Origin: Bacteroidia bacterium
GTDB lineage: Bacteria > Bacteroidota > Bacteroidia > B-17B0 > Aurantibacillaceae
Length of the DNA: 37,622 nt
Direction of reading: 5' to 3'
Assembly (NCBI GenBank): GCA_020846025.1
Contig: JADLER010000088.1
Coordinates: 1 to 37,622, forward strand
Both the position numbers and the translations under genes were made by a program. The stretch's first letter is position 1. The number at the start of each line of letters is the position of its first letter. This document shows, in pieces, positions 1-37,622 of the stretch. Under the pieces are notes generated by a model, which was not told the DNA's origin, searched no databases, and saw nothing but the letters and a program-made list of their open reading frames with translations.

Positions 1-2817
1 AAAGTAAAAGATGATAAATTAGCTGAATTAGAAAAAACTCCTTTACGTGTAATAACAGTTGGTAACGAAGATAAATTTTATCCTGAACTTAGATGGTTAA
101 CTAAAGACGATATGCAACAAATTAGAACGCAACAAAATATCGCTTCTCGTTCAGTACAATTAAATGGTAATATTAAAATTAAAGTAGCCCCTAATACCGA
201 TTTACAAATTGGTGGTGCTTTTGATTATGGAAATGGTCATAGTTTTGTATATGATTATTCGTTATTTAATCCACAAAACAATCCACAATATACTAATACA
301 ACATGGAGAACTTATGCAAAGGTTAATCAAAAATTTGGTTCTACACAATCTTCGTCAGACAAAGAAAAATCTCAAGCATTAGTATCTAACGCTTTCTTTA
401 CCTTTTTAGCAAGTTACGAAAAGTCAAAATCTAAAACTCAAGATGATACACATAAAGATAACTTGTTTAATTATGGATATCAAGGTAAATACTTATATAA
501 CATAGATACAGTTAGTAATTATGCTTATAAATATAACGCTACCGAAAACAAATATTATCTAGATTATCTAGGTCCAATTTCAGGCCCAGTAACATTTGAG
601 CGTAGTGAGTTAAATCCAACTACAGCAAACTACTCTTCACAAGTGTTCAATTACATGGGTTCTTTACCTAATATTTATGCGGCTCAAACTAATAATGCTT
701 ACATTAATGGGGATCGTCCTGCAAACGTAAATAGTTTATTTTACCCTACTGGTCGTCAATATAACGGTTATTCTTATAGTGAATATACTCAATTACGTTT
801 TGCATCTAGTTTCTCAGCCGATTTTAAAAATCATGCTATCATGGTAGGGGTTGAGTTCGACCAACGCGAACAACGTTCATTCTCTGTAAATCCAATTGGA
901 TTATGGGAGCGTATGCGTTTCTTAACAAATTCTCACTTAGTGTCTTTAGATACGAGTGCAGCAGGAACCACTATTTTACCTGGTATTCCTGAAACTGGCG
1001 GATTAGAAAGATACTACCACAGATACGTTTATAACGAAGCAAGTCAAACACAAATTGATAAATCTATCAGAGAATTGTTAGGTTACTCTAAAGACAACCA
1101 AACAATTATAAATACAGATGCTTTAACACCTGATCAAATGAAATTAGACATGTTTAGTGCTCTTGATTTATTAAGTGAAACAGGTATGCAACCTTTAGTA
1201 GATTATTATGGTTATGATTATTTAGGTAATAAAGATAAATCGGCTACTAATCTTGAGAAATTCTTAACAGAAAAAGATAAAAATGGTAATTTAATGTTAC
1301 GTTCTGGAGCTTATAAACCTATTTATGTGGCAGGATATATTCAAGATAAATTTGATTTCCGTGATTTAAGATTTAATATCGGGGTGCGTGTTGACCGTTT
1401 TGACGCTAACCAAAAAGTATTAAAAGATCCTTATGTATTCCAAGAAGTTTATACCGCAGGAGAGAAAGCACCTAATCGCCCTGAAAACATTAAGAGTGAT
1501 TATGTAGTTTATGTAGATGATCCTTCATCTTCTAATCCACAGATAGTAGGGTATCGTTATACTGATGTAAAAACAGCTGCAACAACTTGGTATAATAGCG
1601 AAGGTAAAGAAATCTCTGACCCTAAATTATTAGCCGTAGATGGTAAATTAGCACCATATTTAAAAGATCCAAACTACGCGGCTAAAAATCCATTTAGCGT
1701 TAATGCTTTTAAAGATTATAAACCGCAAATTAATGTAATGCCTCGTGCAGCATTCTCTTTCCCTATTTCAGACGTTGCTAATTTCTTTGCACACTATGAT
1801 GTGTTAACTCAACGTCCTAATGATGGATTTATGAGATTTGACCCTAAAGATTATTATTTTATTAATTCACAAAGTCAACCACTTATTGTAAACTCTAATT
1901 TAAGACCAGAAAAAACAATTGATTACGAAATTGGTTACCAACAAATTTTAAATCAAAAGAAAAACGCCTCCTTAAAATTAACAGCGTTCTATCGTGAATT
2001 GAGAGATCAAATTACAATTGTGTCTTTATCTAATGCGTATCCTAAAACATATATCACTTACCAAAATAGAGATTTTGGAACTGTAAAAGGCTTAACTGCT
2101 GAGTTCGATTTACGTCGTACAAATGGTTTTGCTATTACTGCTAACTATATGTTACAGTTTGCTGAGGGGTCTGGTTCTAATGCTAACTCGGGTGCTAGCT
2201 TAGCCCAATCTAATCAACCTAACTTACGTATTACTTTACCTTTAGATTACGACCAACGTCATACTATTACCCTTAACTTAGATTACCGTTTTGGGAATGG
2301 TAAAGATTACAAAGGACCTCAATTTAACCGTAAGAAAAAAGGAGAAGAGCAAACCGTTCAGTTATTACAGGATGTGGGTGCTAACTTAATCTTCCGTATT
2401 GGTTCTGGTACACCGTATACACGCTACTCTGTGGCTAGTCCAGTGGGTGGAAAAACTCAAATTAATGGTACTGTAAATGGTTCTAGTAAGCCTTGGCAGT
2501 TTAGAACTGATTTAAGAGTTGATAAAAATATTGAGTTAACTTGGGGTAAAGATGACAGCGAAAACAAGAAGAAAGCTAACTTAAATGTTTATGTACAAGT
2601 ATTAAATTTATTAAATACTCGTAATATATTAAACGTATATGGATATACTGGTAACGCAGAGGATGATGGTTATTTAGCATCTGCACAAGGTCAAGCTTAT
2701 GCAATGTTAATTAACAACTATTCTGCTTATGCGGATCAGTATAATATTTATATCAACAACCCTGGAAATTTTGGTCGCCCACGTACAATCAGAATTGGTG
2801 TAATGTTAGACTTTTAA
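1..2817 (+). CDS. TonB-dependent outer-membrane receptor, C-terminal part (5' truncated by window)
   Basis: The frame is open from base 1 to the stop at 2815-2817, giving 938 residues. The Met at 112 is internal, not a start. The protein is rich in aromatic residues and alternating beta-strand patterns and ends in Phe (GVMLDF), typical of an outer-membrane beta-barrel. Segments such as NLRPEKTIDYEIGYQ, followed by strands and ending NPGNFGRPRTIRIGVMLDF, are the usual last third of TonB-dependent receptors of Bacteroidota. The plug domain and any carboxypeptidase-like N-terminal domain lie outside the window. The barrel would import a substrate across the outer membrane, powered by TonB-ExbBD; the substrate cannot be told. 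The next gene starts 25 bp downstream on the same strand and a PorV-like gene follows, so this is probably the first gene of a three-gene operon. Family call is firm; substrate unknown. Confidence 0.88.
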   Translation, partial: KVKDDKLAELEKTPLRVITVGNEDKFYPELRWLTKDDMQQIRTQQNIASRSVQLNGNIKIKVAPNTDLQIGGAFDYGNGHSFVYDYSLFNPQNNPQYTNTTWRTYAKVNQKFGSTQSSSDKEKSQALVSNAFFTFLASYEKSKSKTQDDTHKDNLFNYGYQGKYLYNIDTVSNYAYKYNATENKYYLDYLGPISGPVTFERSELNPTTANYSSQVFNYMGSLPNIYAAQTNNAYINGDRPANVNSLFYPTGRQYNGYSYSEYTQLRFASSFSADFKNHAIMVGVEFDQREQRSFSVNPIGLWERMRFLTNSHLVSLDTSAAGTTILPGIPETGGLERYYHRYVYNEASQTQIDKSIRELLGYSKDNQTIINTDALTPDQMKLDMFSALDLLSETGMQPLVDYYGYDYLGNKDKSATNLEKFLTEKDKNGNLMLRSGAYKPIYVAGYIQDKFDFRDLRFNIGVRVDRFDANQKVLKDPYVFQEVYTAGEKAPNRPENIKSDYVVYVDDPSSSNPQIVGYRYTDVKTAATTWYNSEGKEISDPKLLAVDGKLAPYLKDPNYAAKNPFSVNAFKDYKPQINVMPRAAFSFPISDVANFFAHYDVLTQRPNDGFMRFDPKDYYFINSQSQPLIVNSNLRPEKTIDYEIGYQQILNQKKNASLKLTAFYRELRDQITIVSLSNAYPKTYITYQNRDFGTVKGLTAEFDLRRTNGFAITANYMLQFAEGSGSNANSGASLAQSNQPNLRITLPLDYDQRHTITLNLDYRFGNGKDYKGPQFNRKKKGEEQTVQLLQDVGANLIFRIGSGTPYTRYSVASPVGGKTQINGTVNGSSKPWQFRTDLRVDKNIELTWGKDDSENKKKANLNVYVQVLNLLNTRNILNVYGYTGNAEDDGYLASAQGQAYAMLINNYSAYADQYNIYINNPGNFGRPRTIRIGVMLDF

Positions 2818-2842
2818 TTTTTTAATATAAAGACTTTATAAT

Positions 2843-5800
2843 ATGGAAACGATGAATAAGTTGAATAAAAGTTTGGTAATGGCTACTTTAGCATTATCAG
2901 CCTTGTCAGTAGATGCTAGAGAAAGAGTAGGTTCTACTTTTAAAACAGCATCACCCGAAAAAGTAATGGCTGGGTGTACTCCAGCTCAATCTTCGGCTGA
3001 ATTAGCGGTAAACAACGTGAGAACTATTGTGTTTGCATCGGCAGACATGTGGTGGGATTTATTCGGTACTCAAAATGCTTGGTACTATGTGCCAAAAGTA
3101 GAAGACCGTTCTTTAGGAGCGTCATCTAACTTTGCTGGTAGTGTTTGGTTTGGAGGACTAGATGCGGGGAATCAATTAAAATTAGCGGCGCAAACATATC
3201 GTCAAACTCAATCTGGAGGTGTTAGTTTTTGGCCAGGTCCTTTAACTACAGGAGATGCTACTGTTTCAAGCGATGTGTGTTTGAAATACGATAAAATATT
3301 TAAAATGACTCGTACTGAGGTTGATAACTTTGTACTTGCTGGTGGCGCTATTACTGATAATATTAAAAATTGGCCAGGTAATGGAGATATTACTTTAAAT
3401 CAAGATTTAAATTTAGCGCCATTTGTGGATGTGAATGGTGATGGGTATTATCGTCCTGAAACGGATGGTGATTATCCGTATTATGATGTATATAACCAAG
3501 GGTTAAGAGATAACTTAGGAATTTGTAAAGCAAGAGTTTTTGGTGATGAAACCTTATGGTGGGTATATAATGATGCAGGTAACACCCATGGTAATGGTGG
3601 TAAAATCATTGGTATGGAAATACGTGCTCAAGCTTTTGCATTTAAAACTACCGATGAAATTAATAATATGACGTTTTACAACTATCAATTAGTAAACCGT
3701 TCTTCATTCCCATTATATCAAACATATATGACAGTTTGGACAGACGCTGATATGGGTTACTATGGTGATGACTATATTGGATGTGACGTACAAAGAGGCA
3801 TGGGATATTTATACAATGGAGATTCTTATGATGAAACTACTGCAGGTATCCCAGGCTACCATAATTCAATCCCTGCTATTGGTTGCGACTTCTTCCAAGG
3901 CCCAATTCCTCCTCCAGATGGAATTGACAATAATGGAGTTGGCGGAATTGATGAGCTAGGTGAGCAAATGGGAATGACTAAATTTATGTATTTTAATAAT
4001 GGTTATGGTTCACCTCCACCTGCAACACTCGATCCAGACAACGCTGCTCAATATTATCAATATATGACAGGTTATTGGAAAGATGGTTCTCCATTTACTT
4101 GTGGTGGTAATGGTTATGGTGGTACAATTCCTACAGATTATGCTTACCCTGCTGACACCTATACGAATGGGCCATGTGGCGTGTGGGAAGAAACTGCTGC
4201 ACCTGGTGATAGACGTTTCTTACAATCGGCTGGTCCTTTTGTGTTGCAACCTGGTGCCGTTAACTATGTAACCTTTGGGTTACCATGGGCACGTACTACA
4301 TCTACCGATCCTAAAGCATCTATTCCTTTATTAAAGGTAGCTGATGATAAAGCTCAAGCTTTATTTGATAACTGTTTCCGTGTATTATCAGGGCCTGAAG
4401 CTCCAGATATGACCATTCAAGAACTAGAAAATGAATTGATTATTTACTTTACTAATAAACCTGGTTCGAACAATTATTTGAATCAGTATAATGAAGAAGA
4501 TGTAACTATTCAAGTAGATCCTGCTCATTTTCCTAACGTAGATCGTTTCTACCGTTTCGAAGGATTTAAGGTGTATCAATTAAAAAATAACTCAATTGTG
4601 CAAGAAGAGTTGGATGATCCATCAAAAGCTAAGTTAGTATTTAATTGCGACGTAGCTAATGGAATCACTCGTATTGTAAATTATGAATACGATGCTATTG
4701 TGGGTGGAGACGTGCCAAAAGTAAAAGTGGATAAGAATGATATGAGTGATAAAGGCGTTAAAACTTCATTCCGTTTTACAGAAGATGCTTTCTCATCTAC
4801 GAGTGATAAAAAAGTAATAAATCATAAAGAGTATTATTTCTTTTGCGTAGCTTATGGCTATAACCAATATGGCGAGTATAAGCAAGATCAAGTATTTACT
4901 GTTGCAGGTGTTCCAAGTATGGAAGGTCAAAAGAAACCTTATTTAGAGGGTCGTAAGTCTAAAAAAGCAATTGGGGTTCCGCACAATCCAGCTTCTGAAA
5001 AAGATGGAACCATTGCAAATTCTACTTATGGTTATGGTCCTAAAGTTTCTCGTTTAGAAGGACAAGGTAATGGAGGTAATTACTTAGATTTAACTGAGGC
5101 TTCTGTAAATGATATCTTAACAAGTAGCACAGGTCGTGCAGATATTATTACCTATGAAAATGGTCGTGGCCCAATTAACATTAAGGTAGTTGACCCATTA
5201 AACGTACCAAATTCAGAATTTACTTTAGCATTTATAAATAGAAACTGGTTCTACAATTCTTCTTTAACAATGGCTCAAATTAATGATACAATTAATTCAG
5301 ATCCATGTAGAACAGATAACTTTCATAAAACTATGCCATACCCTCAGTTATCATTAACCAAAAATGTTACGAGAGGTTATGTTAATATGGATACAACTAC
5401 ATGGGTATTAAAAGACTTAAACACATCTAAAGAGTACTATCCTTGTAAATCAATTAAAATAGGCGAAGAATATTATTTCAGTGAATTAGGATTGTCTATT
5501 AATATAGGTGGAGGTACTGATATAGCTGGTGTTTCATTCCCAGCAAATTCTAATAAAGATAAAGTAATTAATCAAACAGATATTATTGGGGCAAGTATTT
5601 CTTACGCAATTTCTGGTCAAAACTGGTTATCTGGTGTAGCTGATGTGGATGGTGCGTCAGCAGGTGCATTTAACTGGATTCGTTCTGGAAATTATGTAGA
5701 TGCAACAGATGGTACCTTAAATGATTATAAAGCAGTTAATGATTCAGCAAATAGTTCAGGAACTATTTTTGCAGATGAAGCACAATACTTTGAAAATGTA

Positions 5801-7273
5801 TTAGGTGGAACTTGGGCTCCTTATGCCTTAGTAGCCACTGCTAAACAAACAAATGATTTTGCAGCACCTGGTTATGCAAATATGACAAGTGCGGCTGGCG
5901 TTCTTCAAAATGTATTTGATTTAAGAACCTTAGCAAGTGTGGATATTGTATTAACTAAAGACAAGAGTAAATGGACTCGTTGTTTAGTATTAGAACAAAG
6001 TGGTGAACCTGCTTCTACAAGTACTCACGCTACTAAGTTAGAACCAAGAAGAAGAAAATCAGTTGATAAACAAGGTATTGGTTTAGGTGAGACTGGCTGT
6101 AATACTGCAGAAGCTCAATTGGATACTTTTACAACTGGTTTAGGATGGTTCCCAGGCTATGCAATAAATTTAGAAACTGGTGAACGATTAAATATTGCCT
6201 TTGGCGAAGATTCATATCAAACCACTAATAATGGTGATGATATGATGTGGAATCCAACTAATGTAACGTCAACATCTACTTATCCTTACGCATTTGGTGG
6301 AAGACATTATATTTATGTGTTTGGTAATAATAGAAGTGGTTCTACATATAATAGTCCTAATGCTGCCGCTCCATTTAAAGATAAATTAATTGGTGCTGGC
6401 CCTTACAACATGGCTGCATTTAAAGATATGGTAAATGTGTATAAATGGGCAAATAACACTATTAATACTACAGGAGCAACATCTTCTCAAAAAAATAGTG
6501 CAAACGTTGTATTAACTAACTTGTGGGCAGATGCTATGTGGACAAGTATGCCAGTAACCATAGATGCAAAATATAACTTTAAACACCCAGAAGATATGTC
6601 GTGTGATGCAAGAGTGGCATTACGTGTTAAGAAAGCATATCGTCCAGGTATGGCATCAAATACATATATTAATGCTTCGGCTTATACAGCAGGTGGTTAT
6701 GTAAATCCAAGTACTGCTTTAAACATTAACTATGCACCTACAATACAACCTTACTATGGAAGTGGTTCAGCTACTATAAATGGCTTCTTATCAGTAGCAA
6801 CAACAAATACACTTTCATCACCAGTAAATAATAACTTTGGATTGTATAAATTCAGCACAAGTGATATTTATACTGAGATAAATAATGCAGAAAAAATGAA
6901 ATCTGCTTTAGATTTAATCAACATTGTTCCAAACCCTTATTATGCTTACTCTAAATACGAAACTAATCGTATTGATAATAGAGTAAGAATAACGAACTTA
7001 CCAAATAAATGTAGAATAAAAATATTTACCTTAAATGGTACTTTAGTTCGTACATTTAATCGTGATGTAAGTGGACAAGAAGACCTTGAAACTACTGAAT
7101 CTGATTATACCCGCAACAGACGCTTAGCATACCAAGATTGGGATTTGAAAAACCAAAGCGGAATTACAGTGGCTAGCGGATTATATATCATTCATGTAGA
7201 TGTACCAGGTGTAGGAGAGAAAATCTTAAAATGGTTTGGTGTAATGCGCCCTCTAGATTTACAAAGTTATTAA
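2843..7273 (+). CDS. Large secreted protein (1476 aa) with C-terminal T9SS/FlgD-like sorting-type domain
   Basis: The N-terminus (METMNKLNKSLVMATLALSALSVDA) looks like a signal peptide; the second ATG at 2852 is an equally good start. The N-terminal region has the WWD and WFGGLDAG signatures and Ca-binding-like Asp/Gly motifs (DVNGDGYY; DGIDNNGVGGIDE near residue 360), seen in large exported proteins of Bacteroidota. The last ~100 residues begin INIVPNPYYAY, contain RIKIFTLNGTLVRTF and end in a beta-sandwich pattern with SGLYIIHVDV, resembling FlgD-like/T9SS C-terminal domains. I therefore infer export by Sec and then T9SS to the surface. It lies 25 bp after the receptor and 29 bp before the PorV-like gene, so the three products may act together. 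No catalytic motif is recognised and the biochemical role is unknown. Confidence 0.8.
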   Translation: METMNKLNKSLVMATLALSALSVDARERVGSTFKTASPEKVMAGCTPAQSSAELAVNNVRTIVFASADMWWDLFGTQNAWYYVPKVEDRSLGASSNFAGSVWFGGLDAGNQLKLAAQTYRQTQSGGVSFWPGPLTTGDATVSSDVCLKYDKIFKMTRTEVDNFVLAGGAITDNIKNWPGNGDITLNQDLNLAPFVDVNGDGYYRPETDGDYPYYDVYNQGLRDNLGICKARVFGDETLWWVYNDAGNTHGNGGKIIGMEIRAQAFAFKTTDEINNMTFYNYQLVNRSSFPLYQTYMTVWTDADMGYYGDDYIGCDVQRGMGYLYNGDSYDETTAGIPGYHNSIPAIGCDFFQGPIPPPDGIDNNGVGGIDELGEQMGMTKFMYFNNGYGSPPPATLDPDNAAQYYQYMTGYWKDGSPFTCGGNGYGGTIPTDYAYPADTYTNGPCGVWEETAAPGDRRFLQSAGPFVLQPGAVNYVTFGLPWARTTSTDPKASIPLLKVADDKAQALFDNCFRVLSGPEAPDMTIQELENELIIYFTNKPGSNNYLNQYNEEDVTIQVDPAHFPNVDRFYRFEGFKVYQLKNNSIVQEELDDPSKAKLVFNCDVANGITRIVNYEYDAIVGGDVPKVKVDKNDMSDKGVKTSFRFTEDAFSSTSDKKVINHKEYYFFCVAYGYNQYGEYKQDQVFTVAGVPSMEGQKKPYLEGRKSKKAIGVPHNPASEKDGTIANSTYGYGPKVSRLEGQGNGGNYLDLTEASVNDILTSSTGRADIITYENGRGPINIKVVDPLNVPNSEFTLAFINRNWFYNSSLTMAQINDTINSDPCRTDNFHKTMPYPQLSLTKNVTRGYVNMDTTTWVLKDLNTSKEYYPCKSIKIGEEYYFSELGLSINIGGGTDIAGVSFPANSNKDKVINQTDIIGASISYAISGQNWLSGVADVDGASAGAFNWIRSGNYVDATDGTLNDYKAVNDSANSSGTIFADEAQYFENVLGGTWAPYALVATAKQTNDFAAPGYANMTSAAGVLQNVFDLRTLASVDIVLTKDKSKWTRCLVLEQSGEPASTSTHATKLEPRRRKSVDKQGIGLGETGCNTAEAQLDTFTTGLGWFPGYAINLETGERLNIAFGEDSYQTTNNGDDMMWNPTNVTSTSTYPYAFGGRHYIYVFGNNRSGSTYNSPNAAAPFKDKLIGAGPYNMAAFKDMVNVYKWANNTINTTGATSSQKNSANVVLTNLWADAMWTSMPVTIDAKYNFKHPEDMSCDARVALRVKKAYRPGMASNTYINASAYTAGGYVNPSTALNINYAPTIQPYYGSGSATINGFLSVATTNTLSSPVNNNFGLYKFSTSDIYTEINNAEKMKSALDLINIVPNPYYAYSKYETNRIDNRVRITNLPNKCRIKIFTLNGTLVRTFNRDVSGQEDLETTESDYTRNRRLAYQDWDLKNQSGITVASGLYIIHVDVPGVGEKILKWFGVMRPLDLQSY

Positions 7274-7302
7274 TCGTTTAATTGAATTAAATACAACAAG
7301 AT

Positions 7303-8394
7303 ATGAAGTCGTTTTTAAAAGTATCATTAAGTGCAGTGTTAACTGGAGGGCTTTTAGCCACAGGTTTTCAAGCTCAAGCTGGAAATCCTGAGCGTGCTGG
7401 TCAAGCAGGAGCAACACAACTTTTAATAAACCCTTATGCTCGTTCTGCTGGATGGGCAGCCGCTAACGGGGCATTTTCAAGAGGCTTAGAGTCTCAATAT
7501 ACTAACGTGGCTGGTATTGCTTATACTAAGCGCACAGAGGTAATGTTTATGCGTTCGGCTTGGTTAGTAGGAACAGGTATTAATATTAATGCTTTTGGGG
7601 TGTCTCAGCGTGTGGGTGAAACTGGTGCTATAGGCTTAGGTATTACGTCTATTAATGCTGGAAAAATTGAGCGTACTACTGAAGACCAACCAGAAGGAGG
7701 TTTAGGGACTTTTACACCTCGTTTTACTAATATTGCTTTATCGTATGCTAAATGCTTTTCTGATAATATTTATGGTGGTATTACCGTAAGAGCTATTTCA
7801 GAAGGAATTGATAACGTAAAAGCCCAAGGTGTTTCAATTGATGCAGGCGTACAATATCATACTGGAAAGCAAGAACAAATGCACTTAGGCGTAGCTTTAA
7901 AAAACATCGGACCTAAAATGCAATATAAGGGTGATGGTCTTTCTACTCAAGGAACTGTTACTAATGCGTATGGTAACGAATATCAATTAACATTAAACAA
8001 TCGTTCAGGAGCTTTTGAATTACCAGCGCTTTTAAATATATCTTTAGGATATGATTTGTATTTCTTAAAAGATACAGCTGGAAAAGCAGATAAAACGCAC
8101 CGCGTTACTGTAGCAGGTAATTATACCTCAAACTCATTTACTAAAGATAACTATATGTTTGGTTTAGAGTACGGTTGGAGAAATATTGTGATGGTACGCG
8201 GAGGTTTAACTGTAGAAAAAGGTATTTTTAAAGGTGAAGGAAACCGCACAACAGCATTTACTGGTCCTTCTTGCGGTGCTACCGTAGAAATTCCATTTAC
8301 AGAGAAAAAATCAACTGTAGCAGTTGATTATTCTTACCGATTCACAAATCCATTTGGTGGTGTACACACATTTGGATTACGTGTGAACTTGTAA
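7303..8394 (+). CDS. PorV/PorQ-family outer-membrane protein
   Basis: This 363-aa protein has a clear signal peptide (MKSFLKVSLSAVLTGG..., probable cleavage after FQAQA near residue 26). The mature start, AGQAGATQLLINPYARSAG, is the hallmark opening of the PorV/PorQ family, followed by an FadL-like barrel ending in FGLRVNL. PorV is the T9SS attachment-complex protein that receives substrates from the translocon; PorQ is a paralogue. Because the gene directly follows a probable T9SS substrate and a TonB receptor, I infer a locus-specific PorV paralogue serving that substrate rather than the housekeeping PorV, although the sequence alone cannot separate them. A terminator-like hairpin follows at 8427-8452. 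Family call strong, partner inferred. Confidence 0.85.
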   Translation: MKSFLKVSLSAVLTGGLLATGFQAQAGNPERAGQAGATQLLINPYARSAGWAAANGAFSRGLESQYTNVAGIAYTKRTEVMFMRSAWLVGTGININAFGVSQRVGETGAIGLGITSINAGKIERTTEDQPEGGLGTFTPRFTNIALSYAKCFSDNIYGGITVRAISEGIDNVKAQGVSIDAGVQYHTGKQEQMHLGVALKNIGPKMQYKGDGLSTQGTVTNAYGNEYQLTLNNRSGAFELPALLNISLGYDLYFLKDTAGKADKTHRVTVAGNYTSNSFTKDNYMFGLEYGWRNIVMVRGGLTVEKGIFKGEGNRTTAFTGPSCGATVEIPFTEKKSTVAVDYSYRFTNPFGGVHTFGLRVNL

Positions 8395-8419
8395 AATCAA
8401 AATAAATTATATATCTTTG
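8389..8419 (+). promoter_or_regulatory. Bacteroidota-type promoter for greA
   Basis: TTG at 8389-8391, a 20-bp spacer and TATCTTTG at 8412-8419 match the Bacteroidota sigma-A pattern (TTG, 19-20 bp, TAnnTTTG). The -33 element overlaps the last codons of the PorV-like gene. The predicted start would be around 8425, at the foot of the hairpin at 8427-8452. Prediction from pattern only. Confidence 0.6.
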
Positions 8420-8426
8420 CTTTATT

Positions 8427-8457
8427 GAATCCCGAAAACACTTTCGGGATTCTTTTT
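8427..8457 (+). terminator. Perfect 11-bp hairpin with T-tract between porV-like gene and greA
   Basis: GAATCCCGAAA (8427-8437) pairs perfectly with TTTCGGGATTC (8442-8452) around a 4-nt loop, followed by TTTTT. This is a canonical intrinsic terminator for the upstream operon. It lies downstream of the predicted greA promoter and would form the very 5' end of the greA transcript, so it may also act as a leader/attenuator. Confidence 0.75.
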
Positions 8458-8479
8458 ATTTTATTAAATTTTTAATACA

Positions 8480-8953
8480 ATGGCTACAGTTGCTTATTAC
8501 ACCGAAGAAGGCTTGCAAAAATTAAAAGATGAGTTGCAACAGTTAAAAACAGTTGAACGCAAAAGCGTCATTAAACAGATTGCTGAAGCTCGCGATAAAG
8601 GTGATTTATCAGAGAATGCTGAATATGATGCGGCTAAAGAGGCTCAAGGCATCTTAGAATTAAAAATTGCTAAATTAGAGGAAATAGTAGCAAATGCTCG
8701 TATTATTGATAGTTCAAAATTAGACACCTCTAAAGTGAGTATTTTAACTACGGTGCGAATAAAAAATCTGAAAGTAAACAAAGAGATGACTTACACGTTA
8801 GTGGCTGAAAACGAGGCAGATTTAAAAACAGGTAAAATATCAGTAGATTCTCCAATAGGCAAAGGATTATTAGGTAAATCGGTAGGTGACAAAGTAGATG
8901 TTACAGTGCCTGCAGGCGTTATACCATTTGAAATTATAGAAATTACCATTTAA
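8480..8953 (+). CDS. greA: Transcription elongation factor GreA
   Basis: This 157-aa protein matches full-length GreA. The N-terminal coiled-coil hairpin carries the tip motif DKGDLSENAEYDAAKE with acidic residues D42 and E45, which enter the RNA polymerase secondary channel and stimulate cleavage of backtracked RNA. The C-terminal FKBP-like domain has the SPIGKGLLGK motif (around residues 124-133). The ATG is 27 nt after the hairpin stem. The stop is separated by one nucleotide from the HIT gene, suggesting co-transcription and translational coupling. A GreA/GreB-type factor rescues arrested polymerase; without a paralogue for comparison GreA is the best label. Confidence 0.95.
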   Translation: MATVAYYTEEGLQKLKDELQQLKTVERKSVIKQIAEARDKGDLSENAEYDAAKEAQGILELKIAKLEEIVANARIIDSSKLDTSKVSILTTVRIKNLKVNKEMTYTLVAENEADLKTGKISVDSPIGKGLLGKSVGDKVDVTVPAGVIPFEIIEITI

Positions 8954-8954
8954 T

Positions 8955-9350
8955 ATGGCAAGTATATTCTCAAAAATTGTTGCTGGAGAAATTCCTTGTT
9001 ATAAAATAGCAGAAAACGACAACTATTTGGCTTTTTTAGATATTTTTCCACTTCGTAAAGGACACACATTGATAATTCCTAAAAAAGAGGTAGATTATAT
9101 TTTTAATTTAGACGATCAAACATACGAGGGTTTGATGCGTTTTGCCAAACAAATTGCAGAAGCAATTAAACAAGCCATACCATGTAATCGGGTAGGCGTT
9201 GCTGTTATTGGTTTAGAAGTACCTCATGCGCATGTTCATCTTATTCCTATCAATAGTGAAAATGATATGAATTTTGCTAATGAAAAACTAAAATTAAGCA
9301 AAGATGAATTCGAGCAAATTGCTACGCATATTCGCCAATACTTATCATAG
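8955..9350 (+). CDS. HIT-family nucleotide hydrolase (HinT-like)
   Basis: This 131-aa histidine-triad protein carries the motif HAHVHLIP with His91, His93 and His95, and the N-terminal FSKIVAGEIPCYKI stretch typical of HinT/Hit proteins. HIT proteins hydrolyse nucleoside phosphoramidates or dinucleoside polyphosphates through a covalent nucleotidyl-His intermediate; the exact substrate is not shown by sequence. The Cys of the usual zinc-binding HIT signature is not evident. It begins one base after the greA stop and is probably the second gene of a greA-hit operon; the next gene, yidC, seems to have its own promoter. Confidence 0.92.
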   Translation: MASIFSKIVAGEIPCYKIAENDNYLAFLDIFPLRKGHTLIIPKKEVDYIFNLDDQTYEGLMRFAKQIAEAIKQAIPCNRVGVAVIGLEVPHAHVHLIPINSENDMNFANEKLKLSKDEFEQIATHIRQYLS

Positions 9351-9412
9351 TTTGAGCCTGATTTAAGCCCTTATTTTATGAATTTTTGAGGCTGTTCCGT
9401 TAATAAAACACG

Positions 9413-9420
9413 TATATTTG
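9413..9420 (+). promoter_or_regulatory. Candidate -7 element for yidC (TATATTTG)
   Basis: TATATTTG matches the Bacteroidota -7 consensus TAnnTTTG and lies 20 bp before the preferred yidC ATG at 9441. No convincing -33 TTG is found at the usual 19-20 bp; the nearest TTTG, at 9385-9388, is 24 bp upstream. Confidence 0.45.
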
Positions 9421-9440
9421 CAACCTAAATTTTGAACCTT

Positions 9441-11330
9441 ATGGATAAGAACTCATTTATTGGATTGGGATTAATTGCTACCATACTCATTGTTTGGTTG
9501 TCGTTATCCGGTCCTAGTAAAGAACAAATTGCACGGAATAAGCATATCAAAGATTCGGTAGAACATGCAATGAAAGAGGCGGAGCTTGCTCAAAAAGCCA
9601 AAGAACTTAAAGCTAAACAAACTCAATTATCTGAAGTAAGTAATGTGCCACTTTCCGATTCTTTAATGTCAATTCAAAAACAAAATCAATACAAAGATTT
9701 TGCCTTAGCAACTAATGGGACAAAGGAAATAGTTACACTTGAAAATGAGAACATTAAAGTTTATATCTCTACAAAGGGTGCAGCAGTTCAAAAAGTAGAA
9801 TTAAAAAATTATCACCGCTATGGACAAAATGAAAATTTAGTGTTATTCGACAGCGATTCTTCTTATCAAAACATAGAGTTTGATGCGTATAATTCCTTAC
9901 GTTTTAATACGGATAGTTTTTATTTCAAACCTTCGTCCGTAGCTGAATCTGTAAGTGGCGCAAAAAGTAAAACAATTAGCCTAAAACTTCAAACAGCAAA
10001 TCCATCTAGTTACATAGAGTATGTTTATACTTTAAAAGGCAATGATTATATGCTTGATTTTGACATCAATTTTGTTGGAATGCAAAACATCATTACGCCA
10101 AAAAATAATCGAGTTACATTAAATTGGGTTCAAACTTTACCATCTCAAGAAAAGCATATTACTAAAGAAAGAGAGGCAGCAACAGTTTATTATAATCAAA
10201 CAAAGGAAGGCGTAGATTATATAAATCCTCATACGTTTGAAGAGAAGAATTTAAACGAAGACAATATTAAATGGCTATGTTTTAAGCAACAATTTTTTAA
10301 TTCAACTTTAATTGCCGATTCTGAATTTCAAAAAGAAGGTAGTGTAGTAATAACAAGTCAAAATGATAAATCGATTAAGTATGTGAAATCAATTCAAGCT
10401 CAATTAAGCATTCCATTTAACCATTCTTCTTCTGAAAAATTTGGCATGTCTTATTACTTTGGGCCTACACAATATTCGGTATTAAAGAAATATGATTTAG
10501 ATATTGAAAAAATTATACCATTAGGATGGAGCATCTTTAGTTACATAAATAAATGGATGATTATTCCTTTATTTGATTTGTTTTCTGGATTAAATAGTGG
10601 GATTATTATTTTAATAATTACATTAATTATTAAAACGCTTTTATTTCCAGTGGCCTACAAAACTTATATGAGTAGCGCTAAGATGCGCGTTTTAAAACCT
10701 GAAATAGAAGAAATTAATAAGAAATATGAGAAAAACGATAATCCAATGGCAAAGCAGCAAGAGCAAATGTCGTTGTATCGTAGAGCAGGAGCTAATCCGC
10801 TATCGGGATGTTTACCAATGTTGTTACAATTTCCTATTTTGATTGCCTTATTCGGATTTTTTCCAGCTGCTATTGAATTAAGACAAAAGCCATTTTTATG
10901 GGCAGATGATTTATCTACATACGATTCTGTTTACGATTTCGGATTTAATATTTGGGGATATGGCGATCACATCAGTTTATTTGCTTTGTTAATGTTTATC
11001 TCCACCATTATTTACACGTGGATGAGCCAAGAGATGTTACAGCCTCAACAAACACAACAAATGCCGGGTATGAAGTATATGATGTATTTAATGCCTGTTA
11101 TCTTTTTAGCCGTAATGAATAGTTATGCAGTTGGTTTAAGCTGGTATTATTTTTTAGCCAACGTTATTACTTTTGCTCAAACGTGGATCATGCGTAAAGT
11201 AATTGATGATAATAAAATACGCGAACAACTTTTAGCTAATATGAAAAAACCTGAGAAAAAGTCGGCGTTTCAACAAAAGTTAGAAGAAATGACCAAACAA
11301 CAACAAGCCCTACAAAAAGGGAAAAAATAA
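9441..11330 (+). CDS. yidC: Membrane protein insertase YidC
   Basis: This 629-aa protein has the Gram-negative YidC architecture: an N-terminal transmembrane helix (MDKNSFIGLGLIATILIVW), a large periplasmic domain (roughly residues 30-360) and the conserved five-helix insertase core (about 365-590) with KMRVLKPEIEEINKKY and NPLSGCLPMLLQFPI. A Lys (about K398, in IIKTLLFPV) occupies the position where many YidCs carry the groove Arg. I prefer ATG 9441 over the in-frame TTG at 9432 because MDKNS is the usual start and the TTG lies close to the predicted transcription start. YidC inserts and folds inner-membrane proteins with or without SecYEG. A strong terminator follows. Confidence 0.95.
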   Translation: MDKNSFIGLGLIATILIVWLSLSGPSKEQIARNKHIKDSVEHAMKEAELAQKAKELKAKQTQLSEVSNVPLSDSLMSIQKQNQYKDFALATNGTKEIVTLENENIKVYISTKGAAVQKVELKNYHRYGQNENLVLFDSDSSYQNIEFDAYNSLRFNTDSFYFKPSSVAESVSGAKSKTISLKLQTANPSSYIEYVYTLKGNDYMLDFDINFVGMQNIITPKNNRVTLNWVQTLPSQEKHITKEREAATVYYNQTKEGVDYINPHTFEEKNLNEDNIKWLCFKQQFFNSTLIADSEFQKEGSVVITSQNDKSIKYVKSIQAQLSIPFNHSSSEKFGMSYYFGPTQYSVLKKYDLDIEKIIPLGWSIFSYINKWMIIPLFDLFSGLNSGIIILIITLIIKTLLFPVAYKTYMSSAKMRVLKPEIEEINKKYEKNDNPMAKQQEQMSLYRRAGANPLSGCLPMLLQFPILIALFGFFPAAIELRQKPFLWADDLSTYDSVYDFGFNIWGYGDHISLFALLMFISTIIYTWMSQEMLQPQQTQQMPGMKYMMYLMPVIFLAVMNSYAVGLSWYYFLANVITFAQTWIMRKVIDDNKIREQLLANMKKPEKKSAFQQKLEEMTKQQQALQKGKK

Positions 11331-11332
11331 CT

Positions 11333-11363
11333 AAAAAAGCGGTTCATTCGAGCCGCTTTTTTT
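11333..11363 (+). terminator. Intrinsic terminator after yidC
   Basis: The left arm 11333-11345 (A6 then GCGGTTC) pairs with 11350-11362 (GAGCCGC then T6) around loop ATTC, with one G-U pair, followed by a further T. The A/T flanks make it potentially bidirectional. It separates yidC from the nuo operon. Confidence 0.88.
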
Positions 11364-11421
11364 ATTCAAAAATCTCTTGTTATTTAGATTTAGTTTAAAT
11401 AATAAAAAATAGACTGATTGC

Positions 11422-11452
11422 TTGATGGTTTAAGTAAAAATGGCTAAAATTA
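11422..11452 (+). promoter_or_regulatory. Weak candidate promoter for the nuo operon
   Basis: TTG at 11422-11424, 20 bp, then TAAAATTA at 11445-11452, which misses two bases of TAnnTTTG. It is the best match in the 112 bp between the yidC terminator and nuoA. A promoter is required here, because the terminator isolates nuoA, but this exact site is uncertain. Confidence 0.3.
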
Positions 11453-11475
11453 CATCAGATATTTAATGAATTATC

Positions 11476-11850
11476 ATGAACACTCCATCCTCTCCAATTG
11501 ACTATTTACCAATAGTCATTATGTTTCTTATTGCATTAGGTTTTGTTGTTGTAACAATGATTGCATCACATAATTTAGGTCCTAAGCGAAAAACAAAAAT
11601 TAAATTAGATTCATTTGAATGTGGTATCGAATCACAAGGAAATGCCCGTATTCCCTTTGCGGTAAAATATTTTTTAGTGGCTATTTTATTTGTGTTATTC
11701 GATATCGAGGTTATTTTTATGTACCCTTGGGCTGTAAATTTTAAGGAGTTAGGTATGCTAGGTGTTATTGAAGTGTTTTCGTTTATTGCCTTATTGTTAG
11801 TAGGATTTTACTACATGATATCTAAAAAAGCCCTTAAATGGGAAGACTAA
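11476..11850 (+). CDS. nuoA: NADH-quinone oxidoreductase subunit A
   Basis: This 124-aa membrane protein has three predicted helices and the NuoA/ND3 signature: the loop with KLDSFECGIESQGNARIPF, then VKYFLVAILFVLFDIEVIFMYPWA. The Cys in the ECG loop is the conserved ND3 loop cysteine. NuoA sits at the junction of the matrix and membrane arms of complex I, near the quinone site. It is the first gene of the nuo string; nuoB follows after 55 bp. Confidence 0.96.
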   Translation: MNTPSSPIDYLPIVIMFLIALGFVVVTMIASHNLGPKRKTKIKLDSFECGIESQGNARIPFAVKYFLVAILFVLFDIEVIFMYPWAVNFKELGMLGVIEVFSFIALLLVGFYYMISKKALKWED

Positions 11851-11905
11851 GAAAACCTATGTCTTTATAAGACTTTAAGGTGTTAATATTAAAAATTTTA
11901 AAATA

Positions 11906-12469
11906 ATGTCAAAACAAATTACAAAACGTACAAAAGTAGAAATGGCTAAGAGTCCGCAAGGTATTGAAGGACCTGGTTTTTTTGCTACTAAAATGGAAGA
12001 AGTAATTGGCTTAGCACGTGCCAATTCATTATGGCCTTTGCCTTTTGCTACATCTTGCTGTGGAATTGAGTTTATGGCTACAATGGCTTCTCATTACGAC
12101 TTAGGACGTTTTGGTGCAGAGCGTTTAAGTTTCTCGCCTCGTCAAGCAGATATGTTAATGGTGATGGGAACTATTGCTAAAAAAATGGGACCTACCTTAC
12201 GCCAAGTGTATGAACAAATGGCGGAGCCACGTTGGGTACTTGCTGTTGGAGCTTGTGCAACAAGTGGTGGTATTTTCGATTCGTATTCTGTTTTACAAGG
12301 TATTGATCGCATCATTCCTGTTGATGTTTACGTGCCAGGCTGTCCTCCACGTCCTGAACAAATATTAGAGGGCGTTTTAAAAATACAAGAGTTAGCTAAA
12401 AACGAATCATTGCGTCGTAGAAACTCACCAGAGTATAAAAAATTATTAGCTAGTTACGGAATAGAATAA
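11906..12469 (+). CDS. nuoB: NADH-quinone oxidoreductase subunit B
   Basis: This 187-aa protein carries the four Cys ligands of cluster N2, the terminal [4Fe-4S] centre that reduces quinone: C51 and C52 (TSCCGIEF), C117 (VGACATSGG) and C146 (YVPGCPPRPEQ). Length and motifs are standard for NuoB/PSST. It interacts with NuoC and NuoD in the quinone module. It lies between nuoA and nuoC on the same strand, with 24 bp before nuoC. Confidence 0.97.
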   Translation: MSKQITKRTKVEMAKSPQGIEGPGFFATKMEEVIGLARANSLWPLPFATSCCGIEFMATMASHYDLGRFGAERLSFSPRQADMLMVMGTIAKKMGPTLRQVYEQMAEPRWVLAVGACATSGGIFDSYSVLQGIDRIIPVDVYVPGCPPRPEQILEGVLKIQELAKNESLRRRNSPEYKKLLASYGIE

Positions 12470-12493
12470 GTTAGGTAAATCAATCACATTAAA

Positions 12494-12988
12494 ATGGAAT
12501 TATTAAACATAGTAAATGAAAAGCTAAATGCACAATTTCCTGGGGCTGTACTCACCGCAGAGATGTTGTATGATTTTCCAGTATTTGTAATTAGCAAAGA
12601 TAAAATTCATGACGTACTAAAATTCTTAAAAGAAGATGAAGCATTAAATTTTCATTTTCTAACAGATTTAACGGGTATGCAAACACCAGACGAAAAACAG
12701 TTGGGCGTTATTTATCACTTACATAATATGCCAAAAAATTACCGTATCCGTGTAAAAACGTTTATGGATATTAATAAACCAGAAATACCTACCGCAACAG
12801 ATTTGTGGTTAGGGGCTAATTGGATGGAAAGAGAAACTTATGATTTTTTTGGAGTAAAGTTTTTAGGTCATCCAAATTTAAAACGAATTTTAAATGTGGA
12901 CGAAATGGATATTTTTCCGTTACGGAAGGAATATCCTTTGGAAGATCAAACCCGCGATGATAAAGATGATACCATGTTTGGTAGATAA
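12494..12988 (+). CDS. nuoC: NADH-quinone oxidoreductase subunit C
   Basis: This 164-aa protein has the 30-kDa-subunit signature near the end: WMERETYDFFGVKF and HPNLKRILNVDE, followed by FPLRKEYPLED. It is a stand-alone NuoC, not a NuoCD fusion. It scaffolds NuoB/NuoD in the peripheral arm. In most bacteria nuoD follows directly; here nuoD is 5.77 kb away because three secreted-protein genes intervene. Confidence 0.96.
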   Translation: MELLNIVNEKLNAQFPGAVLTAEMLYDFPVFVISKDKIHDVLKFLKEDEALNFHFLTDLTGMQTPDEKQLGVIYHLHNMPKNYRIRVKTFMDINKPEIPTATDLWLGANWMERETYDFFGVKFLGHPNLKRILNVDEMDIFPLRKEYPLEDQTRDDKDDTMFGR

Positions 12989-12995
12989 ATTAAAC

Positions 12996-13044
12996 AAGTT
13001 AAAAGTTAAAAATCTGTTACGTTATAACTTTTACTTTTTAACTT
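12996..13044. repeat. Imperfect AT-rich palindrome between nuoC and the first inserted gene
   Basis: AAGTTAAAAG (12996-13005) is complementary to CTTTTTAACTT (13034-13044) with a one-base bulge; the inner sequence also has partial GTTAAAA/TTTTAC complementarity. It ends 7 nt before the ATG at 13052 and has no following T-tract, so it is not a classical terminator. It may be a dispersed AT-rich palindromic element or an RNA-processing site. Confidence 0.45.
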
Positions 13045-13051
13045 AACAAAA

Positions 13052-13876
13052 ATGAATAAAAAGTACGCCATAAAAAAATTATCATTCATCATTAGCTGCT
13101 TTTTGGTGTTTTTATGCACCAAAAGCCACGCCCAAGCCCAATGGAAATTTCATTTGGCATTTGAGGATGCCACAGGCGCAAAAGACACTATTTGGTTGAT
13201 TTGGGATACAAGCGCTGTTTTATGGGACTACGACCCCTTATTAGGAGAAGGACATGTAGATATAGACCTCGATAATTTTAGTACTTGGGTAATAAATTAT
13301 AATAATGATACCACAAAAACTACAGCAGAGCCATTCATTAGTAGTGCTTTAGGAAATTACATTTACGGTACTGAAAATTTCCAATCTCCGCTAACGCTAA
13401 GTTGGGACAGTTCATTGTTTCACGCGCCCAACTTGCCACAACCTGTTAATTTGGCGTATATGGATAACGGGTATTTTTTCGGCAATAATAACTGCCCGTT
13501 CTGTCACCATTTTGATATGCTGATAGATAATCACGTAACGATTGATTTGAACGTATTTCCCTATGATTTTTTTCCTGTATTTATTAATATAGAAAGAGGC
13601 GCTGTGCTTAATATAAATGAAAACATAAGCATCAGTAAGAAAAAACCTTTGATTTCCCCAAATCCTGCTTCTTACCTTATTAGCATCAAATCAGATAAAA
13701 ATATAAAAGAATGTTCGTTAATTGATAATACTGGAATAGTTGTATTATATCAATCTGTTAGAGATATGACCAATAATGTACTATCTGTTCAAGATATTTC
13801 TTCGGGGGTCTATGTTTTAAAAATTATTAATCAAAACAATGAAGTATATTATGAAAAAATTATCATTACTCATTAG
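13052..13876 (+). CDS. Small T9SS-exported protein, copy 1 of a tandem pair
   Basis: This 274-aa protein has a signal peptide (KKLSFIISCFLVFLCTKSHAQA, cleavage near HAQ-AQ), a conserved N-terminal block (AQWKFHLAFEDATGAKDTIW), a diverged middle, and a T9SS type A sorting domain from about residue 200 (ISPNPASYLISIKS... SGVYVLKIINQ... YYEKIII). It should be exported by Sec and secreted or anchored by T9SS. Its function is unknown; the N-terminal family recurs in Bacteroidota surface proteins. It is a close paralogue of the next gene, and its 3' end overlaps that gene in another frame. It sits 63 bp after nuoC. Confidence 0.82.
   Translation: MNKKYAIKKLSFIISCFLVFLCTKSHAQAQWKFHLAFEDATGAKDTIWLIWDTSAVLWDYDPLLGEGHVDIDLDNFSTWVINYNNDTTKTTAEPFISSALGNYIYGTENFQSPLTLSWDSSLFHAPNLPQPVNLAYMDNGYFFGNNNCPFCHHFDMLIDNHVTIDLNVFPYDFFPVFINIERGAVLNINENISISKKKPLISPNPASYLISIKSDKNIKECSLIDNTGIVVLYQSVRDMTNNVLSVQDISSGVYVLKIINQNNEVYYEKIIITH
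13815..13858 (+). repeat. 44-bp perfect direct repeat, copy 1, spanning a gene overlap
   Basis: These 44 bases are identical to 14593-14636, 778 bp downstream. In one frame they encode the end of the T9SS tail (ILKIINQNNEVYYEK-like) and in another the ATGs that start the next gene. They mark the edge of a tandem duplication unit. Confidence 0.9.
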
Positions 13877-14654
13877 CTGTCTTTTGGTGTTTTTGTGCAC
13901 CAAAAGCCACGCCCAAGCCCAATGGAAATTTCATTTGGCATTTGAAGATGCCACAGGTGCAAAAGACACCATTTGGCTTATTTGGGATACAAGTGCTACT
14001 GTGGGTACTTTTGGGCAAATTGACTCTGCTCTTGGAGAAGACGCTTTCCCTTTTAATTATAATGAATTTAATGTTTGGGTTTATAATTATAATAATGATT
14101 CTACCAAAACACAAGCCAATCCCTTTACAAATATATTGTCAATTGAAATCCACGCCTTCAACCACCAGTATCCCATTACCATATCATGGGACAGTTCATT
14201 ATTTCACTCGCCCGACTTGCCACAGCCTGTTGGTAGTGCGTGGCTGGGTAATGATTATTATTTTTTGGTAAATAACGACCCTCCTTCTCAGTCATTTAAT
14301 ATGTTATGGGATAGTTCGGTTATTGCTCCTGCGTATTACTGGGGGGCGCAGTCGCATTTTCCCTTAGGCGTTGATATAGCATTTCATTCCTCTGTTGGGA
14401 TAAATGAGATAAACTCCACTAAAAAAATATCCGTTTACCCCAATCCTACCAGTAATATAATTACTATCAAGGCAAAAGAAATTAAAGCATGTTTCTTACT
14501 TGATAATATGGGGAAAACGTTGCTAAACAAGGATTTTTATAAAGGTACTGATTATACCTTATCCGTTCAGGATATTCCTTCGGGCTGCTATATTTTAAAA
14601 ATTATTAATCAAAACAATGAAGTATATTATGAAAAAGTCATCATTCATCATTAA
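13851..14654 (+). CDS. Small T9SS-exported protein, copy 2 of a tandem pair
   Basis: This 267-aa paralogue of the preceding gene starts at ATG 13851 (MKKLSLLISCLLVFLC); an in-frame ATG at 13839 would add MKYI. From VFLCTKSHAQ to IWDTSA, 37 residues are identical to copy 1, after which the middle diverges. Blocks such as WDSSLFH..LPQPV remain shared. The T9SS type A domain runs from about residue 190 (ISVYPNPTSNIITIKAKE) to the end (NNEVYYEKVIIHH). The first 26 nt overlap the end of copy 1, and the last 26 nt overlap the start of the next gene, each in a different frame, which suggests translational coupling. Surface location inferred; function unknown. Confidence 0.82.
   Translation: MKKLSLLISCLLVFLCTKSHAQAQWKFHLAFEDATGAKDTIWLIWDTSATVGTFGQIDSALGEDAFPFNYNEFNVWVYNYNNDSTKTQANPFTNILSIEIHAFNHQYPITISWDSSLFHSPDLPQPVGSAWLGNDYYFLVNNDPPSQSFNMLWDSSVIAPAYYWGAQSHFPLGVDIAFHSSVGINEINSTKKISVYPNPTSNIITIKAKEIKACFLLDNMGKTLLNKDFYKGTDYTLSVQDIPSGCYILKIINQNNEVYYEKVIIHH
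14593..14636 (+). repeat. 44-bp perfect direct repeat, copy 2, spanning a gene overlap
   Basis: Identical to 13815-13858. It holds the end of the copy-2 T9SS tail and, in another frame, the two candidate ATGs (14617 and 14629) of the large M6-like protein. Identity stops one base beyond the run GAAAAA. Confidence 0.9.
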
Positions 14655-17600
14655 GCTATCGGTAGCATTATGTTTTATTTCGTTTTTGGGCGTTGCCCAA
14701 AATTGTATTATCGCCCCCCCAGCTTCGCCCAATGGGCAAAATGGCGGTGGCGGTACTCAAAGCCTCTCAACGGTTTACGAAAGTAAAAATGGCTGGTATC
14801 TGCCTACGGCAGGCGAAATACGCATTTTGTTTGTGTTTTTTGAGGTTAATTACACAGCGGGTACAGACCCAACTAACCCCAATAATATTCATTGGCTACC
14901 GCATCAACTGCCCGACTGGGCAACCGATATAGCCGATGTATATGCCCCCGGAGGAGCTTCTACCAAAGCACTTACTCGCTATTTTCAATTAGCTTCTTCG
15001 GGCAATTTCACGGTTTTGGGCGATTATTTGTTAGCACCTGACAACGGCGGTATTTTTTTGGTTAATAGTGCTACGGGGAGTGTTACCCCGCAACATGCTA
15101 TTAACAGTATCAACGCCAAACTGGGAACAAGCATTGTTACTGCACACGGATTAAATGCTATAAGTCATTTCGATAAATGGACAGCAGGAAGTGCCTATCA
15201 AGGATTACCTAAAATAACACCCAGCACCGATTCACCCGCTAGATATGACCATGTGATGTTCATCTGCCGAAACAGTAAAGGTAATAATGGTGAAGGTTAT
15301 ATGAGTTCGTCCCTGCCCTTGAATATGCTCGGATTTCAAGCTAATACACACAGCTATTTTGGAGCGTACAATGATTTGCCTTTTAATATCATCAGACATG
15401 AATTTAGTCATGCGCTTTATGGCGACAATAATTTTCATTGCGGAGGTGGTGGTACAGGGAATTTAAATACGCCTCAAAATTACTGGATACCGCTGATAGG
15501 CGGTTGGAGCAATATGAGCCTGTACAACGGCTCGCTGAACAGTTGGAACGCCTGGGACAGGCTGCGTATGGACTGGCGGGCGGCAGGCGTGAGCAATGGC
15601 ATTAATGCCCGAAATGCCGCAGGCAAAGTGAATGTAAACGGCGATTTAGATGCCACTAACCCTGCCCACGCAGGCACTTATACGCTGCGAGATTTTGTAT
15701 TGTTTGGCGATGCCATTCGCATCAAGCTGCCCTTTACCAACCCTGCTACCGAATACCCCCAATGGCTATGGATAGAAAACCACCAGGGGCAAAGCGTGAA
15801 CGGCATCGCCTTTGATAAATGGCAACATGAGGGCAATACTTGTATAGACCCCGTTGTGCCGGGCATATACGCCTATTTGCAGATAGATAAAGAAGTACGT
15901 TCGGCAGCAACGTCCGCTGAGGTGTATCACGGCTACGCCGATTACCTTCGTCCGCTCACAGCCGACGGCTTTTGCGACCGTGAGTTTGAAAGCAGTACGG
16001 TGTATAACAACTGTATTCAGTGGGGAAATACCAATGCCTTTACTAAGTTGCTCCCTAACCCGCTCACGGGCGGCTCAGACCAAGAATATTATGCCATAGA
16101 CAAACTCGGCGATGGGCAAATTAATTATAACGATAATTATGCAAATAATTCGGAATTGTATAACGGCAATTATAATCATCATACTTACATGATTGGCAAT
16201 TCTCGTCACGCCTTTACTCTTGGTGGCAACAACAAAATAGGCATGGGCACTAATCCCTCCTCGGCAAGCATGATGAATTTGGTCGGTTATGATTTCGCAG
16301 TAGCAGGCATGAAAAACTTACGCAAAATATACCTTAACGGGGTTTCGGTAGAGATACTCAGCTATGGGCTTAATAACACCATAAAGGTGCAGGTGCGGTT
16401 TGATGATGTGGATATAGCCGATGACGTGCGTTGGTGTGCTGATACCATTGTGCTCAATCCCATAGCAAGCCCTTCGGGTTATTCTATGAACATCAAAAAC
16501 GGCAAAATCGTTACCTTAGACCAAGGCACTACCGCCACCCGTATGAACAACCCGCAAACCATTGGCGGTAAGCAGGTGTTTGCTTCGCCTACTCGGTTTA
16601 CGGCGAGGGCTAACTCATACATTCATTTGGAAAACAATGCTCAATTAATAGCAGACCACACTAGTACGCTGGCATTAAGTGCAGGGTCAAAATTAGAATT
16701 GGAAAGCGGTGCAAAGCTCATTATCCGTAACAATAGCCAATTAGTTTTAGAAAACGGCAGCCAGTTAATTGTGAAAGGCACGGCGCAGGTGGTGGTAGAA
16801 ACAGGCGGTAAATTGTTGTACAACGGTGGTACTATTAAGCTCAATGATAATACCTCTACCATAGAAATTAAAGACGGTTTTTTAGAGATAGGAGCTAATC
16901 AAGTGTTTACTTACACAGGCTCTACCTCTATGGTATATGGCTACATCAAATTTACCTCGCCGTCTTTTCCAAGCACCAATATTATAGCAGGTACAGGTTC
17001 TTCCATAAACATTACAGGTTTTACCAAAACCAAAACCATTTTTGAAGTAACGCAGGAAACGATGGCTTTGCCGATGAACCTTGCTTTGTTTAAAATTAAA
17101 AACGGTTCGGTGCTGTTGGGTGCAGGGGCAAGGGTGCTTTTTTCAGACGGTAATACGGTGGTGGATATTAATAACTGCCGTTTTGGTTCAAACACAGGCA
17201 CAAAAACCACTCATCGGGGCTTGGTGCTGTATGGGCAGTCTAATGTAGCCATTACCAACTCTACCTTTGAAAACGGTACGTATGGCGTATATGGCTGGCT
17301 CACGTATGGCGGTGCACCGCACACGTTTAATTATTGTACGTTTCAAAACAACGACATTGGTTTGTTTAGCCACGATAAAGGCATTACGCTCAATAACTGC
17401 TCTTTTTACAAAAACAGTCAATACGGCTGGTATGCCGAAGCCATGTCGTTCAATTGTTTTGCCAACAACTGTTCGTTTGGCGAAAGCCTTCCCAACGCCA
17501 ACGCTACGGCTCTTTATTTTCAGGGAGCGTATAATATTTCGCTGAAAGTAGATAACCCTGCCATAAGCTACAATACCAACGGTATTATTGTATCAGGTAC

Positions 17601-18669
17601 TACGGCTTATGTGCGTTGCGGTTTTGTAAAGAACAACAGCGGCAACGGCTTTGAAGTAACCGCCTACGGCACGTTGGATATGGGCGATAACTGGGACAGC
17701 CAACCCTCCAAAGTAATAGCTACTAACAACGGCACAACCATAAAGAGTATTGGTGCTTTTAGTATAGACTTGGATAATGGGCGTAATGCTTTGTATCCGT
17801 CTGTACAAGGGCAACAAAAAGTTGTGAACGGAACAATAGCAGGAGGTTGTGCGCCGTTTATGATACCTGCTTTTAATAACCAATGGAAAACAGGCGGTGG
17901 CTCGCCCACCAACACCGATTATTTTTTGCAAACGTATGACCCTTACAATCCTTGTCCCTTGCAGTCTGTAATCATAAGCGATGCCACACCCATAACCGCC
18001 ACAGCGTGCCCCGGTGGTGGTTTGCCAAGTTTGGTTTCGGGATTTGATACCTTCTCAGAAGATAACAGTAACGAGAGCAACGTTAATTTAGATGTTTTTA
18101 ATGATGATTTGGCAAAAATGAATATGAGCCGTGCGGCTTCCGATTATACAGATGCTTTAAGCCGAATAAACCTCATACTTTCGGGTACTCTAAACGATGA
18201 ACAACGTGTCATTGCCGAAAACTGGCAATGTATTATTCAGTCGGAAATTAATCAGGTTTCGGCAAGTACCGAAAATATTAATACACCAATAAGCACCGTT
18301 GAAAATTGTAGTGGAAGTGCTGCCAGAGTGTTTTATTCCAATCAAACTCATAATGAAACAAACGCTAACACTCAAAACAGCAAAATGCTTGATGAAACTA
18401 AACAATTACAGAATGATAAATTTAAAGTAAAAATACTACCAAACCCTAATAATGGTAATTTTGAGTTGAATGTGGAAAGCGATAAAGAAAGTTTATGCGA
18501 ATTAACGGTGTTTGATATTACAGGAAAAATGATTTATGCAGAAAAATTTAGCATTTCATCGGGAAATAATGTAAAATTGTTTTCCGAAAATATTGATAAA
18601 GCGGTGTATATAGTAAATATTAAAAACGAGTTTGGCGATAATAAAAACATTAAGTTAATAATAGAATAA
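14629..18669 (+). CDS. Secreted M6-like metalloprotease / beta-solenoid protein with T9SS type A domain
   Basis: This 1346-aa protein (start ATG 14629; alternative in-frame ATG 14617) has a signal peptide ending near FLGVAQ. Residues 257-270 read HEFSHALYGDNNFH, a zinc-metalloprotease HExxH motif, followed by WDRLRMDW and WLWIENHQG segments reminiscent of M6/immune-inhibitor-A-like proteases. Residues ~665-755 form short beta repeats (LENGSQLIVKG type). Residues ~870-1020 look like a right-handed beta-helix (NVAITNSTFENGTYGVYG). A T9SS type A tail begins at about 1265 (KILPNPNNGNFELNV). It is the last gene of the insert between nuoC and nuoD. Much of it is far more GC-rich than its surroundings (40 of 60 bases in 15541-15600), with CTG/GGC codons, suggesting acquisition from another genome. 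Protease activity and target are inferred. Confidence 0.8.
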   Translation: MKKSSFIIKLSVALCFISFLGVAQNCIIAPPASPNGQNGGGGTQSLSTVYESKNGWYLPTAGEIRILFVFFEVNYTAGTDPTNPNNIHWLPHQLPDWATDIADVYAPGGASTKALTRYFQLASSGNFTVLGDYLLAPDNGGIFLVNSATGSVTPQHAINSINAKLGTSIVTAHGLNAISHFDKWTAGSAYQGLPKITPSTDSPARYDHVMFICRNSKGNNGEGYMSSSLPLNMLGFQANTHSYFGAYNDLPFNIIRHEFSHALYGDNNFHCGGGGTGNLNTPQNYWIPLIGGWSNMSLYNGSLNSWNAWDRLRMDWRAAGVSNGINARNAAGKVNVNGDLDATNPAHAGTYTLRDFVLFGDAIRIKLPFTNPATEYPQWLWIENHQGQSVNGIAFDKWQHEGNTCIDPVVPGIYAYLQIDKEVRSAATSAEVYHGYADYLRPLTADGFCDREFESSTVYNNCIQWGNTNAFTKLLPNPLTGGSDQEYYAIDKLGDGQINYNDNYANNSELYNGNYNHHTYMIGNSRHAFTLGGNNKIGMGTNPSSASMMNLVGYDFAVAGMKNLRKIYLNGVSVEILSYGLNNTIKVQVRFDDVDIADDVRWCADTIVLNPIASPSGYSMNIKNGKIVTLDQGTTATRMNNPQTIGGKQVFASPTRFTARANSYIHLENNAQLIADHTSTLALSAGSKLELESGAKLIIRNNSQLVLENGSQLIVKGTAQVVVETGGKLLYNGGTIKLNDNTSTIEIKDGFLEIGANQVFTYTGSTSMVYGYIKFTSPSFPSTNIIAGTGSSINITGFTKTKTIFEVTQETMALPMNLALFKIKNGSVLLGAGARVLFSDGNTVVDINNCRFGSNTGTKTTHRGLVLYGQSNVAITNSTFENGTYGVYGWLTYGGAPHTFNYCTFQNNDIGLFSHDKGITLNNCSFYKNSQYGWYAEAMSFNCFANNCSFGESLPNANATALYFQGAYNISLKVDNPAISYNTNGIIVSGTTAYVRCGFVKNNSGNGFEVTAYGTLDMGDNWDSQPSKVIATNNGTTIKSIGAFSIDLDNGRNALYPSVQGQQKVVNGTIAGGCAPFMIPAFNNQWKTGGGSPTNTDYFLQTYDPYNPCPLQSVIISDATPITATACPGGGLPSLVSGFDTFSEDNSNESNVNLDVFNDDLAKMNMSRAASDYTDALSRINLILSGTLNDEQRVIAENWQCIIQSEINQVSASTENINTPISTVENCSGSAARVFYSNQTHNETNANTQNSKMLDETKQLQNDKFKVKILPNPNNGNFELNVESDKESLCELTVFDITGKMIYAEKFSISSGNNVKLFSENIDKAVYIVNIKNEFGDNKNIKLIIE

Positions 18670-18709
18670 ACATAAGATTTTGGAAGATAAATAAAGTTTT
18701 CAGTTAATA

Positions 18710-18742
18710 GTTTTTAGTTGTTTGATAAACACAACTAAAAAC
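18710..18742 (+). other. Perfect 12-bp hairpin just upstream of nuoD
   Basis: GTTTTTAGTTGT (18710-18721) and ACAACTAAAAAC (18731-18742) pair perfectly around a 9-nt loop. The stem ends 15 nt before the nuoD ATG (18758). No T-tract follows, so intrinsic termination is unlikely. It could be an mRNA processing or stability element, or affect nuoD translation. Confidence 0.55.
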
Positions 18743-18757
18743 ACAACTAATTTAAAA

Positions 18758-19972
18758 ATGAGTAAGAAAGAAACTAAGCATACCGAGAATACAAATCACC
18801 TTGATGAAAGAATATTCTCAACCCTCAACTTAGGACCTACACATCCTGCCACACATGGTATTTTTCAAAACGTATTGAAAATGGACGGAGAGGTTATTCA
18901 TGAGGCAACCTCAACCATTGGATATATCCATCGTGCTTTTGAAAAAATTGCCGAGCGTCGCCCCTATGCACAAATCACACCTTTAACCGATAGGTTAAAC
19001 TACTGCTCAGCACCAATTAATAATTTAGGTTGGCACATGGCAGTTGAAAAATTGTTAGGAGCAAAAATGCCAAAGCGTGCCGAGTACCACCGTGTTATTA
19101 TCATGGAATTATCACGCATCGCCGATCACATTATTTGTAACTCAGTAATTGGTGTTGACACTGGCGCCATGACGGGCTTCTTATACATTTTTCAATGGCG
19201 TGAAAAAATTTATGAAATATTTGAAGACATTTGTGGTGCACGCTTAACCACAAATATTGGTCGTATTGGAGGCTTTGACAGAGAATGGAAAAAAGAAACT
19301 TGGGATAAGATTCACGCTTTTATAAAAGAATTTCCAGCAGCTCTTCAAGAGTTTACGGAGTTACTAGAACGTAACCGTATTTTTATGGATAGAACCATTG
19401 GTTGCGGGCCTATTAGTGCCGAAAAAGCTTTGTCGTATGGATTTACAGGGCCAAACTTACGTGCTACGGGAATTGATTATGATGTGCGTGTGATGAATCC
19501 TTACTGTTCTTACGAAGACTTTACATTTACGGTTCCAGTGGGTACACAAGGTGATACGTTCGATCGTTTTATGGTGCGCCAACATGAAATGTGGCAAAGT
19601 TTAGAAATTATTAAACAGGCCATCAACAAAATGCCTGAGGGCGCTATGCACGCTGATTTGCCAGAATTCTTTTTACCACCTAAAGAACAAGTTTATAATA
19701 ATATGGAAGCCTTAATCTATCACTTTAAAATTGTGATGGGCGAAACAGATATTCCAAAAGGCGAAATATATCATTGTATTGAGGCAGGAAACGGAGAGTT
19801 AGGTTTTTATTTAATAAGTGATGGAGGAAGAACGCCATATCGTTTACATTTCCGTCGTCCTTGTTTTATATACTATCAAGCCTATGCCGAAATGGTAAAA
19901 GGAATTATGTTATCAGATGCAATTATAACTATGAGTAGTATGAATGTAATTGCAGGAGAGTTAGATGCTTAG
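18758..19972 (+). CDS. nuoD: NADH-quinone oxidoreductase subunit D
   Basis: This 404-aa protein matches the 49-kDa subunit in full length, with GPTHPATHG (residues 26-34), the conserved quinone-pocket segment, and the C-terminal RPCFIYYQA and SSMNVIAGELDA segments. I prefer ATG 18758 because the in-frame TTG at 18722 falls in the loop of the upstream hairpin and adds a non-conserved MINTTKNTTNLK stretch. With NuoB it forms the quinone reduction site. It resumes the nuo order after the 5.6-kb insert. Confidence 0.96.
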   Translation: MSKKETKHTENTNHLDERIFSTLNLGPTHPATHGIFQNVLKMDGEVIHEATSTIGYIHRAFEKIAERRPYAQITPLTDRLNYCSAPINNLGWHMAVEKLLGAKMPKRAEYHRVIIMELSRIADHIICNSVIGVDTGAMTGFLYIFQWREKIYEIFEDICGARLTTNIGRIGGFDREWKKETWDKIHAFIKEFPAALQEFTELLERNRIFMDRTIGCGPISAEKALSYGFTGPNLRATGIDYDVRVMNPYCSYEDFTFTVPVGTQGDTFDRFMVRQHEMWQSLEIIKQAINKMPEGAMHADLPEFFLPPKEQVYNNMEALIYHFKIVMGETDIPKGEIYHCIEAGNGELGFYLISDGGRTPYRLHFRRPCFIYYQAYAEMVKGIMLSDAIITMSSMNVIAGELDA

Positions 19973-20039
19973 TTTAAGTTAACAAGATGAAAGTAAAAAA
20001 TTAAAAGAAGATAATAATATAAGAGGGTAAACCTTTTTA

Positions 20040-20060
20040 AATTATAAATTATAAATTATT
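20040..20060 (+). repeat. Three tandem 7-bp AT repeats before nuoE
   Basis: AATTATA, AATTATA and AATTATT occur in tandem, ending 6 nt before the nuoE ATG. This may be an AT-rich translation-enhancing leader or chance; no function can be read from it. Confidence 0.4.
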
Positions 20061-20066
20061 AATTAA

Positions 20067-20648
20067 ATGGGAGCACAAGTTCACGGAGCACAAAAATTTG
20101 ATCAAGCTAAACGAGCCGATATAAAGTTTAGTGAAGAAGCAATGAAAACGGTTGAGCTAATCATCAGTCGTTATCCGCAAGGTAAACAAAAATCAGCTTT
20201 ATTGCCTGTACTACACGTAGCACAAGCAGAGTTTGGCGGCTGGTTAAGTCCAGAGGTAATGGATTATGTAGCTTCTGTATTAAATATTAAACCAATAGAG
20301 GTTTTTGAAGTAGCTTCTTTTTATACCATGTTTAATTTAAAACCAGTAGGTAAATGTGTGTTAGAAGTTTGCCAAACAAGTTCATGTTGGTTAAATGGAG
20401 CAGAAGACATAGTAAAATACATTGAGAAAAAATTAAACATTAAAGTTGGCGAAACCACTAAAGATGGCATGTTTACTTTAAAGGTAGCTGAGTGTTTAGG
20501 TTCTTGTGGTACCGCACCTATGTTACAATGTGGTGCAAGTTTTCATGAAAATTTAACCTATGAAAAAGTAGATGCTATTATTGATAACTACAAAGCTGAA
20601 GGCAGATTAAGAAGTTACACCGACTTAGATTATAAAAATACTTTATAA
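20067..20648 (+). CDS. nuoE: NADH-quinone oxidoreductase subunit E
   Basis: This 193-aa thioredoxin-like [2Fe-2S] ferredoxin subunit has the four cluster N1a ligands: C102 and C107 (CQTSSC) and C143 and C147 (CLGSC). The N-terminal helical part (LLPVLHVAQAEFGGWLS) is typical. With NuoF and NuoG it forms the NADH-oxidising module. The ATG follows an AT-rich leader; nuoF starts 36 bp after the stop. Confidence 0.96.
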   Translation: MGAQVHGAQKFDQAKRADIKFSEEAMKTVELIISRYPQGKQKSALLPVLHVAQAEFGGWLSPEVMDYVASVLNIKPIEVFEVASFYTMFNLKPVGKCVLEVCQTSSCWLNGAEDIVKYIEKKLNIKVGETTKDGMFTLKVAECLGSCGTAPMLQCGASFHENLTYEKVDAIIDNYKAEGRLRSYTDLDYKNTL

Positions 20649-20684
20649 GATGTTATCTCTTTAGAGATTGTAAAAAGATTAAAA

Positions 20685-22022
20685 ATGGGAAGAAAATTAT
20701 TAATACATAACGATAAAGTACCTAACATTCACACGTTAGAAGTATATCGTGCACACGGAGGTTATGCTTCTGTTGAGAAAGCATTAAAAACAATGACTCC
20801 CGATCAAGTAACCGAGGAGGTAAAAAAATCTGGTTTACGTGGTCGTGGTGGAGCAGGTTTCCCTACAGGAATGAAGTGGAGCTTTTTAGCAAAACCAGAA
20901 GGTATTCCTCGTTATTTAGTTTGTAATGCAGATGAATCGGAGCCTGGAACGTTCAAAGACCGTTACTTGATGGAGAAAATTCCTCATGCTTTAATTGAAG
21001 GAATGATTACTTCTTCGTATGCATTAGGTGCTCGTCAATCATATATTTACATACGAGGAGAATATTTTTATGTGTCGCGTATTTTAGAACAAGCTATTCG
21101 TGAGGCTTATGCCGCAGGATGGTTGGGAAAAAATATTTTAGGAACCGATTACTCTTTAGATTTATCGGTTCAAGTAGGTGGTGGAGCTTATATTTGTGGC
21201 GAAGAAACTGCCTTATTAGAATCATTAGAAGGTAAGCGTGGAAACCCACGTATTAAACCGCCATTTCCTGCTGTAGCAGGTTTGTGGGGCTGCCCAACAG
21301 TAGTAAATAATGTTGAAACTATTGCCGCCGTTTGTCCAATAGTAAATATGGGTGGCGAAGAATATGCTAAAATTGGTATTGGAAAATCAACTGGAACAAA
21401 ATTAATTTCGGCATCAGGTCATATTAATAAACCAGGTGTGTATGAAATTGAACTAGGCGTACCAGTTGAAGAATTTATTTTTTCAGATGAATATTGTGGA
21501 GGAATTAGAAACGGAAAGAAATTAAAAGCCGTAGTAGCGGGTGGTTCATCAGTGCCAATTTTACCAACGGAGTTAATTTTAAAAACCGCCAAGGGCGAAC
21601 CACGTTTAATGACTTACGAAAGTTTATCGGATGGTGGGTTTCAAACTGGAACTATGCTTGGGTCGGGTGGTTTTATTGTTATGGATGAAGATACAAGCAT
21701 TGTAAAAAATTTATTTACCTTTTCTCGTTTTTATCATCATGAAAGTTGTGGACAGTGTTCGCCTTGTCGTGAAGGAACAGGTTGGATAGAAAAAGTATTA
21801 AAGAAATTTTTAGATGGTACGGCTAAAGAAAGTGATGTGGAATTGTTGTGGGATATACAAAGTAAAATAGAAGGAAAAACTATTTGCCCATTAGGAGAAG
21901 CAGCAGCATGGCCTGTAGCAGCCGCCATTCGTCATTTTAAACATGAATTTTTAGAAATAGCACGCAATAAAAAATTTGTAGATATTTCTCATTACGACAG
22001 ATTAAATAAAATTAGAGTTTAA
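20685..22022 (+). CDS. nuoF: NADH-quinone oxidoreductase subunit F (NADH/FMN-binding)
   Basis: This 445-aa subunit carries the FMN/NADH-binding glycine-rich motif [10 protein letters not shown] (around residues 53-62), the [13 protein letters not shown] segment, and the N3 [4Fe-4S] ligands C355, C358 and C361 (CGQCSPC) plus C401 (TICPLGEAA). It takes electrons from NADH and passes them by FMN to N3. Length is normal. Its stop is only 7 nt before the ATG of an inserted MNT antitoxin gene; in typical operons nuoG would follow. Confidence 0.97.
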
Positions 22023-22029
22023 GTAAACA

Positions 22030-22344
22030 ATGTTAGCGCCAGTGATAACAAATAATATAAATCGTATCAAAGCCATTTGCAAAGAGCATAAGGTAAAGGA
22101 GTTATATGTATTTGGGTCGGCAGCTAGAAATGAAATGAATGATAAAAGTGATGTTGATTTTATTATAAAGTTTAATAATGATGTGCCAGTTGAAGATTAT
22201 GTAGATTTATATTTTGATTTTGCAGAATCAATGGAAATGATTTTAAATACAAAAGTTGACGTTTTACTTGATAAACCAATAAGAAATAGAATTTTACAAA
22301 GAGAATTAGACGAAACTAAACAAATTGTATATGTCGCAGCATAA
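22030..22344 (+). CDS. mntA: MNT-type nucleotidyltransferase antitoxin (MntA-like)
   Basis: This 104-aa minimal nucleotidyltransferase has the exact GSX10DXD motif: G29-S30, ten residues, then D41-V-D43, plus a third Asp at D77 (KVDVLL). In type VII (HepT-MntA) toxin-antitoxin systems this enzyme neutralises the HEPN toxin by adding AMP from ATP to a tyrosine of it. The HEPN gene overlaps its 3' end by 14 nt, as is usual for such pairs. All catalytic residues are present, so it should be active. It lies 7 nt after nuoF with no room for its own promoter. The family is certain; the AMPylation role is from characterised homologues. Confidence 0.88.
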   Translation: MLAPVITNNINRIKAICKEHKVKELYVFGSAARNEMNDKSDVDFIIKFNNDVPVEDYVDLYFDFAESMEMILNTKVDVLLDKPIRNRILQRELDETKQIVYVAA

Positions 22345-22675
22345 AGAGATAGAGAAATATTTACAAGATATTCTGATTTCAATAGAAGATGCGAAGACAT
22401 TTACAAAAGATATTAAAAGATTTGCAGATTTTACTGCAGATAAAAAGACATACAGAGCAGTTGAGCGTTGTATTGAAATTATTGCCGAAGCAATAAGCAG
22501 AGTAAGGAAGATTGACGATAAAATTGAAATAGCGAATGCTCAAAGAATAGTAGGAATGCGTAACAGAGTTATTCATACTTACGACAATGTAAACGAAGAG
22601 TTGATTTGGGGTGTAGTTGTAAAACATCTTGATGAGTTAAAAAATGAAGTGGAAGAATTGATAAAAACATTTTGA
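22331..22675 (+). CDS. hepT: HEPN-domain toxin RNase (HepT-like)
   Basis: This 114-aa all-helical HEPN protein has the catalytic RX4HXY motif: R77-NRVI-H82-T-Y84, in the context GMRNRVIHTYDNV. R and H are the RNase residues of HEPN toxins, and the Tyr of this motif is the residue AMPylated by MntA in studied systems. I start it at ATG 22331, overlapping mntA by 14 nt; a TTG at 22325 is less likely. The stop lies 12 nt before nuoG. Members of this family cleave mRNA or tRNA when not neutralised; the target here is unknown. The motif is intact, so it does not look decayed. Confidence 0.88.
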   Translation: MSQHKEIEKYLQDILISIEDAKTFTKDIKRFADFTADKKTYRAVERCIEIIAEAISRVRKIDDKIEIANAQRIVGMRNRVIHTYDNVNEELIWGVVVKHLDELKNEVEELIKTF

Positions 22676-22687
22676 AATAATTAAAAA

Positions 22688-23671
22688 ATGAAAGTAACAA
22701 TAGATGGAATAACAATTGATGTGCCTAAGGGTACTACAATTTTACAGGCAGCGCGAATGATTGGCCCAGAAGTGGCTCCGCCAACCATGTGCTACTATTC
22801 TTCATTAAAAACAAGTGGTGGCTATTGCCGTACTTGTATTGTAAAGGTTACGCAAGGTAGTGCAGCTAATCCTAATCCTATGCCAAAGCCAGTAGCTAGT
22901 TGCCGTACCGAGGTAATGGATGGAATGGTTGTAGAAAACGTAACTAATAATGATGTACTCGAAGCTCGTAAAGGTGTGGTAGAGTTTTTATTAATTAATC
23001 ATCCGCTAGATTGTCCAGTGTGCGACCAAGCTGGTGAGTGTCATTTACAAGACTTAGGATATGAGCATGGATTAGCCACAACACGTTACGAGTTTCCAAG
23101 AAGAGAATTTGATAAAATAGATATTGGTAAATACATTAAATTACACATGACACGTTGTATCTTATGTTATCGTTGTGTAAAGGTTGCCGATCAATTAACG
23201 GATAAACGTGTACATGGCGTCATACATCGTGGTGATGCTGCTGAAATTTCAACCTATATTGAAAATGTAATTGAGAATGATTTCTCGGGTAACGTAATTG
23301 ATGTGTGTCCTGTTGGCGCATTAACCGATAAAACATTCCGCTTTAAAACGCGTGTGTGGTTTACAAAGCCAGTTGAAGCTAGTCGTGAGTGTAAGAAATG
23401 TACAGGGCGTGTTCGCTTATGGTACAAAGGAGATGAAATATTAAGAGTAACAGGTCGCAAAGACCAATGGGGCGAAGTAGAAGATTTTATTTGTAATGAG
23501 TGCCGATTTGAAAAGAAAAAAACATCAGATTGGAAAATTGAAGGCCCTACGAATGTGAACAGACATTCAGTAATATCACAAAATCATTACAATAATCTTA
23601 ATGAATTAAAACTTCAGGTTTTAAAACAACAAAAAGCTTTAGGATTTATTCAAATAGATAAAAGACCATAA
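22688..23671 (+). CDS. nuoG: NADH-quinone oxidoreductase subunit G, short form
   Basis: This 327-aa subunit contains the N-terminal [2Fe-2S] ferredoxin domain (C35, C47, C50, C72), the His-Cys [4Fe-4S] site N5 (H105, C109, C112, C118) and a further [4Fe-4S] site N4 (C157, C160, C163, C207). A final Cys pair set (C235/C238 and C269/C272, CxxC-x30-CxxC) stands where the bis-MGD-type domain would begin, but the large molybdopterin-oxidoreductase-like region of the ~900-aa E. coli NuoG is absent. The short form seems to be common in Bacteroidota relatives, so this is probably normal rather than a truncation. It carries electrons from NuoF toward NuoI. Confidence 0.93.
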   Translation: MKVTIDGITIDVPKGTTILQAARMIGPEVAPPTMCYYSSLKTSGGYCRTCIVKVTQGSAANPNPMPKPVASCRTEVMDGMVVENVTNNDVLEARKGVVEFLLINHPLDCPVCDQAGECHLQDLGYEHGLATTRYEFPRREFDKIDIGKYIKLHMTRCILCYRCVKVADQLTDKRVHGVIHRGDAAEISTYIENVIENDFSGNVIDVCPVGALTDKTFRFKTRVWFTKPVEASRECKKCTGRVRLWYKGDEILRVTGRKDQWGEVEDFICNECRFEKKKTSDWKIEGPTNVNRHSVISQNHYNNLNELKLQVLKQQKALGFIQIDKRP

Positions 23672-23676
23672 AATTT

Positions 23677-24732
23677 ATGATAGCATTATTAATATATAAA
23701 GGAATTATGTGTGTGGCAGTATTCGGCATCTCATTAGGTGTGGCTGCTTATTCTACATTATGGGAACGTAAATTTGCAGCGTTTCTTCAAGACCGAAAAG
23801 GACCTAATCGTGCAGGATGGGGTGGCATTTTACAACCGTTAGCCGATGGTGGTAAAATGTTTTTTAAAGAAGAAATTATTCCAAATGTTTCAAATCGTGC
23901 TTTATTCATTTTAGGTCCTAGTATGTTCATGGTTACAGCTTTAATGACGGGTGCTGTTATTCCTTGGGGCAAACCATTAATGATAAATGGTGTAACTTAC
24001 GATTTACAAATTACGGATATTAACATTGGTGCTATTTATATTTTAGGTGTGGCTTCGGTAGGTGTTTACGGCATTATGATAGGTGGTTGGGCATCTAATA
24101 ATAAATATAGTTTACTAGGAGCTGTTCGTGCTTCGTCGCAAATGATTAGTTACGAAATAGCAATGGGTATTTCACTTATTGCTTTAATTATTTCGGCAGG
24201 CGGTTCTTTAAGTGTAAAAGATATTCTCGAGTCTCAAGACCAAGGTGTTGCTAATATTGTGTGGCAACCTTTAGGTTTTATCATATTTTTTGTGTGTGCA
24301 CTTGCCGAAACAAATCGCGCACCATTTGATATGGCCGAGTGTGAAACTGAATTAGTAGGTGGGTTTCATACCGAGTACTCTGCTATGAAATTAGGTTTAT
24401 TTTTATTTGCTGAGTACATTAATATGTTTATCTCATCAGCAATTATGGCGGGTTTTTATTTTGGTGGCTATAATTTTCCTTTTGCAAATGAGTTGTACTC
24501 TGCATTAGGATTAGAACAAGGTTCTTGGTTAATTTCATTAATTGGTTTTGGAGCCTACTTCACTAAAATTGTTTTATTCATTTGTTTATTTATGTGGGTG
24601 CGTTGGACGTTACCACGCTTCCGCTACGATCAATTAATGAATTTAGGTTGGAAAGGCTTGTTGCCTCTATCATTATTAAACTTAGCAATAACTATAGTTA
24701 TAGAGTATTTTAGAGGAAACATTCAGTTTTAA
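23677..24732 (+). CDS. nuoH: NADH-quinone oxidoreductase subunit H
   Basis: This 351-aa membrane protein with about eight helices matches NuoH/ND1: WERKFAAFLQDRKGPNRAG in the first loop, LAETNRAPFDMAECETELV and GFHTEYSAMKLGLF, containing the conserved acidic residues of the E-channel next to the quinone site. It connects the quinone cavity to the proton-pumping membrane arm. It starts 5 nt after the nuoG stop, so coupling is likely. Confidence 0.97.
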   Translation: MIALLIYKGIMCVAVFGISLGVAAYSTLWERKFAAFLQDRKGPNRAGWGGILQPLADGGKMFFKEEIIPNVSNRALFILGPSMFMVTALMTGAVIPWGKPLMINGVTYDLQITDINIGAIYILGVASVGVYGIMIGGWASNNKYSLLGAVRASSQMISYEIAMGISLIALIISAGGSLSVKDILESQDQGVANIVWQPLGFIIFFVCALAETNRAPFDMAECETELVGGFHTEYSAMKLGLFLFAEYINMFISSAIMAGFYFGGYNFPFANELYSALGLEQGSWLISLIGFGAYFTKIVLFICLFMWVRWTLPRFRYDQLMNLGWKGLLPLSLLNLAITIVIEYFRGNIQF

Positions 24733-24776
24733 TTTATTACAAATGACCATTGCTAAAAACTAAAAATATTTAAGAT

Positions 24777-25373
24777 ATGCAATTAACAAATAGAAAAGTA
24801 GTCGTATCGCATAAAGAGTTAAGCTTTGCTGAAAGAATGTATTTACCAGCAGTAGCAAAAGGGATGGCGATTACACTAAGTCATTTATTTAAAAAATCTC
24901 CAACAATAGATTATCCTAAAAAAACAAGACCTATGTCGGCTACGTATCGTGGTCGCCACGTGTTAAAGCGTGACGAAAACGGAGCAGAACGTTGTGTGGC
25001 TTGCGGGATGTGTGCAGTAGCCTGCCCAGCCGAAGCAATTACTATTGTAGCAGCTGAGCGTAAAAAAGGCGAAGAGCATTTATATCGCGAAGAAAAATAT
25101 GCCTCATCATTTGAGATAAATATGTTGCGTTGTATTTTTTGTGGATTATGTGAAGACGCTTGCCCTAAAGAAGCTATCTTCTTAACCGATCGTTTAGTAG
25201 ATGCAGAATTTGAACGCGAAGATTTTATTTATGGTAAAGAAAAATTAGTTGAGAAAATAGATAAACGCATTGATATCACTAAACGTCAAACTCAGGCGGT
25301 GTTAGATTTTAAAAAGATACCAGGCTTAAGACATAACACCTTATTTGACCCTAAGAAACAAGTAAAACATTAA
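24777..25373 (+). CDS. nuoI: NADH-quinone oxidoreductase subunit I
   Basis: This 198-aa subunit has two ferredoxin-type [4Fe-4S] motifs for clusters N6a/N6b: C73, C76, C79, C83 (CVACGMCAVAC) and C119, C122, C125, C129 (CIFCGLCEDAC). It passes electrons to cluster N2 in NuoB. The N-terminal amphipathic region (residues 20-45) anchors it to the membrane arm. Length is normal. Confidence 0.97.
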   Translation: MQLTNRKVVVSHKELSFAERMYLPAVAKGMAITLSHLFKKSPTIDYPKKTRPMSATYRGRHVLKRDENGAERCVACGMCAVACPAEAITIVAAERKKGEEHLYREEKYASSFEINMLRCIFCGLCEDACPKEAIFLTDRLVDAEFEREDFIYGKEKLVEKIDKRIDITKRQTQAVLDFKKIPGLRHNTLFDPKKQVKH

Positions 25374-25394
25374 TATTAATAGAATAGATTAAAT

Positions 25395-25928
25395 ATGCTA
25401 GGACTTACAATTACTCAATGGCTTTTTGGAATACTATCGCTGATGGCAATTATGTTTGCACTGATGGTAGTGTTTACGCGCAATCCTGTTAACTCTGTAT
25501 TATATTTAGTATTAACTTTCTTTTGTATTGCCGGACATTATTTACTACTTAATGCACAATTTTTAGCGGTGGTACATATCGTTGTGTATGCTGGTGCTAT
25601 TATGGTGTTATTCTTATTTATTATCATGTTAATGAATTTGAATCCGGATACAGAACCGCGCAAACACATTATGACACGATTAATTGCAGGAGTTATTGGA
25701 GGTGTATTATTATTCGTTTTTGTAGGTGCTTTAAAAGGTGCCGAGCAATTACAATTAACTCAGTCGGGAGCTTCGCAAATAGGCTTAATTAAAAACTTAG
25801 GTCATGTGTTATTTACAGAGTATTTATTCCCATTCGAAATAACCTCGGTGTTATTATTGGCAGCCTTAGTAGGTGCTATTATGATAGGTAAAAAAGATAC
25901 CAATATTAATGTTTCAAGAAATTCATAA
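25395..25928 (+). CDS. nuoJ: NADH-quinone oxidoreductase subunit J
   Basis: This 177-aa, five-helix membrane protein has the NuoJ/ND6 motif NPVNSVLYLVLTFFCIAGHYLLL, followed by VVHIVVYAGAIMVLFLFIIMLMN containing the pi-bulge helix region. NuoJ takes part in coupling quinone reduction to proton pumping. It lies between nuoI and nuoK, with 21 and 18 bp gaps. Confidence 0.96.
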   Translation: MLGLTITQWLFGILSLMAIMFALMVVFTRNPVNSVLYLVLTFFCIAGHYLLLNAQFLAVVHIVVYAGAIMVLFLFIIMLMNLNPDTEPRKHIMTRLIAGVIGGVLLFVFVGALKGAEQLQLTQSGASQIGLIKNLGHVLFTEYLFPFEITSVLLLAALVGAIMIGKKDTNINVSRNS

Positions 25929-25946
25929 ACTTTAAAAAATCATTAT

Positions 25947-26258
25947 ATGTTAAACGGAATTCCAATTAATTATTACATCATGTTAAGTGCCATCTTATTT
26001 ATTATAGGAGTGGTTGGTGTTATGGCACGTAGAAATGCTATTATTATTTTTATGTGCATAGAGTTGATGTTAAACGCGGTAAACTTATTGCTTGTATCTT
26101 TCTCAACTTTACATAACGATGCTAGCGGACAAGTATTTGTTTTCTTTATTATGGCGGTTGCTGCTGCCGAGGTAGCTGTTGGTTTGGCTATTTTATCAAT
26201 GGTATATCGTCATTTAAAAACAGTAGATATAGATTTATTAAACAGATTAAAAAATTAA
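25947..26258 (+). CDS. nuoK: NADH-quinone oxidoreductase subunit K
   Basis: This 103-aa three-helix protein matches NuoK/ND4L, with [16 protein letters not shown] (the conserved Glu in helix 2) and [18 protein letters not shown] (the conserved Glu in helix 3). These glutamates are part of the proton-transfer chain in the membrane arm. It is followed by nuoL after 56 bp. Confidence 0.97.
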
Positions 26259-26314
26259 ATTAATTACTCAACTATAAATAAGTTAAGTAAAAAAACTGCA
26301 AATAAAAACAGAAT

Positions 26315-28195
26315 ATGATTCAATTAGTCGCACTTGTACCGTTATTTCCATTGATAGGATTTTTGATTAACGGTTTTTTTGGTAAAAAAATTAGTAAATC
26401 TCTGGCAGGGCTTATTGCTACGTTAGCCGTAGCGGCTTCGTTTGTGGTATCTTTGCTCATATTTTTTGAGTTAGAACATGCTGAGGTTAAATCTCATGTT
26501 GTTACTATTTTTTCTTGGTTTAATTCCGATACTTTAAAAATTCCATTTGAATTTGTAGTTGATCCATTATCGTCTTGGTTTTTATTAATTATTACAGGTA
26601 TTGGCTCTCTTATTCATTTATATTCTACTGGATACATGCACGATGATGAAGGGTTTGCTCGCTTCTTTACTTACTTAAATCTTTTCGTGTTCTTTATGTT
26701 ATTATTAGTATTAGGTAATAATTACTTAATTATGTTTGTAGGTTGGGAAGGCGTAGGATTATGTTCGTATTTATTAATTGGTTTTTGGTTTAAAAACACC
26801 GAATATAATAATGCTGCTAAAAAAGCATTTATTATGAATCGTATTGGTGATTTAGGTTTTCTGTTAGGCATTATTTTAATTTTCATCACATTTGGTAGTA
26901 TTAGTTATAACCAGGTATTCCCAATAGCATCAGGCGCTAATGGAACAACTGTTACGGCTATTGCACTGTTGTTGTTTATTGGGGCTATGGGTAAATCAGC
27001 TCAATTGCCTTTATATACTTGGTTACCTGATGCTATGGCAGGACCAACACCTGTTTCGGCATTAATTCACGCTGCTACTATGGTAACGGCAGGTATTTAT
27101 ATGATTGTGCGTTCTAATATTTTTTACTCTATGTCCGAAATTGCCTCGGAGTTTGTTGCAGTTATTGGTGTTATTACAGCCTTGTTTGCCGCAGTTATCG
27201 GCTTATTTCAAAATGATATTAAAAAGGTGTTGGCTTATTCAACGGTTTCTCAATTAGGTTTAATGTTTTTAGGATTAGGTGTCGGCGCTTATAGTTCTTC
27301 GGTATTTCATGTAACCACACATGCTTTCTTTAAGGCTTTATTATTCTTAGGAGCAGGTTCTGTTATTCATGCTATGGGTGGCGAACAAGACATGCGTAAA
27401 ATGGGTGGCATATCAAAACACTTAAAAATTACCTACGCCACTATGGCTATTGCAACTTTAGCTATAAGTGGTTTTCCTGGTTTATCGGGATTCTTCTCTA
27501 AAGATGAAATTTTAGCGCACACGTATGAGCATAGCCCTGTGTTGTGGTTTGTGGGGCAGGTAGCCTCTATGCTAACAGCATTTTATATGTTCCGTTTATT
27601 GTTCCTTACTTTCTTTGGTAGTTTTAGAGGCACTCACGAACAAGAACATCATTTACACGAATCACCAAGTTCAATGACTATTCCATTGATAGTATTAGCG
27701 GTGTTATCTTTAGTAGGTGGTGTTTTAGGTTTACCAGAATTTTGGGGTATGACTAATTGGATGCACCATCACTTAGATGTTTTAATTTTACATAAAAACC
27801 CAAGCACGATGCCACATGATACAGAGTGGATGTTGATGGGAATAGCAGTAGCCTCGGCTTTAGCAACCATTTATGTAGCTTATGTTATCTATCGTCAAAA
27901 ACATATTGTTCCTTTACCTGAAGGTGAGAAAATGCCTACATTACAACGCATCATTTATCATAAATTTTATGTTGATGAAATTTACGATGCCTTAGTACGC
28001 AAACCGTTAGATGCAATGTCGGCTGCTTTTAAATTTATTGATACTAAATTTATTGATGCTGTAGTGAATGGAGTAGGCGATGCGGTGAATGGTGGTAGCG
28101 GATTGGTTCGTAAATTACAAACTGGTCATATTGGGTTCTACATTTTTGCCATGGTAATTGGTATTATATCAATTTTATTTTTTGTGTTTAATTAA
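26315..28195 (+). CDS. nuoL: NADH-quinone oxidoreductase subunit L
   Basis: This 626-aa antiporter-like pump subunit has the family signature MAGPTPVSALIHAATMVTAG, the preceding GKSAQLPLYTWLPDA with the conserved Lys, and FVGWEGVGLCSYLLIGFW with the conserved Glu. The C-terminal part (from about residue 545) fits the lateral helix and final transmembrane anchor. NuoL is the distal proton pump. It is located 20 bp before nuoM. Confidence 0.97.
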   Translation: MIQLVALVPLFPLIGFLINGFFGKKISKSLAGLIATLAVAASFVVSLLIFFELEHAEVKSHVVTIFSWFNSDTLKIPFEFVVDPLSSWFLLIITGIGSLIHLYSTGYMHDDEGFARFFTYLNLFVFFMLLLVLGNNYLIMFVGWEGVGLCSYLLIGFWFKNTEYNNAAKKAFIMNRIGDLGFLLGIILIFITFGSISYNQVFPIASGANGTTVTAIALLLFIGAMGKSAQLPLYTWLPDAMAGPTPVSALIHAATMVTAGIYMIVRSNIFYSMSEIASEFVAVIGVITALFAAVIGLFQNDIKKVLAYSTVSQLGLMFLGLGVGAYSSSVFHVTTHAFFKALLFLGAGSVIHAMGGEQDMRKMGGISKHLKITYATMAIATLAISGFPGLSGFFSKDEILAHTYEHSPVLWFVGQVASMLTAFYMFRLLFLTFFGSFRGTHEQEHHLHESPSSMTIPLIVLAVLSLVGGVLGLPEFWGMTNWMHHHLDVLILHKNPSTMPHDTEWMLMGIAVASALATIYVAYVIYRQKHIVPLPEGEKMPTLQRIIYHKFYVDEIYDALVRKPLDAMSAAFKFIDTKFIDAVVNGVGDAVNGGSGLVRKLQTGHIGFYIFAMVIGIISILFFVFN

Positions 28196-28215
28196 AATTT
28201 GAAAATTAAAAATAT

Positions 28216-29679
28216 ATGTTAGTTGGATTATTAATTTTTGTACCACTTATAGCAAGTTTATTGGTACTGTTTACTAAAGGAAAAGCATCGCGAACTGCTG
28301 CTTTAGGGTTGTCTATAATTGAGCTTGTAATTGCAGCTGTTGTGTTTTTTCAATTCAAGCACAATCCAGATAATGCAGCCCTTACTTTAAATTACTCATG
28401 GATTGAATCAATGGGCATTCATTTTTCGGTAAGTATTAATGCTTTATCATTGTTAATGGTGTTGTTAACGGCATTTTTAACACCATTAATTATTTTATCA
28501 TCATTTAATACAGAGTATGAAAATCCACATTCATTTTATAGTCTTATTTTATTTATGCAAATGGCATTAGTGGGTGTGTTTACTACTAATGACGGATTTT
28601 TATTTTACATATTCTGGGAGTTAGCGTTAATTCCTATTTATTTTATTTGTTTGTTGTGGGGTGGCGAAAACAGAGGCAGAATAACCTTCAAGTTTTTTGT
28701 TTATACCTTATTTGGTTCATTATTTATGTTAATAGGATTAGTTTATTTATATAATCATACAGGCATTGATACAGGCATTAAATCGTGGGCGGTGAATGAT
28801 TTATATGTTGCTGGAAAATCGTTATCACTTAATCAGCAGTCTTTTGTGTTTTGGGCTATTTTCTTAGCCTTTGCGGTTAAGATGCCTGTTTTTCCATTAC
28901 ACACATGGCAGCCAGATACTTATGTTAATGCGCCTACACAAGGCACCATGTTGCTTTCGGGTATTATGCTTAAAATGGGAACATTTGGTGCTATAAAATG
29001 GTTATTGCCTATTACACCACTTGCACTTGAAAGATGGGGTTATTTAGTAATTGCCTTATCTATTATTGGTATTATATACGCATCATGTATAGCAATTGTT
29101 CAAAAAGATTATAAACGATTAATTGCTTATTCTTCTATTGCACACGTTGGTTTAATTTCGGCTGGTATTTTTACAGCCAATCAGCAAGGTATTCAGGGTA
29201 GCTTGGTGCAAATGTTAGCGCATGGTGTTAATGTGGTAGGATTGTTTTTAATAGCAGATATTTTAATGCGTCACACTGGAACTCGTGAGTTAAATAAATT
29301 AGGTGGCATCAGAAATATGAATGGCAATTTTGCGGTGCTATTTCTTATTATTATGATGGGAGCAGTTGCTCTTCCTTTAACTAATGGTTTTATTGGTGAG
29401 TTTTTATTAATAAATTCAGTTTTTCAATACCATGCTATTGCAGGAGCCTTTGCGGGGTTAACCATTATTTTAGGAGCAGTGTATATGTTGCGTAGTTACC
29501 AAGCCATTATGTTGGGCGAGCGCCATGATTCGGCAGTAGCTTTTGGATCACTTGCTTCATCAGATAAATGGGCGTTGTATATTATTTGTGCTACGGTTAT
29601 TGTTTTAGGTGTTTATCCAAAACCAATTAGCGATTTAGCTGAAGAAGGTGCTAAATACATCATGATGAATTTAAAGTAA
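28216..29679 (+). CDS. nuoM: NADH-quinone oxidoreductase subunit M
   Basis: This 487-aa antiporter-like membrane subunit has FWELALIPIYFICLLWGG with the conserved Glu and FAVKMPVFPLHTWQPDTYV with the conserved Lys, then PTQGTMLLSGIMLKMGTFG. About 14 helices are expected. It is the middle pump of the membrane arm. The gap to nuoN is 55 bp. Confidence 0.97.
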   Translation: MLVGLLIFVPLIASLLVLFTKGKASRTAALGLSIIELVIAAVVFFQFKHNPDNAALTLNYSWIESMGIHFSVSINALSLLMVLLTAFLTPLIILSSFNTEYENPHSFYSLILFMQMALVGVFTTNDGFLFYIFWELALIPIYFICLLWGGENRGRITFKFFVYTLFGSLFMLIGLVYLYNHTGIDTGIKSWAVNDLYVAGKSLSLNQQSFVFWAIFLAFAVKMPVFPLHTWQPDTYVNAPTQGTMLLSGIMLKMGTFGAIKWLLPITPLALERWGYLVIALSIIGIIYASCIAIVQKDYKRLIAYSSIAHVGLISAGIFTANQQGIQGSLVQMLAHGVNVVGLFLIADILMRHTGTRELNKLGGIRNMNGNFAVLFLIIMMGAVALPLTNGFIGEFLLINSVFQYHAIAGAFAGLTIILGAVYMLRSYQAIMLGERHDSAVAFGSLASSDKWALYIICATVIVLGVYPKPISDLAEEGAKYIMMNLK

Positions 29680-29734
29680 TAGGTAATTAATTATAAAACG
29701 TAGAAGAATAAAATTTTCAAATAGTTAAAGTAAT

Positions 29735-31123
29735 ATGAAAGGTCTTTTTATTATAGGTGCACTCGGAATTTTAGCCATGTTAGCTGAAATTTTTAAATTT
29801 AAAAAAGTATTATATCCTTTGGTATTAGTAGGTATTTTAGGTGCTTATGCCGCTAATTTTACAGAGTGGAACAATACCTTAAATATTCCTGCTTTTTCAA
29901 ATATGATTATGTTTGATAATGTAGCATTGGTATTTAGTGGTGTGATATTAATTACGGCATTCTTTTGGTTCATATTAGCTAACGATTATTTTGAACACGA
30001 TCATATTACAGATCATTTTGCATTAGTTTTATTTTCTTTAGTGGGCGCATTAATGCTTACATCATTTAGTAATATGACAACTTTATTTTTAGGTGTTGAG
30101 ATTTTATCAATTCCTATGTATGTGTTAGCAGCAAGTCAAAAAAGACTAGTGGTATCAAACGAGGCTGGTTTTAAATATTTAATTATGGGTTCGTTTGCTA
30201 GTGGGTTTTTATTATTCGGAATTGCTTTAATATATGGTGCTACTGGTAGTTTTGATTTAATGGAGATTCGTTCATACATCTCTCAATCTAATGGTAATAT
30301 GCCAGCATTTTTTTACGCAGGTGTAGTTATAATATTGGCGGCTATGAGTTTCAAAGTTAGTGCAGCTCCTTTCCACTTTTGGGCACCTGATGTGTACGAG
30401 GGTTCGCCAACAGTCATTACAACATTAATGATTACAATCGTAAAAACAGCAGCTTTTGCGGCCTTTATGCACTTATTCTTAGTAGTGTTTGGTAAAGTAA
30501 ATGATGTGTGGGGAATGGTTTTAGCGTGTATTATTGCACTTTCATTGGTTATTTCTAATGTTACCGCGGCTACACAAACTAATGTAAAACGTTTGTTAGC
30601 GTATTCAAGTATTAGTCATGCCGCTTTTATGTTAATGGCTATTTTAGCTAACAGTCGTCCTTGGGGAAGTATTAACTCTGTGTTATATTACACCTTAGCC
30701 TATTCTATCAGTTCAATCACTGCTTTTACAGTGCTTTATAATGTGGCCAAAAATAAAAATAGCGAAGAAATTAGTGCATTTAATGGCTTAGGTAAAAAAC
30801 ATCCATTAATGGCATTGTGTATGGTAATTGCCTTATTTTCATTAGCAGGTATTCCTGTAACGGCTGGCTTCTTTGCTAAGTATTATGTGTTTTCTGTTTT
30901 AGTGGGCACAGCTTTTAAATGGTTAATGGTTATAGCCATTTTAGCTTCTTTGGTTGGGGTGTACTATTATTTTAAAATCATTATTGCTATGTATTTTAAA
31001 CATGACGAATCTCATGAACCTATTAAGATAGAATTTTCGCATGTGTTGTTGATGATTATTACAACATTAGTTACACTGGCGATAGGCATTGTTCCAGGCT
31101 ATATTGTTGAGATTTTTGGTTAA
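29735..31123 (+). CDS. nuoN: NADH-quinone oxidoreductase subunit N
   Basis: This 462-aa antiporter-like subunit has LFLGVEILSIPMYVLAAS with the conserved Glu and MSFKVSAAPFHFWAPDVYEG with the conserved Lys, followed by SPTVITTLMITIVKTAAF. It is the third proton pump of complex I and the last gene of the nuo string; a weak AT-rich palindrome follows before the stress-protein gene. Confidence 0.97.
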   Translation: MKGLFIIGALGILAMLAEIFKFKKVLYPLVLVGILGAYAANFTEWNNTLNIPAFSNMIMFDNVALVFSGVILITAFFWFILANDYFEHDHITDHFALVLFSLVGALMLTSFSNMTTLFLGVEILSIPMYVLAASQKRLVVSNEAGFKYLIMGSFASGFLLFGIALIYGATGSFDLMEIRSYISQSNGNMPAFFYAGVVIILAAMSFKVSAAPFHFWAPDVYEGSPTVITTLMITIVKTAAFAAFMHLFLVVFGKVNDVWGMVLACIIALSLVISNVTAATQTNVKRLLAYSSISHAAFMLMAILANSRPWGSINSVLYYTLAYSISSITAFTVLYNVAKNKNSEEISAFNGLGKKHPLMALCMVIALFSLAGIPVTAGFFAKYYVFSVLVGTAFKWLMVIAILASLVGVYYYFKIIIAMYFKHDESHEPIKIEFSHVLLMIITTLVTLAIGIVPGYIVEIFG

Positions 31124-31130
31124 TCTCAAA

Positions 31131-31152
31131 GATATTAACATTGATTAATATC
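31131..31152 (+). other. 8-bp perfect AT-rich palindrome after nuoN
   Basis: GATATTAA (31131-31138) and TTAATATC (31145-31152) flank a 6-nt loop, starting 7 nt after the nuoN stop. There is no T-tract, so it is at best a weak terminator. It could instead be an operator for the next gene. Confidence 0.3.
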
Positions 31153-31194
31153 ATAATTCGTCTGTTTTGAATCTTAATTTATCGGATTTTTTAC

Positions 31195-31202
31195 TATATT
31201 TG
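31195..31202 (+). promoter_or_regulatory. Candidate -7 element for the universal stress gene (TATATTTG)
   Basis: TATATTTG matches TAnnTTTG and lies 16 bp before the ATG at 31219. The nearest upstream TTG (31167-31169) is 25 bp away, farther than usual, so the -33 part is unclear. Confidence 0.45.
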
Positions 31203-31218
31203 TCAAAAAACAGACAGT

Positions 31219-32043
31219 ATGGCGATTCATGAAAATGGTTCAATCTTAATCCCGATTGATTTTTCCAAACAATCATTAATAGCAATAGAGCAATCTTATA
31301 ATCTGGCTAAATTTACCAAATCTAAAATTATATTAATGTATGCTTCGCCTAGCGGAGGAACTGAACATGCCACTGAAATAAAGGCATTAGCCGAAAAAAC
31401 ACAACAACAATCTGGACAACAAACCGAATATATCTTATTAAAAGGTAATATTTTTGATTTAATAGACGATAAGGCAGAGGAGTTAAAATCATCTTTAATT
31501 GTTATTGGTTTAGATACGCAAACCCGTTTTAGAAGTTTTATAGGTGTAACTAATGTTGGTAAATTTTTAAAGAATGCGCCATGTCCTGTAATTACCATTA
31601 GAGGAATTGATAATAGAAATAGTTGTAAAAATATTTTAATGCCTATTGATTTAAGTGCCGAGAGTAGAGAAAAGGTAGGAACGGCAGTTCAGGTGGCAAA
31701 GTATTATGGCGCAACTATTCGAATTATCTCAATTTTTAGTCCAAGCGATGAGAAATTTGAAAACGAGATTTTACCTTATATCAATCAAATTAAAAAATTT
31801 ATAAAAGATAGAGGCGTAGAGTGTACCAATAAATTAATACCATCTAAGAATGCAGTAGAAGCGATAATTACGTATGCTAATAATAACGAATGTGATATGA
31901 TTATTCAAATGAATAAATCTTCATTAAGCTTAGGGGAGTTATTTGTTGGTGCGGCAGCACAAAACATTGCCGAATCGAGTAATATACCAGTACTTTCTAT
32001 TAAGCCAATGAAACGTGAAAGCTTAAGTACGGGCATTCACTAA
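31219..32043 (+). CDS. Universal stress protein, two tandem Usp domains
   Basis: This 274-aa protein has two Usp folds: residues ~7-131 (SILIPIDFSKQSLIAIEQ ... APCPVITI) and ~138-266 (NILMPIDLSAES ... SSNIPVLSI). The ATP-binding G2xG9xG(S/T) motif is degenerate in both: the first domain reads GLDTQTRFRSFIGVTNV, keeping two Gly but not the full pattern, and the second has lost the first Gly. So ATP binding is doubtful. Usp proteins help survival under starvation or stress, but the exact role is unknown. It seems to be transcribed from its own promoter and converges on lnt, with their stop codons overlapping by 4 nt. Confidence 0.88.
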   Translation: MAIHENGSILIPIDFSKQSLIAIEQSYNLAKFTKSKIILMYASPSGGTEHATEIKALAEKTQQQSGQQTEYILLKGNIFDLIDDKAEELKSSLIVIGLDTQTRFRSFIGVTNVGKFLKNAPCPVITIRGIDNRNSCKNILMPIDLSAESREKVGTAVQVAKYYGATIRIISIFSPSDEKFENEILPYINQIKKFIKDRGVECTNKLIPSKNAVEAIITYANNNECDMIIQMNKSSLSLGELFVGAAAQNIAESSNIPVLSIKPMKRESLSTGIH

Positions 32044-33623
32044 GCAACTTTCTTTTTAAATCGTAGTATCTGACTTAACAGAAAGAGTAGAATGGCAATT
32101 ATAGAACTGATATAAGAAATTATATCACCAAATTTTACAAAAAATGTGTGATTATTTTGTATGCCTACCTTTTTAGAAATGATTGCTTTTTCCCAATAGG
32201 GTGTGGCTTGTTCAATTTCTCCTAGAGGCGTAATAAAACAAGATATTCCAGTGTTAGCACATCTTACAATTTCATTTCGAGTTTCAATAGCTCTAAGTTT
32301 AGCGTAAGCCAAATGCTGACGATGACCTGGTGTGTTTTCCCACCAACCATCATTAGTAATAATAAAAATGATATTTGCTCCGCGTCTAATGTAATCAGCA
32401 ACATAATCAGAATAAACACTCTCATAGCAAATAACAGGCGCAATTCCAACTTGTTTGTTATGACTAAAAAACACACTTCGTTCATCCTGTGTACCCAAAC
32501 TGCCCATGGTTCCACCCATATCAATAGCAAGGCTTTCAAGAGGTTTAAATAGAGCAGGAAATGGCATTCTTTCTACACCTGGCACCAATTTCGATTTATG
32601 ATAATAATTGTATGGAGTATTTAAAGATAATTGTAGTCCTGTGTTATAGTAATCAAAATAGGTATCAGAATTACCATTTCTTCGTGCAGTAGAACTTAAA
32701 GGTTCTCCTGGCTTAAATACTTTAAATGTACTGGCACCTGTTACTATCGTTAAATTAGGATAAAATTTCAAAATGCTATCTCTTAAAAAAGGAATCGAAA
32801 ATGTTTCGTTTTCATAACCTTCAGTATAATCTTCAGTCAAAAATGTTTCTGGTAAAACTAAAAAATCAGTTGTGCTATCAAGCTTATCTTTTATTTGAAG
32901 TAGTAAGTTATGGAGTTGGATTTCTGGAGAATAATAAAATTTCTCATTATAGGGATCGACATTAGGTTGAACAATAAGCGTATTAAACATTGAAGTATTA
33001 TTTTTTTCTTTTTCTCTTACATATAGTAAACTATAAGAGATAACAATTGGAGTAATAATAGTAGTTAATGGTAATAGAAATTCTTTTGATGAAAATGTTG
33101 AGGTTTTTAATACCTGAAACAAAAGAATATTGATGATTAGTATCCAGAGGCTTCCTCCAGATGTGCCTGTAAACTCATACCATTGCACCCAATGATGTTC
33201 AAATGCAAAAACATTACCAAGTGTAAGCCATGTCCAAGTTAAATCCCAGAGTGTGTGCCCGTATTCAAAACCTAACCATATTGGAATTAGTAACCAAATT
33301 CCCCAAGGCTTATTAAGTCGTTGTTTTAGACGATGCCAAATCATAAAAACAACACACATTAAAATAGCATTACAAACAATCGCTAATGCAGCACCACCAA
33401 AAGATGCAAAGTAAATCCACCAAGTAACTAAAAGATTCCACAAGAAAAAAGTAAAATAACTTAATCCGATGAGTTTAAGTTTATTCTCAGATATTCTATC
33501 TTCAATAATAAGTAATGGAATCCACGCAATAAAAATGAGGAATGTAAAAGGAGAAAACCAACTTACGCTTAATAGTACAGCACTGAGTATAGCTAAGATA
33601 AAATTTGGAAGGCGATTAAACAT
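32040..33623 (-). CDS. lnt: Apolipoprotein N-acyltransferase
   Basis: This 527-aa protein has an N-terminal multi-helix membrane domain (residues ~5-205), a periplasmic nitrilase-like domain and a C-terminal helix (~501-518). The catalytic triad fits E259 (VLPETF), K343 (YYHKSKLVPGVE) and C399 (APVICYES). Lnt transfers an acyl chain from a phospholipid to the N-terminal Cys of lipoproteins, the last step before export to the outer membrane. It follows the phosphatase gene after 26 nt, suggesting a two-gene operon, and overlaps the stop of the stress-protein gene on the opposite strand. Confidence 0.94.
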   Translation of the reverse strand: MFNRLPNFILAILSAVLLSVSWFSPFTFLIFIAWIPLLIIEDRISENKLKLIGLSYFTFFLWNLLVTWWIYFASFGGAALAIVCNAILMCVVFMIWHRLKQRLNKPWGIWLLIPIWLGFEYGHTLWDLTWTWLTLGNVFAFEHHWVQWYEFTGTSGGSLWILIINILLFQVLKTSTFSSKEFLLPLTTIITPIVISYSLLYVREKEKNNTSMFNTLIVQPNVDPYNEKFYYSPEIQLHNLLLQIKDKLDSTTDFLVLPETFLTEDYTEGYENETFSIPFLRDSILKFYPNLTIVTGASTFKVFKPGEPLSSTARRNGNSDTYFDYYNTGLQLSLNTPYNYYHKSKLVPGVERMPFPALFKPLESLAIDMGGTMGSLGTQDERSVFFSHNKQVGIAPVICYESVYSDYVADYIRRGANIIFIITNDGWWENTPGHRQHLAYAKLRAIETRNEIVRCANTGISCFITPLGEIEQATPYWEKAIISKKVGIQNNHTFFVKFGDIISYISSIIAILLFLLSQILRFKKKVA

Positions 33624-33649
33624 TGCATAAAGATAGGAGAAATTTCTGC

Positions 33650-35746
33650 TTAAAGTTTAAAACCAATAACACATACATCATCTACTTGCTCTAGCTTGCC
33701 TTTCCAGTTATCAAATGATTGTTCGATGATTGTCCTTTGGGTGCCAATAGATTCTGTATATGAACTTAATAAGATTTGTTCTAATTGTTTGTATTTATAT
33801 TTTTTCCCATCTGGTCCTCCAAATTGATCTGCAAAACCATCAGTAAAGAGGTAAAAACAAGTGCCAAATTCATATTTTACTCTGTGTGTTGTAAACGGTT
33901 TAGGATAATCAACTTTTCCAATTGCTTGCTTATCTGGTTTTATTTTTATTAACTCATTGTTATAAATATACCATAATGGATTATTGGCGCCACTCCAATT
34001 AATTTCGGTATGTATTTCTCCTGTTTCTGGATAAATAGTTTTTTTAATATGAATAAGTGAGATATCCATACCGTCTTTTACATCGGCATCACTCTTCTCA
34101 AAAGTTTCTATTACAAGCTCTCTTGTTTTGTTTAAAATTTCTCCTGGCATTTGCAATTCAAATTCCTTTACCGAACGAAATAAAGCATTAGAACACACAA
34201 TTGATACAAGAGCGCCTGGTACACCATGTCCTGTACTATCCGCAGCTGCTATATAGTAATGTGTTGTATTATCCAGAACAAATGAATAAGACCAATAAAA
34301 ATCGCCTGCTACAATATCTTTAGGTTTGTAGAGTATAAAATTTTGAGGTAAGTGTTTATCAATAAATTTTTTGGGAGGTAATATAGCTTCTTGTAAACGC
34401 TTAGCGTATGTAATAGAATCAAGAATTTCTTTTTGTTTTTCTTCAAGGGTTAATTTTTGTTCATTAATTTGTTGTGTTCTTACTCTTACTTTTTCTTCTA
34501 ATTCTTGATTGGTGATGTTCTGTAGTTTCTGAATTTCTTCTAGGTTTTCAATAATTTTTTGCTGAGCTAGTTCACTCGCTGCTTTAAAACGGTTGTATTT
34601 ATCAGCTAAACCCAGAGATAATAAAATCATTTCAATACCTGATCCAAAATGCATAATATATTCAGTAAATGAATTTGAGGGTAACATACCTAAATCTTTT
34701 AAAACATAAATAATTACACTTGTAAGAACAAAGGTGTAAGCAATCGAATAAAATTTTGCCGATTTATTTCCTCTTATCCAGGATGTTACACCTACTATAA
34801 TACCGATGAGAGATACTAATGCGGCAAAAATTGAGCAAACAATATCATGGAATATAATATCTGGGTAAATGAACAATAGAATAATAAAAACATATACTGG
34901 AATATTAGAAATTAATATTAATTTGTAACCAAACGACCAAGTGCGTTTTAACTCTAAAAATGAAATTGCAAACCAAGTTCCGAAAATTGTGGAAGCATAA
35001 ATCCAAAAGTATAAAGCAAGATTATTAAGCTGAGGAAAATTAGGAAACATGTATTTAAACATGTAACCATCAAAATTAAACAAACTCATTCCGTAACAAA
35101 ACAGAAATGTGATGTAGAATAAGTAAGACTTATCTTTTAACCGTGTATATAAAAACAAATTAAATAAAAAGATAAAAAGCAAAGCGCCATAATACAAACC
35201 TGTTCCCCACGACAATTCAGTAAATGTTTTGATTAATGCCGACTCGCTGTATAGTTTAACAGGCGCTAATAAACTAATTTCGCATTTTATTTTTAAATAC
35301 ACATCTACTACTTTATTAGCGTTAGGTGGTAGCTTAACTAAAAAATCAGGCAAATTGTAGTTTCGAGTTTTAAAAGTATAATGATCACCAAAAACATGTT
35401 TTTCAATCACATGATTGTCCTGTACAAAAAACACTTCAATGGAATCAATTAATGGATTTTCAAAATGCAGGTAGTAATTTTCTTCTGTGTTTTCATTATA
35501 ATAAGAAAACGCAAACCAATGAGGCAACTTAGTGTAAGTGAGATTTACAGCAGACACAGTAAACTTCTCAAAATTTAAAAGCTGAATGTCTTTTATCGTT
35601 TTAGTTTCGGTAGAATCACAATGATGAGATAATTTTATTTCTTGTATTGGTTTTTGTCTTTGTAGCAAATAAATGTTATGTGCATACGAACCAATGGAGT
35701 GTCCCGCGACAAAAAGTATGAGCCAATATTTAATAGTACCAAGCAT
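33650..35746 (-). CDS. 7TM-DISM sensor with SpoIIE/PP2C-type serine phosphatase
   Basis: This 698-aa protein has a likely signal sequence, an extracytoplasmic 7TMR-DISMED2-like beta domain (~55-165), about seven transmembrane helices (~184-380), a coiled coil (~388-445) and a SpoIIE-type PP2C domain (~450-698). Metal-binding acids are visible: D482 (VAGDFYW), D503 (AADSTGHGVPGA), D636 (LFTDGFAD) and D689/D690 (QVDDVCVIGF). Such proteins sense an external ligand and dephosphorylate an anti-sigma-antagonist or similar Ser/Thr-phosphorylated partner; neither ligand nor partner is identified here. It is transcribed divergently from glnN and followed by lnt. Confidence 0.9.
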   Translation of the reverse strand: MLGTIKYWLILFVAGHSIGSYAHNIYLLQRQKPIQEIKLSHHCDSTETKTIKDIQLLNFEKFTVSAVNLTYTKLPHWFAFSYYNENTEENYYLHFENPLIDSIEVFFVQDNHVIEKHVFGDHYTFKTRNYNLPDFLVKLPPNANKVVDVYLKIKCEISLLAPVKLYSESALIKTFTELSWGTGLYYGALLFIFLFNLFLYTRLKDKSYLFYITFLFCYGMSLFNFDGYMFKYMFPNFPQLNNLALYFWIYASTIFGTWFAISFLELKRTWSFGYKLILISNIPVYVFIILLFIYPDIIFHDIVCSIFAALVSLIGIIVGVTSWIRGNKSAKFYSIAYTFVLTSVIIYVLKDLGMLPSNSFTEYIMHFGSGIEMILLSLGLADKYNRFKAASELAQQKIIENLEEIQKLQNITNQELEEKVRVRTQQINEQKLTLEEKQKEILDSITYAKRLQEAILPPKKFIDKHLPQNFILYKPKDIVAGDFYWSYSFVLDNTTHYYIAAADSTGHGVPGALVSIVCSNALFRSVKEFELQMPGEILNKTRELVIETFEKSDADVKDGMDISLIHIKKTIYPETGEIHTEINWSGANNPLWYIYNNELIKIKPDKQAIGKVDYPKPFTTHRVKYEFGTCFYLFTDGFADQFGGPDGKKYKYKQLEQILLSSYTESIGTQRTIIEQSFDNWKGKLEQVDDVCVIGFKL

Positions 35747-35819
35747 TTTCGCCCTTAATATACAACAATTTAAGGATACAGATATTGAGAATTGCCATTT
35801 ATCATCTTTTTATGAAGTA

Positions 35820-35935
35820 GGGGGGATTTTTTGAACTTAGATAATATTTTTTAATAAAAGTGATTTTTAAATAAACACCCCCCTGTTTTTTCACCAATTA
35901 TTCAAAAAAAGTGAACTTTTTTTATTGTATCCCCC
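35820..35935. repeat. Three C/G runs in the glnN upstream region
   Basis: In an otherwise AT-rich 249-bp gap, runs of G6 (35820-35825), C6 (35878-35883) and C5 (35931-35935) occur about 58 and 53 bp apart. Two of them share CCCCCTRTTTTTT, and the first reads TCCCCCCTA on the minus strand. The third lies inside the spacer of the predicted glnN promoter. Possible operator half-sites; no regulator is known to me for them. Confidence 0.4.
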
Positions 35936-35954
35936 TATTTTTTATATACATTTG
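35925..35954 (+). promoter_or_regulatory. Bacteroidota-type promoter for glnN
   Basis: TTG at 35925-35927, a 19-bp spacer and TACATTTG at 35947-35954 fit TTG-(19-20)-TAnnTTTG closely. The expected start near 35961 leaves a ~35-nt leader before the ATG at 35996. The spacer contains a C5 run. Confidence 0.7.
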
Positions 35955-35995
35955 TCAAAAAAATTACTTTTTTAAATTTTAAAATATAAAAAAAC

Positions 35996-37622
35996 ATGAA
36001 CACAAGACGAATTTTAGCAATGCAAGACGTTGTAAAACGCACACCAGTTGAGTTTTTAAAACCAAAAAACCAACAAGTATCACAATACTATGGTTCAAAA
36101 GTGTTTGGTATTGATGCTATGCGTGAATTTTTATCCGAAGAAGCCTTTAATAGTATTCAGCAATCTATGAACCAAGGCGTTACTGTAGATAGAAAAATTG
36201 CCGATCAAGTAGCGGCTTGTATGAAAGCCTGGGCGCAGAGTCATGGTGTTACTCATTTTACACATTGGTTTCAACCGCTATCTGGAGCCACTGCAGAGAA
36301 ACACGATGGATTTTTTGAACCAATAGAAGGCGGAAGAGCCATTGAGCGATTTAGTGGAAATGCCTTAGTGCAACAAGAGCCAGATGCTTCTTCTTTTCCA
36401 AATGGAGGTATTAGAAATACCTTTGAGGCAAGAGGATACACTGCTTGGGATCCTACTTCTCCAGCTTTTATCTGGGGTGAAACTTTATGTATTCCTACTA
36501 TTTTCATCTCTTATACTGGTGAGTCGCTTGATTTTAAAACGCCACTATTAAGATCGTTAAGTGCTTTAGATAAAGCTGCTACCGATGTTTGCCAAAGTTA
36601 TTTTGATAAAAATGTTACAAAAGTTATAGCTACACTTGGTTGGGAGCAAGAATACTTCTTAATTGATACTGCTTTACATAATATTCGTTACGATTTACAA
36701 CAAACAGGTCGCACCCTATTTGGTCATATTCCTGCCAAAGGCCAACAATTAGAAGATCATTATTGGGGATCGATTCCAGAGCGTGTGGCGGCATTCATGA
36801 AAGATTTTGAATACGAGTCACATTTATTAGGGATTCCTGTACGTACTCGTCATAACGAGGTGGCTCCTGCCCAGTTTGAATGTGCACCAATGTTTGAAGA
36901 GATGAATTTAGCGGTTGATCATAATTTATTACTCATGGATGTAATGGAAAAAGTTGCAATACGCCATAATTTTAGAGTGCTGTTTCATGAAAAACCTTAC
37001 GCACGTGTAAATGGTAGCGGAAAACATAATAACTGGAGTTTAGCAACTAATACAGGAAAAAATTTATTATCACCTGGTAAAACACCTAAAACAAATCTTC
37101 AATTTTTAGCTTTCTTTATTAATACAGTAAAGGCTGTGTACGAACATGGCGATTTATTAAGAGCATCTATTGCCTCTGCAAATAACGACCATCGTTTAGG
37201 AGCAAATGAAGCTCCTCCAGCTATAATGTCGGTATTCTTAGGAGAACAACTATCTAAGGTGTTGGATGATTTAGAAAAGTCAGTACACAGTGGCAAGATG
37301 AGTCCAGAGGAGAAAACAGCACTTAAATTAAACATTGGAAAAATTCCTGATATTTTATTAGATAACACGGATAGAAATAGAACTTCTCCTTTTGCCTTTA
37401 CTGGAAATAAATTTGAGTTTAGGGCAGTTGGTTCATCGGCAAATTGTGGTTGGCCAATGACGGTTTTAAATTCTATTATGGCCGAGCAATTAGTAGCTTT
37501 TAAAAAAGATGTGGATGCCTTAATTGAGAAGAATATTGATAAAGACGAGGCTATTTTCCAAATTTTGAAGAAATACATAATTGAAAGTAAAAAAATTCGT
37601 TTTGAAGGTAATGGTTATGGCG
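35996..37622 (+). CDS. glnN: Type III glutamine synthetase, N-terminal part (3' truncated by window)
   Basis: The frame from ATG 35996 stays open to the window end, giving 542 codons of an enzyme usually about 700-730 residues long. Signatures of the GSIII (GlnN) family are present: HWFQPLSGATAEKHDGF, SFPNGGIRNTFEARGYTAWD, the Glu-containing GWEQEYFL metal site, VRTRHNEVAPAQFE and NGSGKHNNWSL. It makes glutamine from glutamate, ammonia and ATP, the entry point of ammonium assimilation. The start fits: MNTRRILAMQDVV, 42 nt after the -7 element. It is divergent from the phosphatase gene. The rest of the C-terminal domain lies outside the window. Confidence 0.95.
   Translation, partial: MNTRRILAMQDVVKRTPVEFLKPKNQQVSQYYGSKVFGIDAMREFLSEEAFNSIQQSMNQGVTVDRKIADQVAACMKAWAQSHGVTHFTHWFQPLSGATAEKHDGFFEPIEGGRAIERFSGNALVQQEPDASSFPNGGIRNTFEARGYTAWDPTSPAFIWGETLCIPTIFISYTGESLDFKTPLLRSLSALDKAATDVCQSYFDKNVTKVIATLGWEQEYFLIDTALHNIRYDLQQTGRTLFGHIPAKGQQLEDHYWGSIPERVAAFMKDFEYESHLLGIPVRTRHNEVAPAQFECAPMFEEMNLAVDHNLLLMDVMEKVAIRHNFRVLFHEKPYARVNGSGKHNNWSLATNTGKNLLSPGKTPKTNLQFLAFFINTVKAVYEHGDLLRASIASANNDHRLGANEAPPAIMSVFLGEQLSKVLDDLEKSVHSGKMSPEEKTALKLNIGKIPDILLDNTDRNRTSPFAFTGNKFEFRAVGSSANCGWPMTVLNSIMAEQLVAFKKDVDALIEKNIDKDEAIFQILKKYIIESKKIRFEGNGYG

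Follow-up and report, generated by a model that had tools for sequence, protein, structure and literature searches.

A conserved overlap between the T9SS tail of a secreted protein and the start of an M6-like metalloprotease gene, apparently duplicated in a Bacteroidia genome

Three genes, here called A, B and C, lie head to tail on the plus strand of a 37,622-nt stretch of DNA from a Bacteroidia bacterium (contig JADLER010000088.1; the whole analysed stretch is referred to as the window). A and B belong to a family of secreted proteins that we designate family X, and C is an M6-like metalloprotease. Each gene overlaps the following one by 26 nt, and the same overlap joins a family X gene to a relative of C in other genomes. 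As far as sequences can tell, this overlap is real, old and kept in one register within one gene pair, and in the window it has been duplicated; initiation of translation inside it, coupling and any advantage are what we infer from it. The explanation that we prefer, and consider rather probable as a whole, is that A-B-C represents a cassette with an old and locked X-C overlap, with starts embedded in tails and with an A-B junction that would have arisen by duplication.

The initial annotation described 26-nt overlaps between A and B and between B and C, each in a different frame, and ORF analysis of the window bears this out, with the downstream gene in the +1 frame (Table 1). Both junctions are same-strand gene pairs with more than 5 nt in common and reading frames displaced by one, which is the definition of a long phase-1 overlap. 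Codons for [YH]-E-K at the end of the upstream tail carry the ATG-AAA-AA of the next gene, as had been proposed for Tyr-Glu-Lys. If the upstream ATGs at 13839 and 14617 were used instead, the overlap at each junction would be 38 nt. The perfect 44-bp direct repeat said to span both junctions is likewise present, and a repeat search of the window places it inside a 94-nt repeat of 88% identity. We considered that dual coding alone might preserve the 44-nt repeat and rejected this, because 36 of its 44 bases (13815-13850) are located upstream of the 26-nt overlap (24 of 44 for the 38-nt overlap) and the overlap itself already differs between the junctions. Searches for promoters, terminators and Rfam elements gave signals at the level of shuffled sequences or none.

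Table 1. Features of the A-B-C locus (positions within the window)
Feature	Position	Strand	Description
nuoC, left neighbour	12494..12988	+	nuoD directly next in relatives
gene A	13052..13876	+	274-aa secreted protein of family X; signal-peptide-like start; beta-rich domain; T9SS type A tail 13652-13867
5' repeat, start of A	13061..13216	+	90% identical to 13842-13997 (start of B)
44-nt perfect repeat, copy 1	13815..13858	+	found by sequence comparison
candidate A/T-rich leader of gene B (tail codons)	13831..13850	+	adenine at -3, -12, -13; positions after the available part of PMC6847099
gene B	13851..14654	+	267-aa paralogue of A, 56% identical; alternative ATG 13839 upstream; T9SS tail 14433-14645
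A/B overlap, 26 nt	13851..13876	+	ATG in +1 frame within TAT-GAA-AAA
44-nt perfect repeat, copy 2	14593..14636	+	found by sequence comparison
candidate A/T-rich leader of gene C (tail codons)	14609..14628	+	from leader scoring and folding
gene C	14629..18669	+	1346-aa secreted M6-like metalloprotease (HExxH) with beta-helix region; T9SS tail 18436-18663; alternative ATG 14617
B/C overlap, 26 nt	14629..14654	+	register as in A/B; conserved in loci L156, L158, L159, L174
nuoD, right neighbour of the A-B-C insert	18758..19972	+	ATG position read from sequence

All three proteins resemble exported T9SS cargo. In profile searches the tails of A, B and C pass the cut-offs of TIGR04183 and PF18962 (TIGR04183 scores of 35.5, 37.3 and 37.7 bits, respectively, against a cut-off of 23), and their translations begin, as read by eye, with signal-peptide-like N-termini. 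The translocon protein SprA, the T9SS component searched for, is encoded in the host genome (TIGR04189, 2052 bits, contig C110).

Family X comprises A, B and their relatives, which were collected by a scan with two peptide patterns yielding 20 loci, 19 of them assigned to Bacteroidota groups. The family is rare: it occurs in one of 395 genomes of the phylum and in two of 87 genomes of the order, the host being included in both counts. Among 60 genomes (host included), B matches over its full domain only A and a paralogue, L041, whose end is cut by a contig edge; both belong to the host, and matches of B in the remaining genomes concern mostly the tail. A Pfam search with 20 members returned no family below E 0.3. 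The structural model of the X domain built from 20 sequences reached a pLDDT of 84.0 (a two-sequence model was poor, 39.9), and Foldseek found no PDB match to the X domain model at E <= 0.001. Relationship to the CFA/I fimbrial chain was rejected: E of 4.4e-07 was obtained only for a three-copy fusion, and since single-copy chains gave E 0.41-0.63, we take the fusion match as chance similarity adding up over the copies.

As for C, the residues H233, E234 and H237 of its HExxH motif are invariant in all seven aligned sequences, the window's C included. TIGR03296 (M6) matches three of these seven (best 5.4e-12), with the window's C outside the matched ones, and a Pfam search of the seven yielded no match at E up to 5. 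Judged by the motif and by the TIGR03296 matches of its relatives, C is a predicted M6-like metalloprotease. Its position next to X suggests that X might be a partner, substrate or regulator of the protease.

A relative of C directly follows X in nine of the 20 loci and lies upstream of X in one more. At four of the nine (L156, L158b, L159 and L174) C shares exactly its first 26 nt with X, the X stop codon included, in the frame and register of the window's B-C junction, which brings the number of genomes to five. The ORFs behind these ATGs all encode C relatives, 27-50% identical over the matched parts, the lowest value coming from a 136-aa fragment in L158b. At the other five loci (L161, L164, L167, L170, L171) C starts 15-99 nt after the X stop, and a further X-C pair, in L249, has a gap of 1 nt. 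Two relics were recognized: L157 has the same junction with the overlapping frame closed after 25 aa, and the upstream X gene of L158 (L158a) keeps the junction sequence with the overlapping frame closed. Eight junctions align without gaps over 100 nt, with 16 of the 25 invariant columns clustered about the overlap (columns 42-69). That both ORFs are conserved in L156, L159 and others speaks for translation of both frames. An ATG at 26 nt in L162b was left out of the count, since the likely signal-peptide start there lies 91 nt after the stop. Wider searches around three genomes (247, 295 and 296 genomes, centres included and some genomes repeated) led to 22 loci, all of them re-finds or non-overlapping or incomplete members, with no new overlapping pair among them.

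At several of these loci the protease gene itself has decayed. Its frame is broken, short or lost in L157, L158 and L174 while the X ORF stays open; the X-C pair is thus not always kept working, and X may work without C. Further, a conserved ORF of 72 aa, by eye similar to the N-terminus of the C-like protease, is located 4 nt before an X-type gene at two sites, in the host genome (L041, 732-950, minus strand) and in L158 (4304-4522, plus strand). This ORF is part of a reshuffled array, and at the L158 site a DNA repeat links it to the C-like fragment.

How common are such junctions at T9SS tails? According to the initial annotation, type A tails often end in Y-E-K-like strands and thereby offer an easy route to coupled head-to-tail arrays of exported proteins, which we examined here as a general rule. 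Two such junctions in a row in the window agree with this, and an out-of-frame ATG within the last 40 nt of a tail is not rare (27 of 142 host tails). Nevertheless, a survey of all 144 tails of the host genome with their surroundings, 142 of them having the stop codon on the contig, speaks against it. Counting following ORFs of at least 80 aa, only five of the 142 tails run into the next one, and the shared stretch exceeds 4 nt solely in A and B; the same table contains no other T9SS gene cluster with an overlap like that of A-B-C. The [YHND]EK motif is uncommon, occurring in the last 19 residues of five of the 142 tails, A and B included. Among 58 tails from other genomes, which were the best-scoring ones and not a random draw, one overlap exceeds 4 nt, with an ORF that has no signal-peptide-like start, and three measure 4 nt. 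The suggested comparison with background revealed no excess either: a simple gene caller applied to the fetched part of the host genome finds overlaps above 4 nt in two of 71 T9SS pairs versus 22 of 321 other same-strand pairs. We therefore reject a general array-making mechanism for the host genome, and did not see it in the 58 best-scoring tails elsewhere; as an explanation of this locus it appears scarcely credible. Overlaps of 20-60 nt occur in five of the 321 other same-strand neighbour pairs, so one of them alone would be unremarkable. Two identical overlaps, with the same overlap conserved in other genomes, are by the sequence comparison not a product of chance.

Duplication had been proposed as the process that makes these arrays. 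At L156, L159 and L174 the X-C overlap is present although only a single X gene is seen, hence duplication did not create the overlap. What remains valid is the impression that the A-B junction was copied from B-C by duplication; most likely, it is a copy of an X-C junction. On a tree of C relatives (15 rows, midpoint root) the overlap appears in four of the 15 rows and requires two changes, which fit one gain and one loss, the latter in the L161/L167/L170 clade. The tree of X domains is poorly resolved: the overlap needs four to five changes there, A and B are not resolved as sisters, and a test for one clade (with paralogue P added) is rejected at p 0.0016, on long branches. Because the X tree speaks against one clade, the argument for single origin comes wholly from the C tree, which is rooted at midpoint only. 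These data indicate an X-C overlap that is old and predates the duplication of A and B.

Traces of the presumed duplication can be seen in A and B themselves, whose ends are nearly identical and whose middle parts have diverged. At identical residues, synonymous differences amount to 5 of 50 at the ends versus 38 of 92 in the middle (p ~1e-4, to be read with the limits of ends and middle in mind, as these were chosen post hoc, after the data had been seen). After gaps were stripped from the codon alignment, its longest stretch without a difference measures 50 nt, which none of 5000 shuffles reached; dS amounts to 0.3 over the first 30 columns and 0.15 over the last 12, and ranges from 0.4 to saturation between them. 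L158 provides a similar case, where a 246-nt block consisting of the T9SS tail, the stop codon and 5 nt is 96% identical between two neighbouring X paralogues; the core of one is 51% identical to B and that of the other 26%. Both patterns point to tails and junctions as sites of recombination or gene conversion. Presumably an X-C overlap already existed when X was duplicated upstream of it, and the junction was copied along. As a side observation, positions 13060-13077 at the start of A are similar to 13841-13858, the tail codons that precede B; the 18 bases differ at six sites, each time by a transition. This similarity, noticed post hoc, hints that the start of A might itself once have been placed behind another tail.

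The surroundings of the cassette concern its origin as well as the reliability of the assembly. Genes nuoC and nuoD were compared among the 60 genomes, of which 52 (host included) have nuoC; 30 loci were fetched, one of them being the host's own. In 28 of the 29 loci of relatives the two genes are adjacent, with 19-137 nt between the matches, and for the last locus the fetched flank contained no nuoD match. A-B-C is consequently a ~5.7 kb insert into the operon for complex I, and the host genome is the only one in which it was seen; the nearest relative, G014, has a nuo operon free of it. Inspection by eye and a repeat check of the nuoC-A and C-nuoD gaps disclosed nothing diagnostic of mobile-element ends. 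The gap before nuoD (18670-18757) contains a 12-bp perfect inverted repeat, and the gap before A (12989-13051) only an imperfect AT-rich inverted repeat recognized by eye, its perfect stem being no longer than 4. The nuoC-nuoD gap of G014 shows no sign of either. Elsewhere in the operon, between nuoF and nuoG (22030-22675), there is a pair of genes for an MNT-like nucleotidyltransferase and a HepT-like RNase overlapping by up to 20 nt, and this pair is found within the nuo operon of G014 too.

The comparison with G014 (L262 and L263; window 9420-32149) shows the operon to be a mosaic. Two stretches are nearly identical in DNA, with 98-100% at ~11.4-12.65 kb and 99.6-100% at 19.4-29.65 kb. Identity falls to 80-90% in the sequence adjoining the A-B-C insert and amounts to 82-96% beyond the nuo operon. 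Either recent recombination between species or an assembly chimera could be responsible. If the latter was the case, the tandem A-B copy or the insertion into nuo would be an artefact of metagenome assembly, and both the state of the draft (3.24 Mb in 241 contigs, 6.4% contamination) and stretches of 98-100% identity on both sides of an 80-90% patch are compatible with it. However, the patch (12.65-19.4 kb) contains the insert together with its own nuoC and nuoD ends on both sides, A and B differ at 44% of protein positions, and the X-C overlap was found independently in other genomes. We thus regard such an artefact as very improbable.

Returning to the overlaps, the question is whether their ATGs are used. 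The next in-frame ATG of both B and C is located more than 400 bases past the upstream stop, so any other ATG start would strip the signal peptide from these proteins; the ATG inside the overlap is the only choice of ATG that gives B or C a whole one. In L156, too, the next ATG would leave the protein without signal peptide, and in L159 no other in-frame ATG is found among those listed within 350 nt after the stop. B and C therefore probably start at the ATG within the tail codons. All seven open frames that have the register (A-B, B-C, L156, the relic L157, L158b, L159 and L174) encode Ile as residue 8 of the downstream protein and S, N or K as residue 9; both are forced by the stop codon of X.

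Messengers of Bacteroidota lack Shine-Dalgarno sequences, and initiation in F. johnsoniae is favoured by adenine at -3, -6, -12 and -13 and by low structure, according to the available part of PMC6847099. Three or four of these four positions are adenine in all eight junctions, relics included, compared with 40 of 140 other host tails and one of 11 X members that lack the overlap, scored at the corresponding position. At ordinary downstream starts in the host genome the mean is 1.87 of four favourable adenines (n = 39). The enrichment is thus absent there and may reflect tail composition; as the junctions are, moreover, mutually related, we treat the adenine-rich leader only as a hint. The context of the upstream ATGs 13839 and 14617 is equally good (adenine at three of four positions), which makes overlaps of 26 and 38 nt indistinguishable by this measure. 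The start regions of the seven junctions folded are poor in GC (12-26% in the -40..+40 window) and fold no more strongly than shuffled sequences (z-scores -0.7 to 1.4); with the -60..+60 window one junction, L158b, gave z = -3.2. Coupling through unfolding of mRNA was rejected, as no stable hairpin hides the starts. With start regions open in this way, independent initiation of the downstream gene is possible.

The scheme that we prefer for the origin and function of the locus is as follows. A cassette of secreted genes, consisting of X, its paralogue and the M6-like C, would have been placed between nuoC and nuoD. A T9SS tail whose end reads [YH]-E-K followed by five residues locks the stop of X to the start of C. 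Ribosomes might initiate C, and here also B, at the ATG within the tail codons, and the codons preceding it would provide an unstructured, adenine-rich initiation region of the type that replaces the Shine-Dalgarno sequence in Bacteroidota. Since C starts inside the translated part of X, protease output would be tied to translation of X through the shared mRNA and possibly through coupling. The A-B junction would result from head-to-tail duplication of X by recombination at the junction sequence, which put the second X behind the first tail, where C had been. Subsequently, tails and ends would be exchanged between the paralogues while their cores diverged.

One can go further and imagine that the final-strand codons of the T9SS tail serve two purposes, as export signal and as complete initiation region of the partner protease, linking the amounts of both surface proteins, and that they also act as a recombination joint for adding cargo without loss of export or expression. 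We offer this extended version tentatively and consider it rather doubtful. Coupling may be absent altogether, given the open start regions. Five other X-C pairs do with gaps of 15-99 nt, and L249 with a gap of 1 nt. Alternatively, the overlap could be neutral and frozen: the start of C shifted upstream into the X tail, or this tail was extended into C, with no coupling and no gain, and the arrangement persists because separation of the genes would need an insertion or a duplication. A simulation study indeed reports, in its accessible portion, that long phase-1 overlaps need no selection (PMC3887535); the open start regions make coupling unneeded, and one X-C clade lost the overlap and kept C. 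Neutrality does not readily account for a register retained even though X and C diverged to about half identity, nor for the favourable adenines before the ATG in every junction. It is a real possibility, albeit not the one we would expect to prove right.

If the start in the tail is used, then the locus represents a natural and conserved case of an export signal and a translation start contained in the same bases with no Shine-Dalgarno sequence. It would then offer a clean system for testing how Bacteroidota ribosomes start inside a gene that is under translation. Our results also point to X as a secreted family free of Pfam assignment, often found beside an M6-like protease and exchanging tails between paralogues, and they correct the wider claim that T9SS tails build coupled arrays.

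The literature coverage, which mostly excludes subscription journals, contains no paper that we could find on overlaps at T9SS tails. Four known systems come closest. Firstly, A, B and C resemble other T9SS type A sorting domain proteins (TIGR04183 / PF18962) in scoring above cut-off in a genome encoding SprA, and differ in that most tails examined do not overlap the next gene. Secondly, the sources available in part (PMC3887535, PMC10666635) describe long phase-1 overlaps as several-fold commoner than long phase-2 ones, and long overlaps overall as about four times rarer than those of 1, 4 or 8 nt. The junctions reported here, same-strand and 26 nt long, fall into their phase-1 series -8, -11, -14 ... 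-26. Here, however, an export signal is overlapped, the register is conserved between two secreted proteins, and the junction is duplicated and exchanged between paralogues. Thirdly, in termination-reinitiation coupling (PMC12548453, PMC10666635, as far as their accessible parts go) the downstream start likewise lies in or at the end of the upstream gene, and such pairs are often partners; PMC10666635 states that short overlapping pairs are often subunits of one complex and that, for coupling, genes must overlap only briefly or lie very close together. The overlaps enriched there measure 1, 4 and 8 nt, whereas 26 nt would need a backward move or a new ribosome. Finally, the Shine-Dalgarno-independent, adenine-dependent initiation of Bacteroidota (PMC6847099, available part) shares with our junctions adenine at -3, -6, -12 and -13 and low structure at the ATG; the difference is that here the presumed leader is itself coding, being made of the final codons of a T9SS tail.
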